NCBI GenBank assembly: GCA_030430575.1
Contig: JAUIKF010000031.1
Location: forward strand, 1-64,000
Direction of reading: 5' to 3'
Origin: Bacteroidia bacterium
Lineage (GTDB): Bacteria; Bacteroidota; Bacteroidia; J057
DNA: 64,000 bases
Shown: piece after piece, positions 1-64,000 of the stretch
Position numbering within the stretch: position 1 is the first letter of the stretch
Layout: every line of letters begins with the position of its first letter
Made by a program: the position numbers and the translations under genes
The notes under the pieces: generated by a model
Databases searched by the model: none
What the model was told of the DNA's origin: nothing
What the model saw: the letters and a program-made list of their open reading frames with translations, nothing else

Positions 1-1
1 A

Positions 2-121
2 ATAAGATCATATATCCTCTCGGCCAGAAAGCAGGGCAAAAGGGCATTCAATGCCCTCAATGAGGTCTTTGTTGACCAGAACGCGATAAATCAAATCGCA
101 GGCCTTAGGCCTGCTGAATAG
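2..121 (+). CDS. C-terminal fragment of a transposase-like protein (partial)
   Basis: Reading frame 2 is open from the window edge to a TAG at 119-121 and gives 39 residues containing RSYILSARKQGKRAFNAL. This resembles the extreme C-terminus of DDE/IS66-type transposases (typically IR-Y-STARKQG...A); the match is from memory. The start lies outside the window. The fragment overlaps the 3' end of the convergent DinB-like gene by about 17 bp. It could be the tail of an intact IS or a remnant; the window cannot tell. Confidence 0.4.
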   Translation: MRSYILSARKQGKRAFNALNEVFVDQNAINQIAGLRPAE

Positions 122-665
122 TTACAATAATTTTATGCTTCTTCATCGCCTTCAAATGGTGAAAAGTGTGAAACACAGTGAAGAAAAGCGCCTCACGGAT
201 GAGGATTTTCCCTAAAAGGGGATGTGGGACTATATAATTGTCCAGCTTTTTATCATCCCATTTTTGAATCCGCTTGGTCAATTTATGCTCGATCGTTGTC
301 CAACGGTCGAGCATTGCTTTCTTATGAGGGTTTTTGATTTGGGGGACATAGCGTCCGCTGGCTTGGCCGCCGGCACTCAGGCGCTCTTCATAGCGTTGGA
401 CAAGCCCTGCATAGGTTCGAGATGGTCGATTGGGTTTGCCAAAATAATATTTAAGCCCTATTCCAGGGATCAGAAAGACTTTTGCAACAGGTTCAGCAGC
501 TCGGATTAGGTGTTCGAAGTTTTCAGCAATGCTCCACTTTTCGCCTCTTGCAGCAAAAAAGTCCTCTTCATCTATTTCCGCTACAAAATGGGCTACTTGC
601 TGGAAAGCGTCATGTGTCGCATCGATGATACTTTCCTTATCATAAATCGAAAGGGTTCTATGCAT
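105..665 (-). CDS. DinB-like/YfiT-type helical bundle protein
   Basis: 186 residues, the usual length for the DinB/YfiT metal-binding four-helix superfamily. His52 lies in the N-terminal helical segment (ENFEHLIRAAE), and the C-terminal part reads HPLLGKILIREALFFTVFHT followed by FHHL, the typical third-helix pattern with the clustered histidines that bind a divalent metal in this family. Members include bacillithiol S-transferases and damage-inducible proteins of unknown role, so the substrate cannot be named. It is probably cytosolic, with no signal peptide. It is transcribed divergently from the first cyclase gene across about 57 bp, and its 3' end runs convergently into the transposase-like tail. 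Confidence 0.75.
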   Translation of the reverse strand: MHRTLSIYDKESIIDATHDAFQQVAHFVAEIDEEDFFAARGEKWSIAENFEHLIRAAEPVAKVFLIPGIGLKYYFGKPNRPSRTYAGLVQRYEERLSAGGQASGRYVPQIKNPHKKAMLDRWTTIEHKLTKRIQKWDDKKLDNYIVPHPLLGKILIREALFFTVFHTFHHLKAMKKHKIIVTIQQA

Positions 666-722
666 GGAAAAAATATTTTACACCAAATTAATACTTTTAC
701 TAATTCTTCCTACCTTGAGGAC

Positions 723-3700
723 ATGGAAGGATGTCGGAAATTCCTGACCGCAAGGTCTTTGCTGGCACTTATTGCCAGCCTCTTATCATTCACTTCAGTC
801 TCTGCCCAAACAGATACATGGCCTACCCTGCATATCGATAGCATTGAAGGGTATTTTTCTTTGCGTCCCTATATGAAATTTTGGGTGGACAATGCGGGAA
901 GCAGCTCCCAAGTGGAGGTGGAAGCACGCATAGATGAATTTCAACTGATGGAAGCCATCCCTAAAGACTTGGATGCCTCGGCAGTGTATTGGGTGGCATT
1001 TCAGGTGAATAGCCGAGTCGAAAAAGCATCGGACTGGATGCTCCAGTTGGGGGTAGTGAATTTCGCCGATGTGTATATCAGCTCGGATACGGGCTACGTA
1101 GTCAAGAAAGCAGGGGTATATTGTCCCCATTCGGAAAAAGACTTCCACTTGGCAGAGACCGAAAAAGTGCAATTGCATTTAGTGCCAGGGGACCAAAAGA
1201 CCATTTGGATTCGGGTACAGCAAATTGATCATTCTCCCCCCAACTTGAATTTCCTCTTATTGGAACTGCAATATTGGAAGACCCTGTCCAAGGAAGTGAT
1301 CCATGTGATCATTGCGCTGTTTCAAGGCATGGTGTTGATCATCATTTTGTACAACCTCATCCTCTTTTTTACGACGCGGATGTGGCCACATCTGTACTAT
1401 GCCTTATACCTGGTGTCGGTGTCCCTGTTTGTGTTATTTGCCCTACGGGTTTTGCAGGTTTTGCCCACGGATCACCCCAAATTGATCACCCATGTAGGCT
1501 TCTTGTCCCTGGCACTTCTGAGTATTTTTTATTTTCAATTTGGGCGTAGTTTCCTCAATACTAGGACATTAATTCCAAGTTGGGACCGCTACCTCAAAAT
1601 GTATATTTGGATAAAAATTGGAATCCTCGTTGTCGAGCAAGTGATTTTGGCCTTGACATTCCATATAGAAGTGGTGCGCGATATAGAGTTTGCAGTAATC
1701 ATTTTAGATGCCGTGGTTTCGGTATTTTTGATCATTAGACTGATCAGAACCCGGTCCTTTCTCGCCCGATTTTTCATAGCTGGATCAGCGTTGGTAATGG
1801 TGTTTGCTCTGGTGGTAACGGTTCTTGGCAATGTGTTTAAAATTCCCGATTCCTTCCTGTTCTTCCTGATAGCTGTTGTGGTAGAAATTCTGATATTCTC
1901 CTTAGGGTTGGGGTATCGGATAAAAATAAACGAACAGGAAAAGCTCCATGCGCAAGAGGAACTCACCAAGCAGCTTTTGGCAGCCGATAAATTGAAAGAC
2001 GAATTCCTCGCCAACACCTCTCACGAGTTGCGGACGCCCCTGAATGGCATCATAGGAATCGCAGAGTCGCTGCATGATGGAGCTGCAGGCAAGCCTTCTG
2101 CTTCGATGCAGCAAAACCTGTCCATGATTGTCTCCTCTGGCCGCCGCCTGGCCAACCTTGTCAACGACCTCCTTGATTTCTCTAAACTCAAATCATTTGA
2201 CCTAAAGATCCAACGGAAGCCAGTTGACATGCGGGCACTGACAGATGTTGTTATGCAAATCAGCAAACCCCTGGTGCAGGGGAAGCCCTTGATCCTGAAA
2301 AATGAAATATCAGCGGATGCCCCCCCGGTAATGGGCGATGAAAATCGACTCCAACAAGTGATGCACAATCTGATTGGCAATGGAATCAAATTCACCCCTG
2401 CAGGGGAAGTGGTCGTTTCGGCGGAGGAAGTCGGTGATATGTTAGAAATCATCATTTCGGATACTGGGATCGGTATTCCGGTAGATAAAATGGAATCTAT
2501 TTTCCAGTCTTTTGAGCAAGGAGATGGCTCCACGGCGCGTGAATACGGAGGGACGGGATTGGGACTTAGCATTACCAAAAAATTGGTGGAACTACATGGG
2601 GGGACGATTCAGGCCAGTTCAGAAGAAGGGAAGGGTTCCACTTTTCGTTTTCGAATTCCGATTTCTGGGGAAAAGGCGATACTCCCGTCAATACAAAAAC
2701 CTGTTCCGACCAGAGTGCATGCTTTGGAAGCACCGATAGAAAGTGAAAATCTGACGGACTATGTGGAAGTGTCCCTAGAAAATGGAGGCGAAAAGGTCCG
2801 CATCCTTGTGGTAGACGACGAACCCATTAACCAGCAGGTAGTTCGCAATCATTTGTCTCGGGGCAACTATGAGGTTCGATCTGCGATGAATGGAGAAGAG
2901 GCCTTGGAAGCAATTGCAGCCGAGCCGCCATTTGATTTGGTCCTCCTGGATATCATGATGCCTCAGATGTCGGGTTTTGAAGTGTGCCAAAAAATAAGGG
3001 AATCTTATCTGCCTTCAGAGCTACCTATCATCATGGTCACAGCCAAAAACCAGGTCGAAGACCTGGTTCAGGGACTCTCCTTTGGCGCCAATGATTACCT
3101 CACCAAACCCTTCTCCAAAGACGAGTTTTTGGCCCGGATCAAAACCCACCTCAAGCTATTTAATATCAATGCTGCTTATGGTCGTTTTGTCCCTCGAGAA
3201 TTCTTGAAAGCTTTGGGACAAGAATCCATTATAGATATAAAACTAGGAGATCAAGTAGAAAAGGAAGTAACCGTGTTTTTCTCCGATATTCGCGCCTATA
3301 CCACATTAGCAGAGACGATGACTCCTCAGGAGAATTTCAACTTTATCAATGCATATCTAGGGCGGGTAGGCCCCATCATCAAGGAGCATAATGGATTTGT
3401 GAATCAATACTATGGGGATGGGGTGATGGCATTGTTTCTCAAAAAACCAGAAGATGCTATCCTTGCTTCGGAAGAAATGCACCGCGTCGTCGACGAATAC
3501 AGCGCTAAGCGCGCAAAAATTGGGCGGCTTCCCATTAAGATCGGCATCGGTCTGCACACGGGATCATTGATGCTGGGCATCATCGGGGACGCACTACGCA
3601 TGGAAGCAGGGGTGGTCTCTGACACCGTGAACACTGCTGCGCGGATGGAGGGCCTCACCAAATATTATGGCTCACGCCTGGTAGTCAGTGAAGACACCCT

Positions 3701-4034
3701 CAATAGTTTGGAAGCTCCTTCTGAGTTTAGGTATCGATTTGTGGGACGGGTATTGGTGAAAGGGAAAAAGGAACCTATCTCTATTTATGACTTTTTTGGG
3801 GGCGACCCCGCGTCTGTGATTGCGGTCAAAACGAAAACGAAGGAAATATTTGAAGCCGCTATGGGGCATTACTTCAACGGGCAAATCGAAGAGGCTGCCA
3901 AGGCATTTAAGGCCGTTATCGCCGCATTTCCTGAAGATCAGGCGGCAGATCATTATCTGCAGCGTTGTGAGGCATTATTGGAGGAAGGACTACAAGAGGG
4001 ATGGACGGGTGTTGAGGAGATGCGGCAGAAGTGA
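723..4034 (+). CDS. 7TM-DISM sensor - histidine kinase - receiver - class III cyclase
   Basis: I chose ATG 723 because it begins a clear signal peptide (MEGCRKFLTARSLLAL...SVSA); an upstream in-frame ATG at 660 sits at the start of the divergent gene. The 1103-residue product has a periplasmic 7TMR-DISMED2-like domain (about 30-190), a seven-helix 7TMR-DISM membrane region (about 195-415), a HisKA domain with the phospho-acceptor His434 (NTSHELRTPL), a HATPase domain (GGTGLGLSI), a receiver with Asp743 (LVLLDIMMP), and a class III nucleotide cyclase. Cyclase metal aspartates are Asp855 (FFSDIR) and Asp899 (YYGDG). The purine-selecting Lys position is Gln895 and the Asp/Cys/Thr position is Gly, so ATP versus GTP use cannot be assigned. 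The protein ends in a TPR-like hairpin and the tail WTGVEEMRQK. It is the first of four paralogues. Confidence 0.9.
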   Translation: MEGCRKFLTARSLLALIASLLSFTSVSAQTDTWPTLHIDSIEGYFSLRPYMKFWVDNAGSSSQVEVEARIDEFQLMEAIPKDLDASAVYWVAFQVNSRVEKASDWMLQLGVVNFADVYISSDTGYVVKKAGVYCPHSEKDFHLAETEKVQLHLVPGDQKTIWIRVQQIDHSPPNLNFLLLELQYWKTLSKEVIHVIIALFQGMVLIIILYNLILFFTTRMWPHLYYALYLVSVSLFVLFALRVLQVLPTDHPKLITHVGFLSLALLSIFYFQFGRSFLNTRTLIPSWDRYLKMYIWIKIGILVVEQVILALTFHIEVVRDIEFAVIILDAVVSVFLIIRLIRTRSFLARFFIAGSALVMVFALVVTVLGNVFKIPDSFLFFLIAVVVEILIFSLGLGYRIKINEQEKLHAQEELTKQLLAADKLKDEFLANTSHELRTPLNGIIGIAESLHDGAAGKPSASMQQNLSMIVSSGRRLANLVNDLLDFSKLKSFDLKIQRKPVDMRALTDVVMQISKPLVQGKPLILKNEISADAPPVMGDENRLQQVMHNLIGNGIKFTPAGEVVVSAEEVGDMLEIIISDTGIGIPVDKMESIFQSFEQGDGSTAREYGGTGLGLSITKKLVELHGGTIQASSEEGKGSTFRFRIPISGEKAILPSIQKPVPTRVHALEAPIESENLTDYVEVSLENGGEKVRILVVDDEPINQQVVRNHLSRGNYEVRSAMNGEEALEAIAAEPPFDLVLLDIMMPQMSGFEVCQKIRESYLPSELPIIMVTAKNQVEDLVQGLSFGANDYLTKPFSKDEFLARIKTHLKLFNINAAYGRFVPREFLKALGQESIIDIKLGDQVEKEVTVFFSDIRAYTTLAETMTPQENFNFINAYLGRVGPIIKEHNGFVNQYYGDGVMALFLKKPEDAILASEEMHRVVDEYSAKRAKIGRLPIKIGIGLHTGSLMLGIIGDALRMEAGVVSDTVNTAARMEGLTKYYGSRLVVSEDTLNSLEAPSEFRYRFVGRVLVKGKKEPISIYDFFGGDPASVIAVKTKTKEIFEAAMGHYFNGQIEEAAKAFKAVIAAFPEDQAADHYLQRCEALLEEGLQEGWTGVEEMRQK

Positions 4035-4090
4035 CGATAAAAGCAGGTTAGTAAGTCTTTAATCCGCTCAAACTATATAAAATTACGTAG

Positions 4091-4125
4091 TTAAAGCGAA
4101 TTAGGTGTGGTATAATCCGCTTTAA
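4091..4125. repeat. Inverted repeat TTAAAGCGRATTA before the ATPase gene
   Basis: TTAAAGCGAATTA at 4091-4103 faces TAATCCGCTTTAA at 4113-4125 (13-bp arms, one mismatch, 9-nt spacer). A third related copy, TAATCCGCTCAAAC, lies near 4061-4074. The set fills the gap between the first cyclase gene and the AAA+ ATPase gene. It may be an operator or an end-sequence of the inserted ATPase module. Confidence 0.5.
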
Positions 4126-4130
4126 TTATT

Positions 4131-4138
4131 TATTTTTG
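4131..4138 (+). promoter_or_regulatory. Candidate Bacteroidota -7 box (TATTTTTG)
   Basis: TATTTTTG matches TAnnTTTG and lies 20 bp before the ATPase ATG, directly after the inverted repeat. No clear -33 TTG is seen, so this is tentative. Confidence 0.3.
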
Positions 4139-4157
4139 TCCAAATTTGTGCTTTGGT

Positions 4158-5609
4158 ATGAAAAAAATAATGATCGGCCGAAAATCAGAAATAAAGGTGC
4201 TGCAGTCCGCCTTGGCATCTGAACGGCCTGAATTTATCGCCCTTATTGGCCGAAGGCGTGTGGGAAAAACATTCTTAGTCAAGGAAACTTATGGTCACGA
4301 CATTGATTTTGAGTTGACGGGAATACAGCATGCTAGTAAAATGGAGCAGTTGCAAAATTTCATTTTTGCACTCAGAAATTATTTCCCAGATTTTGAAATT
4401 GAATCTAAGCCTAAATCGTGGCTGGAGGCATTTTTTATGCTATCCAATGCATTAGAAGAGAAAGCTAAACAAAGCAAGTTGGTGGTTTTCTTAGACGAAC
4501 TGCCATGGCTGGGGACTAAGCGATCTAGTTTCATCATAGGGTTGAGTTGGTTTTGGAATAGTTGGGCAATTAATCATCATATTGTTTTGGTAGTTTGTGG
4601 CTCAGCTGCTTCGTGGATGATCAAGAAGGTCATCAATGACCGTGGAGGATTACACAATAGACTTACAAAAATGGTTTTTCTTAAACCATTTACTTTAAGT
4701 GAAACGGAAGCATTTCTACAGTCTCGAAATATTAATTTAAACAAGTATCATATCACTCAGCTTTACATGGCGATGGGAGGGATACCCATGTATCTGGATC
4801 AAGTTCAGTCAGGCAAGTCAGCAGTCCAAAATATCCATGCGATATGTTTTAGCCAAGGAGGCTACCTTCGAAAAGAATTCGATCGATTGTTTTCCTCTTT
4901 ATTTGACAATTGGGAAAATCACCTGGCCGTCATTCGTGCATTGGCAAGTAAGCGAATGGGCATGACGCGTCAAGAAATTATTTCAAGAACTAAATTCCAA
5001 AATGGGGGAATGTTAACGGATTTGCTAAAGGAATTGATAGAATCTGGATTTGTACAGATTTTTTCAGGATATGGGAAAAAGAAGCAACTTAGCTTGTATC
5101 GGTTGATTGACCCCTATTCCTTATTTTATCTGACATTTATTGAACCTTTAGGAGCAAATGCCAAATCAGATTTTAGTAAATTAAGCGATCTGCCCAATTA
5201 TACCTCATGGTGTGGGTATGCTTTTGAAAATATTTGTTTGACGCATATAAGCCAAATACGAAAAGCCTTAGGGATTTATGGAATATATACTTCCATTTCT
5301 TCATTTGTGGCTAAACCCACTGATAAATTACCAGGGACCCAAATAGACCTTTTGATTGATAGAAGTGATCATTCCATTAACTTATGTGAGATTAAATTTA
5401 GTAGTTCTGACTATACCGTCACAAAAAAAGATGTGGAAAATCTGGCTACTAAAAAACGAGTTTTTCAATACCATACTAAAAGTAAGAAGCATATTTTTAC
5501 TTCTTTAATCACCACCTACGGGGTAGTAGAAAATAGCCATAAGCTAAACCACATAGACCAAGTGGTCGTTTGGGATGATTTGTTCGAAGACTTGAGTAAT
5601 GATATTTAA
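4158..5609 (+). CDS. AAA+ ATPase with DUF234/PD-(D/E)XK C-terminus
   Basis: 483 residues from ATG 4158 (a TTG at 4146 is also in frame but less likely). The N-terminus has Walker A GRRRVGKT, Walker B VVFLDELPW and the CGSAASWM sensor region of the archaeal-type ATPase_2 family. A winged-helix segment follows, and the C-terminus carries QIDLLIDR...CEIKFS, the D...ExK pattern of the nuclease-like DUF234 domain. Members are common in Bacteroidota and archaea, often in accessory DNA; their cellular role is not established. The gene is visibly more AT-rich than the cyclases around it. It interrupts the cyclase cluster, and its last 11 bp overlap the next cyclase gene, so it is probably an insertion. 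Confidence 0.85.
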   Translation: MKKIMIGRKSEIKVLQSALASERPEFIALIGRRRVGKTFLVKETYGHDIDFELTGIQHASKMEQLQNFIFALRNYFPDFEIESKPKSWLEAFFMLSNALEEKAKQSKLVVFLDELPWLGTKRSSFIIGLSWFWNSWAINHHIVLVVCGSAASWMIKKVINDRGGLHNRLTKMVFLKPFTLSETEAFLQSRNINLNKYHITQLYMAMGGIPMYLDQVQSGKSAVQNIHAICFSQGGYLRKEFDRLFSSLFDNWENHLAVIRALASKRMGMTRQEIISRTKFQNGGMLTDLLKELIESGFVQIFSGYGKKKQLSLYRLIDPYSLFYLTFIEPLGANAKSDFSKLSDLPNYTSWCGYAFENICLTHISQIRKALGIYGIYTSISSFVAKPTDKLPGTQIDLLIDRSDHSINLCEIKFSSSDYTVTKKDVENLATKKRVFQYHTKSKKHIFTSLITTYGVVENSHKLNHIDQVVVWDDLFEDLSNDI

Positions 5610-7770
5610 TCAAATTACTTCTCAGAGCGATTTGTGGGCCTATTTATTTTATGCCTTGATTGTGCTATTTCTCGCGGTAGTGTTCTTGCTGGCTCAGCGG
5701 GAAAAACTCAGAAGAGAGCGCCTGGAACTGACTAAAGAGCGAGAAGTAAATGAAAAACTCCGCCAGGCTGACCGCCTGAAAGATGAATTCCTGGCCAAGG
5801 TAGCCTATGAGCTTAGAAATCCCTTAAATGGGATCATCGGGCTTGGGGAAGCATTATTTGACCGATTGAAAGATGATGCTTCGTCTGATACCCGCAAGGA
5901 CCTTGTCACCCTCATCCGAGCGGGCAGGCGGCTCTCCACCCTTGTCAATGACATTCACGACTACGCCCGATTGCGTGATCAGTCGGTGAAGCTCCAACTC
6001 AAGCCTGTGGACCTGCATTCCTTGACAGAAATAGTGATTGACCTGAACCATCCTTATGCCAAGGCCAAGAAGATCGAACTGGTCAATGAGATACCCCCTG
6101 ACTTCCCCCATTCCATTGGGGATGAAGACCGCCTCTTACAGATTTTTCACAACCTCGTGGGTAATGCCCTGAAATTCACCAAAGAAGGGAAGGTCAGAAT
6201 TCGTGGGGAAGCAAGAGAAGATGGCTTGTATCTGGGCGTTTGTGATACGGGGCCAGGTATTCCAGATAAGGAGCGTAAGCACCTCTTTCAGGCATTTGAG
6301 GATAAAGAGGGGGCAATGGCGCGCTCCTTCGATGAGACAGGCCTGGGGCTGGACCTCGCCCAGGAACTGGTACGGCTTCACGGAGGGGAAATGTGGGTGG
6401 AATCCAAAGAGGGAGAAGGTACTACCTTCTTTTTTCGCTTGCCCATGTCAAAAGAGAAAGCAGAACTTCCCGCACAAAAGGAATTATTAGCGTTGGTGGA
6501 AATTGCCCCAAAACCTGTAGAACCAGGTGCCATAAAAATTTTGGTAGTAGATGATGATCCCATTCACCAGCAGGTATTGCACAACCATTTGAGCCGGGAA
6601 GGATATCATATCATCAGTGAGTTTAATGGGGAAGATGCCTGGCAGCGTTTTGAAGCAAATGAGCGCTTTGATATGGTCTTATTGGACCTCACCTTGCCAG
6701 GGCTATCTGGATTTGAACTGTGTCGCAGGATACGAGAGCGCTACCTGGCTTCTCAACTCCCGGTGATCATGATCACCTCCAATGCCCAGGTGCACGATGT
6801 GGTGGCGGGCTTCAATTTCGGAGCTAATGATTACCTCACGAAGCCTTTCTCCAAGCAGGAGTTTTTGGCCAGAATCCGAACCCATCTCAATCTGGTTCAC
6901 ATCAATGCAGCTTATGGGCGATTTGTCCCCCATGAATTTCTGCGGTCATTGGGCAAAGAAAGCATAATGGAGGTTCAGCTTGGGGACCAAGTGGAAAAGG
7001 AAGTGACCGTTCTTTTTGCAGATATTCGAGCGTATACTTCTCTGGCTGAAACAATGAAACCCGAGGACAACTTCAACTTCCTGAATGGGTATCTGGGCCG
7101 CTTGGGGCCAATCATCAAGCGCCACCACGGGATCGTGAACCAGTATTATGGAGATGGAATCATGGCCTTATTCCAACGAAAGCCATCAGATGCCATAGCC
7201 GCCGCGATAGATATACATCAAAAACTGTTGGCCTATAATCAGGAGCGGATTGCTAAAGGGAGAAAACCTATTCGGACAGGGGTTGGCCTGCATACGGGGC
7301 CATTGATGCTGGGCATCATTGGGGATGAGGAGCGCATGGACGCTGCAGTGGTATCGGATACGGTGAATACCGCAGCGCGCATGGAGGGACTCAACAAAGT
7401 ATATGGAGCAAATATTATTGCCAGTGAACCTACTTTGGCAGCCTTAGAAGATCCCGATGGTGCGCATTTTCGTTTCCTCGCGATGGTGAAAGTGAAGGGA
7501 AAAAAAGACACCCTCACCGTCTATGAATTTTTTGCGGGAGACGATCCTGAGGAGGCTGACCTGAAAAAGCAGACGCTAGGTCATTATGAAAGAGGAATTG
7601 ATGCCTATTTTAAGCGAGAATTTGCGCGGGCGTCAGATTATTTTAAAATGGTTCTTACCTTAAATCCCAAGGATCGCATTGCTAAGCACTATTTGCTAAA
7701 TTGTACCAAATACATGATTCAAGGGGTGTCTCCTAGTTGGAATGGGGTAGAGGAGATGACAAAAAAATGA
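5599..7770 (+). CDS. Sensor-less kinase-like - receiver - class III cyclase, His replaced by Tyr
   Basis: 723 residues starting at ATG 5599 inside the end of the ATPase gene. Only one membrane helix (about 14-33) precedes a coiled linker and a HisKA-like domain. Its H-box reads KVAYELRNPL: the phospho-acceptor His is Tyr70 and RTPL is RNPL, so autophosphorylation in cis should be impossible. The HATPase region keeps the N-box (HNLVGNALKF) and DTGPGIP. The receiver keeps Asp363 (MVLLDLTLP). The cyclase keeps both metal aspartates (Asp475, Asp519), with Gln515 and Ala at the purine-selecting positions. The tail is WNGVEEMTKK. Compared with its paralogues it lacks a sensor domain. It may be controlled by phosphotransfer from a neighbour or by heterodimerisation (inference). 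Confidence 0.88.
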   Translation: MIFNQITSQSDLWAYLFYALIVLFLAVVFLLAQREKLRRERLELTKEREVNEKLRQADRLKDEFLAKVAYELRNPLNGIIGLGEALFDRLKDDASSDTRKDLVTLIRAGRRLSTLVNDIHDYARLRDQSVKLQLKPVDLHSLTEIVIDLNHPYAKAKKIELVNEIPPDFPHSIGDEDRLLQIFHNLVGNALKFTKEGKVRIRGEAREDGLYLGVCDTGPGIPDKERKHLFQAFEDKEGAMARSFDETGLGLDLAQELVRLHGGEMWVESKEGEGTTFFFRLPMSKEKAELPAQKELLALVEIAPKPVEPGAIKILVVDDDPIHQQVLHNHLSREGYHIISEFNGEDAWQRFEANERFDMVLLDLTLPGLSGFELCRRIRERYLASQLPVIMITSNAQVHDVVAGFNFGANDYLTKPFSKQEFLARIRTHLNLVHINAAYGRFVPHEFLRSLGKESIMEVQLGDQVEKEVTVLFADIRAYTSLAETMKPEDNFNFLNGYLGRLGPIIKRHHGIVNQYYGDGIMALFQRKPSDAIAAAIDIHQKLLAYNQERIAKGRKPIRTGVGLHTGPLMLGIIGDEERMDAAVVSDTVNTAARMEGLNKVYGANIIASEPTLAALEDPDGAHFRFLAMVKVKGKKDTLTVYEFFAGDDPEEADLKKQTLGHYERGIDAYFKREFARASDYFKMVLTLNPKDRIAKHYLLNCTKYMIQGVSPSWNGVEEMTKK

Positions 7771-7806
7771 TGAAGTGTGAAAAGGAATGATTAAATAGCC
7801 TCTAAC

Positions 7807-10719
7807 ATGCGGATATTTGCCTTACTCATTAGTCTTGCCTTGTTCTTCCCATCTTTCACCTCCGCTCAGCAATTCAATTTAGCTGAACGGAAGGCAAAGG
7901 TATTTACCATGCCTATCGGAAAAGAAAAAGCGAACGAATTGAATGCTTTATCCCTACTACTTCAGGCGTCCTCCCCAGATACAGCCATGCTATTTGCCAA
8001 AGAGGCAGCCTCTATTTCTCAGCAATTTTCTTATCCCATCGGGATGGCAAAGGCCCATCTCCAAATCGCCAATTTGCAGGCAAATGGCAGGCATTGGCGA
8101 AGGGCGATGAACGCCTTACAAAAGGGCTTGCCCCAGGCCCAGTCGACAGAGGACCTGCGCTTACAGATGAACTACTATCGCCTCATGGCGACGGTTGCTG
8201 GAAAACAGCGAAAAATGAAGAAGCTTCAGGCTTACCAGCAGCAATACCTGCTGTTGAAGGACAGCTTGATGAATGCTACTGCCGAAAGCCAGATCTCGGT
8301 GATTGAAGAAAAGTATTTGGAACAAAAAGAGGAAACCCAACAAACCCGTTTGGAAAAGGATGAAGCTTTGCTGGAGTTACAACAGCAACAAGAATTGGCC
8401 TTAAGACGAGAACTGGAGATCACTCAGTTAGAAATGGAAACGGCTCAACTGGAAATGGCCCACGACAAATTGCAAATGGAGAAAGTGGAACAGGAAAATG
8501 AGGCCATGCAAAAGGAGCTTGAATTGAAAGAAAAAATTGCAAATCGCAATCTCCTGATTGGCGCTGGTAGTCTGTTGGGATTGTTGTTACTGGGCTTGTG
8601 GCAGCGATATCGCCTGATCCAGCAGAAAAAACTAGCGCAAATAGAGAAACAACGCGCAGAGCGCTTGGAGCAGGTGGACCGCCTGAAAGATCAGTTTCTG
8701 GCCAATACCTCGCACGAATTAAGAACCCCGCTAAATGGCATCATTGGGATTGCTGAGTCCCTCTACGACGGGATAGGAGAGGGCTCGCCCGAAATCCAGC
8801 GAGAAAACCTGGCCATGGTCATCTCATCAGGCAAACGCCTTAGCAATTTGGTGAACGATCTGCTCGATTTATCCAAAATCAAGAATGACGAATTGACCCT
8901 TTCCCTAAAACCTGTGAATATGCAGGCCTTGACAGAGGTTGTTCTCCGGATCAATGAGAGCATGGCCAGAGGAAAGGCCATCAAATTGGTCAATCAGCTG
9001 TCTCCGGATCTTTCTGCCATTAAGGGAGATGAGGATCGATTGCTCCAAATCCTTCATAATTTGGTTGGCAACGCCATTAAATTCACGGAGAAGGGAGAAA
9101 TTGAGGTAATGGGGAAAGTGAATGGTGCGTTTTTGGAAATTGGGGTAAAAGATACGGGGATAGGCATTTCGCGAGATAAATTAGAAAGTATCTTTGCAGA
9201 ATTTTCGCAGGCAGATGGTTCTATTAGCCGCCAATATGCCGGGACGGGATTGGGACTCAGTATAAGCAAGCGGCTGGTGGAGGCGCATGGAGGGAAGATG
9301 TGGGTAACGTCCAAAGTAGGAGAAGGATCTACCTTTTATTTTAGCATACCGATAAGTACAGAAAAAGCGAGCAAAAAAGCATTTGGAGATTTTATCTCTC
9401 GCCCTATGGCCTTGGCTAGCCCCCCAACAAACGGGAAGGCTCCCAAAATGGATTTGGCTCCAAATGTGGGTGTGGAAGAGATAAATGTCCTAATTGTAGA
9501 TGATGAAGCCATCAATCAGCAAGTACTCCGCAACCATTTGTCTGCCCCCCAATTTAGGATAACATCTGCCATGAATGGGGAAGAGGCGTTAGAAGCTATT
9601 GGTTCAGGGAAAAAATTCGACTTGGTCTTATTAGATTTGATGATGCCGCGGATGTCGGGATATGTAGTATGTCAAAAAATACGAGAACAATACGCTTCCT
9701 TGGAATTGCCAATCATCATGATCACCGCCAAAAATCAAGTGGCCGATTTGGTGGAGGGGCTCTCTTATGGGGCAAATGACTATATCGCAAAGCCTTTTTC
9801 CAAGGAAGAGTTTTTGGCACGAATCCGCACCCACCTCAACCTCCATCAGATCAATGCTGCTACCGCACGCTTTGTCCCCAATGAATTCCTCCAAACGCTG
9901 GGATATGATACGATAACGGATGTGCGATTGGGTGACCAGGTAGAGCGAGAGGTGACGGTGTTTTTCTCTGATATCCGAGCCTTTACGGCGCTTTCAGAAA
10001 CCATGACACCTGCGGAGAACTTCCGGTTTGTCAGTGCTTATGCTAGCCGTATGGGCCCCATTATCAGCCGTCATGGTGGATTTGTCAATCAGTATATGGG
10101 GGATGGGATCATGGCTTTGTTCCAAAAGAATGGTGAAAATGGCATTCAAGCTGCTATCGAAATGCACCAAGAAATCGTTCGATACAATCACAAACGTAAG
10201 CAGCAAAACCGAAAACCTATCCGAGTAGGGATGGGGCTTCATACAGGTCCGCTTATTATGGGCATTATTGGCGATAAAATCCGTGCAGACGCTACCACGA
10301 TTTCCGATACCGTCAATACAGCTTCTCGCATGGAAGGACTCACCAAGTTCTATGGGGCTAATCTCCTTGTGAGCGAAGCTACCCTGTCTGACCTGGAAGC
10401 TCCAGAGCGCTTTAATTACCGCTATCTTGGGATGGTGCAGGCCAAAGGAAAGAGTCAATCCATTGGCGTCTACGAATTCTACGATGCTGATCCGCAGGAA
10501 CTGATCGACCTCAAGCGCCAAACACATGACCACTTTGAACAAGGCTTAAGGTTGTATTACGCACGGGAATTTGACCATGCAAAAGCTGCTTTTGAAGCTG
10601 TCCTTGCGGTAAATCCCAAGGATCGGCCTGCTAGCCACTATTGCCAAAAGGCAGCAGAATTGATGACTGTAGATCTGCCGCCCGATTGGGATGGGGTGGA
10701 AAGAATGACGGATAAGTAA
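7807..10719 (+). CDS. TPR/coiled-coil sensor - histidine kinase - receiver - class III cyclase
   Basis: 970 residues. A signal peptide (LLISLALFFPSFTSAQ) leads a periplasmic TPR-like helical domain (about 25-150), a Glu/Gln-rich coiled coil (about 155-245) and one membrane helix (about 250-270). HisKA has His303 (NTSHELRTPL), then HATPase (GTGLGLSISK), a receiver with Asp610 (LVLLDLMMP) and a class III cyclase with metal ligands Asp722 and Asp766. Gln762 replaces the canonical Lys, and the second specificity position is Thr (ATTISDTVN), a residue also seen in class IIIb enzymes. A C-terminal TPR-like hairpin ends in WDGVERMTDK. It follows the previous cyclase by 36 bp, in an apparent operon. 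Confidence 0.9.
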   Translation: MRIFALLISLALFFPSFTSAQQFNLAERKAKVFTMPIGKEKANELNALSLLLQASSPDTAMLFAKEAASISQQFSYPIGMAKAHLQIANLQANGRHWRRAMNALQKGLPQAQSTEDLRLQMNYYRLMATVAGKQRKMKKLQAYQQQYLLLKDSLMNATAESQISVIEEKYLEQKEETQQTRLEKDEALLELQQQQELALRRELEITQLEMETAQLEMAHDKLQMEKVEQENEAMQKELELKEKIANRNLLIGAGSLLGLLLLGLWQRYRLIQQKKLAQIEKQRAERLEQVDRLKDQFLANTSHELRTPLNGIIGIAESLYDGIGEGSPEIQRENLAMVISSGKRLSNLVNDLLDLSKIKNDELTLSLKPVNMQALTEVVLRINESMARGKAIKLVNQLSPDLSAIKGDEDRLLQILHNLVGNAIKFTEKGEIEVMGKVNGAFLEIGVKDTGIGISRDKLESIFAEFSQADGSISRQYAGTGLGLSISKRLVEAHGGKMWVTSKVGEGSTFYFSIPISTEKASKKAFGDFISRPMALASPPTNGKAPKMDLAPNVGVEEINVLIVDDEAINQQVLRNHLSAPQFRITSAMNGEEALEAIGSGKKFDLVLLDLMMPRMSGYVVCQKIREQYASLELPIIMITAKNQVADLVEGLSYGANDYIAKPFSKEEFLARIRTHLNLHQINAATARFVPNEFLQTLGYDTITDVRLGDQVEREVTVFFSDIRAFTALSETMTPAENFRFVSAYASRMGPIISRHGGFVNQYMGDGIMALFQKNGENGIQAAIEMHQEIVRYNHKRKQQNRKPIRVGMGLHTGPLIMGIIGDKIRADATTISDTVNTASRMEGLTKFYGANLLVSEATLSDLEAPERFNYRYLGMVQAKGKSQSIGVYEFYDADPQELIDLKRQTHDHFEQGLRLYYAREFDHAKAAFEAVLAVNPKDRPASHYCQKAAELMTVDLPPDWDGVERMTDK

Positions 10720-10743
10720 TTTCTTTTTCTGTATCTTGAGGTG

Positions 10744-12897
10744 ATGAAATCACCTTGCAAGAGAATTGACCCTATTTATGGCTTGCTATTGTTATGGCTG
10801 GGTTGCTTTTCCCTTTCAGCAGTTGGGCAAAGTCATCGTTTACAGCCGCCTATTCTGGTGATCGATACCCTTGAACACAATCTCTGGTTAACGCCTTATC
10901 TCGAAGTTTTTGAAGATGAAACCAGTGCACTGACCATCGAGGATGTCAGTCAAATGGAATTTGCTGGCCGCTTTCAGCCAGTAGATACCTTTTTTAATGC
11001 AAGTCACCACACCCATACAATATGGGGGCGGATAACCATCCAAAGCCTTTTGAGAAAACCCAGTTATTGGGTGATCGGAGACTATGGAAGTTCTGGCTTT
11101 CTAGAAATGTATGCCCGAGATTCTAGTGAAAACTGGGCCATCAAACGGTCTGGGGCTTATGTACCTGGTAAAGACCGAGATTTGGTGAAATATGACTTCA
11201 TCTCTTTGGGGCTAGTGCTCGCCCCCCATACGACTAAAACCTATTATTTCAGTGTTAAAGAGATCAATCATTCTACGCCGACCCTTCGGTTAAAACTCCA
11301 TGACAAGAACAGTTGGTTAGCATTTAGTCGGGAGCAAGTCAATGTCGTCATTGCTGGATTTGTGGCGATCCTCGTGATCATGTTTCTCTACAGCTTCATG
11401 GTTTTCCTCACTTCTAAAGAGATTACCTATCTCCATTATTCCTTATATATCGCTTCTTTGGCCGGCTTTATTATGTTTGCAGGGGGGCCACACGAGATCC
11501 ATGGTTTTCCCATCCTGAAAGAGTACTTGCTGTTTTTGTGTTTAAGTGGGATTAGCATTTTCTATTTTCAATTTGGTCGTTCTTTTTTGGATACCCCCAA
11601 ATTGATTCCCCATTGGGACAAATGGATTGTGCGTTATATCGGGATGCGGCTGGTCCTTTTGCTTGTCCAAATGGGCTTGATTTATTTTACCTTCAATATC
11701 AGTCTGGTAGCCACCATTGAGTTTTCCTTTTTCTTGGTGGATGCGGTTTTTGCTTTGATTTTATGTGTTATCCTAGCTCGTTCCAAATCCATTATTGCAC
11801 GTTTTTTTATAGGTGGGACTGTGAATGTATTTGGCTTTGGGTTTGTCTTTTTCACGATAGGGCTTTTTGTGGGGTATAATGGAAGCTTGGGCCTTTTTGG
11901 GTCACTCGTGGCAGAGATATTAGTTTTTTCATTGGGTTTGGGATATAAAATGCGAATTTCTGAGAAGGAAAAACTGGCGGCCCAGGCTGAAAAATTGGCC
12001 TCCCAAGAGGCGCTAAACCAGGAATTATCCAAAATCAACACCGCCTTTGGACGATTTGTCCCACATGAGTTTTTGAAGTCATTGGGCTATGAAAGTGTGT
12101 TGGAAGTAAATCTGGGAGATGGGGTAGAGAAAGAAGTCACGGTGTTTTTTTCCGATATTCGTTCCTACACGACCCTCTCTGAAGGGATGAGCCCGCGAGA
12201 GAACTTTGACTTTCTTAATGCTTACCTGGGCCGAGTAGGGCCGATTATCACAGCACATAACGGATTTGTGAACCAATACTATGGGGATGGCATCATGGCC
12301 TTATTTATGCAGTCCCCAAACGATGCGATCGCTGCTGCTCAAGAAGCCCATCAAGCGATTGACATCTTTAACCAAGAACTAGTAGCTGACGGTAAACAAC
12401 CTATTCGGATAGGCATTGGCCTCCACAAGGGTCCATTGCTTATGGGGGTGATTGGTGATACCCTTCGGTTAGAAGCAGGGGTAGTCTCGGATACAGTGAA
12501 CACCGCTTCGCGGATGGAGGGGCTTACGAAACATTTTGGGGTAAATACCTTGGTGTCAGAACATTGTGTAGATTCATCTTCCCTAGGTTCCCTCTTCCGG
12601 TATTTAGGCAAGGTTCAGGTTAAAGGAAGGAAAGAGGCCATTGGGGTGTATGATTATTTTGGAGGAGACGCCCCTGAAATCCAACGGGCGAAACAGGAGA
12701 CCCTGGATGATTTTCATCAAGGGCTTTCAGCCTATTATGCCCAGTCATTTGTGGACGCTGCCCACACTTTTGACCGTGTATTGACTGTCTTTCCTGATGA
12801 CAAAACCTCACAGCGATATCTAACCCAAGCCAAGCAATATTTGCTAGAAGGCACCCCCAAAGGCTGGACAGGGGTAGAGCAGATGGTGGAGAAGTAG
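10744..12897 (+). CDS. 7TM-DISM sensor directly fused to class III cyclase
   Basis: 717 residues from ATG 10744 (the preceding GTG is less likely). A signal peptide (LLLLWLGCFSLSAVG), a 7TMR-DISMED2-like extracellular domain and seven membrane helices resemble the first cyclase of the cluster, but no kinase or receiver intervenes. A short coiled linker leads straight to GRFVPHEFLKSLGYES and the cyclase. Metal ligands are Asp471 and Asp515. Gln511 sits at the Lys position and Gly at the second selector, as in the first paralogue. It ends in a TPR-like hairpin and WTGVEQMVEK. It would couple ligand binding to cyclase activity without phosphorelay. It lies 24 bp after the third cyclase and is followed by a hairpin. 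Confidence 0.9.
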   Translation: MKSPCKRIDPIYGLLLLWLGCFSLSAVGQSHRLQPPILVIDTLEHNLWLTPYLEVFEDETSALTIEDVSQMEFAGRFQPVDTFFNASHHTHTIWGRITIQSLLRKPSYWVIGDYGSSGFLEMYARDSSENWAIKRSGAYVPGKDRDLVKYDFISLGLVLAPHTTKTYYFSVKEINHSTPTLRLKLHDKNSWLAFSREQVNVVIAGFVAILVIMFLYSFMVFLTSKEITYLHYSLYIASLAGFIMFAGGPHEIHGFPILKEYLLFLCLSGISIFYFQFGRSFLDTPKLIPHWDKWIVRYIGMRLVLLLVQMGLIYFTFNISLVATIEFSFFLVDAVFALILCVILARSKSIIARFFIGGTVNVFGFGFVFFTIGLFVGYNGSLGLFGSLVAEILVFSLGLGYKMRISEKEKLAAQAEKLASQEALNQELSKINTAFGRFVPHEFLKSLGYESVLEVNLGDGVEKEVTVFFSDIRSYTTLSEGMSPRENFDFLNAYLGRVGPIITAHNGFVNQYYGDGIMALFMQSPNDAIAAAQEAHQAIDIFNQELVADGKQPIRIGIGLHKGPLLMGVIGDTLRLEAGVVSDTVNTASRMEGLTKHFGVNTLVSEHCVDSSSLGSLFRYLGKVQVKGRKEAIGVYDYFGGDAPEIQRAKQETLDDFHQGLSAYYAQSFVDAAHTFDRVLTVFPDDKTSQRYLTQAKQYLLEGTPKGWTGVEQMVEK

Positions 12898-12910
12898 AAG
12901 AAGGTTTTAT

Positions 12911-12951
12911 GTTCTAGGTTCTACGTTCTAAGGTGTCGATTAACCTAGAAC
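12911..12951. terminator. Hairpin between convergent genes
   Basis: GTTCTAGGTT (12911-12920) pairs perfectly with AACCTAGAAC (12942-12951). It lies between the stops of the cyclase operon and of the convergent LpxR-like gene. There is no long T run, so termination is inferred from position. A partial third copy (GTTCTA) in the loop gives it a repeat character. Confidence 0.45.
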
Positions 12952-13944
12952 CTAAAAAGCAACCATAAACTTCACCTGTCCCCATACATGGCTATCTCCA
13001 GCAATGAAAGTACGGCTTTGGAACACATGTTGGTACCCAATCCCTACTTTTCGGTAGATAAAGTCAGCACCTAATTCTATCCTCGTGATAAAATGATTTA
13101 TCTCTGAAGAAGTGAGGGTAAATGGACTTCCATTATTCAGTAACCCCCCTTGTAGCGTCGCATCATAGACTCGATAAGTGCCTTCTGCCCGGACATAGCC
13201 ATACAGTTGTAGATTGCGAATGGTCCGACTCCTCGTCAATTCTGAACTTTCCATCATAGAGCGAGGAGCGAAATGTAGGGCATAAAAATAGGGGTTAAGA
13301 AGTCCAAATCTAAGCATGGCCCCGCCCCCTATGCTAGGGGTAATGGTACTTAAATTAACCCTGCCAAACCCCAAAAAGTCAATTCCCTCTACCTCAAAAA
13401 ATCCCTTTTCCAATAGGGCCATATATTCGAGGAGAAGGTCTGTTTTTACCTGATTATCCCAGGCTTGATCTCCGCGCGTAATAAACTGTCCCATACTTAC
13501 TGGCCCAAGTAGGCCAATATTCACTGCAGTAGTAAGCCGCATTTGGTTATTTCTATCATTGGAGATGAGGAAATGGCCGATAGAAAAATGACTAGCAAAT
13601 GGACGGTCATTGAGTAAATCCAAGGTATCCAGGTTGGCGGGGGTAAAGGCCCGATGGGCAAAGGATAGCCCATAATAAGTCTCTGATCGTCGACCAATGC
13701 GGAACAAGAGGCGCTTGGCGAGGTAAAGATTCATGAACCTGGGATGGATAAGTTCTGCACAGAAACCTTGTGTGTAATATTGATTGGTCCCATTGAATGA
13801 ATCATTGTCATAAAACACCCGTCCTATCCGCAAAGGGCATACATCCGCATCAGCGATACTTATGCCCGTACAGGGTTGCGCATCTACTACACCAATAAAT
13901 GCAAGCATAGTAGCGACTATTGCCATTATTTTGTTAAATTTCAT
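12952..13944 (-). CDS. LpxR-like (DUF2219) outer membrane protein
   Basis: 330 residues from the Met that opens a signal peptide (MKFNKIMAIVATMLAFIG...DAQ); an in-frame start 13 codons upstream is less likely. The mature N-terminus has YDNDSFNGTNQYYTQGF, the hallmark of the DUF2219/LpxR lipid A 3'-O-deacylase family, where the Asn-Asp pair is catalytic. Alternating beta-strand segments and a terminal Phe (GQVKFMVAF) indicate an outer membrane beta-barrel. The family removes the 3'-acyloxyacyl chain of lipid A. Activity here is inferred, because distant members are common in Bacteroidota and their substrates are untested. It is convergent with the cyclase operon and divergent from the hybrid kinase. 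Confidence 0.75.
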   Translation of the reverse strand: MKFNKIMAIVATMLAFIGVVDAQPCTGISIADADVCPLRIGRVFYDNDSFNGTNQYYTQGFCAELIHPRFMNLYLAKRLLFRIGRRSETYYGLSFAHRAFTPANLDTLDLLNDRPFASHFSIGHFLISNDRNNQMRLTTAVNIGLLGPVSMGQFITRGDQAWDNQVKTDLLLEYMALLEKGFFEVEGIDFLGFGRVNLSTITPSIGGGAMLRFGLLNPYFYALHFAPRSMMESSELTRSRTIRNLQLYGYVRAEGTYRVYDATLQGGLLNNGSPFTLTSSEINHFITRIELGADFIYRKVGIGYQHVFQSRTFIAGDSHVWGQVKFMVAF

Positions 13945-13973
13945 TTTGTAAATTTGTGAAAATAAAGGCAGCC

Positions 13974-16691
13974 ATGAAAGCACCCCCTAAACGCAGACCC
14001 TTGCAGTTCCTGGTATTCTTTGCATTTCTGATTGCAGCGCTAGGTATGGCTGCCGTGAGTTATTTTGCTTACCAAAGTGTGGATCGCTTAGCAAATGACT
14101 TGAAGAAAAATGCAGGTCCCAATCTTTATTTCCGTGCACTTCAGGAAGTGATTTCTGGCGTTACTAAGGCAGAGGCCAGTGTGCGGTCTTTTACGATTAC
14201 CCAGGACGACGTAATGCTGGATCCTTATTATGAGGTGGTTGGAATCATTGATGATAAGCTAGAAGCACTCAATGAGTTTTCTAGCCAGGAGACAGAAATG
14301 GATAGCATCAATTCCCTCACAGAAACGAAGTTTCTTCTGATGGACAGCATTATCCGTGTGATTGAAAAAGGAGAACGGATTACCGCATTTGACAAACTAT
14401 ATAGAAGAATTGTTCGGGCAGAAAAAGACCCTCGCCTTAAACCTAAAGTGAAACCAAAGGCTGTTTCGATTGAGCCGCTTAGTACCATTTCTCCGCCCAC
14501 AGACACGATCATTTTCATGAATGATTCTGCTGAAACTATGGGAGATCAAGCCCAAATAGCGCAAGCAGAGGTGCCTGATAAGCGAGATAATAAAAAGCGT
14601 AGGCGGAAAAAAAAGAATATTTTCTCCATGATTTTTGGGAAAAGGGATAAAGGAGTAGTGATTGATACGCTTGCTGAAGATAGTGCAAGACGCGCTGTTG
14701 CAGCTATCTCCCAACCTTTTTCTATCGACTCTGCCCAAGCGCCCCCAGAAATCAACCCTTTGCCTAAAAGAAGGACCTCTTCTTCCAAAGATCTACTAAA
14801 AGAAATTCGAAGATCAGCTGAGGCATATAGTGAACAGGAAAATCAATTGTTAAAAGAACAAGCGCGTCTGATTCTCAACCTCACTAGGCAGGATGAGGTA
14901 GTCATGGCAAAGATGATGAGCATCCTTCGAAAGATGGAGCGCGATGAGCGCCAAAAGGGAGACAATGTCGCTTCAGAAGCATCCCGAGATGCAGACCGCA
15001 CTACAGGGTTTATGGCGGCTTTTGCCTTATTTGTGATCGTGATATTCTTGGTGCTGATGGTCATTATCCTGAGAGATATTGGGAGAAATAGAAAGATGCA
15101 GGTATTCCTGAGTCGTGAAAAAGCACGAGCAGAGAAATTCGCTAAGGCCAAGGAGGAGTTCCTGTCTAATATGAGTCATGAGATTCGCACGCCCATGAAT
15201 GCGATTATTGGGTTCACCGAACAATTGAACACAACACCTCTTAACCCCAAACAAAACCGTTATCTACAGACTGTAAGCCGTTCGGCAGATCACCTGCTTG
15301 CGCTTCTTAATGACATTTTGGATTATTCAAAATTGGGGTCCGGCAAGGTAAAACTGGAGCAATTGGCCTTCCGGCCGATGGATGTGCTCCGAGATGCCGA
15401 AGCCACCTTTACCCAAAGCGCCCATAAGAAGGGCCTAGAACTGCGCTTACTGCCTCCAGAGGATGTGCCAGAAGTGATTCAAGGTGACCCGCTGCGATTG
15501 AAGCAAATGTTGTTTAACCTACTGAGCAATGCCATCAAGTTTACAGATGAAGGGGAAGTAACCATCCGAGCCAAAGGAGCTACCTTTACCAATAATGAAT
15601 GCCTGTTAGGCATTTCCGTCAAAGATACGGGGATCGGTATCCCCGAGGAAAAGCAGGCGCAGATATTCATCGATTTTGAACAGGCAGACTCAAGTACGAC
15701 ACGGCAATATGGGGGGACGGGCCTTGGCCTTTCCATTACCAGAAAGCTAGTAGCTTTACATGGCGGTGAACTATTGCTTGATAGTGAGGCAGGTGAATGG
15801 ACAGAATTTACCCTTTTGATTCCCTATCAGCTAGGAGATGAGGCAGACCTAATGCCCCAATTAAAGACCTATTCGGGATCCTTTGACGCGCTTAAAGGTA
15901 TGCAAGCCTTGGTGGCGGATGATGAGCCATATAACCGCGAGCTTGTGGCTATTATTTTGGAAAAATGGGGCGTGGAGGCAGATTTTGTTGAAAATGGACA
16001 AGAAGCCTTCGATCATGCCGCTGATAGCGCCTATGACTTTATTTTGATGGACTTACAGATGCCTATTATGGGCGGTATAGAAGCTACCCAAAAAATAAAA
16101 CGGGAGCTAGAAGGGGAGAGACCTATCATTGGTCTGACAGCTACTTCTACACCGATTGAGGTGGAGCAGGCCCTAGCGGCGGGGATCGATGCGCACATGT
16201 TGAAGCCATTTAAGGAAGCAGAACTTTATGAATTGCTATTGGATAAACTCCATATAGAACATGACCATGATAACGCAGGAGATATAGATGAACCGGATGA
16301 ACCACAAGCACCCGAATTACCTGAAATGATAGATAATGATCGGCCTTATGACCTCAAAGCCATATTTGAACTTGGGAACAACGATGAAGCTTTTGCCCTT
16401 CGGATGTTGCGCATTTTCCACGAAAATACCCATGCAAACCTCGCTGTTATGAAGGAAGGCTTAGATACGGAAAATTGGACAGATGTGGGGTTTGCTGCCC
16501 ATAAAATCATCCCACCTAGCCGTCATTTGGGGCTAAATGATTTAGTGGATCAATTGAAGGAAATTGAATTAGCAGCTCAAGAAGGCGCCATTGGGAATGG
16601 ATTCCACGCCCAAGTGGAATCGGCTTATGGGGAGCTGCTGATGGTGCTGGATGCTGTTGCAAAGGATTTGGAGGAAATAGGACAGGATTGA
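13974..16691 (+). CDS. Tripartite hybrid sensor histidine kinase (HisKA-HATPase-REC-Hpt)
   Basis: 905 residues from ATG 13974 (GTG 13956 is an alternative). Two membrane helices (about 12-35 and 345-367) enclose a long helical sensor region with a Lys/Arg-rich stretch (KRRRKKKN). Then come HisKA with His402 (NMSHEIRTPMN), HATPase (GGTGLGLSITRK), a receiver with Asp693 (FILMDLQMP) and a C-terminal Hpt domain with His843 (AAHKIIPPSRH). This is a BarA-type phosphorelay that needs a separate response regulator, none of which lies nearby. The last codons (IGQD-stop) are read from a GACAGGATT repeat, so the native C-terminus may have been altered by the neighbouring repeat element. Confidence 0.9.
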   Translation: MKAPPKRRPLQFLVFFAFLIAALGMAAVSYFAYQSVDRLANDLKKNAGPNLYFRALQEVISGVTKAEASVRSFTITQDDVMLDPYYEVVGIIDDKLEALNEFSSQETEMDSINSLTETKFLLMDSIIRVIEKGERITAFDKLYRRIVRAEKDPRLKPKVKPKAVSIEPLSTISPPTDTIIFMNDSAETMGDQAQIAQAEVPDKRDNKKRRRKKKNIFSMIFGKRDKGVVIDTLAEDSARRAVAAISQPFSIDSAQAPPEINPLPKRRTSSSKDLLKEIRRSAEAYSEQENQLLKEQARLILNLTRQDEVVMAKMMSILRKMERDERQKGDNVASEASRDADRTTGFMAAFALFVIVIFLVLMVIILRDIGRNRKMQVFLSREKARAEKFAKAKEEFLSNMSHEIRTPMNAIIGFTEQLNTTPLNPKQNRYLQTVSRSADHLLALLNDILDYSKLGSGKVKLEQLAFRPMDVLRDAEATFTQSAHKKGLELRLLPPEDVPEVIQGDPLRLKQMLFNLLSNAIKFTDEGEVTIRAKGATFTNNECLLGISVKDTGIGIPEEKQAQIFIDFEQADSSTTRQYGGTGLGLSITRKLVALHGGELLLDSEAGEWTEFTLLIPYQLGDEADLMPQLKTYSGSFDALKGMQALVADDEPYNRELVAIILEKWGVEADFVENGQEAFDHAADSAYDFILMDLQMPIMGGIEATQKIKRELEGERPIIGLTATSTPIEVEQALAAGIDAHMLKPFKEAELYELLLDKLHIEHDHDNAGDIDEPDEPQAPELPEMIDNDRPYDLKAIFELGNNDEAFALRMLRIFHENTHANLAVMKEGLDTENWTDVGFAAHKIIPPSRHLGLNDLVDQLKEIELAAQEGAIGNGFHAQVESAYGELLMVLDAVAKDLEEIGQD

Positions 16692-16715
16692 CAGGATTTG
16701 CAGGATCAATAGGAT
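16681..16715 (+). repeat. Left inverted repeat of the GxxExxY module
   Basis: The segment begins GACAGGATTGACAGGATT and continues TGCAGGAT. Its reverse complement, with a 9-bp-longer spacing, recurs at 17101-17135 on the other side of the GxxExxY gene. It overlaps the stop codon of the hybrid kinase gene. Confidence 0.75.
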
Positions 16716-16730
16716 GATTAGTTGGATAAA

Positions 16731-17102
16731 ATGGATGATAAATTAACTTATGAGATTATTGGGGCTGCTTATGAGGTACACAAGGTGCTCGGGGTTGGAT
16801 TTTATGAGAAAGTGTATGAAAATGCGATGGTGATTGAGTTAGGGAAGCGGGGGTTAGAAGTGAGACAACAATATCCAATTCCTGTTTTCTATGAAAATGA
16901 ATTGGTAGGAAATTACTTTGCTGATCTTATTGTTAATAGCGAAATAATTATCGAATTAAAGGCCGTACAGAATCTCCAGCCTTTATTTGAAGTCCAATTA
17001 GTCAACTATTTGCAGGGAACTGGAATGGACGTTGGCCTCCTTATTAATTTTGGCTCAAAAGTGGAAGTAAAGCGTAAATATAGACAATACAAGAAAAATT
17101 AA
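16731..17102 (+). CDS. GxxExxY protein (PDDEXK_3-like)
   Basis: 123 residues from ATG 16731. It contains the family signature GFYEKVY (G-x-x-E-x-x-Y) after GAAYEVHKVLG, and ADLIVNSEIIIELKA, a D...ExK pattern that led to classification with PD-(D/E)XK nuclease-like folds. No biochemical function is established for the family, which is scattered widely and patchily in bacteria. The gene is AT-rich relative to its neighbours and is enclosed by two inverted GACAGGATT/CAGGATTTGCAGGAT repeats that abut the ends of both flanking genes, which gives it the look of a compact mobile module. Confidence 0.85.
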   Translation: MDDKLTYEIIGAAYEVHKVLGVGFYEKVYENAMVIELGKRGLEVRQQYPIPVFYENELVGNYFADLIVNSEIIIELKAVQNLQPLFEVQLVNYLQGTGMDVGLLINFGSKVEVKRKYRQYKKN

Positions 17103-17135
17103 TCCTGCAAATCCTGGGAATCTTGTAATCCTGTC
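17101..17135 (-). repeat. Right inverted repeat of the GxxExxY module
   Basis: Read on the minus strand it begins GACAGGATTACAAGATTCCC and ends CAGGATTTGCAGGATT, matching the left repeat in inverted orientation. It begins within the stop codon of the GxxExxY gene and ends 2 bp before the stop of the LexA-like gene. Confidence 0.75.
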
Positions 17136-17137
17136 AT

Positions 17138-17947
17138 CTAATTCTTCATCTTCATCACTTCCTGCTGCAACTCCATCACAATGGAGGTAAGTCGCTCCAT
17201 AGAGATATCAGGATCGGGGAAGTCATTACTGATGAAGACTTTGGCTTTCCATATCTCACGGACTTCTTCGATGTCAACAGCATACTCGCCGTATGCGGGG
17301 TTATCGGAACGAAGTAGTAGGTTCCCATCGCCACCAGAGACGCGGTTAAAAACGCGTTTGTATACAACCCCTTCGTCTTTAGAAACTACTACATATGTTT
17401 CTCCATCCTTGACATCTCGGCTCCAGTCCTGGACGTATTCCCCTACGACTACTGTACCGGATTTCAAGGGAAGCATGGAGTCGCCTTTGATTTCAAATGC
17501 ACGATACGTACCACCGCCCAGCATGGGTAACTGGAATTTGGGAAGGTCTTCGATGTATTCTGGATCAGCATATCCATTGAGATAGCCAGCTGCTGCTTTT
17601 TGTTGGACAAACTCGATGTTCTCTCGGCCGTCATCATTGACGGTAATAGGAAGAACGCGCAGTTTGCGGCCTTCAATATCCAGGCGGCGCTGCTCGCGCT
17701 GGTCGATCAAGTCACTAGGATCTAGTTTGGTAATGTCTTCTTTTACCAAAAGGTCAATTGACACTTCAAAAAAATCGGAAATATTTTCCAGCGTTTCGTA
17801 CTTGGGCGTCGCACGGCACTCTTCATACGCACCGATAGAGGACCGGCGGATATTGAGCTTGTCGGCCAATTCTTGTTGGGTGAGGCCCTTTTTCTTCCGC
17901 AGGAACTTTAAGTTTTTGCCAATGGTGAGTTTGTCTTTTTCACTCAT
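17138..17947 (-). CDS. XRE-family HTH / S24 peptidase (LexA/CI-like) repressor
   Basis: 269 residues from the MSEKDKLTIGKNLKFL start (an upstream in-frame Met adds 14 residues). The N-terminal HTH_3 domain (about 7-62) reads GLTQQELADKLNIRRSSIGA. A linker has Ala-Ala-Gly (QQKAAAGYLNG), the type of site cleaved in CI/LexA proteins. The C-terminal S24 domain has the Ser of KGDSMLP and the Lys of GVVYKRVF as the catalytic dyad. Such proteins are self-cleaving repressors of stress or prophage genes; no prophage genes are present here, so a chromosomal stress regulon is more likely (inference). Three spaced TTAGYAAA repeats upstream suggest autoregulation. Confidence 0.88.
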   Translation of the reverse strand: MSEKDKLTIGKNLKFLRKKKGLTQQELADKLNIRRSSIGAYEECRATPKYETLENISDFFEVSIDLLVKEDITKLDPSDLIDQREQRRLDIEGRKLRVLPITVNDDGRENIEFVQQKAAAGYLNGYADPEYIEDLPKFQLPMLGGGTYRAFEIKGDSMLPLKSGTVVVGEYVQDWSRDVKDGETYVVVSKDEGVVYKRVFNRVSGGDGNLLLRSDNPAYGEYAVDIEEVREIWKAKVFISNDFPDPDISMERLTSIVMELQQEVMKMKN

Positions 17948-17982
17948 AACCTTAGATTTTGATAAACATTTCGCATACCTTT

Positions 17983-18029
17983 TTAGCAAAAGGAATGAAG
18001 TATTAGCAAATTATAAAAAAGTTAGTAAA
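17983..18029 (-). promoter_or_regulatory. Three spaced TTAGYAAA repeats, candidate operator
   Basis: TTAGCAAA at 17983 and 18003 and TTAGTAAA at 18022 are spaced 20 and 19 bp, close to two helical turns, just upstream of the LexA-like repressor start. A further TTAGTAAA lies at 18094. The regular phasing suggests binding sites for the repressor itself (inference). Confidence 0.4.
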
Positions 18030-18046
18030 AAACTAAAATTTTGTAT

Positions 18047-18095
18047 AAAAAAATGCCCGAATTGCCTTAAAGGAAAGCAATTCAGGCATTTTTTT
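18047..18095 (-). terminator. Strong hairpin terminator after the Omp28-like gene
   Basis: A near-perfect 19-bp stem (AAAAAAATGCC-GAATTGC paired with GCAATTC-GGCATTTTTTT, one mismatch) is flanked by A and T runs, so it can work on both strands. It lies 17 bp beyond the stop of the minus-strand Omp28-like gene and before the LexA-like gene. Confidence 0.8.
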
Positions 18096-18111
18096 AGTAA
18101 ACCTAGAAATT

Positions 18112-19125
18112 CTACTGAAGGAGCAGCTTTTTAGAATAAACGCCTTGAGAGGTTTGGAAGTGCAATAGATACATCCCTTTGGAGAGGTCATCCATCTGAA
18201 TAGAAGTAGGAAGACTGGCTCCTTCCCAGCGCTGAATGATACGTCCAAGATGGTCGAGTAAAGCAATCTCTTCTATAGATCGCTGAGTCGCTATATCAGG
18301 ATATTGAATGCGGACGGTCGCATCAGTTGCAGGGGAAACCAGAGAAGGAAATACGCTGATTTGACTAAGCTTATCGTTATCATCAATGGCTGTATTATTC
18401 AAATCAAATCTCGTCCCAGAATTCAGGACTTCCAGTGTGCCTACATCTTGCAAAAATGCCAATGTATACATTTCTGACGGCGCCCAGCTAGGATCTACAT
18501 AATAAGTAAATGTGTAGGTGTCACTATTTCCTTTTGCAGGGACGGTGACAGAGAGGCCGGGAGGGCTTGGCAGCATCTTGCGCAGCACATTGTGGTGCTC
18601 CATTTCGCTATTTGGGGCATTGTATTGCAAATTTTTCTCAGCAACTGCTGCGAACAAGCGGTAACTTCCTGGAGGTACATCTCCCCAGGAGGTAAGGGTG
18701 ACTGTCACTTCCACGCTGTCAGGACCTTTGGGAGCTTCTGCAACCTGGATACTTACAGGACTAGTTTGAGCCACAGCCGTATCCACCTGAGTTTGGTTTA
18801 GCATGCTAGTGCCCCAGCCGCTTCTGGTGCCATTGAGGTAGGCTTGAGGGGTGGAGCCAATGTTATAGAGGTTCTGGCGAGATTCATTGTCAGGGGCATT
18901 CGCCAAATAAAGCGCACACGTATTGTATGGTACACTCGGATGAATCGTCAAATGATGCAATTTGTCCGGATTCTGATCGAGGACTTGAAATAAATTGGCA
19001 TTGCCGGCTGGACAACGTGAGCACCTGGTATTGGTGAAATGCTCTAGTAAAGGAATCTTTGGCGCTTGTGCAAACGCCATACTAGCCACTAAAAATGCTA
19101 CAAGGGATAAAGAAAGGGTTTTCAT
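18112..19125 (-). CDS. Omp28-like thioredoxin-fold protein with T9SS sorting domain
   Basis: 337 residues with a signal peptide (SLVAFLVASMAFAQ). The mature N-terminus is thioredoxin-like: LLEHFTNTRCSRCPAGNANL has a CxxC motif, as in Omp28-related outer membrane proteins of Bacteroidota. A beta-sandwich region follows, then a type A T9SS sorting domain (ISVFPSLVSP...GMYLLHFQTSQGVYSKKLLL). It is therefore predicted to be exported through the type IX system to the cell surface or medium. The CSRCP motif could support disulfide exchange, but no activity is proven for the family. It is a single gene with its own -7 box and terminator. Confidence 0.8.
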   Translation of the reverse strand: MKTLSLSLVAFLVASMAFAQAPKIPLLEHFTNTRCSRCPAGNANLFQVLDQNPDKLHHLTIHPSVPYNTCALYLANAPDNESRQNLYNIGSTPQAYLNGTRSGWGTSMLNQTQVDTAVAQTSPVSIQVAEAPKGPDSVEVTVTLTSWGDVPPGSYRLFAAVAEKNLQYNAPNSEMEHHNVLRKMLPSPPGLSVTVPAKGNSDTYTFTYYVDPSWAPSEMYTLAFLQDVGTLEVLNSGTRFDLNNTAIDDNDKLSQISVFPSLVSPATDATVRIQYPDIATQRSIEEIALLDHLGRIIQRWEGASLPTSIQMDDLSKGMYLLHFQTSQGVYSKKLLLQ

Positions 19126-19156
19126 ATGATGGATTTATTGATAAATAATTTAAAGG

Positions 19157-19164
19157 CAAATTTA
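19157..19164 (-). promoter_or_regulatory. Candidate -7 box TAAATTTG for the Omp28-like gene
   Basis: On the minus strand TAAATTTG matches TAnnTTTG and lies about 31 bp before the ATG. The -33 region shows no clear TTG. Confidence 0.4.
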
Positions 19165-19207
19165 GCGGAAAAGGTTTATGTAAAATGTGAGTTTCCCGAC
19201 GAATGTA

Positions 19208-19215
19208 TAACTTTG
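19208..19215 (+). promoter_or_regulatory. Candidate -7 box TAACTTTG for the XdhC gene
   Basis: TAACTTTG matches TAnnTTTG and lies 18 bp before the XdhC ATG, back-to-back with the minus-strand -7 box of the divergent gene. Confidence 0.4.
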
Positions 19216-19232
19216 AGCATAGAGAATAATCT

Positions 19233-20339
19233 ATGAAAGAAATCCAGCAGATCGTAGCAGCATATGAAAGGGCCTTGAAGGAAGGAAAGCAAATGGCTTT
19301 GGCGACTGTAGTTAGGGTCCAAGGCTCTGCCTATCGACGCGAAGGTGCGCGAATGCTTATGACAGAAGACGGTCATTGGACTGGCGCGATCAGTGGCGGA
19401 TGCCTGGAAGGAGATGCCCTCAGACGTGCTAGAAAAGCCATTTTGGAGCAGAAGCCTACAGTTATCGTCTATGATACCATGGAAGATGACAGTGCCCAGT
19501 CACTGGGCGTAGGGCTGGGCTGCAATGGCATCATAGATGTCCTTATCGAGCCGATGGGAAACAATGGGACCAATCCCCACATCGAAATGCTGAAATCATT
19601 TCTCCGATACAATCAACAAACAAAGCTGGCTACTGTATATCGTTCCCCTATTTCCAATGATCCAATGGTAGGCAGTCAATTGATGATGGGGGCCGATGGA
19701 GAGGTTTCAGGCAGTTTATTAAGGGAAAATATTGCTAATTTGGTAGAAGAAGATTTAGCAAATGCCTCAGTATCCCAAAGCAAAACTTACGGGGAAATCG
19801 ATGTCTTTCTTGAAATTCTGCATCCTGCTATTCGACTCGTGATCTTTGGCGGGGGGTATGACGCCATGCCCTTGACTAGGTTAGCACGAGAGATAGGTTG
19901 GCATGTGACAGTGACCGATGATTGCATGGCCAAAGCCCTTCCCGTCCGTTTCCCAGAAGCCCATGAAGTGAAACATATCTTGAGAGAAGAGGTCAGTCAT
20001 CAGGTAACAATTACGCCCTATACGGCAGTAGTTTTGATGTCTCATAATTATAAATATGACTTGGCTGTTCTCGAGCAATTAATCAATGACCCACCTCCGT
20101 ATATAGGGATTCTCGGCCCACGTAAGCGATTCGAGAAAATGAAGGTAGCCTTGGAAGCGCAAGGGAAATCCCTTTCCGATCTGCCCATCCATAGCCCCGT
20201 AGGGCTTGATATCGGGGCAGAAACACCCGATGAAATCGCCCTGACGATCCTGGCGGAAGTACAGGCAGTCTTTTCAAATAGAAATGGTGGCATGCTGAAA
20301 GACCGAGTAGGCAGTATTCACAGGAGAATGATAGAATGA
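19233..20339 (+). CDS. XdhC/CoxI family protein
   Basis: 368 residues. The N-terminal XdhC/CoxI domain shows GSAYRREGARMLMTEDG and GAISGGCLEGD, and the C-terminal Rossmann-like XdhC_C domain shows LVIFGGGYDAMPLTRLA and GILGPRKRFEKM. In characterised systems XdhC binds sulfurated molybdenum cofactor and inserts it into xanthine dehydrogenase-type enzymes in the cytosol. No molybdoenzyme or cofactor gene lies in this window, so its client is elsewhere. The last codons (RRMIE) are read from a GAATGATAG-type tandem tract. Confidence 0.88.
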   Translation: MKEIQQIVAAYERALKEGKQMALATVVRVQGSAYRREGARMLMTEDGHWTGAISGGCLEGDALRRARKAILEQKPTVIVYDTMEDDSAQSLGVGLGCNGIIDVLIEPMGNNGTNPHIEMLKSFLRYNQQTKLATVYRSPISNDPMVGSQLMMGADGEVSGSLLRENIANLVEEDLANASVSQSKTYGEIDVFLEILHPAIRLVIFGGGYDAMPLTRLAREIGWHVTVTDDCMAKALPVRFPEAHEVKHILREEVSHQVTITPYTAVVLMSHNYKYDLAVLEQLINDPPPYIGILGPRKRFEKMKVALEAQGKSLSDLPIHSPVGLDIGAETPDEIALTILAEVQAVFSNRNGGMLKDRVGSIHRRMIE

Positions 20340-20400
20340 GTGAATGATAGGATGATAGAATGGAATGAGGAAATGATAATATGATTAGATGATAAAATGG
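20324..20400 (+). repeat. Degenerate GAATGATAG-type tandem tract
   Basis: Imperfect 8-10-bp units (GAATGATAG, GGATGATAG, GAATGAGG, ATGATTAG) run from the last codons of XdhC through its stop and about 60 bp beyond. No gene is present. Confidence 0.6.
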
Positions 20401-20444
20401 ATTCATAGTAGAGACCATTCAAAGAAACGAAATCGAGCACTTTG

Positions 20445-20486
20445 CTAAACCCTAAACCCTAAACCCTAAACCCTAAACCCCAAACC
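20445..20486 (+). repeat. Telomere-like TAAACCC tandem repeat
   Basis: The 7-bp unit TAAACCC is repeated four times exactly, then decays (CAAACCC, TGAACTT, TGAACCC) into the start of the glycosyltransferase reading frame at 20494. Confidence 0.9.
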
Positions 20487-20493
20487 CTGAACT

Positions 20494-21591
20494 TTGAACC
20501 CTCCCCATCCCCGCATTTACCTATCCGTCATCAATGACCTCAGCGGTGATCAGCGATTGCATCGCATCGCCTCTACGCTCTCCGAAGCGGGGTACGAAGT
20601 CCATGTTGTTGGACGGCTTTTGCCGGATTCTAAGGCGCTGGAAGCGCGGCCATATACCACGCATAGAATGCGGTTGATGTGGAAAAAAGGTAAACTTTTT
20701 TACCTCGAATACGCCATCCGCTTATTTCTTTTCCTACTTTTCCACAAAAAAGGCATCTATGCTGCGAATGATCTCGACACCTTGCTTCCCAATTTTTGGG
20801 TAGCTCGCCTCAAACGTTCGACGGTGGTATATGATTCCCATGAATACTTTACGGAGGTACCCGAATTGGTGCATCGACCACGAACCCGCGCCATCTGGGT
20901 GAGGTTAGAGCGTTGGCTTTTCCCCAAACTGAAACACGCTTATACCGTCAATGACTCCATTGCCAACATATATCAATCAACCTATGGAGTAAGGGTGAAG
21001 GTCGTACGTAACCTGCCGTTTCGAAAGCCTTTTCCTCCGCCATCCACTTCCTCCAACATTCTCATATATCAAGGTGCCCTGAACGTAGGTAGGGGGATTG
21101 ATCTGATGATCGCAGCGATGGCCTATTTGCCCGAATACCAGCTATGGATTGTGGGCCGAGGGGATGTGGAGGTGGAATTGAAGGAGGAGGCGAAAGCAAT
21201 TGGAGAAAGAGTTCAGTTCAAGGGATTTGTACCGTTTGAACGACTCCATGAGTTGACATGTCAGGCGACGCTTGGATTCAGCTTGGAAGAGGATTTGGGT
21301 AAAAATTACCACTATGCATCTCCCAATAAAGTCTACGACTATATTCAGGTAGGTGTACCTGTGCTTGTATCTGATCTGCCAGAGATGCGTGCAGTTGTAG
21401 AGAATCATGGAGTAGGGGAGGTGCTGAGCAATAAAGAGCGAACTCCTGAGCTATTGGCGACCAAAGTACGAGAGATCGTGGAGGACGAGCCATTATACCA
21501 AAGCTTTAAGGAAAATTGCCAAATAGCCGCAGCATCATTAAACTGGGAGGAAGAGAAAAAACGGCTGCTGGAAATCTATCAAGCTATTTAG
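20494..21591 (+). CDS. GT4-type glycosyltransferase
   Basis: 365 residues. The N-terminus RIYLSVINDLSGDQRLHRIA is the conserved nucleotide-fold entry of a Bacteroidota GT4 subfamily. An in-frame TGA at 20488-20490 excludes earlier starts, and the first ATG is about 58 codons too late, so TTG 20494 is the only plausible start. Residues MNPPHP then come from decayed telomere-like repeat. The C-terminal domain shows GALNVGRGIDLMI and EDLGKNYHYASPNKVYDYI, the donor-sugar region with the usual Glu. It is probably involved in cell-surface glycan synthesis; donor and acceptor are unknown. Confidence 0.8.
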   Translation: MNPPHPRIYLSVINDLSGDQRLHRIASTLSEAGYEVHVVGRLLPDSKALEARPYTTHRMRLMWKKGKLFYLEYAIRLFLFLLFHKKGIYAANDLDTLLPNFWVARLKRSTVVYDSHEYFTEVPELVHRPRTRAIWVRLERWLFPKLKHAYTVNDSIANIYQSTYGVRVKVVRNLPFRKPFPPPSTSSNILIYQGALNVGRGIDLMIAAMAYLPEYQLWIVGRGDVEVELKEEAKAIGERVQFKGFVPFERLHELTCQATLGFSLEEDLGKNYHYASPNKVYDYIQVGVPVLVSDLPEMRAVVENHGVGEVLSNKERTPELLATKVREIVEDEPLYQSFKENCQIAAASLNWEEEKKRLLEIYQAI

Positions 21592-21662
21592 AAGTACCAA
21601 AACGCAATCATCAAAGGATGCTTGAAGTATTTTTTACCAATATTTAACTAAGCAAAATAAAC

Positions 21663-21673
21663 TAACACTGTTA
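21663..21673. promoter_or_regulatory. Palindromic site TAACACTGTTA
   Basis: An 11-bp palindrome around a central C, 59 bp before the small membrane protein gene. The identical 11-mer recurs at 57929-57939. Its form resembles a TetR-type operator (inference). Confidence 0.4.
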
Positions 21674-21731
21674 CTAATTTATTTTTCGGCGATTTCTACG
21701 AAATCAGCTGCCTTTTTGTCATTTTTGCGGC

Positions 21732-21857
21732 ATGATAAAGATGCTAAAGGAGTGGCTAGATGAGCGGTTCTGGATTGGCGTGATTGCTGGTCTAATCGTA
21801 GGGGTAATATTGTTTGCTGTGATCTATATCGCAGTAGGGAAGGAGGCCTTCCAATGA
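21732..21857 (+). CDS. 41-residue single-helix membrane protein
   Basis: ATG 21732 to TGA 21857 encodes 41 residues: a charged amphipathic start (KMLKEWLDERFW), one hydrophobic helix (IGVIAGLIVGVILFAVIYIA) and a short polar tail. Its stop overlaps the ATG of the redoxin-like gene (ATGA), so the two are almost certainly translationally coupled. I do not recognise a family. The coupling suggests a membrane partner or anchor for the redoxin-like protein. Confidence 0.65.
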   Translation: MIKMLKEWLDERFWIGVIAGLIVGVILFAVIYIAVGKEAFQ

Positions 21858-22384
21858 GTCAGACGCTTACATACCTGATTGGCAAGCAGTTTTACCTTGG
21901 CTTGGTGGTGGGAATTATCCTTGCCATTTGGGGAGGCTCCAATTTCGCACGTTATGCCGTCCGTACGCCTGATATTCAATTGACAAACCTGAAGCTTCAG
22001 GGCCTGGATGGTCAAGAAATTTCTTTAGATAGTCTAAAAGGGACCCCTGTCATCCTCTATTTTTGGGCCACCTGGGCCAAAAAGCCTTTGGAGGGCCTTG
22101 CCGCCCTAGAGCGGGTAGAGTCTCAACTCACGGCCGAAGGCGTGAAAGTCATCGCCATCTCTGACGAAGGCATAGATTACCTTGAAGCTTTTGTTAATAA
22201 AAATGCGACTAATCTGCTGGTTGCCAAATCTTTAACGCCACTTGCAGCTCTTGGCCTCAAGGCATTGCCTACCAGCTACCTGTTGGACAAAGAGGGGAGG
22301 GTAGTGGCTGGCTATTTGGGGACCAAGGCTTGGGATGCGGATGGGCTGGTGGAGAAGGTGAGATTAGTGTTGGGGCATAAATAG
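21854..22384 (+). CDS. TlpA-like redoxin lacking the CxxC
   Basis: 176 residues. One N-terminal membrane helix (LGLVVGIILAIWGGSNFA) anchors a periplasmic redoxin domain with TPVILYFWATWAKKPLEGLA and LPTSYLLDKEGRVVAGYLG. In TlpA/ResA proteins the first segment is FWATWCGPC; here both cysteines are gone (WAKKPL) while the cis-Pro loop (LPTSYLLD) is kept. Thiol exchange is thus not expected, and a binding or scaffold role is more likely (inference). It is coupled by ATGA overlap to the 41-residue membrane protein upstream. The next gene is convergent with a 5-bp gap. Confidence 0.82.
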   Translation: MSQTLTYLIGKQFYLGLVVGIILAIWGGSNFARYAVRTPDIQLTNLKLQGLDGQEISLDSLKGTPVILYFWATWAKKPLEGLAALERVESQLTAEGVKVIAISDEGIDYLEAFVNKNATNLLVAKSLTPLAALGLKALPTSYLLDKEGRVVAGYLGTKAWDADGLVEKVRLVLGHK

Positions 22385-22389
22385 AAAAA

Positions 22390-23022
22390 CTAAAACCCAT
22401 CCGTTTGCTCGTCCTCCAACGCATACGTAATCCGAATCTCCTCAAAAAAGCTTATTAATTCTTTGTATTGCGTTAGGCACAAACGCCCCAAAGTATGATG
22501 GGCAGAATCCCATCTATTCCTATTACACTCAAAGCAAATCTCTAGAAAAGCCTCAACCTTTCCCTCCTGATTTATCCAAATAATGGCATGGTGCGGATTA
22601 TAACACATAGCTGCTACTACTTTATTATCTATCGATTCATAGCCTAGCAAGATTTTCTCTAATTGGATGATTTGGAGGCTATCTAGCGAAATGCTGTCAA
22701 TCGCCATAGGTAGCGAAATTGAGCTGTCAAGTTCATTTTCCTCTACAAAACGGCGGATATACCTTTGGTAATACGTTTTTTTATTGAACCAAAATTTTCG
22801 TCTTTTTATAGTCACCTGCTTTTTCCCTCTCGTTAGGTGATCAAAAGAAATAACCACTATTTGGCTATTTGTGTGAAATAAGCCCTCTGTCAATTTAGCT
22901 AGAGAATCAGGAATTGGGCGGGTATGACAATTGACCCAGGAGGCCATTCCTTCATATGATTGAGCGCGCGCATTATCTATCATGAAAATGCTCAAGAGAA
23001 GAATAAGAATGGAGGTTTTCAT
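22390..23022 (-). CDS. Secreted protein of unknown function
   Basis: 210 residues from the Met preceding a signal peptide (SILILLLSIFMIDNARAQ); the open frame extends 24 codons upstream, but those lack signal-peptide features. The mature protein contains CYNPHHAIIWIN and FLEICFECNRNRWD. I do not recognise a family. It looks like the small exported proteins that Bacteroidota carry as lineage-specific genes. It is divergent from the next lipoprotein-like gene. Confidence 0.6.
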   Translation of the reverse strand: MKTSILILLLSIFMIDNARAQSYEGMASWVNCHTRPIPDSLAKLTEGLFHTNSQIVVISFDHLTRGKKQVTIKRRKFWFNKKTYYQRYIRRFVEENELDSSISLPMAIDSISLDSLQIIQLEKILLGYESIDNKVVAAMCYNPHHAIIWINQEGKVEAFLEICFECNRNRWDSAHHTLGRLCLTQYKELISFFEEIRITYALEDEQTDGF

Positions 23023-23128
23023 AAGATTAGGGTTTAATGGCATAACGTAGCAGTGTAATAGAAAGAAGTTATTGACAACGGGAATGTAAATCACTTTGCC
23101 GAAATTGAGGCTTCAATATGCTTTAGAA

Positions 23129-24049
23129 ATGATGTATAAGCAAAAACATGCCCTTACATGGATTACAGGCATTTTTATCCTGGCAACCTTCGGATGCAGC
23201 CCCAAGCAATTGCCGCTAAAAAACAAGCCTTATGAACTCGATGCTTATGATCGAGAAACGATAACCTTCTTTGGAGATAGTGTCCAGTATACCATTTTTT
23301 GCCCGATAGGGTCCTGTGAAATAGTGTATAAAGGGAAATATGAAGCAAAGAAAAAGACCCGATTTTTTACGATAAAAAAATATACTAGCAGTTTTTCAGG
23401 GATGTTTGAGGCAGAAAGGAAAATGAGGATCAGGATAAAATCTGAGCGGAAAATCTACCTTGACAAAGCTCGATTTGGCCTCTGGCCTACCTTCGATCAG
23501 ATTCTGTATGAAAAATCCATTGCGAAAGCCGTTAAGCTCATCCGCCGATACAAGAAAGTAGAAAGCTTTTATGACGAAGTATCCTATCAGAAGCTCCAAA
23601 TAGACACCGTTACCTTTCTCGATTTTTTTGTTCCAGCAGCTTTTGAAAAAATGATGGATAAGAACATCTATTATGCCGCGATTCTCCCACGTTTGGGGAG
23701 CCAGATTGACTCTACGTTTAACCTCAATCAAGACTTTTATGACCCTGAATTCCAAGCTGCGGCAAATGAGACATTTGATCGTCCATTAAACTTCAGCAAT
23801 GCAGAAAACGTTCTGCGTTTTTCTGGGAAAACCCATTTTGAGACAGCCACGATGTATGCTCCTCCCAAAGACTTCGGCTATTTGCTCCAATCCTCAAGGC
23901 TATTTGACCTGAATGAAGATTCTTATGCGATGGTGGTAAAAGTGTCAAAATTAAGTAGTCAACATCAACTGGCCTTTACCTTTCAATACAATAAAAAGAC
24001 GCTGAAGCTAGAGGACTATGGGGTGATTGGTTTAAGGGTATGTCCATGA
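23129..24049 (+). CDS. Exported or lipoprotein-like protein of unknown function
   Basis: 306 residues from ATG 23129 (a second ATG follows immediately; a TTG at 23096 is unlikely). The N-terminus has a hydrophobic stretch ending FILATFGCSPK, a weak lipobox with Cys at the right place. The rest is a mixed alpha/beta protein rich in Lys, Phe and Tyr with no recognised motif. It is followed after 15 bp by another lipoprotein gene, so the two may form an operon. Function unknown. Confidence 0.55.
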   Translation: MMYKQKHALTWITGIFILATFGCSPKQLPLKNKPYELDAYDRETITFFGDSVQYTIFCPIGSCEIVYKGKYEAKKKTRFFTIKKYTSSFSGMFEAERKMRIRIKSERKIYLDKARFGLWPTFDQILYEKSIAKAVKLIRRYKKVESFYDEVSYQKLQIDTVTFLDFFVPAAFEKMMDKNIYYAAILPRLGSQIDSTFNLNQDFYDPEFQAAANETFDRPLNFSNAENVLRFSGKTHFETATMYAPPKDFGYLLQSSRLFDLNEDSYAMVVKVSKLSSQHQLAFTFQYNKKTLKLEDYGVIGLRVCP

Positions 24050-24064
24050 AAAAATAATTTCAGT

Positions 24065-24475
24065 ATGCTCATGCGAATGTTACTCCTCTTACTTTTTTAC
24101 CTTTCCCTCCTCCATTCAGGATGCTGGATCATGCCAAGAGCAGAGGAAGAACCTTATGAAGGTGCCTATGTGTACATTTCTAATTCATTGATTCCAGGTG
24201 ACCAATATGAAATCGATATTGACCATGGAAAGTTTACTCATAAAGGAACTATCAATGTCTTTTCATTCAAATTTGATTATAACTCTAATAGTTTTTTGCC
24301 TTTGTTAATCGCTCGATATCCTACTGAAAATGACAGCCTTTTCGTAAAGTGGACGGTGAATTCACATTCTACTAGCGAAAAGGTTAATATAAGCAATCAT
24401 GGTTTAGTGATCTTAGGATATGATACCATATCGAACCAACACTACATCTCTAATGAACCTATTCTTATTTATTAG
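24065..24475 (+). CDS. Small lipoprotein of unknown function
   Basis: 136 residues with a lipoprotein signal (LLLLLFYLSLLHSGC) and a short beta-rich mature domain (YEGAYVYISNSLIPGDQYEI). No family is recognised. It lies directly after the preceding lipoprotein-like gene, and its stop is 3 bp from the convergent acetyltransferase gene. Confidence 0.6.
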   Translation: MLMRMLLLLLFYLSLLHSGCWIMPRAEEEPYEGAYVYISNSLIPGDQYEIDIDHGKFTHKGTINVFSFKFDYNSNSFLPLLIARYPTENDSLFVKWTVNSHSTSEKVNISNHGLVILGYDTISNQHYISNEPILIY

Positions 24476-24478
24476 TTC

Positions 24479-25135
24479 TCATATCTCTACTTCTCCACTT
24501 CGCTTCGCGATCTTTACGGCCTTTGGCGGTAAGTAAACCCCCTCATTCTCAGTGTCTTGCATGATCACAGCTCCTGCACCGATGAGGGTCTTTTCGGCTA
24601 TCGTGATGCTATCGCGAAGCGTCGCATTCACTCCCAGGAAGCTGTAAGCACCCACCCTCACAAAGCCCGAAATCACGACATGAGATGTGATAAAGCAGTG
24701 ATCCGCTATTGTCACATCGTGGCCGATATGGTTGCCACTCCAGAGCGTGACATTATTGCCAATCTGGGCAAACGGCTGAATGGTATTGTCTTCGAGAATG
24801 AGGCAATTGTCACCAGCGGGATATTGGCTGAGGAAGGTACAACGTGTACTGATATAGGAGGCTAACTGATAGCCTTTTGCCTTGGCTTCGTGATATTTCT
24901 GGGCACGGAGGGCGTTCATGCCTGTGTAGCCAATGGCAACAAATAGGTGATGGGTGGCTGGAGGAAAGCGCGTTTCTAGCGTTTCAAATGAGAAAATGGG
25001 CAATCCTTCGAAGGTATCTTCTGTGAGGTAGGTTTGGTCAACCGTGAAGCCAATCACTTCGTATTCGCTGTCTGTCTGGAAGTAATAGGCAGCGAGTTTA
25101 GCTTGGCTTTGGTTTCCGAAGATGAGGAGTTTCAT
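24479..25135 (-). CDS. NeuD-like sugar O-acyltransferase (hexapeptide repeat)
   Basis: 218 residues. The N-terminal Rossmann-like segment LLIFGNQSQAKLAAYYF and the C-terminal left-handed beta-helix (IGNNVTLWSGNHIGHDVTIA, VISGFVRVGAYSFLG, LIGAGAVIMQ) match the NeuD/PglD family, which acetylates sialic acids or aminosugars with acetyl-CoA in the cytosol. His in NHIGHD corresponds to the catalytic base position. It is transcribed in the same direction as the WbqC and GT2 genes upstream, so a role in surface polysaccharide modification is likely; the sugar is unknown. Confidence 0.82.
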   Translation of the reverse strand: MKLLIFGNQSQAKLAAYYFQTDSEYEVIGFTVDQTYLTEDTFEGLPIFSFETLETRFPPATHHLFVAIGYTGMNALRAQKYHEAKAKGYQLASYISTRCTFLSQYPAGDNCLILEDNTIQPFAQIGNNVTLWSGNHIGHDVTIADHCFITSHVVISGFVRVGAYSFLGVNATLRDSITIAEKTLIGAGAVIMQDTENEGVYLPPKAVKIAKRSGEVEI

Positions 25136-25167
25136 GGGTTAATAATGGAATAATTGATGTTTCTTCC

Positions 25168-25201
25168 ACTATTGCGACGGGTTTAAACCCGTCGCAATAG
25201 T
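25168..25201. repeat. Perfect 34-bp palindrome
   Basis: The left half ends ATTGCGACGGGTTT and the right half is its exact reverse complement with no loop. It lies in the 69-bp gap between the WbqC and NeuD-like genes, near the WbqC stop. It may act as a terminator or processing site for the minus-strand transcript. Confidence 0.8.
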
Positions 25202-25204
25202 TTT

Positions 25205-25894
25205 CTATAAAAAATATTTTTTCGCCTCATTCCCCACGCAAAATAACAAATCCAATACACTCACCCCATGCACAAAATCCCCATGCAATTGCGGATAGAC
25301 TGGATATTGCTCATATTCCATCCACTCGAGTGCGATACCTGCTGCCTCAAATTTCTCCACCGCCAAATAGCTTTTGGCAGCAGGGCCACTCAGGTAATGC
25401 GTCGCCCCCAAAGCTTGGCAAATCGCCAGTAATTTCTCCGTCTTATCCCCTCCAAAAGCAAATTCCCGCGACCATCTCAATGGCGTTTCGATAGCTAGCC
25501 GATCGCAGATGGCTTGGAGGAAGTAATGGTTGATGTCGCTGAGAAGGGGGGAAGGGGCATGATGATAGAGAGGAGATATCCAATCCATAACTTCCTCAAA
25601 ATGAGGCGATTGGCGATAAACATGTCGTAGGGTATTTAGGTGTTTTTGGGGCCAATCAGCATTCGATACCTCCACCTCATTCACCTTCTGGGTGAATTTC
25701 CCTTTCACTTGCACAGGAATGGTCAGCCATTTCAATCCATCAGCCGTCTTGATCAAATTCCGATTCCGCCAATCTCGCCGTGTATACTGAGCCTCATCGT
25801 ACAGCACCACCACATCCGCTCGATTGATCGCATCAAAATACCCCTTCCAGGGGATGTAGTTGGATTGGGTGATGAGGATGCGTTTTGTATGCAT
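25205..25894 (-). CDS. WbqC-like protein
   Basis: 229 residues from the Met of MHTKRILITQSNYIPWKGYF; the frame is open another 32 codons upstream, but those codons read through a repeat (CPELAEGF). The opening ITQSNYIPWKGYFDAI and RRDWRNRNLIKT are typical of the WbqC-like family, which is linked to O-antigen loci and probably acts as an aminosugar-modifying enzyme; the reaction is not established. It lies between the NeuD-like and GT2 genes on the same strand. Confidence 0.85.
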   Translation of the reverse strand: MHTKRILITQSNYIPWKGYFDAINRADVVVLYDEAQYTRRDWRNRNLIKTADGLKWLTIPVQVKGKFTQKVNEVEVSNADWPQKHLNTLRHVYRQSPHFEEVMDWISPLYHHAPSPLLSDINHYFLQAICDRLAIETPLRWSREFAFGGDKTEKLLAICQALGATHYLSGPAAKSYLAVEKFEAAGIALEWMEYEQYPVYPQLHGDFVHGVSVLDLLFCVGNEAKKYFL

Positions 25895-25921
25895 ATCTTG
25901 CTGGAAAAACCATACTGTTAT

Positions 25922-26012
25922 GTTACTTTTTTTAGAAAAAAGTAACCAAAATCCTTCGGCAAGCTCAGGACAAGAATCGAAACGGGCCAACCAATGCCAA
26001 CCAATGCCAACC
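25922..26012. repeat. Composite intergenic repeat
   Basis: GTTACTTTTTT (25922-25932) and its exact reverse complement (25936-25946) form a hairpin. Next come CCTTCGGCAAGCTCAGGACA, a form of the CTTCGRCAAGCTCAGG repeat common in many genomes, and a tandem CCAACCAATG at 25988-26012. This occupies the gap between WbqC and GT2. Confidence 0.65.
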
Positions 26013-26053
26013 CTTCAATCCGTCCGCCCACGCCCGTTTCATCCCAGCCGCAC

Positions 26054-26992
26054 TTATTTTTGGCCTGAAGTAATTTTCTCCTCCACGACAAATAGTGGTC
26101 TATCTTTACTCTGCTCAAAGATCTTCCCGATATACAGCCCTGCAATCCCAATACTCAATTGGATCACGCCCGTAGCAAAGAGAATCAGCACAAACAGACT
26201 CGGCCAGCCTGTGGCGTAGCCGTGGGTGAAGTAAGTGATGATCACATACAATCCCCCCAAAAAGGCGGCAAGCGACATCAAAATGCCCGAATACACTGAC
26301 AACCGCAAAAGCTTGTCGGAGTGAGAAGTAAGGCCGCTAATGGCAATATCAAACATGCGCCGAAAGGTATAGGTAGACTTTCCGGCAAAGCGTTTTTGGT
26401 GTTGGACTTCAACGTAAGTGGGTTTTAGGGAAATCCATTTGAGGAGCTGTAGGTAAAGGCGGTCTTTGTCCTTGAGACGAAGGAATGCTGTTTGCACTTG
26501 TCTGGAAATCAAGACCATGCTCCCTAGGTCTAGATCAAATTTCTTGTCGGCCAATAAACGGAACATCCGATTGTACAACCATGCCGCCAGCCCCTTATGC
26601 CAGGCATGTTTTCTGCCTATGCGTTTGGTGAATACCGTCTGGTAGCCAGCCTGGAACTGTTCGTAGAGCGTTTGGATATGCTTTGGGGCATCCTGCAAGT
26701 CACAGTCCATGATGACAATGGCTTCGCCTGTGGCCTCCTGAAGGCCTGCCGTCACGGCATAGTGTTGCCCAAAATTACGGCTCAGCTTGATGCCCGTTAC
26801 TTCGGGATGTATAGCACATTGTTCCACAATCTTTTTCCAAGAATCATCTTTGCTGCCATCTTCTACCAAGATGATTTCGAAATGGGGCGTGAGTTGCTGG
26901 AGTTGGGCCATGAGTTGGGAGACAAGTGTTTCCACGATGCTGGCCGCTTCGTAGACGGGGCTGATGACAGAAATGGCTAAGGGGGAAGGCAT
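26054..26992 (-). CDS. GT2 family glycosyltransferase (DPMS/GtrB type)
   Basis: 312 residues. The GT-A domain shows ISVISPVYEAASIVETLV, ILVEDGSKDDSW, and the DxD-type metal site in IVIMDCDLQDAP. The C-terminus has two membrane helices (SVYSGILMSLAAFLGGLYVI and LFVLILFATGVIQLSIGIAG). This is the architecture of polyprenyl-phosphate glycosyltransferases that load a sugar onto undecaprenyl phosphate on the inner face of the membrane. A GT-C partner would use that lipid-linked sugar; the polytopic membrane protein upstream is a candidate (inference). Confidence 0.88.
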   Translation of the reverse strand: MPSPLAISVISPVYEAASIVETLVSQLMAQLQQLTPHFEIILVEDGSKDDSWKKIVEQCAIHPEVTGIKLSRNFGQHYAVTAGLQEATGEAIVIMDCDLQDAPKHIQTLYEQFQAGYQTVFTKRIGRKHAWHKGLAAWLYNRMFRLLADKKFDLDLGSMVLISRQVQTAFLRLKDKDRLYLQLLKWISLKPTYVEVQHQKRFAGKSTYTFRRMFDIAISGLTSHSDKLLRLSVYSGILMSLAAFLGGLYVIITYFTHGYATGWPSLFVLILFATGVIQLSIGIAGLYIGKIFEQSKDRPLFVVEEKITSGQK

Positions 26993-27007
26993 AAATGGAA
27001 AGATCGA

Positions 27008-28066
27008 TTATTTAAAAAGGTCACTCATTTGATCATTTAGACCACTAATTATTGGTAAATTCTCTAATGGGTCTAATTTGTTGTGTTCAATATTTTTTAT
27101 CAATTCAAGAATGCAGTAATTAACCCTTGATTGAATCATTAACCAATCATTTAGGGAAATGGCGTTAAATAAGTTTTGGTTCCTACCTTCATTCCACTGA
27201 GCCTGAAGAAGGATCATGGCATTAAAGAGTTCGAGATCACATTTTTGGAAAAAATTAATCAAATATTCTAAGGCTAGTCCAGTTTCGTTTCTTGAGATAT
27301 GGGTATAAATCTGATTCCTAAAGCCTTCTGTCCATTCGTATATTTCTTTTGCTTTAAAGAAATAACCTCTATAGCTTTTATTTTGGTTTTTTGTGATTTG
27401 GACTTCCTGGTTAAAGAGAAATACATCTCTCCTTCTTTCTCCAAACCCCTCAACAATCTCTGGCATTGTTACCCTTAATACAACGGAAGTAAACCCCAGT
27501 CTCAAAGGAGTAATATGAAAAATCCAAGTTGAAAAATCGGATTCGTTAATAATTTGTTCTTGTGTGCTCAGGTTTTTGATAAACAGATGGTCTTTGAGTG
27601 AATTCTCCTCTAGGTTGACAACCATCAACTTATTTATTTCTATTTCACTTATTTTGGTATTAGGACCTAGGTTTTCTTTTTGAATTTGTTCAGCAAGGTC
27701 TTTCTTCCCAATCCTTATCATATATTCATGGTCTTCCCCAATTTCTAATAAATAAGGCAACTCAAACATCATAATGCCTGAAAATCCACCACCTTCTAAA
27801 TCCAGAGCAATAATAATCGTTTCTTCATCCTTTATTAGCCCTGATTCAAGAAGGGTATTTTTTAAAAAAATTTCCTGTCCTGTTCCTTTACTAATTAACC
27901 TGTAAGCATATCGTTCCCCAGGTCGTTTTATTTCCACTTCATCCCAAGAGAGAATTTCATTTAAAACGTCTTGACCAGTTATAGTATTTAATACCTCAAT
28001 ATCACGTTCAAAACCACTTGGCATTACCCTTATTGTTAGCCATATTTTTTTCTCAAGTTTATCCAT
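27008..28066 (-). CDS. Ubiquitin-like (YukD-type) domain protein with EAD11-like C-terminus
   Basis: 352 residues from ATG 28066 (TTG five codons earlier is possible). Residues about 5-90 look like a beta-grasp ubiquitin/YukD domain: KIWLTIRVMPSGFERDIEVL, YAYRLISKGTGQEI, then LLESGLIKDEETIIIA. The middle has a beta-sandwich pattern (WIFHITPLRLGFTSVVLRV). The C-terminus (YLINFFQKCDLELFNAMIL ... SLNDWLMIQSRVNYCILELI) resembles effector-associated domain 11, an adaptor of NTPase-based biological conflict systems; assignments are by pattern memory. No effector partner lies beside it. It is AT-rich and sits between two glycan-type genes on the same strand with 11- and 15-bp gaps. Confidence 0.7.
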   Translation of the reverse strand: MDKLEKKIWLTIRVMPSGFERDIEVLNTITGQDVLNEILSWDEVEIKRPGERYAYRLISKGTGQEIFLKNTLLESGLIKDEETIIIALDLEGGGFSGIMMFELPYLLEIGEDHEYMIRIGKKDLAEQIQKENLGPNTKISEIEINKLMVVNLEENSLKDHLFIKNLSTQEQIINESDFSTWIFHITPLRLGFTSVVLRVTMPEIVEGFGERRRDVFLFNQEVQITKNQNKSYRGYFFKAKEIYEWTEGFRNQIYTHISRNETGLALEYLINFFQKCDLELFNAMILLQAQWNEGRNQNLFNAISLNDWLMIQSRVNYCILELIKNIEHNKLDPLENLPIISGLNDQMSDLFK

Positions 28067-28077
28067 AATTTTTTGGC

Positions 28078-29259
28078 TCAATAATAATTGCCATCAAGGA
28101 GTATCCTCCCCAAATAGCACAATCCCGCTAATACGTGCAAGCCTAGCACCCCTAAAACGACTTTGTCTTTTGCCCGCCAAGTCTGCCACTTCATCCAATT
28201 AGCTGCGCTCACCAAGAACAGCAAATAATTGCTGATATACGCTTGCCAGGCAAAATTGCAGTCATACTCGCGGGGACCGGTCTCGGTCAGGAGGATGAAA
28301 ATCAGCAGACTGACTGCCATCAAAGCCCAACTATAGCGAAGCCAGAGAGATTTGAAGGCTTGTTGAGGGTAGGCAAATAATAAGGAAAGCGGAAAGGCGA
28401 TAGAAGCTAATAATGACCACAATAGGTTTGGGGAGTGGTGTTGCCAGACATGGAAAGGGGCAATGGTGATGCCCGAGGTGTCTGGGGCGACGGAGCTATA
28501 GGAGTTTTGTAGGTAAATAAACCAGAATTCGCCAAGGGTAAAGGCTGCGCCCAAGACCACAGGGATCAGGCTCCACCAGAAAGTTTTTTTTAGCCCAAAC
28601 CTCGCCAACGAAAATAAGGGAAATACCACGCCAAAGCAGAAAAAAAAACTAGGCTTTACCAGGACCCCCAACACCGAAAAAAGACTCATCCATAAGGCGA
28701 GTTTCAGGCTAGGATTTTGTAAAAACCGCACTGATTGCCAGAAGAGAATCAGGACAAAGGGCATCAGGAAAATGAGCGTAGAATTGTGCCAAAGGGTAGG
28801 GGAGAACTGGCCAATGACAAAGTTTTTGGGGCCTGGAAGACAAGTAGCTGTAAGCAGTGTGAGGGTGAGTGGGAGTGTGAGCGGGGAGATAGTTTTGCGA
28901 GGGTTTTGGAATTTGATCAAAAAGGCTAAGCTGATTCGAAATTTTAGCCAAATACTCGCGCCCAGCACCAGAATACACGCCCCAATCAACATATAGGGAT
29001 TGCTTTGAAAAAAGGCCAATGCCCAGACGGCCAGATAGAAAAGGAAATTGGCGAGGTAATGATCCCCTGCCAGCATCAGCTTGAGGTAATAGACATGATC
29101 TTGGATGTCTGTAGGGATTTTGAGGAGAAAGATGAGGAAGAAGAATCCCAAGGAAGTTGTCAAAACTGCCAAATCCAGGAAAAAAAGACCTCGGAGGTTT
29201 CTAAAACCTCCGAGGTCTCTCAATTTACTGGCTATACTACCCAACAATTTATTAATCAA
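28078..29259 (-). CDS. Polytopic membrane protein, paralogue of the 31838-33028 protein
   Basis: Up to 393 residues with about ten hydrophobic helices. It shares a colinear pattern with the protein at 31838-33028: SLGFFFLIFLLKIPTDIQDHV near the N-terminus, WHNSTLIFLMP, and PSFFFCFGVVFPLF. The layout resembles GT-C glycosyltransferase-like proteins, but I do not recognise a family. Residues about 14-27 (RDLGGFRN...) are encoded by a perfect inverted repeat (29186-29218). The paralogue shows no equivalent, so the true start may be a TTG after the repeat. It is probably co-transcribed with the ubiquitin-like/EAD gene. Confidence 0.7.
   Translation of the reverse strand: MINKLLGSIASKLRDLGGFRNLRGLFFLDLAVLTTSLGFFFLIFLLKIPTDIQDHVYYLKLMLAGDHYLANFLFYLAVWALAFFQSNPYMLIGACILVLGASIWLKFRISLAFLIKFQNPRKTISPLTLPLTLTLLTATCLPGPKNFVIGQFSPTLWHNSTLIFLMPFVLILFWQSVRFLQNPSLKLALWMSLFSVLGVLVKPSFFFCFGVVFPLFSLARFGLKKTFWWSLIPVVLGAAFTLGEFWFIYLQNSYSSVAPDTSGITIAPFHVWQHHSPNLLWSLLASIAFPLSLLFAYPQQAFKSLWLRYSWALMAVSLLIFILLTETGPREYDCNFAWQAYISNYLLFLVSAANWMKWQTWRAKDKVVLGVLGLHVLAGLCYLGRILLDGNYY
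29186..29218. repeat. Inverted repeat AGACCTCGGAGGTTT, 15-bp arms
   Basis: AGACCTCGGAGGTTT (29186-29200) and its exact reverse complement (29204-29218) surround a 3-nt loop, with an A/T run on the left. The same arm with one change is found at 31782-31830. This copy lies inside the N-terminal coding region of the membrane protein. Confidence 0.85.
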
Positions 29260-29280
29260 TAATCAGTCAATTTATAATTT

Positions 29281-30171
29281 CTACAACGTCCTCGCCTTAA
29301 ACGTATCCCCTTGTGACAAATCCCCCGTCTCAAATCCCTTCTTGAACCACCGCATACGCTGAGCAGATGTGCCATGTGTAAATGATTCTGGCACAACATA
29401 GCCTTGCGCTCTGCGCTGCAAGCGATCGTCCCCAATGGCTTGGGCCGCATTTAGTGCTTCTTCGATATCTCCTCTTTCGAGGATATTCATCATGCTCTGG
29501 GCGTGGTGTGCCCATACGCCTGAAAGGAAGTCCGCCTGAAGCTCCAAACGGACAGACAATTGGTTGTTTTCTGCTTTGCTGAGTCGGCGACGCTGCGAAT
29601 GAACTTGGTCAGTAATGCCAAGCAGATTCTGAACGTGGTGCGCCACTTCGTGTGCTACAACGTAAGCCATGGCGAAGTCTCCTTTGGCGCCGAAGCGGTT
29701 TTGCAACTCATCGTAGAACGTCAGGTCTATGTAGAGCTTATTGTCTCCGGGGCAATAAAAAGGCCCCGTTGCTGAGCTGGCGAAGCCACAGGCAGAGCGC
29801 ACTTGCCCTCTAAAAAGCACCAAGACAGGTTCTTGGTAGCGCCTGCCCAACTGCTCTTGAAATAGTTTGTGCCAAACGTCTTCGGTGTATTTTAATGTCA
29901 CAGATACAAACTGTGCTAGCTCATCATTCTGGGTATCAGTCACATAGGGGCTATTGCTTTGTTCTGTAGCGACAGCACCACCGCCTCCGCCGACTTGATC
30001 TAGCAAGGCCATAGGATTTTGGCCGAGAGCCAGGGCAATAAGGACAATGATGATGGTTCCAATTCCGAGGCCTCCACCTACTCTTCGCGTGTTTCTTCTT
30101 CTATTTCCACCACCTCCGCCACCGCGGCGGTCTTCAATATTAGAACTGCCTTGTCTTCCTTTCCAGCGCAT
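29281..30171 (-). CDS. YpfJ-type neutral zinc metallopeptidase
   Basis: 296 residues from MRWKGRQGSSN (a more distal in-frame Met adds 13 residues). The N-terminus is Gly/Arg-rich, followed by one membrane helix (IGTIIIVLIALALG) and an extracytoplasmic domain of the PF04228 (YpfJ) family: FRGQVRSACGFASSATGPFY, PGDNKLYIDLTFYDEL and the zinc-binding AYVVAHEVAHHVQ. The third ligand is likely the Glu of RLELQADFLSG. Substrates of the family are unknown. It is divergent from pepD. Confidence 0.88.
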   Translation of the reverse strand: MRWKGRQGSSNIEDRRGGGGGGNRRRNTRRVGGGLGIGTIIIVLIALALGQNPMALLDQVGGGGGAVATEQSNSPYVTDTQNDELAQFVSVTLKYTEDVWHKLFQEQLGRRYQEPVLVLFRGQVRSACGFASSATGPFYCPGDNKLYIDLTFYDELQNRFGAKGDFAMAYVVAHEVAHHVQNLLGITDQVHSQRRRLSKAENNQLSVRLELQADFLSGVWAHHAQSMMNILERGDIEEALNAAQAIGDDRLQRRAQGYVVPESFTHGTSAQRMRWFKKGFETGDLSQGDTFKARTL

Positions 30172-30306
30172 AATGGTTTGGTTTGTAGTTAAGTTATTGG
30201 TGTAAATCAATCAATTTATCGGCTCTTATTCAATTCTTTTGACGATTTACATACCATTTGTCACACCTATTCCTTAGTTTTCGGCAAAATTTATAGAAAA
30301 TAACCA

Positions 30307-31764
30307 ATGAGCATTCGAATATTAGAACCCCAACCTCTCTGGAATCACTTCGCAGATCTGAATGAAGTCCCACGTCCTTCAAAAAAGGAAGAGCGTGTCA
30401 TCGCCTTTATGAAGAAGTTTGGTGAGACCTTGGGACTCGAAACCATGGAAGATCACATCGGCAATGTGATCATTCGTAAACCTGCCAGCGAAGGCATGGA
30501 GGACCGCCAGACGGTCGTTTTGCAAAGCCATTTAGATATGGTTCACCAAAAAAATGCCGATACGGATTTTGATTTCGATACCCAAGGGATTCAAATGCAT
30601 ATAGATCCCGAAGACGGGGATTGGGTACGGGCAAAAGGGACGACCTTGGGCGCTGATAATGGGATTGGGGTGGCTGCCATCATGGCATTACTTTCCTCCG
30701 AAGACATTATTCACCCTCCCTTGGAAGCCTTATTTACCATCGATGAAGAAACGGGGATGACTGGGGCACTGGAGCTGAAAGGCGGTTTGCTTCATGGAGA
30801 TATTATGCTCAACCTCGATACCGAGGACGACGATGAACTGACGATTGGGTGTGCAGGCGGGATTGACGTTACGGCAAAGGGTGATTATACTACCACCTCT
30901 GCTACAAGGGGTGATGTCGGGTACAAAATTACGGTCAAAGGCTTAACAGGAGGCCATTCCGGAATGGATATTCATCTGGGGCGAGGCAATGCCAATAAGC
31001 TGATGAATCGTTTGTTGCTTGGCGCTGGCACAGCCAAGGTCCATGAGATTGATGGAGGCGGCTTGAGGAATGCGATTCCTCGTGAATCCGTAGCTATAGT
31101 TGCCATAAATCGACCCGACCAGGTAGCTTTCGAAGCGTATATCAAAGAACAAACAGCCATATTCCAAAGTGAATATTCCTTTACTGATCCTGACCTTGAA
31201 GTAGTGTTGGAAGAAATAAATGCCCCGGCAAATGTCTTGGATGCTGATTTTCAGGGAAAATTCCTTCGTGCTGTTTACGCTTGCCTTAACGGTATCTACC
31301 GCATGAGTCCAGCCATTGAAGGGCTTGTTCAAACCTCAAACAACCTCGCTCGTGTACTTGTTAAGGAGGGAAAATATGAAGTCATGTGCCTGACGCGTAG
31401 TTCGGTAGATACAGAAAAAATGGACCTCGCGGCGGGCCTCAAAGCGACTTTTGAGTTGACGGGTGCGTCTGTTTCTTTTGGTGGTAACTATCCTGGCTGG
31501 ACGCCGCGTCCTGATGCAGGTATCGTAAAGCTCATGAGCAATTTGTATCAAGAGCTATTTGAAGAAGGTGCTAATGTCAATGCTTGCCATGCGGGTCTCG
31601 AATGTGGCATTTTGGGCACCAATTACCCAGACATGGAGATGATCTCTTTTGGTCCCAATATTCGCGGCGCACATTCCCCTGACGAAAAAGTACAAATCAG
31701 TTCCGTCCAGAAGTTTTGGGCCTTCTTGCTGGAAACGCTGAAGCGGATTCCGGTGAAAGGGTAG
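30307..31764 (+). CDS. pepD: Aminoacyl-histidine dipeptidase (M20C, cytosol non-specific dipeptidase)
   Basis: 485 residues, full family length. The two-zinc catalytic domain shows VVLQSHLDMVHQK, GADNGIGVAAIMALL, the bridging Glu pair in TIDEETGMTGA, LDTEDDDELTIG and GPNIRGAHSPDE. A lid domain with GGHSGMDIHLGRGNA lies in the middle. PepD hydrolyses a broad range of dipeptides, including carnosine-type Xaa-His, in the cytosol. It is monocistronic, with a hairpin terminator 18 bp after the stop shared with the convergent membrane protein gene. Confidence 0.93.
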   Translation: MSIRILEPQPLWNHFADLNEVPRPSKKEERVIAFMKKFGETLGLETMEDHIGNVIIRKPASEGMEDRQTVVLQSHLDMVHQKNADTDFDFDTQGIQMHIDPEDGDWVRAKGTTLGADNGIGVAAIMALLSSEDIIHPPLEALFTIDEETGMTGALELKGGLLHGDIMLNLDTEDDDELTIGCAGGIDVTAKGDYTTTSATRGDVGYKITVKGLTGGHSGMDIHLGRGNANKLMNRLLLGAGTAKVHEIDGGGLRNAIPRESVAIVAINRPDQVAFEAYIKEQTAIFQSEYSFTDPDLEVVLEEINAPANVLDADFQGKFLRAVYACLNGIYRMSPAIEGLVQTSNNLARVLVKEGKYEVMCLTRSSVDTEKMDLAAGLKATFELTGASVSFGGNYPGWTPRPDAGIVKLMSNLYQELFEEGANVNACHAGLECGILGTNYPDMEMISFGPNIRGAHSPDEKVQISSVQKFWAFLLETLKRIPVKG

Positions 31765-31781
31765 GGCTTTGAGTTATACAG

Positions 31782-31830
31782 AGACCTCGGAGGATTTTTG
31801 CCATTATGGCTATTTAATCCTCCGAGGTCT
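31782..31830. terminator. Bidirectional hairpin between convergent genes
   Basis: AGACCTCGGAGGATT (31782-31796) pairs perfectly with AATCCTCCGAGGTCT (31816-31830). The 19-nt loop contains GCCATTATGGC, itself a small palindrome. TTTT follows on the plus strand. It separates the ends of pepD and the convergent membrane protein gene and shares its arms with the repeat at 29186. Confidence 0.75.
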
Positions 31831-31837
31831 TTTGCAT

Positions 31838-33028
31838 TTAATAATACGACCCTGTCACCAAAATTTTCCCCAAATACACGACGCCTGCTATCACATGCAG
31901 CGAGAAAACAGCTAGACAGACCTTGACCCGCCAACCAATAACCTTGTTGAGTGGATCGCCTTGTAACATAGGAATTAACTTCAGCAAGTCACGCACAGTC
32001 ACCATAAACAGCATAAAGCTACACACTACCGCCTGCCATGCAAAATTGCCGTGTAAGGCGCGGTCCCCTGTTTCTGCTACCAAGATAAAGATCACCATGG
32101 CGACTAAAAACAGCACCCAGGCGTAGGTCAATGCACTTGTTTTTTGGATAAATTGAGGGAAGCAAATGAGGAAGGTCAAGGGGAACAATAGGGAGCTAAT
32201 CAGCGACCAGATATAATTGGAGGTGGAAGCCCCCCAGACGAGAAAAGGGGCGATCTGTACCCCCGATGCCTCCGTGGCCACCGCATCGGGTAGGCTAGGG
32301 CTAAGGCGGAAGATCAGGTAGTATTGTCCCGCCAATACAATTCCCCCAATCACAACAGGCAACATCGCCCACCAAAAAGACCTTTTTACCCCAAACCTCA
32401 TCAGAACAAATAAGGGGAACACTGGCGCAAAACAGAAGAAAAAACTGGGTTTGATGAGGATACTCAATACAGCAAGTCCTGTCAATATCCAGGCTTCTCT
32501 TCGATTGGGTTCTCCTATAGCGAAAAACTGATAGGATCGGGTAAAAAGAATAATCGCTACGGGCATCAATAAAATGGTCGTTGAATTATGCCACACGTTG
32601 GGATTGATCTGTCCAAGAAAATAATGATCTGGCCCCGGGAGATTAGAGGCAAATACCAGTAAAAATGCTCCGATTATCGCAAATAGGGTATATTGAGAGC
32701 CAGGATGAAGCGGCCATTCAAAGTAATGAACCGCAGCGCGGTATTTGGCCACCATCGCAAAAGAAACCACGATAATCGAAGCGGCACCCAAAGCATAAAA
32801 ATTATTTTGCCCTAATCCCACCAGATAGATCAATAGGTAATAGATAAAATTGGCCCGAATCAACCGCCCTTCCAGCATCTCCTGAAGCTGATAGATATGA
32901 CCTTGAAGGTCTGTCCAGATTCCTTTATAAAATATCAGGCTATAAAATCCCAAGGAGATTACCAGCACCAGCAGTTGGAATAGCATTTGCCATCTGCGTT
33001 TCTTGCCAAGAAGTGTTGGGTTAAGCAT
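31838..33028 (-). CDS. Polytopic membrane protein, paralogue of the 28078-29259 protein
   Basis: 396 residues from MLNPTLLGKKRRWQ; a start 14 codons upstream (33070) would be read through an inverted repeat. It has about ten membrane helices. It shares ISLGFYSLIFYKGIWTDLQG, PGPDHYFLGQINPNVWHNST and PSFFFCFAPVFPLF with its paralogue, with the conserved WHNST and a C-terminal short tail ending GSYY versus GNYY. The family is not recognised; a GT-C-like membrane glycosyltransferase is possible. The two paralogues flank the YpfJ and PepD genes. Confidence 0.72.
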   Translation of the reverse strand: MLNPTLLGKKRRWQMLFQLLVLVISLGFYSLIFYKGIWTDLQGHIYQLQEMLEGRLIRANFIYYLLIYLVGLGQNNFYALGAASIIVVSFAMVAKYRAAVHYFEWPLHPGSQYTLFAIIGAFLLVFASNLPGPDHYFLGQINPNVWHNSTTILLMPVAIILFTRSYQFFAIGEPNRREAWILTGLAVLSILIKPSFFFCFAPVFPLFVLMRFGVKRSFWWAMLPVVIGGIVLAGQYYLIFRLSPSLPDAVATEASGVQIAPFLVWGASTSNYIWSLISSLLFPLTFLICFPQFIQKTSALTYAWVLFLVAMVIFILVAETGDRALHGNFAWQAVVCSFMLFMVTVRDLLKLIPMLQGDPLNKVIGWRVKVCLAVFSLHVIAGVVYLGKILVTGSYY

Positions 33029-33046
33029 CTCCACGCTAAGAATTTC

Positions 33047-33113
33047 ACCATATAAGGCATATAAGAACATATAAGTTTCTCTTTCTTCTATGACCTTATA
33101 TGTCTTATATGGT
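33047..33113. repeat. ATATAAG inverted repeat
   Basis: ACCATATAAGGCATATAAG (33047-33065) faces CTTATATGTCTTATATGGT (33095-33113); 18 of 19 positions pair. It is a short palindromic repeat in the gap between the divergent membrane protein and dioxygenase-like genes. Confidence 0.75.
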
Positions 33114-33174
33114 TGTTAAATTGGTTTTGGCAAATATCCCTATAATTTGGTTAATTGTAAGGGTAAAATGAACT

Positions 33175-33999
33175 ATGAAGCGGGCGATGCATTATACTAT
33201 TGATGGACAAGCAGTTCATTATGAACTGGAAGGGGAAAGCATAACGGGCGATGACCATATTTTGCTAAAACAGGATGATGACTTGACTGCCCAGGCAGCT
33301 TGGCACCAGGCAGGATATACCCTTGCACCCTTTCTTGAACTGGCGCAATTTCATGCGTTGAATCGAGGCATTGAAAGCTTGATTTATCAGCTCATGGAGG
33401 AAGAAACGGGCAAGGCCATCACACCATTTCCCCTCTATACCTATCACCAACAAGTTGATGATGACCTCCACGCGGCGTTGATCAGCCGTATTCGTGGATG
33501 CTTTAAAGCGGATCTGCTACCAATTCCTCGTCAAGTCATCGAAGATCGTATCGGCCAAATATGTGGCATTTCCCTTACCCTGAGTAATCCTGCCCTGAAC
33601 GGCGATGCCTACTTTTGCCTCCGCATCGTGCGCCCTGGCGTCAAAGCCGACAATAATCCTCCTCACAGAGATGTGTACCTCGATCACCTTCGTAATGGAA
33701 TCAATATCTATGCACCACTAGCGGGCAGCAATGCGCTTTCTTCCTTGCCGATCATGCCAGGCAGTCACCTCCTGAGTGAAGCCGAAATCGCACGGACAGA
33801 CTCAGGTGCGAAGATAAATGGCTCTCCATTTACAGTGCCTTGTATTACTGCTGTAAAAGAGGACTTGGCCCTTATCCGCCCCAATCCCCACATCAATGAA
33901 ATCATGGTATTTTCGCCATATCTCGTCCATGGAGGAGCCATAAACATGAATGAAGATATCACACGAGTTTCCCTGGAAATGCGTTTTTTTAGAAAATGA
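33175..33999 (+). CDS. Phytanoyl-CoA dioxygenase-like 2-oxoglutarate/Fe(II) oxygenase
   Basis: 274 residues. The core shows the iron-binding facial triad: His and Asp in PPHRDVYLDHL and the distal His in PYLVHGGAIN, followed by TRVSLEMRF, whose Arg would bind 2-oxoglutarate. This fits the PhyH-like family, which hydroxylates varied small molecules; the substrate is unknown. It overlaps the alpha/beta hydrolase gene by 4 bp (ATGA), so the two are co-translated and probably act in one pathway. Confidence 0.75.
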   Translation: MKRAMHYTIDGQAVHYELEGESITGDDHILLKQDDDLTAQAAWHQAGYTLAPFLELAQFHALNRGIESLIYQLMEEETGKAITPFPLYTYHQQVDDDLHAALISRIRGCFKADLLPIPRQVIEDRIGQICGISLTLSNPALNGDAYFCLRIVRPGVKADNNPPHRDVYLDHLRNGINIYAPLAGSNALSSLPIMPGSHLLSEAEIARTDSGAKINGSPFTVPCITAVKEDLALIRPNPHINEIMVFSPYLVHGGAINMNEDITRVSLEMRFFRK

Positions 34000-34853
34000 G
34001 CAAACTGCTGACAACATATACCAATGAGCATTCCCGCTTCATGGTCGTAAATGGGGCCTTGCTCCATTATCGTGATGAAGGAGAGGGGGAGCCATTGTTG
34101 TTGTTGCACGGCGCATTTTCTTCTCTACATACATTTGATGGGTGGGTAGATAAACTCAAAGATAAATACCGCATCTTGCGGCTGGACTTACCTGGATTTG
34201 GGCTTTCCGACGTGCCCTTGAATCATTCCTTTACGATTCGCACCTATATCCAAATTATCAGTGTTTTTTTAGATCGATTAGACATAGAAACATGCCATGT
34301 GGCAGGCAGTTCTTTGGGGGGATGGTTGGCGTGGGAATTTGCGCTAAAGTATAAAGCGCACGTCAATCGGCTTATTCTGATAGATGCGGCAGGTTTTCTG
34401 GACGACCAAAGCATTCCGCTTCCCTTCAAAATGGCTCGTGTGCCATTTGTCAATCGGGTCCTGCGCTTCGCAGTCCAGCCTTCAGTCTTTGAACTGTTTC
34501 TCCGTCAAATTTATGGAGACCCTAAAAAGTTGACGAAAGCGGTCATTGACCGTTATTACCAACTGTTCTCCCAAGAAGGAAAGCCTGAGGCATTCCTATC
34601 CATGGCCAATGCCCGCTACAAGGACAATACCCTACACCTACGCGAATTGCCCCATGAGACCCTCGTCATGTGGGGGCGAAAAGATACTTGGCTACCCATT
34701 GAGAATGCCTATAAATTTCAGCAGCGAATTCCCGATGCCGAACTCATTATTTATGAAGAGCTTGGGCATATCCCCATGGAAGAGGATCCTCATGAAACAG
34801 CCTTAGACCTGTGGGCATTTTTATCACGACCCGTTTATGCAGTTAAAAAATAA
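33996..34853 (+). CDS. Alpha/beta hydrolase
   Basis: 285 residues of the alpha/beta hydrolase fold: oxyanion region LLLLHGAFSSLHTFDGW, nucleophile elbow AGSSLGGWLA (Ser), acid in GRKDTWLPIENA (Asp) and base in EELGHIPMEEDP (His). No signal peptide. It is coupled to the dioxygenase-like gene upstream and overlaps the DUF3574 lipoprotein gene by 17 bp downstream. The substrate cannot be named. Confidence 0.88.
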   Translation: MSKLLTTYTNEHSRFMVVNGALLHYRDEGEGEPLLLLHGAFSSLHTFDGWVDKLKDKYRILRLDLPGFGLSDVPLNHSFTIRTYIQIISVFLDRLDIETCHVAGSSLGGWLAWEFALKYKAHVNRLILIDAAGFLDDQSIPLPFKMARVPFVNRVLRFAVQPSVFELFLRQIYGDPKKLTKAVIDRYYQLFSQEGKPEAFLSMANARYKDNTLHLRELPHETLVMWGRKDTWLPIENAYKFQQRIPDAELIIYEELGHIPMEEDPHETALDLWAFLSRPVYAVKK

Positions 34854-35259
34854 GCATATTATCGTAACTTTCTGCCTGATTAGTATACTCCTCTTAGGGT
34901 GTTCGGAGCGGATGAGCAGTATTTCAAAAGGCCGTTGGGTCAAAACACAGCTTTATTTTGGGATGTCGATTCCTGGTGGGGGCAAGGTAGAAGAAGCGGA
35001 TTGGCAGGCCTTTTTGGATAAAACTGTCAGTCCACTCTTTAAGGAAGGTTTTACCGTTTTTGAGGCGTATGGGCTCTGGCAAGGGGAAGATGGAGCACCC
35101 GTGAGAGAGCTAAGTAGGGTAATCGCTCTGGTATATGTACATAATAAAGAGACCTCCCAAAATATTGAAGCTATCATGAGCGCTTATTGTGACCTGTTCC
35201 AACAGGAAGCGGTCTTAAGAATCGACCACAAAATCCGACTTGAATTTTATTCCAATTAA
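34837..35259 (+). CDS. DUF3574 lipoprotein
   Basis: 140 residues with a lipoprotein signal (IIVTFCLISILLLGC). The mature part (QLYFGMSIPGGGKVEEADWQ, LFKEGFTVFEAYGLW, QQEAVLRIDHKIRLEF) follows the DUF3574 pattern of small exported proteins with an alpha/beta ferredoxin-like fold. Function unknown. The ATG lies within the end of the hydrolase gene, so it is the third member of that operon. Confidence 0.78.
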   Translation: MQLKNKHIIVTFCLISILLLGCSERMSSISKGRWVKTQLYFGMSIPGGGKVEEADWQAFLDKTVSPLFKEGFTVFEAYGLWQGEDGAPVRELSRVIALVYVHNKETSQNIEAIMSAYCDLFQQEAVLRIDHKIRLEFYSN

Positions 35260-35291
35260 TCCAATAAATTTTTCCATACATAATTTCTGCC

Positions 35292-37100
35292 ATGATTTCC
35301 ACTCCAAAACCAATTGCCATACAAGACAGGCTTGCGCTCCTGAGAAATAAGATGAGCGCCCATGGACTCACTGCCTATATCGTTCCTGGAACTGATCCCC
35401 ACCAGAGTGAATATATTGCTCCCCACTGGAAAGGCCGTGATTGGATTTCTGGGTTTGATGGATCTGCTGGTACGGTGGTTGTAACCCTAGATCTTGCTGG
35501 TCTTTGGACAGATTCACGCTACTTTCTTCAGGCTGAAAATCAGCTGGCAGGCACCACGGTAGACCTGCAAAAACAAGTGAATCAAGGCGCCCCAGAATAT
35601 ATAGACTGGTTGTCTGATACCCTTGGGGAAGGTGACAAAGTAGGGGTAGATGGAAAACTGTTTTCTGTAGCTAGTGTCAAGCGAATGAAAAAGGCGTTTG
35701 GTGAAAAAAACATTGAATTAGAAACGGTAGGGGATCTTTTTGGGGAAATTTGGGCAAATCGGCCCTTTATTCCTGGAAATGAGATTTATGAACATCCTCT
35801 GGAATATGCGGGCAAGAGCCGAGCAGAAAAACTGACATTGATCAGAGATGAGATGACCGAAAAAGGGACAGATTTCCACCTCCTCACCGCACTAGATGAT
35901 ATTGCATGGACCTTTAACCTTCGTGGAAGTGATGTAGACTACAACCCTGTAGCGATTTGTTATGCATTGATAGGTAAAGACACAGTTTCCCTGTTTATTG
36001 ACAATGCGAAGGTGCCTGCTGATTTTGAAGAAACGCTAAAATCTGATGGGATCACTTTACGTCCCTATGAAGCGATCGACGATGCTTTACAGGCTTTGCC
36101 TCACGATGCAAGCATCCTCATAGATCCCCACAAAACCAGCCAATGGCTGTTTGAATCCATACCTTCGGAATGTACCCAAGTAAATAGTGCGACAATTCCC
36201 ATGGGGCTTAAAGCCCTCAAAAACGAAACGGAGATTAGACATACCCGCCAGACCATGGTAAAGGATGGTGTAGCGATGGTAAAGTTTTTAAAGTGGATTG
36301 AAGAAAATGTAGGCAAAAACGAAGTTTCTGAAGTATCCGCCGCTGAGCAGTTATATCAATTCCGAGCAGAGCAAGACCATTTTGTAGGAGAGAGCTTTAG
36401 CACGATTGCAGGCTATAGAGGCCATGGAGCTATTATTCACTACCGTGCTACAGAAGCGACAGATGTTCCCTTAAAGCCCGAGGGGCTGTTTTTGGTGGAC
36501 TCTGGCGGCCAATACTTGGACGGTACCACAGACATTACCCGGACCATTACGCTTGGGAGCCCTTCTAAAGAGGAGATCACAGATTTCACTCTTGTCTTGA
36601 AAGGGCACATAGCCCTGAACAGAGCAGTATTCCCCGCTGGCACCTCTGGTGGCCAGCTAGACATCTTGGCGCGAAACGCTATGTGGATGGAAGGCATCAA
36701 TTATGGCCACGGAACGGGCCATGGGGTTGGGTTCTTCTTGAATGTCCACGAGCCGCCGCAGCGGATTGGTCAAGGGCAGTCTTCTGCCCTCAATACCCCC
36801 CTAGAAGTGGGCATGATCACTTCCAATGAGCCAGGCATCTACCGCACCGATAAGCACGGTATCCGCATTGAAAACCTCATTTTGACTATTCCTCATGAGG
36901 AAAATGACTTTGGTACCTTCCTCAAGTTTGAAAACCTGACTTGGTGTCATATCGATACCCGACTCATCGATGTGGATATGCTCACCAAAGACGAACGCAA
37001 GTGGTTTAATGCCTACCACGAGACCGTCTTTGAGAAGCTTTCTCCATACTTGGATGAAGAGACGCGCCTGTGGTTGCGGAGTAAAACCGCTGCGATATAA
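35292..37100 (+). CDS. Xaa-Pro aminopeptidase (M24B, three-domain type)
   Basis: 602 residues, the length of eukaryote-like three-domain aminopeptidase P, with two creatinase-like N-terminal domains and a C-terminal pita-bread domain. Metal ligands are visible: the two Asp in LVDSGGQYLDGTTDITRT, His in GHGTGHGVGFF, Glu in TSNEPGIYRTD and Glu in GIRIENLI. It cleaves an N-terminal residue preceding proline in the cytosol. It follows the DUF3574 gene by 32 bp but probably has its own translation signals. A short hairpin follows about 55 bp after the stop. Confidence 0.92.
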   Translation: MISTPKPIAIQDRLALLRNKMSAHGLTAYIVPGTDPHQSEYIAPHWKGRDWISGFDGSAGTVVVTLDLAGLWTDSRYFLQAENQLAGTTVDLQKQVNQGAPEYIDWLSDTLGEGDKVGVDGKLFSVASVKRMKKAFGEKNIELETVGDLFGEIWANRPFIPGNEIYEHPLEYAGKSRAEKLTLIRDEMTEKGTDFHLLTALDDIAWTFNLRGSDVDYNPVAICYALIGKDTVSLFIDNAKVPADFEETLKSDGITLRPYEAIDDALQALPHDASILIDPHKTSQWLFESIPSECTQVNSATIPMGLKALKNETEIRHTRQTMVKDGVAMVKFLKWIEENVGKNEVSEVSAAEQLYQFRAEQDHFVGESFSTIAGYRGHGAIIHYRATEATDVPLKPEGLFLVDSGGQYLDGTTDITRTITLGSPSKEEITDFTLVLKGHIALNRAVFPAGTSGGQLDILARNAMWMEGINYGHGTGHGVGFFLNVHEPPQRIGQGQSSALNTPLEVGMITSNEPGIYRTDKHGIRIENLILTIPHEENDFGTFLKFENLTWCHIDTRLIDVDMLTKDERKWFNAYHETVFEKLSPYLDEETRLWLRSKTAAI

Positions 37101-37156
37101 TTTTTTTTACCATTAGGAATAAAGCATTACCTCTATAACCTGGGGTAAGTGTAAGA

Positions 37157-37184
37157 TGCCGACCCCATCAAGATGTGGTCGGCA
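37157..37184. repeat. Short hairpin GCCGACC/GGTCGGC
   Basis: TGCCGACC (37157-37164) and GGTCGGCA (37177-37184) pair, with CATC/GATG continuing the stem after one mismatch. It lies 57 bp after the aminopeptidase stop; no T run follows. Confidence 0.6.
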
Positions 37185-37246
37185 CCAGCTCATATACAGA
37201 GTTTATTTGTAGTGAAGGACAAACACTAAAACAAATAAACTTAATT

Positions 37247-38698
37247 ATGCAATCATTACCTCAAACCCCAGAACTTGAAATTGTAGTCAAAGATTCTAGA
37301 TTTAGAACAAATGGCATTTTCCGCGAAGGTCAAAAGTTCAACCTATTTGATTTCAACAAACACAAATCCCTTGACTTGCGGGTTAATCTAAAAAAATCAT
37401 CCCGAGGCCTTCGCTTAAAAACTAATTTGACAACGGAACGAGACGAGAGAGGGCCAGGAGGTTTTTTTAAAAGCGGGAATCCCTTTGCCTTTGAGACCCA
37501 AAATTTAATTACTGGGGTTGCCTTTAGCCTGTCAGGTTCTTTTTCCAGTTTCTTCTCAGTTATGTACCAGGCTGAGAAGCTTCATGGTGGGCATACAAAA
37601 TGGTGCTTCAATGGAGAATTTTGTGGTACACGCGGCGACTATAACCCAATAGTAAGTCTTACCATTTTGATCGTGCCTATGAGCAGGAGAGATGCCGGAA
37701 AGACTGTAAGTGAAATTCAAGCTAAAAGAGAGGCAGAACTTGAACCACATAAAAAGGAAATCCAACGCATCCAGGCTGATTTAGCGCACGAAAGAAAGGT
37801 TAGAGAAGAAATAAAGAAAAACCTAGAAGTCAAACGATTATTTGAAACTATCAGGCAGAGTATAAGGCCCGACTTGCGTGCTAAAATTAAAAACATTGCC
37901 AATCAAAACTTTGATTCAGTACTTCAGAAATCCAATGTATATATAGCCCAGGCATCTACTGAATTAGCACTTGCTTACAATAGATTAGAAAACAAAGTTT
38001 TTGATTTGGAAAATGAAACCCTAACGGCGGAGGAAATCAAAAAAAAGGCGAAAGACCAATTTGACAAACATAGTGCGCCAATCATAAAATTCATGAAGGA
38101 TTTTGATAAAATGAGGCAAGATAATGAAATCACAAGGCTCATCCATGATCTAGGCCAATTAGCCCAACAACAAGAAAAAGGAGATGATGTTGAAAAAATG
38201 ATTAAAGAGCTTTCTGGCAAAATGTTTGCCCTTTCTGCTGAAAGACTTTTGGATTTGGCCAAGTCTTTTAGTGTTCAGGTAGGACCTGAAGCGGTGGGTG
38301 GTGTAGGAGGAAATTGGGGTGTCGGTTTTGCTTTTTCTCCAAAAATAGACATTGTAGAAGAAGTAAAAAAAAGTAAAAACATCGAAGACCTACAGAAAAC
38401 ATTTGCCAATACAGAAATTGACTTTAAAGGGCTTGTCGGTGGCAATGTCGTTGCAGGAATTTCACTGGGTGTTTCAGCAGCAATCAACATCGGTATTTGG
38501 AAATCAGATATAGATAAATTGGATGGCATGAGTTGGGCTGTAAGTGTTGAAATACCTGTAGGAGGACCTGTCGGCATTGGAATTAGTATGGTTTTCGGTT
38601 TCGATCCTGTCGAATATCAAGGCCTTGTACTTTCTGTCGGCGCCGGTGTAGGCACCAGTATAGCCACATTATCTGCAGGGTATACGCATAGTTTTTAA
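37247..38698 (+). CDS. Unknown protein with coiled coil and Gly-rich C-terminal domain
   Basis: 483 residues from ATG 37247 (the frame is open 24 codons earlier, but over the hairpin region). No signal peptide. The N-terminal part (about 1-165) is beta-rich, with FCGTRGDYNPIVSL. A charged helical/coiled-coil region follows (about 170-350, KREAELEPHKKEIQRIQADL). The C-terminal part (about 360-483) is Gly/Val-rich with regular beta pattern (GGNWGVGFAFSPKIDI, VSVEIPVGGPVGIGISM, SVGAGVGTSIATLSAGYTHSF). I do not recognise a family. The C-terminus resembles membrane-active or barrel-like domains. It is AT-rich and has its own strong terminator. Confidence 0.6.
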   Translation: MQSLPQTPELEIVVKDSRFRTNGIFREGQKFNLFDFNKHKSLDLRVNLKKSSRGLRLKTNLTTERDERGPGGFFKSGNPFAFETQNLITGVAFSLSGSFSSFFSVMYQAEKLHGGHTKWCFNGEFCGTRGDYNPIVSLTILIVPMSRRDAGKTVSEIQAKREAELEPHKKEIQRIQADLAHERKVREEIKKNLEVKRLFETIRQSIRPDLRAKIKNIANQNFDSVLQKSNVYIAQASTELALAYNRLENKVFDLENETLTAEEIKKKAKDQFDKHSAPIIKFMKDFDKMRQDNEITRLIHDLGQLAQQQEKGDDVEKMIKELSGKMFALSAERLLDLAKSFSVQVGPEAVGGVGGNWGVGFAFSPKIDIVEEVKKSKNIEDLQKTFANTEIDFKGLVGGNVVAGISLGVSAAINIGIWKSDIDKLDGMSWAVSVEIPVGGPVGIGISMVFGFDPVEYQGLVLSVGAGVGTSIATLSAGYTHSF

Positions 38699-38724
38699 GG
38701 GTAAAAATTCTTTTGCCGAAGCTG

Positions 38725-38759
38725 GCGGCAACTGTTGCTTAGCAGCAGTTGCCGCTTTT
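38725..38759 (+). terminator. Rho-independent terminator
   Basis: GCGGCAACTG (38725-38734) pairs perfectly with CAGTTGCCGC (38746-38755), followed by TTTT. It ends the transcript of the unknown protein gene. Confidence 0.85.
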
Positions 38760-38851
38760 CTGTTAAATATTGTGCGAATCCAATTTGGACTAATGTACTA
38801 CGGTGCTATATTTAGCTGCAGAGTTGAATATATCCGCCAATACATAAGCTT

Positions 38852-39874
38852 ATGACCACCCGCACCGCTTACTACGTCCAGCCCAAAGCTGGCTCCCTCA
38901 AAAACCTGAAACAGGTTCAGGAAACACTAAATCCACCAGCTACAGGCGAGGTCCAGGTCGCAGTAAAGACCATCGGGCTCAATTTTGCTGATATTTTTGC
39001 GGTACTAGGATTGTATAGTGCTACGCCTAAAGGTGCTTTTGTGCCCGGGTTGGAATACGCAGGAGAGATCATTGGGGTAGGGGAGGGCGTTGGAAATTTG
39101 ACGGTAGGGCAAAAGGTGATGGGAGTCACCCGCTTTGGCGGGTATGCTACCCACCTCAATATCGATGCGCGCTATGCGATCCCATTACCAGAAAACTGGT
39201 CATTTGAAGAAGGCGCTGCCTTTCTTGTCCAGGGGCTGACAGCTTATTACGCGCTATTTGAATTGGGGAATCTGAAGGCAGGGCAGCGAGTGCTCATCCA
39301 TAGCGCCGCAGGCGGTGTGGGCATTCTCGCCAACCGCATGGCCAAGGCTGCGGGGGCCATCACCATCGGAACCGTTGGTCGTGAATCAAAGGTCCCTTTT
39401 CTCAACGATGAAGGGGTTGATCATCAGATTGTTAGGGGGAAGGACTTTGAACAAAAACTTCAAGAGAGTTTAGGAGGTCAACCTTTGGAGTTGATCTTAG
39501 ACTGTATCGGTGGAAAAATCTTCAAAATAGGATTTAAAACCTTGGCGCCCATGGGGCGTGTAGTGGTATTTGGATCAGCACATTATGCCCGCCCAGGCGA
39601 TCGCCCAAATTACTTCCACCTCATATGGAAGTACCTTCGCCGCCCCAAAATTGACCCCCAGCAATTACCCCAAATCAACAAATCTCTCCTTGGATTTAAC
39701 CTGATCTACCTCTATGAGCAAGCCGATCTGATGCATGACTTGATTGGAAAAATCTACGCCCTCAATATCGCTGCACCGCATATTGGTCACACCTTTGCAT
39801 TTGATGAATTGCCTGATGCATTAAGGCTGTTTTTGACAGGGAAAACGATGGGAAAGGTGATAGTGAAGGTATGA
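38852..39874 (+). CDS. Zinc-independent MDR oxidoreductase (quinone oxidoreductase-like)
   Basis: 340 residues of the medium-chain dehydrogenase/reductase superfamily. The N-terminal GroES-like domain (GLNFADIFAVLGLY, PGLEYAGEIIGVGEG) lacks zinc-binding cysteines. The Rossmann domain has HSAAGGVGILANRMAKAAGA, the NADPH-binding glycine motif of the quinone oxidoreductase/VAT-1-like branch. It probably reduces quinones or enones with NADPH in the cytosol. It overlaps the small lipoprotein gene by 4 bp. Confidence 0.85.
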   Translation: MTTRTAYYVQPKAGSLKNLKQVQETLNPPATGEVQVAVKTIGLNFADIFAVLGLYSATPKGAFVPGLEYAGEIIGVGEGVGNLTVGQKVMGVTRFGGYATHLNIDARYAIPLPENWSFEEGAAFLVQGLTAYYALFELGNLKAGQRVLIHSAAGGVGILANRMAKAAGAITIGTVGRESKVPFLNDEGVDHQIVRGKDFEQKLQESLGGQPLELILDCIGGKIFKIGFKTLAPMGRVVVFGSAHYARPGDRPNYFHLIWKYLRRPKIDPQQLPQINKSLLGFNLIYLYEQADLMHDLIGKIYALNIAAPHIGHTFAFDELPDALRLFLTGKTMGKVIVKV

Positions 39875-40077
39875 GAAAATTTTGTGGTATTATATTTCTG
39901 GCTATTATAATCGGATTTTCCGCTTGTAAACAAGAACCCCAAAAACCTAAACGCCTATCAAAAGCAGAGCGAAAAAGAATTATTTCTTTTCTCAACACCT
40001 TGAATGATGAGGCTTTTGACAAAAGTGAACCTGTGGCTGTCCCCAGTGGCCTTCCCGTAGGAGGGAATATCCATTGA
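39871..40077 (+). CDS. Small lipoprotein
   Basis: 68 residues beginning at the ATGA overlap with the oxidoreductase gene. A lipoprotein signal (IIFLAIIIGFSAC) is followed by a Lys/Arg-rich short mature chain (KPKRLSKAERKRIISF). No family recognised. Its stop is 6 bp from the convergent gene. Confidence 0.6.
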   Translation: MRKFCGIIFLAIIIGFSACKQEPQKPKRLSKAERKRIISFLNTLNDEAFDKSEPVAVPSGLPVGGNIH

Positions 40078-40083
40078 CGCTTA

Positions 40084-41559
40084 TTATTTTTTTTGCGACA
40101 ACCATTCCCCTACATCCAGGTAGTCTAACCCATTCTTCCACACAGCACTGTTTTTTTCCCTTTCTAAACTCACAACCAGTTTATTGAATAGCTGCTCATG
40201 ATGAGAAATAGGCGTGGTGCAAATTTTGGAAAAAAAGCGAAGGAGGCATTGCTCAAAGCTATCCAGCGGCCCGATTTTTCGCTTGAAACGTCGGGTCGCA
40301 TCGAGGGCATACCGAAGGTATAGGAGATTGCCCAATTCATAATGGATAAACAAATGCAGCAAGCGTGCAAATACCTGAATATCTCTCCGCAGCTCACCAT
40401 ATGACTGGTTGATCAACTCATTTACCCAATGGAGGGCTTCTTTATATTGTCCCAACATAAAATGGCAATAGGCAAACTGAAACCGGAACAACATATGATA
40501 TTCGAGGGAGGCGTCTACAGCATTGCCTTGCCATAGGGTTTGAATCTCTGGGATCAAATCGATCCCTTTTTGATAGGCTCGCTGATCCCGATAAAGCTCC
40601 AGTTCTACATTATAGGTTTTCAATAAAGCCTTGTGAATGAGGGGACTCATTTTTAGCTTATAGGTTTCTGGGATACGCTTTATTTTAGCTAAAATTTTTG
40701 GGATTTCATCATGCCCATTCATGTGTAGGTGGGCGCCTATTTTATTATTTAAGACAATAATATAGGCTTGCGGATCTTCAGCAATTCTGTCAGGATGAGC
40801 TTCTAGCGATTCGATCACTTTGTCCAAGTGAACCATCCCTTTTTTCCCATCCCCTTCAGCCATAATGGCATGTACATACCGAATATGTTGGCGGAGAATA
40901 TGCGCTTTTAGACTTAGGTCATGATCTGCTACTTGCATGAGAGGATGAGCGATAAGACTCTGACGACCAGATACTTGTTCTCCTCCTACTTGCGGAATCC
41001 AATCAAATAAATTAGCGGTTACATCCCACAATTGATGGAGGTGTTGAACCTGTGTTAAAGCTTCCGTTTCCTGCTGATGAAGCTCATTAAGTACCTTCCT
41101 GGCCTGCAAGGTAGAGGTGCCACGAAGGGCAATCTGCCGTTTTAGGGCGATGATTTCGAGTAGGGCGAGGTGTTTTTCATACTGGATAGCTAGTTTTTCT
41201 GCTTTCTTAATTCGCTCTTGGCAAATGGGGTAACATTCCCTTTGCAACATGATATGGGCATCGATCAGCAAATGCTTGATCTGGATATCAGGACTGGCTT
41301 CTGCATGAAAATTTCGAAGGCTTTTGAGAATTAATCCCCTTAAATAGTGCTTTACTACATGCAATTGGCGAATAAAACGCTCCCCCACAAACTGTTTCTT
41401 TACTGTATCCTCTTCGTATTGATCTTGCTTTTCGATAAACGCAAACAATTTTAAGTAGTTTTTAGCCTTGCCTTGCATGCCCGCAAACAGCCTGAAATAT
41501 CGCTTTTCAGAGCGGTTGAGTGATTTGATTAATAAAAAAAGGGAATCTGGTTTGGCCAT
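40084..41559 (-). CDS. Helical repeat protein of unknown function
   Basis: 491 residues, almost entirely helical, opening with DSLFLLIKSLNRSEKRYFRL, a start I associate with a Bacteroidota-specific family of unknown function. The interior has TPR-like helical hairpins (YQKGIDLIPEIQTLW, AYCHFMLGQYKEALHWVNEL). No signal peptide or membrane segment. TPR-like proteins mediate protein contacts; no partner can be named. Confidence 0.65.
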   Translation of the reverse strand: MAKPDSLFLLIKSLNRSEKRYFRLFAGMQGKAKNYLKLFAFIEKQDQYEEDTVKKQFVGERFIRQLHVVKHYLRGLILKSLRNFHAEASPDIQIKHLLIDAHIMLQRECYPICQERIKKAEKLAIQYEKHLALLEIIALKRQIALRGTSTLQARKVLNELHQQETEALTQVQHLHQLWDVTANLFDWIPQVGGEQVSGRQSLIAHPLMQVADHDLSLKAHILRQHIRYVHAIMAEGDGKKGMVHLDKVIESLEAHPDRIAEDPQAYIIVLNNKIGAHLHMNGHDEIPKILAKIKRIPETYKLKMSPLIHKALLKTYNVELELYRDQRAYQKGIDLIPEIQTLWQGNAVDASLEYHMLFRFQFAYCHFMLGQYKEALHWVNELINQSYGELRRDIQVFARLLHLFIHYELGNLLYLRYALDATRRFKRKIGPLDSFEQCLLRFFSKICTTPISHHEQLFNKLVVSLEREKNSAVWKNGLDYLDVGEWLSQKK

Positions 41560-41687
41560 TAGAATACTACGTTTTTACACAAAAAATGCTATGAAAAGCT
41601 ATTAATAGATTCAATATTAGCTATTTTCTATTAATAAGACCTTTACAAAATAAGGAATTGTTCTATTTTTTTTAGCATTCAAGCCCG

Positions 41688-41695
41688 TATTTTTG
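41688..41695 (+). promoter_or_regulatory. Candidate -7 box TATTTTTG for the VOC gene
   Basis: TATTTTTG matches TAnnTTTG and lies 43 bp before the VOC ATG in the AT-rich divergent gap. No clear -33 TTG at the expected spacing. Confidence 0.4.
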
Positions 41696-41737
41696 GAATA
41701 AATCAATTTCTTATCACTATTTAAACACCTTATTATT

Positions 41738-42106
41738 ATGTCAAATGCAATCAACTGGTTCGAGATCCCTGCTACTAACTTTGAAGCAGCCGTAGATTTT
41801 TATGGAAAAGTCCTTGATGGAGAAATTCTCACACAGGATATGATGGGGATGCAAATGGGTTTTTTGCCCGCAGGGGAAGGAAATGTAGGAGGCGCTGTCG
41901 TAGCAGGCGAAGGATATAAGCCTTCTACCGAAGGTGCCTTGGTATACCTGAATGGCGGTGATGACCTGAATGTTCCTCTCAGTAGGGTAGAAGCTGCGGG
42001 CGGAAAAGTCCTGATGCCTAAAACCAAAATTTCAGACGAAATCGGCCACATGGCTATCTTCCTGGACAATGAAGGAAACCGCCTTGCTTTTCATTCTCAA
42101 GGATAA
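41738..42106 (+). CDS. VOC (glyoxalase/bleomycin resistance-like) family protein
   Basis: 122 residues, a single vicinal-oxygen-chelate unit pair: NAINWFEIPATNFEAAVDFY at the N-terminus and GHMAIFLDNEGNRLAFHSQ at the C-terminus. It is the short stand-alone type with unknown substrate; Glu and His positions that bind metal in glyoxalases are only partly kept. Single gene with a palindrome after the stop. Confidence 0.82.
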   Translation: MSNAINWFEIPATNFEAAVDFYGKVLDGEILTQDMMGMQMGFLPAGEGNVGGAVVAGEGYKPSTEGALVYLNGGDDLNVPLSRVEAAGGKVLMPKTKISDEIGHMAIFLDNEGNRLAFHSQG

Positions 42107-42122
42107 TCTATTTTCATTGTAT

Positions 42123-42154
42123 ATTGTAGGGCTAGTCATGACTAGCCCTACAAT
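42123..42154. repeat. Perfect 32-bp palindrome
   Basis: ATTGTAGGGCTAGTCA and its exact reverse complement adjoin with no loop. It lies 17 bp after the VOC stop and 15 bp before the DUF2461 start. It resembles in length and placement, but not in sequence, the 34-bp palindrome at 25168. Confidence 0.85.
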
Positions 42155-42168
42155 TCAACTCATTTATT

Positions 42169-42831
42169 ATGCCGTATTTTACCCAAGATTTCATTCTTTT
42201 CTTTCGAGAATTGGTCCTCAATAACCAACGTGAGTGGTTTCATGCGAACAAAAAAACCTATGAAAAGGAAGTCAAAGAACCTTTTAGAACATTTGTACAG
42301 GATCTGATAGACCGTGTGTCTGAGATAGACCCTGACATCCAAATCGATCCCAAAGACGCCATTTTTCGCATTAACCGCGATATTCGCTTCTCCAAAGACA
42401 AGCGACCTTATAAGGAGTATGTCTCTGCGGTTATTTCTCCAGAGGGGAAAAAGGATAAAACAAACCCTGGGTTGTATATAGAGCTTACGCCCGAGCGGGT
42501 GCGCGTATATGGCGGGGTATATGTCCTGGACAAGGAGCAGTTGATCAATGTACGGAGTACCATTGCCAGTAACCTGGAGACCTTTCAGGCGATCTTGGAT
42601 GATAAGAAATTCAAGAATCGCTATGAGACGATTCGTGGAGAGCAGCATAAACGCATTCCAAAAGAATTTCAGGAAGCGCATAAAAGCCAGCCCCTTATCG
42701 CGAATAAGCAGTTCTATTATTACACGGATTTGCCGATTGAGTCTATCCTTGAGGATAATTTTATGGATGAGGTAATGGCGTGTTATATGGATGGGATTCC
42801 GATGCGAGATTTTTTGGCGGGAGCGCTGTAG
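42169..42831 (+). CDS. DUF2461 family protein
   Basis: 220 residues. LNNQREWFHANKKTYEKEVK near the N-terminus, RINRDIRFSKDKRPYKEYVS and GLYIELTPERVRVYGGVY are the conserved blocks of DUF2461 (TIGR02453). The family is cytosolic and of unknown function. The gene starts shortly after the palindrome and is followed by the nested inverted-repeat region. Confidence 0.88.
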   Translation: MPYFTQDFILFFRELVLNNQREWFHANKKTYEKEVKEPFRTFVQDLIDRVSEIDPDIQIDPKDAIFRINRDIRFSKDKRPYKEYVSAVISPEGKKDKTNPGLYIELTPERVRVYGGVYVLDKEQLINVRSTIASNLETFQAILDDKKFKNRYETIRGEQHKRIPKEFQEAHKSQPLIANKQFYYYTDLPIESILEDNFMDEVMACYMDGIPMRDFLAGAL

Positions 42832-42851
42832 TATTGTGTGTAAAAGTTTTT

Positions 42852-43049
42852 GGTTCTCTGACAATTTTAGCGGAGCTTCCACTTTGGCATTGAAACATCT
42901 CCTGAACCCCGCAAGCCCCGTCCTCTTCAAAGAGGACTTCCCACAAGCCTTGGATGGCGCGAAAACCTCTTTGAAGAGGTTGCGGCCTGTGCGAGCGGAG
43001 ATGTGTTTGTAAGAAGCGACAAGCTTCCCACGGAGTTTGTCAAAGAACC
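42852..43049. repeat. Nested ~200-bp inverted-repeat element (MITE-like or structured RNA)
   Basis: Outer arms GGTTCTCTGACAA (42852-42864) and TTGTCAAAGAACC (43037-43049) pair with one mismatch. Middle arms AAACATCTCC (42893-42902) and GGAGATGTGTTT (42997-43008) pair with a 2-nt bulge. Inside are two perfect hairpins, GTCCTCTTCAAAGAGGAC (42920-42937) and AACCTCTTTGAAGAGGTT (42964-42981). No credible gene lies in this 284-bp gap. Confidence 0.6.
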
Positions 43050-43090
43050 TAGTTTTTTTACCTTTTCATTACTTTTCATTACAACAGAGT

Positions 43091-43118
43091 TGTCATTTCG
43101 ACCAACGGGAGAAATCTA
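43091..43118. repeat. GTCATTTCGACC...GGAGAAATCT repeat
   Basis: The sequence TGTCATTTCGACC, then AACG, then GGAGAAATCTA is a form of an interspersed repeat I know from many Bacteroidota genomes. It overlaps the stop codon of the HTH gene. Confidence 0.5.
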
Positions 43119-44420
43119 AAAAACTGTATCAGAAGCCAAAAAAGTATCTTCAAAAAATACTTCTCCATTTTTACCCTTTAGCTGCACCTCCTTTACCTCG
43201 CCCATTCCACTAAATCGAATCCTTACGCCCACAACCTTGCCAGCTCCTTTGGTATAGGATTGGGAGAGTGCGAGTTGATCATTGAGAAACACTAAGGCGC
43301 TAAGGTCTTTTAAACTCAATCGAATAGTTTGCCAATCATCAAAATTGGCCCCAAATCGCGAAAGATCTTTTTTATCGCTCGTCAGGTAGACCTCACTAAA
43401 CATGCACCTTATGTCACCTGTGCACCCTGGAATAGACAGCGGGACAATAAAAAGGCCCTGGGAGCAGATCAAGTGTACTTCCGTTTTTTGGCAAGGGTGA
43501 CGGCCACTTTTAAAGGTATTTTTAAGGGTGACCAAAAGCTCCGCATGATCGCTGCTGATTTCTCCAAAATCCTTGATATAGGCATAAGTTAGGTCATGCG
43601 CTTCTGGATTTTGCTCAATATCAGCGATTACAGCTGATGAGATGCCGAGCTTATTTGCCCTAACTAATTCATTTTCATACAGATACCTTGGGGGAGAAGT
43701 GGAATTGATCGTGGCCATCCATCCATCAGTAGGAATGTATAAGTCATGCTCAGCTAGAATGTGGTTGTCCACCACCAATTTTGCCCGATAATACCCTGGA
43801 TAGTAGTAAATAGAGCTTGCTTCATGCCCATCGGGATCCACGTCAAATCGCCTTTTGGGGTCCCAACTTTGTTGGATTTGGTACTGCTTGCCTTTAAAGG
43901 TCCCAACATCATAATGGAACACAACCGTGTTGGGCAAGCCTGTAGTTACAGGCTGACTATAGAAGGTGGCTTCTGAACTAGCTGCCTGCAGCGCCAGTGA
44001 GTTGTCGGGACTGCTCATGGCCAGGACAAAGGCAATGGAGGATACTAACAACAAACTGCCTATCAGGGTGAAGATCAATTTGGGGGATTTTCCTATGAAA
44101 GTCCTTTGGACTTCAGGAGCAGGTGCTGGCGATTCAGTGCTCATTTTTTCACCTGCTACAAAATTTCTCCAGTTTTCATACCCCAAAAACTGAGCAAGGG
44201 CATCCAATGTCGTGGGATTGGGAGATGACTGGTATTGTACCCTTCCCCATACGCGCTTGAGGGTTGTATGACTAAGCTGGATGCCTGTTTCTTCCATCAT
44301 AGCTTCTGATAGCGTCATAAAATCCTTTGTAGACCAGTCGGCAGAAGGGCCCCAACCCAGTTTGTCTTCTATTTTCTGCAAGCAAATGGCTAGCATTTTC
44401 TCATTTGACTTTTGCTCCAT
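43116..44420 (-). CDS. HTH-like membrane protein with extracytoplasmic domain
   Basis: 434 residues. The N-terminal cytoplasmic region (about 1-90: LSEAMMEETGIQLSHTTLKR, TTLDALAQFLGYENW) looks like a helix-turn-helix module found in Bacteroidota signalling proteins. One membrane helix (LIFTLIGSLLLVSSIAFVLA) leads to a beta-rich extracytoplasmic region with a PKD-like part (HYDVGTFKGKQYQI) and a lectin/LamG-like end. It may be a one-component surface sensor. It is divergent from the LamG-like secreted protein gene, a likely functional pair. Confidence 0.65.
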   Translation of the reverse strand: MEQKSNEKMLAICLQKIEDKLGWGPSADWSTKDFMTLSEAMMEETGIQLSHTTLKRVWGRVQYQSSPNPTTLDALAQFLGYENWRNFVAGEKMSTESPAPAPEVQRTFIGKSPKLIFTLIGSLLLVSSIAFVLAMSSPDNSLALQAASSEATFYSQPVTTGLPNTVVFHYDVGTFKGKQYQIQQSWDPKRRFDVDPDGHEASSIYYYPGYYRAKLVVDNHILAEHDLYIPTDGWMATINSTSPPRYLYENELVRANKLGISSAVIADIEQNPEAHDLTYAYIKDFGEISSDHAELLVTLKNTFKSGRHPCQKTEVHLICSQGLFIVPLSIPGCTGDIRCMFSEVYLTSDKKDLSRFGANFDDWQTIRLSLKDLSALVFLNDQLALSQSYTKGAGKVVGVRIRFSGMGEVKEVQLKGKNGEVFFEDTFLASDTVF

Positions 44421-44551
44421 AATATGCTTGTTATCAGCTGGTTAAGGGTTTTGAACAAATTTGAACAAGGATGAATCAGCATGAACAGGTTCTTTGGGAA
44501 AAGGGTGTTTTCTTGTCCACGCATTCACTTATCACCCTTAAATATACAAAG

Positions 44552-45658
44552 ATGAAACAACTATTTTTTGGCGTTTATTTTTTCTTGGGAACCTTCTTCT
44601 GGCTTTCTGCGCAAGTTACTCAAGTGGCATTTGATGATAAGGCCTGGACATATAGCGATGGGGCGGAGTATGCGATTACAGATTATATGGGAAAGGAAGC
44701 ACTGCACCTCAAAAAGGGAAACTTAGTATTACAAGAAGTCGATTTCCAAAATGGAATCATAGAAATGGATATTTGCTTTTCCAGTGATCGAGGCTTTCCG
44801 GGGCTTTATTTTCGAATAGAGAACTCAGAGTCTTCTTTTAACGCCGAAGAATTTTACCTTCGCCCACATCAATCTGGAAACGTTGACGCTTTTCAATACT
44901 CCCCTGTTTTTAATGGTCTATCAGCTTGGCAATTGTACCACGGGCCAGGGTATGGTCAGGCCATTAATTTTCCGTTTAACGCTTGGTTTCACCTCAAATT
45001 CGTCATTAATGACACGCAGGGAGAGATTTATTTTAATGGGGAGTCAAAGCCTTCCTTTTTTATCCCAGAACTAAAACGAGGTATTACCCGAGGAAGTATC
45101 GGCCTTAGGGCAGCATTATCCGAAGTCTATTTTGCCGATTTTTCCTATGAAAAATCGGAGCACCCAACGCTTCTTTCGGCTGCAGTCGAACCCGAAAAAA
45201 TGCCGGAGAATGGAGTAGGGGAGTGGGCTGTTGCTGGTCCTTATGTAGAATCTACATTCGGCAATGAGCTACCCTCTCTCACTCCTTCTTGGAAGCAAGT
45301 TCCTACGGAGGCATCTGGTTTATTGAATATTGCCAAATATGTGGCAAAAAAGGATTCCTTTGCCACATCACTGGTCAAATTGACCATAGACTCGGACGAG
45401 AAGCAATTAAAGGCCATTCACCTTGGCTACAGCGACCGAGTGAAAGTATACTGCAATGGCCAAATGCTTTATGGCGGACAAAATGAGTTTAGGTCAAGGG
45501 ATTATCGCTATTTGGGGACAATAGGCTTTTTTGACACAGTCGTATTGCCTTTGAAGAAAGGAAAAAATGAATTGGTCATCGCGGTGTCTGAAAATTTTGG
45601 GGGATGGGGCATCAAGGCTGCATTTGAAAATATGGAAGGGATCGAAATTATAGAATGA
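44552..45658 (+). CDS. Secreted LamG/concanavalin-like protein
   Basis: 368 residues from ATG 44552, which starts a signal peptide (QLFFGVYFFLGTFFWLSAQ); the longer frame from 44471 lacks one. The first domain (VDFQNGIIEMDICFSSDRGF, FNAWFHLKFVINDTQGEIYF) is a jelly-roll like DUF1080/LamG domains that bind glycans. A second beta domain follows (IHLGYSDRVKVYCNGQMLYG). No catalytic residues recognised. It is divergent from the HTH membrane protein, whose extracytoplasmic end resembles it. Confidence 0.68.
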   Translation: MKQLFFGVYFFLGTFFWLSAQVTQVAFDDKAWTYSDGAEYAITDYMGKEALHLKKGNLVLQEVDFQNGIIEMDICFSSDRGFPGLYFRIENSESSFNAEEFYLRPHQSGNVDAFQYSPVFNGLSAWQLYHGPGYGQAINFPFNAWFHLKFVINDTQGEIYFNGESKPSFFIPELKRGITRGSIGLRAALSEVYFADFSYEKSEHPTLLSAAVEPEKMPENGVGEWAVAGPYVESTFGNELPSLTPSWKQVPTEASGLLNIAKYVAKKDSFATSLVKLTIDSDEKQLKAIHLGYSDRVKVYCNGQMLYGGQNEFRSRDYRYLGTIGFFDTVVLPLKKGKNELVIAVSENFGGWGIKAAFENMEGIEIIE

Positions 45659-45729
45659 TTCATTAAGTGATTATTGCTTGAAGAGATTTAAGAAGGGTTG
45701 AAAATAGTTGGCCACTCGTCAACTGTTTC

Positions 45730-45773
45730 ACTTGTGGCATCTCCGTATGGATTTCATGCGGAGATTCACAAGT
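45730..45773 (+). terminator. Strong hairpin with U-rich tail after the LamG-like gene
   Basis: ACTTGTG/CACAAGT, ATCTCCG/CGGAGAT and an inner 4-bp stem give about 18 pairs with one small internal loop. TTTCTAATTTTTCT follows, so it can act as a terminator, 72 bp after the stop. Confidence 0.7.
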
Positions 45774-45813
45774 TTCTAATTTTTCTTTCGCAAAGCCTCT
45801 AGAAAAATTAGAA
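45774..45813 (+). repeat. Second hairpin, 13-bp arms, before the S8-like gene
   Basis: TTCTAATTTTTCT (45774-45786) pairs perfectly with AGAAAAATTAGAA (45801-45813). It follows the previous hairpin without a gap and ends 12 bp before the candidate -7 box. Confidence 0.7.
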
Positions 45814-45824
45814 TGAAGGCTGTC

Positions 45825-45832
45825 TACCTTTG
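45825..45832 (+). promoter_or_regulatory. Candidate -7 box TACCTTTG for the S8-like gene
   Basis: TACCTTTG matches TAnnTTTG and lies 34 bp before ATG 45866. Confidence 0.4.
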
Positions 45833-45865
45833 ATTCGCTACCAAATAAGTATTACTTTTCTGGCT

Positions 45866-48800
45866 ATGTTGAATCGAATTTTGACTCTCCTTAGCTTATT
45901 GCTGTTTCCACTTCTTTCTTTTTCCCAAGTGCCAAAACTGTTACTAAAGACAGGAGTCGTAACTCCAGAAGTCAGGACGGATTGGCCGCCGACTGAAAAA
46001 GCCCATCAGGGCTATTTCTTTCGCCTCATACAATTCCACGAATTGCCATATAAGGCAGAAAAGCAAAAGCTTTCTGAAGCAGGTGTGACCCTCATGGATT
46101 ACCTGCCTCACTATGCCTTTTTTGCCGCCATAGATTCAGATGCCCCACTCGATTGGCAATCGTTGGGAGTAAGGTCCATCATGAATATCCCTTCCTCTTG
46201 GAAGGTTCATGAAGACTTGGCGGATCAGGATGAATTACTTATTTCCTATCACCGTGTCCTGGAAGCAGATCCTGTGATAGCCGAAATAATGGCTCTGGGG
46301 GCGGTGATCACCCATCGAAACGACTTTACTCAATTGCTAGGGGTTCGCATTTCTCCTAACAAAATCTCCACCTTGGCAGCTTTGCCATTTATCAACTATA
46401 TAGAGGCCATGCCTCCGCCGCCTGTTGAGGAGCGGCAACACTTCCGAACGGGTTCTCGGTCCAATTATCTTGCGGAGACTTATGGGTTTGATGGCTCGGG
46501 ATTAGTACTTGCTGTGGCCGAAGGGCGAGTACATCCGCCCTTGATAGATTTACATAACCGACTGGATGTGTCTTATCACCCCAGCACCACATCGGCAGGT
46601 CACGCTACTTCGGTAGCCCAGTTTATGGCCGGCGCAGGTAATGAAAACCCGCTTCATAGAGGCATGGCCTATGGGGCAGATGTGATTAGTTATTCATTTT
46701 CTATTTGGGGAAATGCGCCTACCCTTTATGCGAATCCAGGTTTGCGCGTCAGTAACCAGTCCTGGGGTTCCGGGTGTAATTCTGGCTATAATAATGACGC
46801 CCGTACCGTAGATATCACTATTCGCAATCTGCCGCATTTTATGATGGTTTTTTCTACGGGAAATAGCCAAGGGAGTAATTGTGGATATGGAGCGGGGCAT
46901 GGATGGGGAACGATCACAGGTGGGGTAAAAACGGGGAAAAATGTCATGGCTGTGGGTGCCCTCACACGTTACGATCAAGTGACGGGATTCAGCAGTTTTG
47001 GACCAGCTACTGATGGCCGAATTAAACCTGATATCAGTACGATAGGGGAGGGAGGGACTTCATTTGCTTCCCCTACACTTGCAGGGGTTTATGCACAACT
47101 TCATCAAGCTTTTATGGTTCATAATTCAGGTGATGAACCCCCTTCTGGGCTTGTCAAGGCCATTTTGCAAAATACAGCCGATGAAATCGGCAACCCAGGC
47201 CCCGATTTCATGCATGGGTATGGAAAAGCCAATGCCCGAAAGGCATATCGGGTGATCAACGAGGGCACTTGGTTGGAAGATTCTATTACTAATGGGCAAT
47301 TACGGACGCACTCTTTTAATGTCCCAACTGGGACAAAGGAGGTTAAAGTGATGGTCTATTGGACTGATGCTGCGGGGGCGGCCAATGCCTCCAAGGCACT
47401 TGTCAATAACCTGGACATGACCCTGGTTTCGCCTGGAGGAAGTTCGACCTGGCTGCCTTGGGTCCTCGACCCTACGCCCGATAGCCTTACCCTGAATAAT
47501 CACGCGATCAGGGCTGTAGATACCTTGAACAACATGGAACAAGTGACCCTCAAGAACCCAACTACAGGCACTTGGCAGATTCGTGTAAATGGAACCGAAG
47601 TACCTGTGGGGCCACAGGTTTTTTATGTAGTAACCCAAACCTATCAGGATGAACTCGTACTTACCTATCCTTTAGGAAGCGAAGGCTTTGTGCCTGGGGA
47701 AAAAGAAATCATCCGATGGGATGCTACAGGCGCAGGGGCTTTTGACCTGGAATATTCCTTGAATGGAGGCCAGACTTGGCAGCCAATAGCTGCAGGGATC
47801 GCTGATTCTCTGCGGTATTATGAATGGACAATTCCCGATACGTTGAAAGGAAATGTTCAGGTAAGGGTCAAGAGCGGGACAATGAGTGATACCAGTGATG
47901 ATTTTACCATATCAGCTTTACCCACCAATGTCTCAGTTCTTTGGGCTTGTGATGATTCCATCAAACTGGTGTGGGATTCTGTGGCAGGTGCCACGGGGTA
48001 TAGAATTACGCAGTTGGGGGCATTATATATGGATTCGATAGAAACAGTTACCAACCCAGAAGTGATACTGCACAATCTGAGTACGACCGATACCCTGTGG
48101 TTTGCAGTACAGGCGCTAGGAGCTGACGATGCCATAAGTAGAAGGACCATTGCTATTCGGAAAAACCCTGGGAATTTCAATTGTTATATGGTCAATACTT
48201 CAGCAGAGGAAGTCATTTCCCACCCTTCTGGTTATATACCTGATTGCCACATTGGCCCCATGAAACCTCTTGGGGTAAAGATTCGAAATGTGGGGGTGAG
48301 CGCTGTTTCGAATGTATTGGTGCGCTATCGGATCAATGGTGGCCCTGTAACTTCTGGAACCCTTTCTCAGACCATTCCTTCTGGAGGGACAGCCGACTAT
48401 TATTTCTCTGCCCCACTCAACCTTTCCTTTGTTGGTAATTATTCCATACAAGTCTGGACAGATATGGTAGGAGATCCTATCAATCAAGACGATACAACAG
48501 AATTGACGCTTGTTGTATATCCAGGACAAACCATTACCCCCAATTATATCCAAGACTTCGATACCTTCACCAATTGCTCTTCAGCATGGGGGTGCTGGGA
48601 TATCTCCTGTCCCCTAAGTGCGGGTTGGTTCAATGTGCCCAACATAACGGGAGATAGCATTGATTTCCGCACCCATAATGGTGGGACAGGCTCAGCCAAT
48701 ACTGGCCCTTCCAATGACCATACACAAGGAAGCAGTAGTGGAAAATACCTATACCTTGAAACCTCAGGCAATGGAGGCTCAGGCTGTCGAAATCAGCTAG

Positions 48801-50335
48801 CCTATCTGCATTCCCCATGCATTGACTTAGCCAATACCCATCGACCCACCCTCAGTTTCTGGCGACATATGCGTGGCTCCTCGATTGGCGAATTGCATAT
48901 TGATGTGCTGTCAAACGGACAGTGGGTAGAAGATCTGATTCCTGCTGTTTCAGGTAATCAAGGGAATATGTGGATACAGGACACAGCCGACCTTTCTGCT
49001 TTTATTGGAGAAACAATTGTGATTCGTTTTCGAGCTACCACAGGCAACGGATTTACAGGGGATCTGGCAATTGATGATATCCAAATTACAACCTTACCGC
49101 TCTCAGACTTTTCCGCCAACCGTCAAGATATTTGTCCTAATGATGCAGTTCAATTCACCGATTCTTCCTTTCATGTCGTCTCACGTCAGTGGCAATTCTT
49201 GCCCAATACCGTTGTCTATACAGGAGGGACAACCCCTAATAGTAAAGATCCCATTGTGCTTTTCACTCAACCAGGCCTCTATACGGTGACCCTTATCAAT
49301 ACCAATGCAACAGGCAAAGACTCACTGATTAGAACGGCATATATTGATGCGGGGCCCCATTTGCTCACCCTTACGACCGACGATCCTGATAATATTGTTT
49401 GTGCAGGCGATAGTCTTACCTTGACAGCATCCTCTATTGGACAGACGACTATTTTTAAGCAAAATGGTGCTGTATTGCAAAACGGCCCGCTAAACACCCT
49501 CGTGATCCCGAATCTTACTGCTTCAAGTATTTTCACGGCGGTAGGGACTCTGTATCCAGGATGCTTGACCACTGAGCCAGCGGTTTTCATTACTGTCAAT
49601 GATCCACAGGTTTCCATCACCCCACCTGATTCTGTCGAGGCATGTCAGGGAGACAGTATTTTGCTAAATGCCGATCTCGGTTTTGTCTCTTATCATTGGA
49701 GTAATGGGCAAACTACTCAAAACATTTATGCAAACGCCTCAGGCCACTATACAGTCACAGCGACCGACGGAGCAGGGTGCCAAGCCATATCTGACAGTGT
49801 AGCTGTTCTCATTTTCTCAACTCCTGGAATGCCTTCTGTCAGTGGTCCTTCAATGGTCTTTCTACAAGCCACAGATACTTTCTCCATCACAGGTCAGAGT
49901 GGCTCCACCTATCAATGGGGAGGCCCTCCATCAGTCACCCTGTCAGCAAATGCCGATACGGTTTTTGCCACATGGGGCGCATTAGGGCCACAAATCATAT
50001 GGGGCATAGAAACCTCTTCTCAAGGATGTAAAGGTGACACATTTTTTATTCAAGTAATTGTAGATGAAATGGTGGGTATAGGTAAGGAAATAGCTTCTTT
50101 CTCTTATGTGCTTTATCCAAATCCTACGGATGATAAAATATTTATCAAGCTTGATTCCCCCCCTAAAGAGGGAGCTTTATACTCCCTATATGATGCAAAA
50201 GGAAGGCTTGTCAAAGAGATCGTGAGCCAGGAATCTAAAACCCCAATAGATTTACATGAACTGGCTTCAGGCATGTATTTGTTGGAAATTCGAGTAGGGG
50301 AGGAGAGGGCTTGGGAAAAGGTGTGGGTAAGGTGA
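45866..50335 (+). CDS. Giant S8 (subtilisin-like) T9SS-exported protein, catalytic Asp replaced by Glu
   Basis: 1489 residues from ATG 45866, which opens a signal peptide (LTLLSLLLFPLLSFSQ). The S8 domain (about 190-475) keeps His in SAGHATSVAQFMAG, the oxyanion Asn in FSTGNSQGSNCG and Ser in GGTSFASPTLAG. The segment that normally holds the catalytic Asp reads GLVLAVAEGR, with Glu. Then follow a P-domain-like region, Fn3- and CARDB-like domains, a MAM/jelly-roll domain (about 900-1080), PKD- and Ig-like repeats, and a type A T9SS sorting domain (YVLYPNPTDDKIFI...GMYLLEIRVG). It is predicted to be surface-bound or released. The Glu may weaken or abolish proteolysis. Confidence 0.85.
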   Translation: MLNRILTLLSLLLFPLLSFSQVPKLLLKTGVVTPEVRTDWPPTEKAHQGYFFRLIQFHELPYKAEKQKLSEAGVTLMDYLPHYAFFAAIDSDAPLDWQSLGVRSIMNIPSSWKVHEDLADQDELLISYHRVLEADPVIAEIMALGAVITHRNDFTQLLGVRISPNKISTLAALPFINYIEAMPPPPVEERQHFRTGSRSNYLAETYGFDGSGLVLAVAEGRVHPPLIDLHNRLDVSYHPSTTSAGHATSVAQFMAGAGNENPLHRGMAYGADVISYSFSIWGNAPTLYANPGLRVSNQSWGSGCNSGYNNDARTVDITIRNLPHFMMVFSTGNSQGSNCGYGAGHGWGTITGGVKTGKNVMAVGALTRYDQVTGFSSFGPATDGRIKPDISTIGEGGTSFASPTLAGVYAQLHQAFMVHNSGDEPPSGLVKAILQNTADEIGNPGPDFMHGYGKANARKAYRVINEGTWLEDSITNGQLRTHSFNVPTGTKEVKVMVYWTDAAGAANASKALVNNLDMTLVSPGGSSTWLPWVLDPTPDSLTLNNHAIRAVDTLNNMEQVTLKNPTTGTWQIRVNGTEVPVGPQVFYVVTQTYQDELVLTYPLGSEGFVPGEKEIIRWDATGAGAFDLEYSLNGGQTWQPIAAGIADSLRYYEWTIPDTLKGNVQVRVKSGTMSDTSDDFTISALPTNVSVLWACDDSIKLVWDSVAGATGYRITQLGALYMDSIETVTNPEVILHNLSTTDTLWFAVQALGADDAISRRTIAIRKNPGNFNCYMVNTSAEEVISHPSGYIPDCHIGPMKPLGVKIRNVGVSAVSNVLVRYRINGGPVTSGTLSQTIPSGGTADYYFSAPLNLSFVGNYSIQVWTDMVGDPINQDDTTELTLVVYPGQTITPNYIQDFDTFTNCSSAWGCWDISCPLSAGWFNVPNITGDSIDFRTHNGGTGSANTGPSNDHTQGSSSGKYLYLETSGNGGSGCRNQLAYLHSPCIDLANTHRPTLSFWRHMRGSSIGELHIDVLSNGQWVEDLIPAVSGNQGNMWIQDTADLSAFIGETIVIRFRATTGNGFTGDLAIDDIQITTLPLSDFSANRQDICPNDAVQFTDSSFHVVSRQWQFLPNTVVYTGGTTPNSKDPIVLFTQPGLYTVTLINTNATGKDSLIRTAYIDAGPHLLTLTTDDPDNIVCAGDSLTLTASSIGQTTIFKQNGAVLQNGPLNTLVIPNLTASSIFTAVGTLYPGCLTTEPAVFITVNDPQVSITPPDSVEACQGDSILLNADLGFVSYHWSNGQTTQNIYANASGHYTVTATDGAGCQAISDSVAVLIFSTPGMPSVSGPSMVFLQATDTFSITGQSGSTYQWGGPPSVTLSANADTVFATWGALGPQIIWGIETSSQGCKGDTFFIQVIVDEMVGIGKEIASFSYVLYPNPTDDKIFIKLDSPPKEGALYSLYDAKGRLVKEIVSQESKTPIDLHELASGMYLLEIRVGEERAWEKVWVR

Positions 50336-50446
50336 AATTGAAAGAGTTGCTGCCTTCTGCCTGATTATATGGGGGTAGTCAGCTCTGTAGTACATACCAG
50401 TAAACCCCATAGACTGGAAAATATATACAAGATTCAGAAAAATCTA

Positions 50447-50472
50447 TACAGCACACCATTGGGTGTGCTGTA
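50447..50472. terminator. Hairpin TACAGCACACC/GGTGTGCTGTA
   Basis: A perfect 11-bp stem with an ATTG loop lies in the 308-bp gap between the S8-like gene and the convergent T9SS gene. The minus strand continues TAGATTTTTC. A second small stem, TTTCGATC/GATCGAAA, lies at 50596-50623. The rest of the gap is AT-rich with no gene that I can support. Confidence 0.6.
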
Positions 50473-50643
50473 GCATTGATGGATAATAAACGCACCGAAT
50501 AAAATGCAATTATTATCTAGAATTTATCTGTATGTATTGCTCCTCTGGGCCCTTTACTTTTTTTGCCCTATAATTTATATTATGTTAAATAATACTTTCG
50601 ATCAGAAGCTACTCCGATCGAAATGATAACTTGGATTTTACTT

Positions 50644-51894
50644 TTATATAATGCTAATCTTCCTTTGCACTACTTGATCTCCCAGCAATAGCTTTAGGTA
50701 ATAAATGCCTGTAGGCAAAGCTGAGACATCTAACGCATAACTTTCACTAGTTAAGTTTCCTTTAGACAACACCTCTTTTCCTGTCATATCAAATAACCAG
50801 ATGGAATTTATCTTTTCAGGCACCTGAGCAGTTTCTATCCTCAATTCGTCGACTGTTGGATTGGGATATATCCTGACATTTACTGTCTGGAGTGGTTGAA
50901 GCGCTGTTGGGTGTAAGCCAAAATGCGCGGTTGCAAAAGCGGAGTTGTCAATCTCCAATTCTCTCAGGCCATTATTTGTCACTATTGTGCGCAAACTATC
51001 AGTTATGGTATTATAGATAGTCAAATCATTCAAGCCTGACCCTACAGGAGATTGGAGAAAAACAAAAGTCTGGGATTCCTGATCATAACAGGAGGTGCCT
51101 AAAGTAATCCCACTCCGATCATCACTTAGGTACCTCAAATGGCTGTATATGCCAGTGGAAGTGTTGATTTCAACCAATTCTATTCGACCATTGTTCCAAT
51201 CAAGATGAAGGGCGTATAGAATATCACTCTTTATATCATATTGCAACTCCCAAATGGGACTAGCAATGGAAGTAGTAAAGTCATCTATTACCTGTCCAGT
51301 AGCAGCTTTCACCATGAATAGACGCCGATAATTCATGGTGTTCCGTCCTGTAAAGAAAAAAATGCCCCTTTCAGGATCAAATGCAGTTTGAGCGTGATTA
51401 GATGTATAGATAAATTCAGCCACCCCTTGAATGTGGCGTTCGCTGATTACTTTACCCGTTTGGTGATTAATGCTTGAGATATAGACTTTAGCAGTCGCAC
51501 TATCATAGCGTAGTCCATAAATCTTTCTCCTACGCATATCATATTGCAATCCATATATGCGGTCCCTACTATCGGTGACAGTGGTTGAAAGCGTAGCACC
51601 AGTCATCACGTCGATACGATTGAAATTGTATTTATGATTGGATGAGATGGATTCTCCACTCAAAAAAAGGTAGCTTTTGTTCGCTTGGTCAAAAACCGAG
51701 GAATAACTTGAAGTAAATTGGGGAGCAGGATGAGCTAATGAGTCTAATGCATTGAGGGATGCAGTTTGCAGATCAACCTTGCCAAACTTAATCGGGCTGT
51801 TAAATGATACGGCATACAAATCAAAGTTTTGGGAAAAAACCTGTGTGTAAATCGCAAAAAAGAAGAGGGAAATGGTAATAAATGAATTTTTCAT
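50644..51894 (-). CDS. T9SS-exported beta-propeller-like protein
   Basis: 416 residues with a signal peptide (FITISLFFFAIYTQVFSQ). The body has repeated short beta-units of the form RIYGLQYDMRRRKIYGLRYD and ELQYDIKSDILYALHLD, suggesting a propeller. The C-terminus is a type A T9SS sorting domain (VRIYPNPTVDELRI...GIYYLKLLLGDQVVQRKISI). Function unknown; export to the cell surface or medium is the safe prediction. Confidence 0.75.
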   Translation of the reverse strand: MKNSFITISLFFFAIYTQVFSQNFDLYAVSFNSPIKFGKVDLQTASLNALDSLAHPAPQFTSSYSSVFDQANKSYLFLSGESISSNHKYNFNRIDVMTGATLSTTVTDSRDRIYGLQYDMRRRKIYGLRYDSATAKVYISSINHQTGKVISERHIQGVAEFIYTSNHAQTAFDPERGIFFFTGRNTMNYRRLFMVKAATGQVIDDFTTSIASPIWELQYDIKSDILYALHLDWNNGRIELVEINTSTGIYSHLRYLSDDRSGITLGTSCYDQESQTFVFLQSPVGSGLNDLTIYNTITDSLRTIVTNNGLRELEIDNSAFATAHFGLHPTALQPLQTVNVRIYPNPTVDELRIETAQVPEKINSIWLFDMTGKEVLSKGNLTSESYALDVSALPTGIYYLKLLLGDQVVQRKISII

Positions 51895-51976
51895 ATTAGG
51901 TTGGTTTAATTAATGTAATCAATTTACACCTTAAACCATTTTATTCCAACCTTTCTTGTAAGAATCATCCAGTCCC

Positions 51977-53314
51977 CTACCCTATTTGCCATCCCCCAAA
52001 ATCCGCCGAAGACATCATCAGCAGTACATCATTCCCTGTCAGCGCTTTCTTAATGGTTTTATCCAAATCATCCACTTCATTCAAATATTTCACCTTTTTA
52101 TCCCCAAATGCACTAGTAATTTCTTTCCCTGTAATCGGCTCCATCCGCTTCTTTTCAAAGGTGCTCTCCTGAATAAACACTACTTTGGTATCTGCAGGTT
52201 TTAGCGCATTTTTATAGTGTGGAAGAAATTGCTTATTGAGGCTGCTAAATGTGTGCAATTCAACACAAGCTACCAGATTTTTGTCAGGATATAATTCTCG
52301 TACTGCTTCTACGGTTGCTTTTACTTTGATAGGCGCATGAGCAAAGTCTTTGAATATCAGCATCTTATCATCTCGGTAGACTTCTTCCAGGCGAGACTTT
52401 GCTCCTTCGAAAGTGGAGATATGTTGAAAAAACTCGCTCTCCCCTACCCCAAGCAAAAAGCACACTTTTTGCGCAGCGGCAATATTGTCCATATTGTGCT
52501 TGCCGATGACCGCCATCTTATAACGCTCCCCTTTTGCCTTAATACGAAACTTTCCCTGCTTTACCTTATAATCTGGGGTTTTAAATGTCTCTGCAAAATG
52601 GAGGTCGTTGTTTAAGCTTTTGACCAATGGCGTGACATCGGGATCATCTCCGCGATAGATTACCGTCCCTCCTTTCGGAATCGCATCTACCAGGCTGGCA
52701 AATGCGTCAATATATTCCATCTCAGAGGGGAATACATTGATATGATCCCATGAAATACCCGTAATAACGGCAACATGTGGCTTATAAAGCAAAAATTTTG
52801 GCCTCATGTCGAGCTTTGAAGCAAGGTATTCATCGCCTTCGGCGATGAGAATCGGCGCATCTTTTGTCAGCTTGACAGGATTGTCGAATCCTGGGACTTG
52901 CGCCCCAACCAAATAATCAAATTTTTTCCCTACCCCATTTAGCACATGCATGATCATTGAGGTAACCGTCGTTTTTCCATAACTTCCCGCTACGACTATG
53001 CGGTGTTTATGCTGCGACTGCTGGTAAATAAATTCTGGGAAGGAATAAATAGGCAATCCTAGCTCCTTGGCACGGATCAACTCGGGATTATCTTCAAAGG
53101 CATGCATGCCAAGAATGATGGCATCGAGGTCCTTGGTGATGCGGTCGGCATCCCAACCTTCGGCCTTGGGAAGAATACCTGCTGCTGCTAGCCTGGATCG
53201 GGCTGGGTCAAAAATACGATCATCAGAACCGCTCACTTCATACTCGCCCTGGTGGAGTGCTATGGCCAAGCTGTGCATGACACTTCCTCCAATGGCGATA
53301 AAATGTATTTTCAT
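51977..53314 (-). CDS. mpl: UDP-N-acetylmuramate:L-Ala-gamma-D-Glu-meso-DAP ligase
   Basis: 445 residues from MKIHFIAIGGSVMHSLAIAL (the longer in-frame start has no support). It is a Mur ligase of the Mpl branch: the N-terminal Rossmann domain, ATP-binding VVAGSYGKTTVTSMI, ISWDHINVF in the central domain, and FKDFAHAPIKVKATVEA in the C-terminal domain. Mpl attaches recycled murein tripeptide to UDP-MurNAc, linking turnover to wall synthesis. The length and motifs are complete. It is divergent from the otsAB fusion across 97 bp. Confidence 0.9.
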   Translation of the reverse strand: MKIHFIAIGGSVMHSLAIALHQGEYEVSGSDDRIFDPARSRLAAAGILPKAEGWDADRITKDLDAIILGMHAFEDNPELIRAKELGLPIYSFPEFIYQQSQHKHRIVVAGSYGKTTVTSMIMHVLNGVGKKFDYLVGAQVPGFDNPVKLTKDAPILIAEGDEYLASKLDMRPKFLLYKPHVAVITGISWDHINVFPSEMEYIDAFASLVDAIPKGGTVIYRGDDPDVTPLVKSLNNDLHFAETFKTPDYKVKQGKFRIKAKGERYKMAVIGKHNMDNIAAAQKVCFLLGVGESEFFQHISTFEGAKSRLEEVYRDDKMLIFKDFAHAPIKVKATVEAVRELYPDKNLVACVELHTFSSLNKQFLPHYKNALKPADTKVVFIQESTFEKKRMEPITGKEITSAFGDKKVKYLNEVDDLDKTIKKALTGNDVLLMMSSADFGGWQIG

Positions 53315-53411
53315 TTGGTTTTTTTGTAATGTTGTCAAGCTAATTGAACAGTTCAAAAGTAACGATTATTCGTTTAATGACAACCCAGCCACCCCATTTG
53401 CTACTGAATCC

Positions 53412-55592
53412 ATGCCTCGAATCCTGATTGTATCTAATAGACTCCCCGTCACACTCGACCGAACAGATGGCGGCTTGATTTATCACCCTAGCGCAGGGGG
53501 GCTTGCCACCGGGCTTACTAGCTTAGATGATTCGTGGGAAAGAATCTGGATCGGATGGCCAGGACAGTCCAATTTCCATTTGGCTGAAGAAGAGGAGATT
53601 ACCCATCATTTGGCGAAGGAGAACCTTGTACCTGTCTTCCTTTCGGAAGAAGACGTCACCAACTTCTATGAAGGATTTTGCAATAAAACCATCTGGCCAC
53701 AATTTCATTATTTCCCTCAATACATTGCCTATAATGATGATTACTGGGAGGCGTATAAAGCTGTAAATCAAAAATTCACAGATGCGGTAGCCACGCAGAT
53801 AAGGCCTGATGATATTGTCTGGGTACACGACTATCAGCTCATGCTCGTTCCTGGTATGCTTCGCAAGCAATTTGCTGAAACTTCCATCGGTTTTTTTCTC
53901 CATATCCCTTTCCCGTCCTACGAACTGTTTCGCACACTTCCCTGGCGGGAAGAACTCCTACATGGTATGCTGGGAGCGGATCTTATCGGGTTCCATACCT
54001 TTGGGTATATGCGTCATTTTTTAAGTTCTGTCTACAGACTCGTAGGAATGGAGCAAAATTTTGGAAAATTACTCGTTGACAATCGCACAGTGAATGTGGA
54101 TGTATTTCCAATGGGGATTAATTATGAGAAATATGCGGAAGGGGCCCCTACCCTACCCTCTGCTGAGGTGGAGTTTATTCGGGATTATGGAAAAAGACGC
54201 AAGCTGATTCTTTCCATCGATCGACTGGATTATTCGAAGGGAATCCCCCAGCGTGTGCTGGCTTATGAGCGATTTTTGGAACGAAACCCCGTTTACCACG
54301 GAAAAGTCACCTTGATCATGGTGGTAGTCCCCTCTCGTGCAAATGTAGATCAATATTTCCAACTGAAAGAAACGATCGAACAAAGTGTAGGGCGGATCAA
54401 TGGTCGTTTTGGGACTTTTAACTGGATCCCCATCAGGTATTATTATCGCTCCTTCCCCTTTGATTCGCTCTCTGCGATGTACAAATCTGCCCATATCGCC
54501 CTGATCACCCCGATACGCGATGGGATGAACCTCGTCGCCAAGGAATTCGTGGCTAGTAAACATCAAGAGAAACAAGGGGTGCTTATTTTGAGTGAAATGG
54601 CTGGTGCTGCCAGTGACATGCCAGAAGCCCTCTTGATCAATCCTATTGACATCAATGATATGGTCCACTCGCTCGAAATGGCGATGGAAATGCCTGCTGA
54701 AGAGCAGAAAGAGCGATTGGAGAGCATGCAAGAACGCCTCATCCAATATGATATTAAATATTGGGCAAGGACATTTATTTCCCAACAAATGGACACCAAA
54801 AAACTTTTGCCAGAAGGCGAAGTCAAATTACTGGAAACTGATCAGTGGGATGAATTAATTGAGGCTTATCAAACTGCCAGCAGCCGGCTGCTGATGCTAG
54901 ATTATGACGGTACCCTCGTCAATTTTGTCAATGACCCTGACGACGCCTACCCCGACCAAGAGCTTTTAGATATTCTCAAAAAACTGAATGAACAACCAGG
55001 GACCACGATTGTTATCATTAGTGGCCGTGATCGGCATACACTCGGCAACTGGTTTGGAGAACTAGGGATAGAATTGGTCGCAGAGCATGGTGTTTGGCTG
55101 TGGAGAAATGGCAGATGGGTACTGAGCAACGAGGTCAATTCATCCTGGAAAATTGATGTTCGCCCAATCATGGACAACCTGGTAGCACGTACGCCTGGGT
55201 CATTTGTAGAGGAAAAGGACTATACCCTCGCCTGGCATTATCGTCGAGTAGACAAAGACCTTGGCGCTAAGCGCGTTCGCGAAATCCGAGATGGCCTGAT
55301 TTACCTCACAGCCAATCACAACCTTCAGGTATTAGAAGGGAATAAAGTAGTAGAAATTCGAAATTCTGGGGTCCATAAGGGGAAAGCTGCGTCTATGTGG
55401 ATAAACAAAACTACCAGTAAATTCATTCTAGCCATGGGAGATGACCATACCGACGAAGACACCTTCCAAGCTATGCCGAGAGATGCATACACCATAAAAG
55501 TAGGCTATGCAAAAACGCATGCCAAGCATAAGCTCAGATCTACAGAGCAGGCTCGTGCCTTGCTCGCTGATCTGGCCACAAGTTTTAGTTGA
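53412..55592 (+). CDS. Bifunctional trehalose-6-phosphate synthase/phosphatase
   Basis: 726 residues from ATG 53412 (MPRILIVSNRLPVTLDR); the frame is open earlier but there it overlaps mpl. The GT20 synthase domain (about 1-465) shows GGLATGLTS, WIGWPG, VWVHDYQLMLVPGMLR, IDRLDYSKGIPQRVLA and TPIRDGMNLVAKEF. The HAD phosphatase domain (about 490-726) shows LMLDYDGTLVNF, IVIISGRDRHTLG and MGDDHTDEDTF. Both active sites look intact. It makes trehalose from UDP-glucose and glucose 6-phosphate in one polypeptide, for osmotic or desiccation protection. Confidence 0.93.
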   Translation: MPRILIVSNRLPVTLDRTDGGLIYHPSAGGLATGLTSLDDSWERIWIGWPGQSNFHLAEEEEITHHLAKENLVPVFLSEEDVTNFYEGFCNKTIWPQFHYFPQYIAYNDDYWEAYKAVNQKFTDAVATQIRPDDIVWVHDYQLMLVPGMLRKQFAETSIGFFLHIPFPSYELFRTLPWREELLHGMLGADLIGFHTFGYMRHFLSSVYRLVGMEQNFGKLLVDNRTVNVDVFPMGINYEKYAEGAPTLPSAEVEFIRDYGKRRKLILSIDRLDYSKGIPQRVLAYERFLERNPVYHGKVTLIMVVVPSRANVDQYFQLKETIEQSVGRINGRFGTFNWIPIRYYYRSFPFDSLSAMYKSAHIALITPIRDGMNLVAKEFVASKHQEKQGVLILSEMAGAASDMPEALLINPIDINDMVHSLEMAMEMPAEEQKERLESMQERLIQYDIKYWARTFISQQMDTKKLLPEGEVKLLETDQWDELIEAYQTASSRLLMLDYDGTLVNFVNDPDDAYPDQELLDILKKLNEQPGTTIVIISGRDRHTLGNWFGELGIELVAEHGVWLWRNGRWVLSNEVNSSWKIDVRPIMDNLVARTPGSFVEEKDYTLAWHYRRVDKDLGAKRVREIRDGLIYLTANHNLQVLEGNKVVEIRNSGVHKGKAASMWINKTTSKFILAMGDDHTDEDTFQAMPRDAYTIKVGYAKTHAKHKLRSTEQARALLADLATSFS

Positions 55593-55658
55593 GAATAGCC
55601 CGCTTTCGTCTTACTTTTGCCAGAATTATCATTACCATCCTAAGTATTAAGTTTACCC

Positions 55659-56966
55659 ATGACTCCCATCCACACCATTCTCACGCATGAAAGTCCAGAT
55701 TTGGACGCGATCATGTCCGTCTTGCTCATGCGCAAGTTTGGAGAAGATAAATTTCCTGGCGTTTCTGAAGCTAAATTCCAATTTGCATCTGCCAATAGTT
55801 TACCTGGCGGAAAGACTCCAAAGGAGCTGGAAGCTGAAGGAATACTAGCCCTAGATATCGGGGGCGGGCGTTTTGATACCCACCCTGTCGGCAATGCCGT
55901 CGACAAAAATAAGCGCGAACGGTCGGCCACAGATTTGATTGCCGAAGAACTGGCGGTCATTTATGATGAGCGATGGGCACCGCTGGTAGAATATACCCGC
56001 CTGCAAGACACCCAAGGCCATAGTTTGTTGTCAAAGGAATTCATTCATCACCTGGTCTCCATTCATACCATTCTATTGGGCTTGGAATTGGTCCACAGAA
56101 ATGATTCTGAGGGCAAACTGATCGCTGGCATGAAGATTTTGGAGAATATTCCGATTTACCTGGAAAATAAGGACAAAAACTTCAACTTTCAGGAACTCCT
56201 TACCCATCTGATCGATCGGTATATGCTCGAATCTGAGCCTAACCCTGAGGTGCCCCCTCAAGCGTATGACAATTTTAACAAATGGTATCAAAAACTTCAG
56301 TTTAAGCCCAAAGAAGCTTTCTCATCTATCCAAATGGATGACTTTGTCTCCCTAAAGGCAATTGCCATAGGGGCGTTTTACAATTATAATAAAGATCGCG
56401 AAAGCGTGTTTCAGATTGTGAAGATCTGTCTGGATGCCATTTTGAGGCGTGAGGAACAGTGGCACCTGGCCCTCAAAGATTTCCTAGAAAATGCAGAGAG
56501 TAAGCGCATTGACAAAGCAGTCGTCACACATATCTCCTCTCCCAATGGGATGGTCATCAAAGCTGCTCGGTATAAAGGGCGCGGCGACCTCATTTTATAC
56601 CGCGACCCCTCCAACGGGGCAACAAGTATTTTACGCCGGCAAAAAGGGCCTCTGAGTCGTTTTCCGTTAAAAGAGCTAGCCGCAAAAGTTCGCCTAGTGG
56701 AGTGTGTGGAAAATGATGAAACCCCTGAATATGACTTATTGGAAGGCGAAGGGACCATTCACGGATGGTTTCTCCACCAATCAGGCAACCTCCTGATCAA
56801 AGGCTCTCCCAAAGCGCGCGACTTTGAACCCAGCAAAATACCGCTGGAGGTCATCGCCAAAATCGCCTATTACCAATTGAGCGAAGAATTTGCTTTCCCT
56901 TCTAAATATGGCTTAGCCTATTTGGAATATCAGAAGTACTTGCTCCAACAAAAATTTAAGCGTTAG
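55659..56966 (+). CDS. DHH-like phosphoesterase-fold protein
   Basis: 435 residues. The N-terminus ILTHESPDLDAIMSVLLMRK resembles motif I of the DHH superfamily (HxxPDxDA), and ILALDIGGGRFDTHPVGN resembles motif III with DTH in place of DHH. The C-terminal half is helical, then beta-rich (KGPLSRFPLKELAAKVRLVE). The family acts on phosphodiesters such as nanoRNA or cyclic dinucleotides, but this protein is longer than NrnA and divergent, so activity is not assignable. It is followed after 2 bp by the UbiA-type gene. Confidence 0.55.
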   Translation: MTPIHTILTHESPDLDAIMSVLLMRKFGEDKFPGVSEAKFQFASANSLPGGKTPKELEAEGILALDIGGGRFDTHPVGNAVDKNKRERSATDLIAEELAVIYDERWAPLVEYTRLQDTQGHSLLSKEFIHHLVSIHTILLGLELVHRNDSEGKLIAGMKILENIPIYLENKDKNFNFQELLTHLIDRYMLESEPNPEVPPQAYDNFNKWYQKLQFKPKEAFSSIQMDDFVSLKAIAIGAFYNYNKDRESVFQIVKICLDAILRREEQWHLALKDFLENAESKRIDKAVVTHISSPNGMVIKAARYKGRGDLILYRDPSNGATSILRRQKGPLSRFPLKELAAKVRLVECVENDETPEYDLLEGEGTIHGWFLHQSGNLLIKGSPKARDFEPSKIPLEVIAKIAYYQLSEEFAFPSKYGLAYLEYQKYLLQQKFKR

Positions 56967-56968
56967 GC

Positions 56969-57847
56969 ATGAAAAAATACCTCTCACTTGTCAAGTTTTC
57001 CCATACCATTTTTGCCATGCCTTTTGCCATGATTGGCTTGTTTTGGGGCTTTATGGTGCTGGATGTTAAAGGAGAAACCCTCGCTCAACCCTTTTGGCAG
57101 ATTCTTCTCCTGGTAGTGATTTGCATGGTGACAGCTCGTAATGCAGCTATGGCTTTTAACCGCTATGCAGATCGTGACATCGACACCCTCAATATCCGAA
57201 CCCAAGTTCGCGAAATCCCTGCAGGGAAAGTGAGTCCACGGAGCGCTTTGACTTTTGTGATCATCAATAGTGGCCTATTTATCATAGCTACATGGTTTAT
57301 CAATGATCTTTGTTTCTACCTCTCCCCTATTGCGCTGCTAGTTGTCCTTGGCTATTCTATCACCAAGCGTTTCACAGCGTTGTGTCATTTTGTGCTAGGG
57401 CTTGGCTTATCCTTGGCACCCGTAGGTGCATTTCTCGCAGTGACGGGGCGATTTGACTGGGAGCCTGTGATATTAGGAATTGGGGTACTGACCTGGGTAA
57501 GTGGTTTTGACATCATCTATGCATTGCAAGATGAGTCATTCGACAAGGAAAATTCCTTGTATAGTATTCCTGCTTGGTTGGGCGGCCAAAAAGCGCTAGT
57601 CCTCTCTACGTTCCTGCATGCTGTCACAGCAGGTATGATTGTCTTATTTGGTGTCCTAATAAGCGGTGGTTGGCTCTACTGGCTAGGCGCTAGTATTTTC
57701 GTCATACTCCTCACCTACCAGCACTTGATTGTCAAACCCAATGACCTCAGCAAGGTGAACTTGGCCTTTTTCACCACGAATGGTGTCGCTTCCATGGTAT
57801 TTGGGCTGCTTGTGATTGGAGAATGGATTTGGATGATGATGGGTTAG
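56969..57847 (+). CDS. UbiA-family polyprenyltransferase (MqnP/UbiA-like)
   Basis: 292 residues with about eight membrane helices. The first Asp-rich motif is NRYADRDIDTLNIRTQVREI and the second is DIIYALQDESFDKEN, both needed for Mg-pyrophosphate binding. Bacteroidota lack ubiquinone, so a role in menaquinone synthesis, as with MqnP of the futalosine pathway, is likely by phylum context rather than by sequence. It is in an operon with the DHH-like gene, 2 bp apart, and ends at a possible hairpin terminator. Confidence 0.85.
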   Translation: MKKYLSLVKFSHTIFAMPFAMIGLFWGFMVLDVKGETLAQPFWQILLLVVICMVTARNAAMAFNRYADRDIDTLNIRTQVREIPAGKVSPRSALTFVIINSGLFIIATWFINDLCFYLSPIALLVVLGYSITKRFTALCHFVLGLGLSLAPVGAFLAVTGRFDWEPVILGIGVLTWVSGFDIIYALQDESFDKENSLYSIPAWLGGQKALVLSTFLHAVTAGMIVLFGVLISGGWLYWLGASIFVILLTYQHLIVKPNDLSKVNLAFFTTNGVASMVFGLLVIGEWIWMMMG

Positions 57848-57920
57848 TTCTCCCCCCTACCCTTACGGATTTCCTAGGGCGCTCGAAATCACATTTTTGA
57901 GCGATAGCTCACCACAGATT

Positions 57921-57947
57921 AAAAACAGTAACACTGTTAGTTTTTTT
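57921..57947 (+). terminator. Hairpin AACAGT-AAC-ACTGTT plus T7; contains TAACACTGTTA
   Basis: AAAAACAGT, loop AAC, ACTGTT, then a T run 74-100 bp after the UbiA-type stop looks like a small terminator. The same bases include TAACACTGTTA (57929-57939), identical to the palindrome at 21663, so it could also be an operator. A degenerate third site (TAACCGTACTGTTA) is at 58023-58036. Confidence 0.5.
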
Positions 57948-58299
57948 GTCTAAGTTATACATGGGGATTTAAAATCCAACTCCTGCCTAAATACATATAT
58001 TCACAAATAATAGAGGTAATAAATAACCGTACTGTTAGGTAAAATATAGGGCTTGGCCGAAATATATTTTCTTACCCATTTAAATTATCTTTTCCATAAT
58101 CCATTCCTTGAAATCTTAACTCAAACAGCGAATTAATCCTATTAATACACAATTCATACAACATAAAGGCCCATTCACACACCTAGTTCATAAATAACAC
58201 CCAAAAAAATATCTCCTTTTATTATTACATTTCTATTCATACATCCTTAATAACCATTCACCCACCCATTCTTGCAATTCAAACAAAAAGGGTAAAAAA

Positions 58300-58411
58300 A
58301 TCATGTTTCGAGCAGTATACTTGTATCGACAACAGGACAATAGTTCTGGAATTACAAGAGCAAGGGCTAGGGTTGATTCGCACAAAGTGTTTGAGTCCCC
58401 TAGTTTTTTTT
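58300..58411 (+). ncRNA. Possible small structured RNA upstream of parB
   Basis: Inside a 663-bp region without a credible gene (57848-58510). CTTGTA (58320-58325) pairs with TACAAG (58353-58358), enclosing CAGGAC-AATA-GTTCTG (58333-58348). Immediately downstream is a strong terminator with eight T residues, which implies a transcript that ends there. The 5' end is not determined. The remainder (57950-58299) is AT-rich with nothing I can name. Confidence 0.35.
58367..58411 (+). terminator. Rho-independent terminator with T8
   Basis: CTAGGG (58367-58372) pairs with CCCTAG (58398-58403). After small bulges GATTCG/TGAGTC and CAC/GTG extend the stem to about 15 pairs with an AAA loop, and TTTTTTTT follows. 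Confidence 0.75.
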
Positions 58412-58416
58412 ATGGT

Positions 58417-58456
58417 AAAATGGCGTCAATCCCTTATTTGGTGTTGACGCCATTTT
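58417..58456. terminator. Second hairpin AAAATGGCGTCAA/TTGACGCCATTTT
   Basis: Perfect 13-bp arms (58417-58429 and 58444-58456) with A and T runs at the ends, so it can act on both strands. It lies between the previous terminator and the parB promoter candidate. Confidence 0.75.
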
Positions 58457-58460
58457 CGTA

Positions 58461-58491
58461 TTGGGCAATTGCTGCTTTATTGCGTACTTTG
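58461..58491 (+). promoter_or_regulatory. Candidate promoter for parB (TTG-N21-TACTTTG)
   Basis: TTG at 58461 and TACTTTG at 58485-58491 approximate the Bacteroidota TTG/TAnnTTTG pair, with one base missing in the -7 box. The ATG follows 19 bp later. Confidence 0.35.
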
Positions 58492-58510
58492 AGGCGTAAA
58501 ATTTTATCGA

Positions 58511-59407
58511 ATGGCAAAACAAAGCAAAAGAGGTCTGGGCAGAGGACTGGGCAACATCCTAGGCCCTGAAGTGCAACAGCAAAAAAAAGAGGAAGTCAAA
58601 CAAATTGTCAGCATATCTGAGATTCCTGTTAAGGAAATCAGCAAAAACAGATACCAACCGCGCGTAGAGTTTGACCAAGCAGCCCTGGAAGAATTAGCAG
58701 CTTCTATCAAAGCACATGGGATCATTCAACCGATTACCGTCAGAAGGCTTGAAGAGAGTAGCTATGAATTGATCTCAGGAGAAAGGCGCTGGAGAGCTTC
58801 TCAACTGGCTGGCCTTAAGCAGATTCCAGCCTATATCCGTACGGCAAACGATGAAGAACTTGCCGAAATGGCCCTGATCGAAAATATCCAGCGTCAGGAT
58901 CTCAACCCGATTGAGATAGCCTCTTCTTATAATCGGTTGATTTCCGAACACAATCTTAAGCAAGAGGAGTTGGAAAAAAGAGTGGGGAAAAATCGCTCAA
59001 GTATCTCGAATTACCTCCGTTTATTAAAACTTCCTGATGAGATTCAGAAAGGGCTAAAAGACAAAGCGCTGTCTTTTGGGCATGCTCGAACATTGATTAC
59101 GATCAAAGACCCTGCTGCCCTGAGCAAGCTCTATGAGGAAGTAATTGATAAGAACCTCTCTGTCCGCCAAACAGAAATTCTCGCGAAGGCGTACAAGACT
59201 GCCAAAAAAGAAGAAAAAACGCCTAAATCTGCCCAAAAACCTGATCGCCACCAGATTGCTGTATCGGATATGGAGCGAAAGCTAGAAGGGATATTTGGTA
59301 GCAAAATAAAACTTACCCAAAATCCGAGCAGCGGACAGGGGGAAATCCGCGTCAAGTTCAACAGCAATGAAGATCTCGATCGTATTCTGGAGATTCTAGG
59401 ACTATAA
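58511..59407 (+). CDS. parB: Chromosome-partitioning protein ParB
   Basis: 298 residues. It starts with the typical GLGRGLGNIL, then ISEIPVKEISKNRYQPRVEF, the CTP-binding ISGERRWRASQLAG and ALIENIQRQDLNPIEIA, an HTH (KRVGKNRSSISNYLRLLKL) and a C-terminal dimerisation region. ParB loads on parS sites and works with ParA and SMC in chromosome segregation. In most genomes parA lies directly upstream; here that place is a gene-free region ending in two terminators. No perfect parS was seen in the window. Its stop overlaps the DUF5683 start (TAATG). Confidence 0.93.
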   Translation: MAKQSKRGLGRGLGNILGPEVQQQKKEEVKQIVSISEIPVKEISKNRYQPRVEFDQAALEELAASIKAHGIIQPITVRRLEESSYELISGERRWRASQLAGLKQIPAYIRTANDEELAEMALIENIQRQDLNPIEIASSYNRLISEHNLKQEELEKRVGKNRSSISNYLRLLKLPDEIQKGLKDKALSFGHARTLITIKDPAALSKLYEEVIDKNLSVRQTEILAKAYKTAKKEEKTPKSAQKPDRHQIAVSDMERKLEGIFGSKIKLTQNPSSGQGEIRVKFNSNEDLDRILEILGL

Positions 59408-60225
59408 TGCCTGAACGCCTTGGGATGAGAAATACCTTATTTACTTGTATCGCCTTAGCCGTTCTGCTGCTGGGGAGCTACCTTCCAGCCAATGCCCAAA
59501 CGGATAGTCTCCGATTAATTAATCAATCAGATAGCCTTTCCCCCCCTACCCAAAGGCCCCTAGCGGGATTGAAACCTCAATCCCCTACCCTATCGCTGCC
59601 CACCAAACGCAAGTTTCAGGCGCCTATATATGTAGAGGGAAACCGGCTAAAGTTTCATTTGCGTATCCCGCTGCGCAAAGGCATAAAATTTACTTTCCCC
59701 AAGATTATCTATGCCGGTAAGACACCTCCCTACGACCCCAAAATCGCCTGGCAACGCAGTGCCATTATCCCTGGATGGGGCCAATACTATAATCGGGCAT
59801 TTTGGAAAACGCCCTTTATTTATGGGGGATATGGCTTTACTGGATTCCTAATCTTTTCAACACATCAGAATTACAAAGACTTTCAACGCGCATATCGTAT
59901 TCGCATTCAGCGAGATGTCTTAATGGAGCCTGTCAGTGAAGTTGACAGCTTTTTTATGACTACCCAGTCTATTTTCGAAACTTCCGCACCAGATCGGCTA
60001 CAAGACCGACGTGATCTGCTAAGGCGAAATAGAGACTATTATATCCTGCTCACCATCGGATATCATCTGATCTGGGTATTGGAAGCTTACATACACGCCC
60101 ATCTTCGAGATCTCGATTTCTCGGAGGATTTGACCTTGCGGGTGACTCCTGGCATCTTGAGAGATCCCTTGGGGGCCTCTAGTAATGGGTTTATGCCTGG
60201 GGCTAAGGTCACCATTACTTTTTAG
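59407..60225 (+). CDS. DUF5683 membrane protein
   Basis: 272 residues from ATG 59407, overlapping the parB stop; the Met at codon 7 directly precedes the signal peptide (LFTCIALAVLLLGSYLPANA). The core DPKIAWQRSAIIPGWGQYYN, FWKTPFIYGGYGFTGFLIFS and YYILLTIGYHLIWVLEAYIH is the conserved DUF5683 membrane region. In Bacteroidota this gene commonly follows parB; its function is unknown. The position suggests a cell-envelope role coordinated with chromosome segregation (inference). Confidence 0.85.
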   Translation: MPERLGMRNTLFTCIALAVLLLGSYLPANAQTDSLRLINQSDSLSPPTQRPLAGLKPQSPTLSLPTKRKFQAPIYVEGNRLKFHLRIPLRKGIKFTFPKIIYAGKTPPYDPKIAWQRSAIIPGWGQYYNRAFWKTPFIYGGYGFTGFLIFSTHQNYKDFQRAYRIRIQRDVLMEPVSEVDSFFMTTQSIFETSAPDRLQDRRDLLRRNRDYYILLTIGYHLIWVLEAYIHAHLRDLDFSEDLTLRVTPGILRDPLGASSNGFMPGAKVTITF

Positions 60226-60270
60226 AAAATTATTGATTGGGTAATTGATTCATTATTAATTCATAAAGAC

Positions 60271-61173
60271 TTGACAATCAAGAATCTATACTTCATTTAC
60301 TTCCTCCTCTTTCTTGCGGGGTGCCTGAGTGGCTCAAAGCCCCAACAAGGCCCATTAGTCACCCAACTGCCAGCAGATGTCACGGTTCCATCAGACATGA
60401 TTTTCATTCCTGGCGGAGAAATGGACCTGGGATCAGAAAATGGCCTGCCACAAGAACGCCCTGTTATTCGTCAGCGGATTCAAGGTTTTTTTATGGATAA
60501 AACGCCTGTTACGGTGAAGCAATTCAGAGAATTTGTCCAGGCGACAGGGCATCAGACGCAGGCCGAAGCATTTGGAGATGCCGCTGTATTTAACCTGAAA
60601 AAAGGGATATGGGAATTGTGGCAAGGGGCGTATTGGGCATACCCGCTAGGGCCTGATAGTGCTGCGGCAGCAGACGACCACCCCGTGACGCAAGTCTCGT
60701 GGAATGACGCCATGGCTTATTGTGAATGGGCAGGCAAACGCCTGCCTACAGAAGCGGAATGGGAGCATGCCGCGCGCAATGCCAAAAATGACCGCACCCT
60801 ATACAGTTGGGGCAACCAAGAAGTAGTGGCAGAAAAGCATTTAGTAAATATCTGGCAGGGGAAATTCCCATACATCAATACAGGTGCCGATGGCTACCTG
60901 TTTACTTCCCCCGTAGGCATTTTTGGTAAAACGCCACTTGGCTTGACAGACATGAGCGGAACGGTATGGGAATGGTGCCAAAACTGGAAACGCCCTTACG
61001 GCGCGGAAGAGAAGACATTTGTCCCAGATTCTACCAGCGAACGCGCCATGCGCGGCGGTTCGTTTATGTGTGAGGCAGGGTACTGTCATGGGTATCGCGT
61101 CTCGGGACGCTCAGGAACGACGCCCGAAACAGCACTATTTCACTTGGGATTTCGCTGTGTGAAGGATTTATGA
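60271..61173 (+). CDS. Formylglycine-generating enzyme-like lipoprotein (SUMF1 family)
   Basis: 300 residues from TTG 60271; no ATG is available before the lipoprotein signal (LYFIYFLLFLAGC). The SUMF1/FGE-sulfatase domain shows MIFIPGGEMDLGSENG, HPVTQVSWNDAMAYCEWAGK, RLPTEAEWEHAAR and TDMSGTVWEWCQNW. Unlike most bacterial SUMF1-domain proteins it retains the paired cysteines of true FGE, RGGSFMCEAGYCHGYRV (C-x4-C), needed for copper binding and catalysis. It may therefore convert Cys to formylglycine in exported type I sulfatases on the envelope side. No sulfatase gene is in the window. Confidence 0.82.
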   Translation: MTIKNLYFIYFLLFLAGCLSGSKPQQGPLVTQLPADVTVPSDMIFIPGGEMDLGSENGLPQERPVIRQRIQGFFMDKTPVTVKQFREFVQATGHQTQAEAFGDAAVFNLKKGIWELWQGAYWAYPLGPDSAAAADDHPVTQVSWNDAMAYCEWAGKRLPTEAEWEHAARNAKNDRTLYSWGNQEVVAEKHLVNIWQGKFPYINTGADGYLFTSPVGIFGKTPLGLTDMSGTVWEWCQNWKRPYGAEEKTFVPDSTSERAMRGGSFMCEAGYCHGYRVSGRSGTTPETALFHLGFRCVKDL

Positions 61174-61200
61174 AGAATAATTTTGAATGATTGAATGCCC

Positions 61201-61240
61201 AATTTTGAATATTTTCAGGCCTCCTCTTCCATTCAAAATT
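61201..61240. repeat. AATTTTGAAT inverted repeat before pnuC
   Basis: AATTTTGAAT at 61201-61210 and ATTCAAAATT at 61231-61240 pair. A further direct copy, AATTTTGAAT, is at 61179-61188. It lies between the FGE-like gene and pnuC. Confidence 0.6.
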
Positions 61241-61246
61241 AACCCT

Positions 61247-61858
61247 ATGGACACGCTCATTACCTACACCCAAGCACACTACATCGAATTTATTTCGGCA
61301 ATTTTGCAATTGCTATGTGTCTACCTTACGACACGCCAAAACATCTGGGCATGGCCCACAGGATTGGCAGGAATTGCCTTTGCGATGGTGGTGTACTGGG
61401 ATTCGGGCTTACCGCTCGACTTTGTCTTGTATGGGATATTTGCCGTCCTGAACGTCTACGGATGGTATGAATGGCTCTATGGAGGCAAAGCCACCAATTC
61501 CCTGAAAGTCACCCAGACTGAAAAGAAAAAACTAGCCGCCTTCCTTGGTGCAGCTGTAATCGGGACGATTAGCCTTGGCACATTCCTTTACAAGGAATAT
61601 GAGCCTTATCATGCGCTCAGCTTTGCCGATGCTTTCACCACTTCATTTAGCATTGTCGCACAATACCTCCTCGCCAAGAAAAAGATCGAAAACTGGCCGA
61701 TCTGGATTGTAGGCAATGTGGTAGCCATTGGGCTTTACCTCGTCAAGGAATTGTACTTCTTTGCGGGGCTGTATACCGCCTTTCTGGGATTGGCGACGAT
61801 GGGGTACCTCGAATGGAGGAAGGATATGCGGACGTTCGAGGGTTCAAGCGTTCGATAG
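61247..61858 (+). CDS. pnuC: Nicotinamide riboside transporter
   Basis: 203 residues from ATG 61247 (the frame is open 20 codons earlier across a repeat). Seven hydrophobic helices include IWAWPTGLAGIAFAMVVYWD, GIFAVLNVYGWYEWLYGG and ENWPIWIVGNVVAIGLYLVK, matching the PnuC family (WxxG and NVYGWYxW motifs). PnuC imports nicotinamide riboside by facilitated diffusion, trapped by phosphorylation inside. The last residues (TFEGSSVR) are encoded by an 8-bp tandem repeat. Confidence 0.92.
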   Translation: MDTLITYTQAHYIEFISAILQLLCVYLTTRQNIWAWPTGLAGIAFAMVVYWDSGLPLDFVLYGIFAVLNVYGWYEWLYGGKATNSLKVTQTEKKKLAAFLGAAVIGTISLGTFLYKEYEPYHALSFADAFTTSFSIVAQYLLAKKKIENWPIWIVGNVVAIGLYLVKELYFFAGLYTAFLGLATMGYLEWRKDMRTFEGSSVR

Positions 61859-61868
61859 TTCAAGGGTT
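61834..61868 (+). repeat. 8-bp tandem repeat GTTCRAGN at the pnuC 3' end
   Basis: GTTCGAGG, GTTCAAGC, GTTCGATA and GTTCAAGG follow in register, then GTT. The pnuC stop codon (TAG, 61856-61858) lies in the third unit, and the last bases touch the stop of the convergent small gene. Confidence 0.85.
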
Positions 61869-62070
61869 ATTTTGTGATTAGTTTGATATGCCTCACTTGT
61901 CTAAGGATTGTACCGTCTGGGCGTTTAGACTTTTTGTATATAACATGTACATTTTCATCCGAATCCTCCAACAATTCCTTGTAGTTTCCGGAAGATTGAC
62001 AATAACCAATAGGTAAGGCACCTATCCCTAACATAACCCCTAAAAACAAAGCAATCTTCCTTTGTACCAT
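61867..62070 (-). CDS. Small secreted protein of unknown function
   Basis: 67 residues with a signal peptide (IALFLGVMLGIGALPIGYCQ) and a short charged mature chain (YKELLEDSDENVHVIYKKSK). No family recognised. Its start directly abuts the stop of the Lys/Glu-rich protein gene upstream on the same strand, so the two may be co-transcribed. Confidence 0.55.
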   Translation of the reverse strand: MVQRKIALFLGVMLGIGALPIGYCQSSGNYKELLEDSDENVHVIYKKSKRPDGTILRQVRHIKLITK

Positions 62071-62071
62071 T

Positions 62072-62746
62072 CTATTCAGGCCGCTTCACACGAGCATTTT
62101 CCTTAATTTCTTTCCCTTTTTTGATCTTGCCTTCCAATACCTCTACCTGCTTTTCAGCCGCCTCTATTTTCATTTTGCGTTCATTATAGGACTCCTCAGA
62201 GACTTGGCCCTTTTCCTCCTCTAGCTCCTCTTTAGCAGTCTTTATTTTCTCCTTGGCGTCTTTTACCCGCTCTTCATTCTCCGTAATCGTCTCATCAAGG
62301 TCCTTTTGCTTTTGCTCTTTTTTGAGCTGTGCCTGGCGCACCCTCTCTTGCCCAAACTCTTTGCCCTTCAGGTCTCCCTTGTTCTTCCCATAGGCATTCC
62401 CATTATTCGACTTTTCCTTGTCTTTGCCCTTGGCCTTGCCATTATTGGCGTTGGAAGCTTCTGCGGTTTCATCTGCTGCCTCTTCCCCTTTAGCCTTGTT
62501 CTCAGCCGCCTTTGCTTGGCCCTGGGCAGCTTTCTCTTTTGCTTTTTCTTTATTCTCAGCTGCCCTTTCTTTGCCTTGAGCACCTTTTTCCTTGCCCTTG
62601 GCCCCTTTTTCATCCTGCTCCACCTCTCGCTGTTCTTTTTTCTCCTTGCCCTTGGCTTTATTGCTATTGCCATTTTGGGCAAATGTAGTTCCTATGACCA
62701 TCGCCAGGATGCTGATGATCGCTATACCTAGTTTTATTCTTTTCAT
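62072..62746 (-). CDS. Secreted Lys/Glu-rich coiled-coil protein
   Basis: 224 residues with a signal peptide (LGIAIISILAMVIGTTFAQ). Residues about 25-150 are low-complexity repeats of the type KGKEKGAQGKERAAENKEK and ENKEKAKEKAAQGQAKAAEN; the C-terminal part (about 150-220) is a likely coiled coil (ERVKDAKEKIKTAKEELEEE). No domain recognised. Such chains may be structural or periplasmic binding proteins; no specific role can be given. It forms a minus-strand cluster with the neighbouring small secreted proteins. Confidence 0.65.
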   Translation of the reverse strand: MKRIKLGIAIISILAMVIGTTFAQNGNSNKAKGKEKKEQREVEQDEKGAKGKEKGAQGKERAAENKEKAKEKAAQGQAKAAENKAKGEEAADETAEASNANNGKAKGKDKEKSNNGNAYGKNKGDLKGKEFGQERVRQAQLKKEQKQKDLDETITENEERVKDAKEKIKTAKEELEEEKGQVSEESYNERKMKIEAAEKQVEVLEGKIKKGKEIKENARVKRPE

Positions 62747-62765
62747 AATGCTTGATTAAATGTGT

Positions 62766-62980
62766 TTACAAATCGTTTAACATGCCCTCCAACTTTGCTG
62801 CAGATGAATCAATATCTGCTTTGGTATTCTCAATCACTTGTGACAAAGAATCTAGGCTTTGCTCTTCTTGTATTAATGCTGCTGAGCCTCTTCACTAAGT
62901 GCGTTATCACCATCACTGCTATCACCACAGCCTATCAATAGAAAACTAAGAATTGTTAAGATTAAGATGGTACTTTTCAT
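62766..62980 (-). pseudogene. Small lipoprotein gene with a frameshift
   Basis: The frame from ATG 62980 gives a lipoprotein start (STILILTILSFLLIGCGDSS) and stops after 35 residues at 62873. The next frame (shift at CAGCAGCA near 62877-62884) continues without interruption as ALIQEEQSLDSLSQVIEN, TKADIDSSAAKLEGMLNDL to TAA at 62766-62768. That continuation has the composition of a helical lipoprotein tail. The intact product would be about 72 residues. It may be a mutation by slippage, a sequencing error or programmed frameshifting; the short 35-residue form may also be expressed. Confidence 0.55.
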
Positions 62981-63116
62981 GTAAATAAATATTTGTGCTG
63001 AATCCTCATAATATAGGCTATCACATGGCATCATTATGCTATTTCGCATAAAAACGAAGTTTTTCAAAGAAAAAACTCATTCTTAAAGAGAAAACACCTG
63101 TTAGGGAGAAGTCTCT

Positions 63117-64000
63117 CTAAAAAATCTTTACATATTGCTTCGCCGCAAACGCTCCATTCACTTGTAGACGCACCCAGTAAGTGCCTGCTGGCAATTTACT
63201 CAGATCGATTTCTTCTTTAAATGCAGTCGTGCGAATAGGCGAGGTCGCATACACCTTACGGCCCATGAAGTCAAATACGCTTACTGCCATGTCGCTGGTA
63301 TTCAGCGCGCTGGCTTCCACGACAAACTGGCCATGACCAGGATTGGGATAGAGTTGCATGCCTCCTGCAGCTAGAAGTTCTTCCACCCCTACGCCAGCAC
63401 GAATGGTCACCGTATCGGTGAAACTTCCTTCACATTCTCCGTCAGAGACGGTAAGGGTAACGGCAAAACTGCCGAAGGCAAAATAAGTATGCCGAGGAAA
63501 CTGCTGAGTAGAGGTGCCTCCATCCCCAAAATCCCAGCTCCAACTCACAGCGCCTGGCGTGCTATTGGCGAAGCTCAAGACGTGGTTGGACTGAGAGAAG
63601 GTAAAACTAGCATTGAGAGGTGATTTAACGGTCACATCAAAGGTGACAGGATCGCTAGTACAGGGCAAATCCTGAACTTCCCAGTCATAGAGGAAATAAT
63701 AGAAGCCACCGCCAACGGTAGAACTGGTGATGGAAACAAGTCCAGCTAGAGTATAGGGATAACTAACCCCATCATTATTCCGAAATAGCCTAGTAGAATC
63801 TGCTCGAAGGGTATAATCTCCAGGTTGTAAGTCAAGCCCTAAGCCGATGCGTTGCTGTCCTGCAGGAATAAACATACTGATCGTTTGCAAAGGATTTCCT
63901 CCAGCATCTTCCAGCACAAAATTCCGAATCCCATCATCCTCTGCATCTACCCATGCGGAGTTCAGGCGCATAGGTGCTAAGACAGTAAATTCTAGCCCTT
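63117..64000 (-). CDS. T9SS-exported PKD-domain protein, C-terminal part
   Basis: The frame runs to the window edge without a stop (GLEFTVLAP precedes the first Met), so the gene begins outside. The visible 294 residues show a beta-sandwich region (LQTISMFIPAGQQRIGLGLD), a PKD domain (VSWSWDFGDGGTSTQQFPRH) and a type A T9SS sorting domain (MQLYPNPGHGQFVV...GTYWVRLQVNGAFAAKQYVK). It is surface-exposed or released; the N-terminal catalytic or adhesive part is not visible. The 136 bp after its stop, up to the frameshifted lipoprotein gene, hold nothing that I can name. Confidence 0.85.
   Translation of the reverse strand, partial: GLEFTVLAPMRLNSAWVDAEDDGIRNFVLEDAGGNPLQTISMFIPAGQQRIGLGLDLQPGDYTLRADSTRLFRNNDGVSYPYTLAGLVSITSSTVGGGFYYFLYDWEVQDLPCTSDPVTFDVTVKSPLNASFTFSQSNHVLSFANSTPGAVSWSWDFGDGGTSTQQFPRHTYFAFGSFAVTLTVSDGECEGSFTDTVTIRAGVGVEELLAAGGMQLYPNPGHGQFVVEASALNTSDMAVSVFDFMGRKVYATSPIRTTAFKEEIDLSKLPAGTYWVRLQVNGAFAAKQYVKIF

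Follow-up and report, generated by a model that had tools for sequence, protein, structure and literature searches.

We analyzed a window of 64,000 nucleotides of DNA from a Bacteroidia bacterium, in which a GxxExxY gene (16734..17102, + strand) lies between a hybrid kinase gene and a LexA-like gene and is enclosed by two inverted arms. The left arm (16681..16710, + strand) consists of three units of the ACAGGATT word, GACAGGATT-GACAGGATTT-GCAGGAT, and the right arm (17098..17135, - strand) carries four inverted units of the same word and overlaps the GxxExxY stop codon. These limits were set by eye, with one extra word on the right; the inverted-repeat scan returned a 29-nt pair (16682-16710 and 17098-17126) that is 86% complementary and separated by 387 nt, in keeping with the preliminary description of one repeat standing inverted on both flanks. 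The window contains three occurrences of the pattern CAGGATN{2,4}CAGGAT, all within the two arms, compared to 0.03 expected from shuffles. For the start of the GxxExxY gene, the ATG at 16734 looks better than the mechanically assigned TTG at 16722. The hybrid kinase open reading frame (ORF) ends at 16691 with a TGA stop (16689-16691) inside the left arm, so that its final codons, CAG GAT TGA, are supplied by the repeat, as had been proposed. With the right arm reaching 17135 and the LexA-like stop occupying 17138-17140, the reported distance of 2 bp between them is also correct.

The window protein is assigned to GxxExxY by TIGR04256 (E=1.8e-41, 141.1 bits against a cut-off of 35) and by PF13366 (E=5e-42, 143.4 bits against a cut-off of 22), the latter being its sole Pfam match at E<=0.001. 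It contains the D-x9-E-x-K residues of the PD-(D/E)XK superfamily (D64, E74, and K76), which are invariant in an alignment of 60 relatives together with Q88 and G22/E25/Y28. An AlphaFold2 model (pLDDT 95) had SSO0001, lambda-type exonucleases, and Hjc among its structure matches (Foldseek/VIA). The match to SSO0001, which we take to be a Cas4, had a Foldseek E of 2e-4 and a Z of 9.9, and those to LHK-Exo and Hjc had E values of 5e-4 and 1.3e-3, respectively, the latter with a Z of 7.5 (a Z under 8 may reflect a common arrangement). The window protein thus belongs to the PD-(D/E)XK nuclease superfamily and is a putative nuclease, as the nuclease-like D...ExK signature had led the preliminary description to suppose. 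To our knowledge, GxxExxY genes have no established role, and the open-licence PMC literature yielded no relevant title on repeats at GxxExxY, TIGR04256, PF13366, or PDDEXK_3 genes. Among 198 genomes sampled from the window's phylum, 99 had at least one GxxExxY gene scoring above the cut-off. Copies are often partial or broken by stop codons, and the three to four paralogs compared in each of eight many-copy genomes are mostly distant (identity of 0.30 to 0.65, with one pair at 0.77). Carriage of the window protein by phages or plasmids was rejected: no match was obtained among 50,697 phage records (E<=1e-5), and 72,556 plasmid records contained 8 (E<=1e-8).

The arms of the window are one instance of a widespread arrangement. 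At a score of at least 30, inverted arms were found at 66 of 115 GxxExxY loci of the window's phylum (0/345 shuffled and 2/221 with shifted geometry) and at 53 of 79 loci from many phyla, drawn from the best 80 of at least 536 relatives (0/237 shuffled and 0/140 shifted). The preliminary description had proposed looking for such repeats next to GxxExxY genes at large, and the enrichment is strong. The loci of the window's phylum include 29 new ones and 60 more from the best-scoring matches listed, mostly one per genome, and one further sample comprises the 30 best-scoring loci. Two loci have too little flanking sequence, one of the 115 (L076) being scored as a miss and one of the 80 (L170) being left out, and L009 and L126 are a single locus that was counted once per set. 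The arms are built from a repeated word about 9 nt long, with a period-9 autocorrelation of 0.45, compared to 0.27 after shuffling. Even at a score of 26, no arm match was obtained at 35 of the 115 loci and at 20 of the 79 (again from the best 80 of at least 536 relatives), and thus many copies are decayed, domesticated, or were never armed. In L010, L187, L157, and L160, two complete palindromes enclose the gene or the arms are reversed, so the limits of the unit are not uniform.

Elements are frequently located at gene ends, and some lie between genes of the same direction. The proposal that the repeats overwrite gene ends holds at the window element, and elsewhere it holds for part of the element sides only: a neighboring ORF stop lies 0 to 20 nt inside the outer arm edge at 36 of 203 sides and within 20 nt of the edge at 77 of 203. 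The corresponding gene-end shifted controls (8/171 and 11/201 values within the histogram range) fall mostly inside neighboring genes, and these comparisons are therefore uncorrected for the units being intergenic.

The word in the arms follows the clade of the protein. Distances between arm words correlate with distances between proteins with a Mantel rho of 0.41 (permutation maximum, 0.056). Selection of the arms by best score inflates the similarity within own pairs. The DNA immediately outside the arms has no link to the protein (rho of 0.00). When the words were grouped into four classes, which, like the counted outer caps, were defined after the arms had been seen, the classes required 8 changes on the protein tree over 118 loci, compared to a shuffled minimum of 47. 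The tree counts exclude 20 of the 138 armed loci, whose words matched no class. Among 50 named loci from 17 phyla (52 classed loci less 2 without a phylum name, from the best 80 of at least 536 relatives), word class required a single change and host phylum required 20, although many of these loci come from metagenome-assembled genomes and some host phyla may thus be binning errors. Related GxxExxY enzymes have the same word even across distant bacteria and archaea. Paralogs within one genome can also have one broad word type, such as the CRCNRAG-like arms in genome G158. The initial suggestion of CAGGATTTGCAGGAT as the word of GxxExxY genes at large did not hold up: it is confined to one clade, other clades have other words, and its use as a general GxxExxY mark is ruled out.

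Evidence of presence and absence comes from one orthologous site in a related genus. Among 30 loci at this site, 29 are unoccupied, with -6 to 22 nt separating the flanks, and the remaining one is the filled query locus. Among further alleles of the site, 13 of 20 contain about 500 nt with a GxxExxY gene from either of two clades, which are 37% identical and each have their own word. The gene and its arms differ together at one site, and the separate movement of gene and repeats that would have counted against the preliminary description was not seen there. For the window copy, no clean empty site was found in one other genome of the genus, in which the LexA-like gene (81% identical) adjoins a gene other than the kinase and no element is present. 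Across 102 loci, with arm edges only roughly known, target-site duplications of 3 to 6 nt showed no excess (for length 4, 42/102 compared to 37.8+-4.9; for length 5, 15 compared to 11.8+-2.9). The target-site duplication expected beside the inverted repeats of a DDE-type transposon or MITE was thus not seen above the null at these loci.

Palindromes without a gene carry the same kinds of words. In the window, a solo palindrome of the CATATAAGG word lies at 33047..33113 (no strand assigned) and is identical at 27 of 29 and 26 of 29 positions to the left and right arms, respectively, of a different GxxExxY element present in this genome (L007, on contig C28 of G000). The CATATAAGG pattern occurs three times in the window and not at all in shuffles, and its exact doublet was found at 1 of 391 loci, namely, L007. 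Clear amplification of solos was seen in one genome only, G001, which has gene-less palindromes and tandem palindrome arrays beside its own gene and in which the word of that gene gave 162 doublet hits, some of them overlapping. A search of G000 for empty sites of the G001 palindromes gave no usable match, the flanks being too diverged or repetitive. The possibility that the window's genome holds the ACAGGATT array in many copies was rejected, with 11 doublets there compared to 16 in a relative that has no GxxExxY gene. Exact ACAGGATT doublets were found in 2 of the 198 genomes, once in an apparently unrelated coding sequence, and the CAGATT doublet, from the word of a further element of the window's genome (L005), is absent from the window.

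These data suggest mobile DNA of a kind that is very small and has attracted little notice. Observed here were the arms and their link to the gene, the coupling of word to clade, presence/absence and exchange at one site, and matching solos. We consider it probable, with some reserve, that they reflect a minimal selfish module comparable to REPIN/RAYT systems, in which a small RecB/Cas4-like PD-(D/E)XK nuclease gene stands between inverted, clade-cognate arrays of an approximately 9-nt word. The earlier proposal is supported in part, as regards a small unit of gene and inverted arms, a nuclease-like protein, and a REP/RAYT-like organization with another enzyme. We infer that the GxxExxY protein would bind the word, cut, and drive the movement of the module. 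In such a mechanism, the two arrays would pair with each other, forming a cruciform or, on single-stranded DNA, hairpins, and the nuclease would recognize the word array and the paired structure and cut at the outer edge of the arms. The copy would then land at another site, often a gene end, where the outer arm cap could provide a stop codon and so allow the host gene to survive. Gene-less palindromes of the same word would be non-autonomous partners of the module.

Some of the same observations could have other causes. The arms may be palindromes spread passively through slippage or template switching during host replication or repair, with GxxExxY as a passenger or a palindrome-binding controller, for example in cruciform protection or resolution, and the nuclease not the driver. 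Genes of an unrelated four-helix-bundle family, which lack the nuclease, have the same arm layout with a 7-nt period, and the arms may therefore not depend on the nuclease at all; the tandem arrays next to the G001 gene resemble slippage products, target duplication is absent, and the predicted fold is Hjc-like and exonuclease-like. A passenger, however, leaves unexplained both the word-clade coupling over 17 phyla and the joint difference of gene and word at one site, and we regard this explanation as unlikely. Less likely still is an RNA-level element like the 23S rRNA intervening sequences (IVSs), in which a hairpin in the host transcript would be excised or terminate transcription and selection would act on RNA. 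The frequent position at gene ends, at times between same-direction genes, is consistent with it, as is the Coxiella IVS, for which part of one report describes a 28-bp terminal stem with tandem heptamers upstream of an S23p ORF (PMC4990558). Yet arm mismatches on the gene strand at 132 GxxExxY loci show no G-U-tolerant excess (134 compared to 121, p=0.45), and an RNA helix under selection was rejected for these loci on that ground; at 19 four-helix-bundle loci the wobble imbalance runs the opposite way (13 compared to 27, p=0.04). Word conservation across phyla is also better explained by recognition of the sequence than by pairing alone, no Rfam family reached the gathering score in L354, L389, or L010, and only subthreshold Rfam matches were obtained around the window element.

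It is very unlikely that GxxExxY is a chromosomal defense or toxin gene whose arms are recombination scars allowing swaps between genomes. One site is indeed occupied by two clades in different genomes, the copy in G001 lies between cas4 and cas1, and weak PADLOC matches to Cas4, at 9e-5 or weaker, were obtained for three of four GxxExxY proteins (three of the five proteins besides that of the window). Against this, the window protein has no PADLOC family at E<=0.1, its gene has no companion in the unit, and same-word palindromes exist without it. A chance inverted repeat next to an ordinary gene has a negligible probability and was ruled out by the 86% complementary pair, the pattern count, and the enrichment at GxxExxY loci.

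Beyond the nuclease-driven module itself, a wider proposal is conceivable, although we hold it with somewhat less than even confidence: that these are self-spreading modules of about 450 nt and represent a new class of mobile DNA, with 9-nt-periodic, clade-specific arrays read by a stand-alone RecB/Cas4-like nuclease that mobilizes itself along with gene-less palindromes. The four-helix-bundle elements, with a 7-nt grammar and including rRNA IVSs, would be a second, independent branch, and the pairs of nuclease and word would amount to a natural specificity code over bacterial and archaeal phyla. If the word is read by the protein, many natural nuclease-target pairs could be predicted from sequence and tested directly. 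Such modules would also account for some of the short periodic palindromes in genomes and would give rRNA IVSs a wider family of free-living relatives.

Several known systems share parts of this organization. Cas4, the lambda-type exonucleases, and Hjc are the closest folds to the window protein model, but sequence identity in those matches is 12 to 18%, and the GxxExxY unit contains no CRISPR or phage recombination genes. Rpn nucleases also have the PD-(D/E)XK fold and, like GxxExxY proteins as predicted here, are nucleases, but the window protein belongs to PF13366 and has no PF04754 match at E<=0.001. In the portions consulted of two reports, Rpn (YhgA-like, PF04754) nucleases are tied to DNA mobilization or phage defense (PMC5350276, PMC10327210). 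The Coxiella 23S rRNA IVS, according to the available part of its description, has tandem heptamers at the end of a long terminal inverted repeat around the S23p ORF (PMC4990558), and it resembles the window element in having a small ORF within such a repeat and short tandem repeats at its end. However, the four-helix-bundle protein S23p is unrelated to GxxExxY, the arm period is 9 rather than 7, and there is no RNA-wobble signature; with a GxxExxY gene located between protein genes, not S23p in rRNA, the window copy was rejected as a 23S rRNA IVS.

The closest parallel is with RAYT/REPIN systems, in which, according to sections of two reports, the enzyme gene stands beside palindromes of its own class, gene-less palindromes are dispersed, and a genome can hold several distinct enzymes (PMC3116915, PMC8266576). 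The enzymes differ, RAYT being an HUH tyrosine nuclease and GxxExxY a predicted PD-(D/E)XK protein, and the window protein had no HUH/Y1 tyrosine nuclease match in Pfam at E<=0.001. GxxExxY arms are arrays of 9-nt words, in contrast to single REPs with a GTAG tag, and a high copy number of palindromes was seen in G001 only. As in REPIN/RAYT systems, the GxxExxY gene is flanked by palindromes of its own class, and genomes hold distinct paralogs; gene-less palindromes are numerous in G001, are represented by one solo in the window, and for the ACAGGATT word do not exceed the baseline in the window's genome. If the word is read by the protein, these elements would represent a RAYT-like partnership with an unrelated enzyme.

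The GxxExxY gene of the window (positions 16734 to 17102, plus strand, 369 nt; profile matches to TIGR04256 at 1.8e-41 and PF13366 at 5e-42) lies between two inverted arms, which an inverted-repeat tool placed at 16682 to 16710 and 17098 to 17126 (29 nt, 86% complementary). Read by eye, the left arm consists of three copies, and the right arm of four, of the word ACAGGATT or close variants, at steps of about 9 nt. In the preliminary description, the left arm contains the end of the kinase reading frame, and the LexA-like frame stops 2 bp beyond the right arm; the sequence and the ends of both open reading frames bear this out. It also proposed looking for such repeats beside GxxExxY genes in other genomes. 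We took 300 nt on each side of a gene and locally aligned one side to the reverse complement of the other, using score thresholds of 30 and 26. In a phylum set of 115 loci (4 from the window's genome, 22 from its genus and family, and 89 from the phylum, the last among the matches listed), 66 reached a score of 30 and 80 reached 26. With shuffled downstream sequence, the corresponding counts were 0/345 and 6/345, and with the geometry shifted by 1 kb they were 2/221 and 6/221. Among the 79 testable loci of the best 80 of 536 relatives of the window protein, all from named genomes, 53 scored at least 30 and 59 at least 26, compared to 0/237 and 5/237 for shuffled and 0/140 and 1/140 for shifted controls. 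Inverted arms thus occur far above both types of control in both sets, and we found no prior description of this association in open-licence PMC papers. Arm periodicity peaked at a lag of 9 (0.45 versus 0.27 when shuffled; 119 loci), and at some loci, such as L010 and L187, two whole palindromes enclose the gene. Two GxxExxY genes stand in tandem at a single place in L074 (G104:C4) and in L114 (G042:C1). In Bacteroides finegoldii (L307, NZ_OY725952.1), the gene lies right behind radA with CACAGAGGACGCAGAG arms (score 45); this plasmid record carries thrA and radA and may be a chromosomal fragment.

The four GxxExxY matches in the window's genome, which include one partial gene, have three different words. 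Across 138 loci with arms, protein distance correlated with arm 5-mer similarity at a rho of 0.41 (maximum of 300 permutations, 0.056), compared to 0.00 for the DNA just outside the arms and 0.09 for the coding ends. On a tree of 118 proteins, from which the 20 of 138 armed loci fitting none of four word classes defined after the arms had been seen were left out, 8 changes sufficed to explain those classes, while the minimum of 200 label shuffles was 47. Fifty named loci, 46 bacterial and 4 archaeal, represent 17 phyla and are among the best-scoring relatives listed; 35 of them have ACAGGATT and 15 have CRCNGATT. On their tree, the word required one change (shuffle minimum, 9), while host phylum required 20, although many of these records are metagenome-assembled genomes and some hosts may be misassigned. 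Because of this difference, we conclude that the word goes with the protein rather than the host. Some likeness of words could come from linkage alone, but adjoining DNA loses its likeness over such distances.

The same coupling can be viewed at one site, between methionine-aminopeptidase-like and methyltransferase-like genes (identified from their translations), in genus g15 of the window's class. A query joining the two flanks of one element had a match in 149 of the 150 genomes of this genus. All but one of the 30 loci retrieved were empty, their flanks being separated by -6 to 22 nt; the exception was the filled query locus. Among 20 further alleles picked for split flanks, CACAGAG/CACAAAG-type arms accompanied one GxxExxY clade in seven, CACGAATT/CACGGATT-type arms accompanied another clade in six, and the remaining seven were shortened, gene-less, or occupied by another gene. 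Protein identity was 92% and 91% within the two clades and 37% between them (six proteins per clade compared), and the closest relatives of each clade at other places mostly have the matching arm type. Since each clade at the site has its own arm type, gene and arms differ there as one unit, whether by insertion, replacement, or recombination. In one allele (L246, G310:C1:5664376-5666732), a gene for an AAA-type ATPase (by translation) replaces the GxxExxY gene and adjoins a remnant of the left arm.

Palindromes of the word also occur without a gene. The ACAGGATT doublet pattern has 162 occurrences, overlapping ones included, in another genome of the window's genus (G001), versus 1 to 34 in 12 other genomes of the family; examples are palindromes of 70 to 80 nt, both dispersed and as a tandem array adjoining the gene. 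The window's genome has 11 such doublets, no more than a relative without GxxExxY genes (16). Another word, CATATAAGG, makes up a 67-nt gene-less palindrome (33047 to 33113) in the window itself. At 27/29 and 26/29 positions, the arms of this palindrome are identical to those of L007, a GxxExxY element located on a different contig of this genome; of 391 loci examined, L007 alone contains the exact doublet of the palindrome. In G001, a ACAGGATT element with a tandem palindrome array (L126 852-4985, equal to L354, G001:C2) is located between cas4 (TIGR00372, 6e-22) and cas1 (TIGR03641, 1e-134), and an open reading frame through the array is continuous with the cas1 frame. An inverted repeat roughly 200 nt long (query 2475-2675) is also dispersed in G001, with dozens of matches, and a 30-nt core of this repeat is present in the window's genome as well.

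The outer ends of the arms often lie close to gene ends. On 77 of 203 sides, the outer arm edge has the stop of a neighboring open reading frame (300 nt or longer) no more than 20 nt away, in 36 cases 0 to 20 nt inside the arm; shifted controls gave 8/171 and 11/201 within the histogram range. Part of this signal simply reflects the intergenic position of the units, because the shifted controls lie mostly inside genes. Stop codons are present in outer caps such as TAGAC, TTAACC, TTTGAC, and TCTGAA, although 174 of 264 ends have none of the caps listed, a list made after the arms had been seen. Target-site duplications did not exceed the null at 102 loci, and arm mismatches showed no G-U preference on the gene strand (134 versus 121; P = 0.45). 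The lack of both signals disfavors a classical DDE transposon as well as selection on an RNA helix.

Four-helix-bundle genes (TIGR02436; L031-L036 and L258-L287) have the same layout. Inverted arms enclosed 19 of 36 loci at a score of 30, best-scoring loci included, compared to 0/108 shuffled and 0/72 shifted controls. However, their arms follow a 7-nt grammar (lags 7 and 14, 0.52 versus 0.32) rather than a 9-nt one. In Coxiella, the 23S rRNA intervening sequence, whose reading frame is of the S23p four-helix type, is reported to have a terminal stem of 28 bp as well as heptamers in tandem (PMC4990558), which fits this 7-nt grammar. One architecture shared by two unrelated proteins is the strongest reason for retaining a different explanation, which we regard as improbable: that host replication or repair spreads the arms as passive palindromes, with the GxxExxY gene as passenger or controller and its nuclease not driving movement.

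The reading that we prefer, in which the nuclease acts on its own arms, owes its weight to the coupling of word to protein and to the exchange at one site, and it also draws on the predicted fold. An AlphaFold2 model of the window protein (mean pLDDT, 95; input alignment of 60 relatives) matched SSO0001, LHK-Exo, lambda exonuclease, Hjc resolvases, and splicing endonucleases. In a second structural comparison, SSO0001, which we take to be a Cas4 (the match table gives SSO0001 only), had a Z score of 9.9, while every other row was at or below 8.6, near the tool's "middling" grade. All 60 aligned sequences share G22, E25, Y28, D64, E74, K76, Q88, and G101, and Y92 is nearly invariant; D, E-x-K, and Q-x-x-x-Y are marks of RecB-type nucleases.

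In the working that we propose, the nuclease would recognize its own word array once the arms have paired and would cut at the outer arm edge; copies would often settle at gene ends, where a cap could replace the stop codon. The coupling of word to protein is observed, whereas recognition, cutting, and movement by the nuclease are suggested by analogy with REPIN/RAYT systems (PMC3116915 and PMC8266576). The preliminary description likened the unit to REP-associated elements with another enzyme. That likeness holds for the proposed mode of action, which may resemble that of a REPIN/RAYT pair, but does not extend to membership: REPIN/RAYT systems use an HUH enzyme, and the GxxExxY unit is not one of them because it has none.
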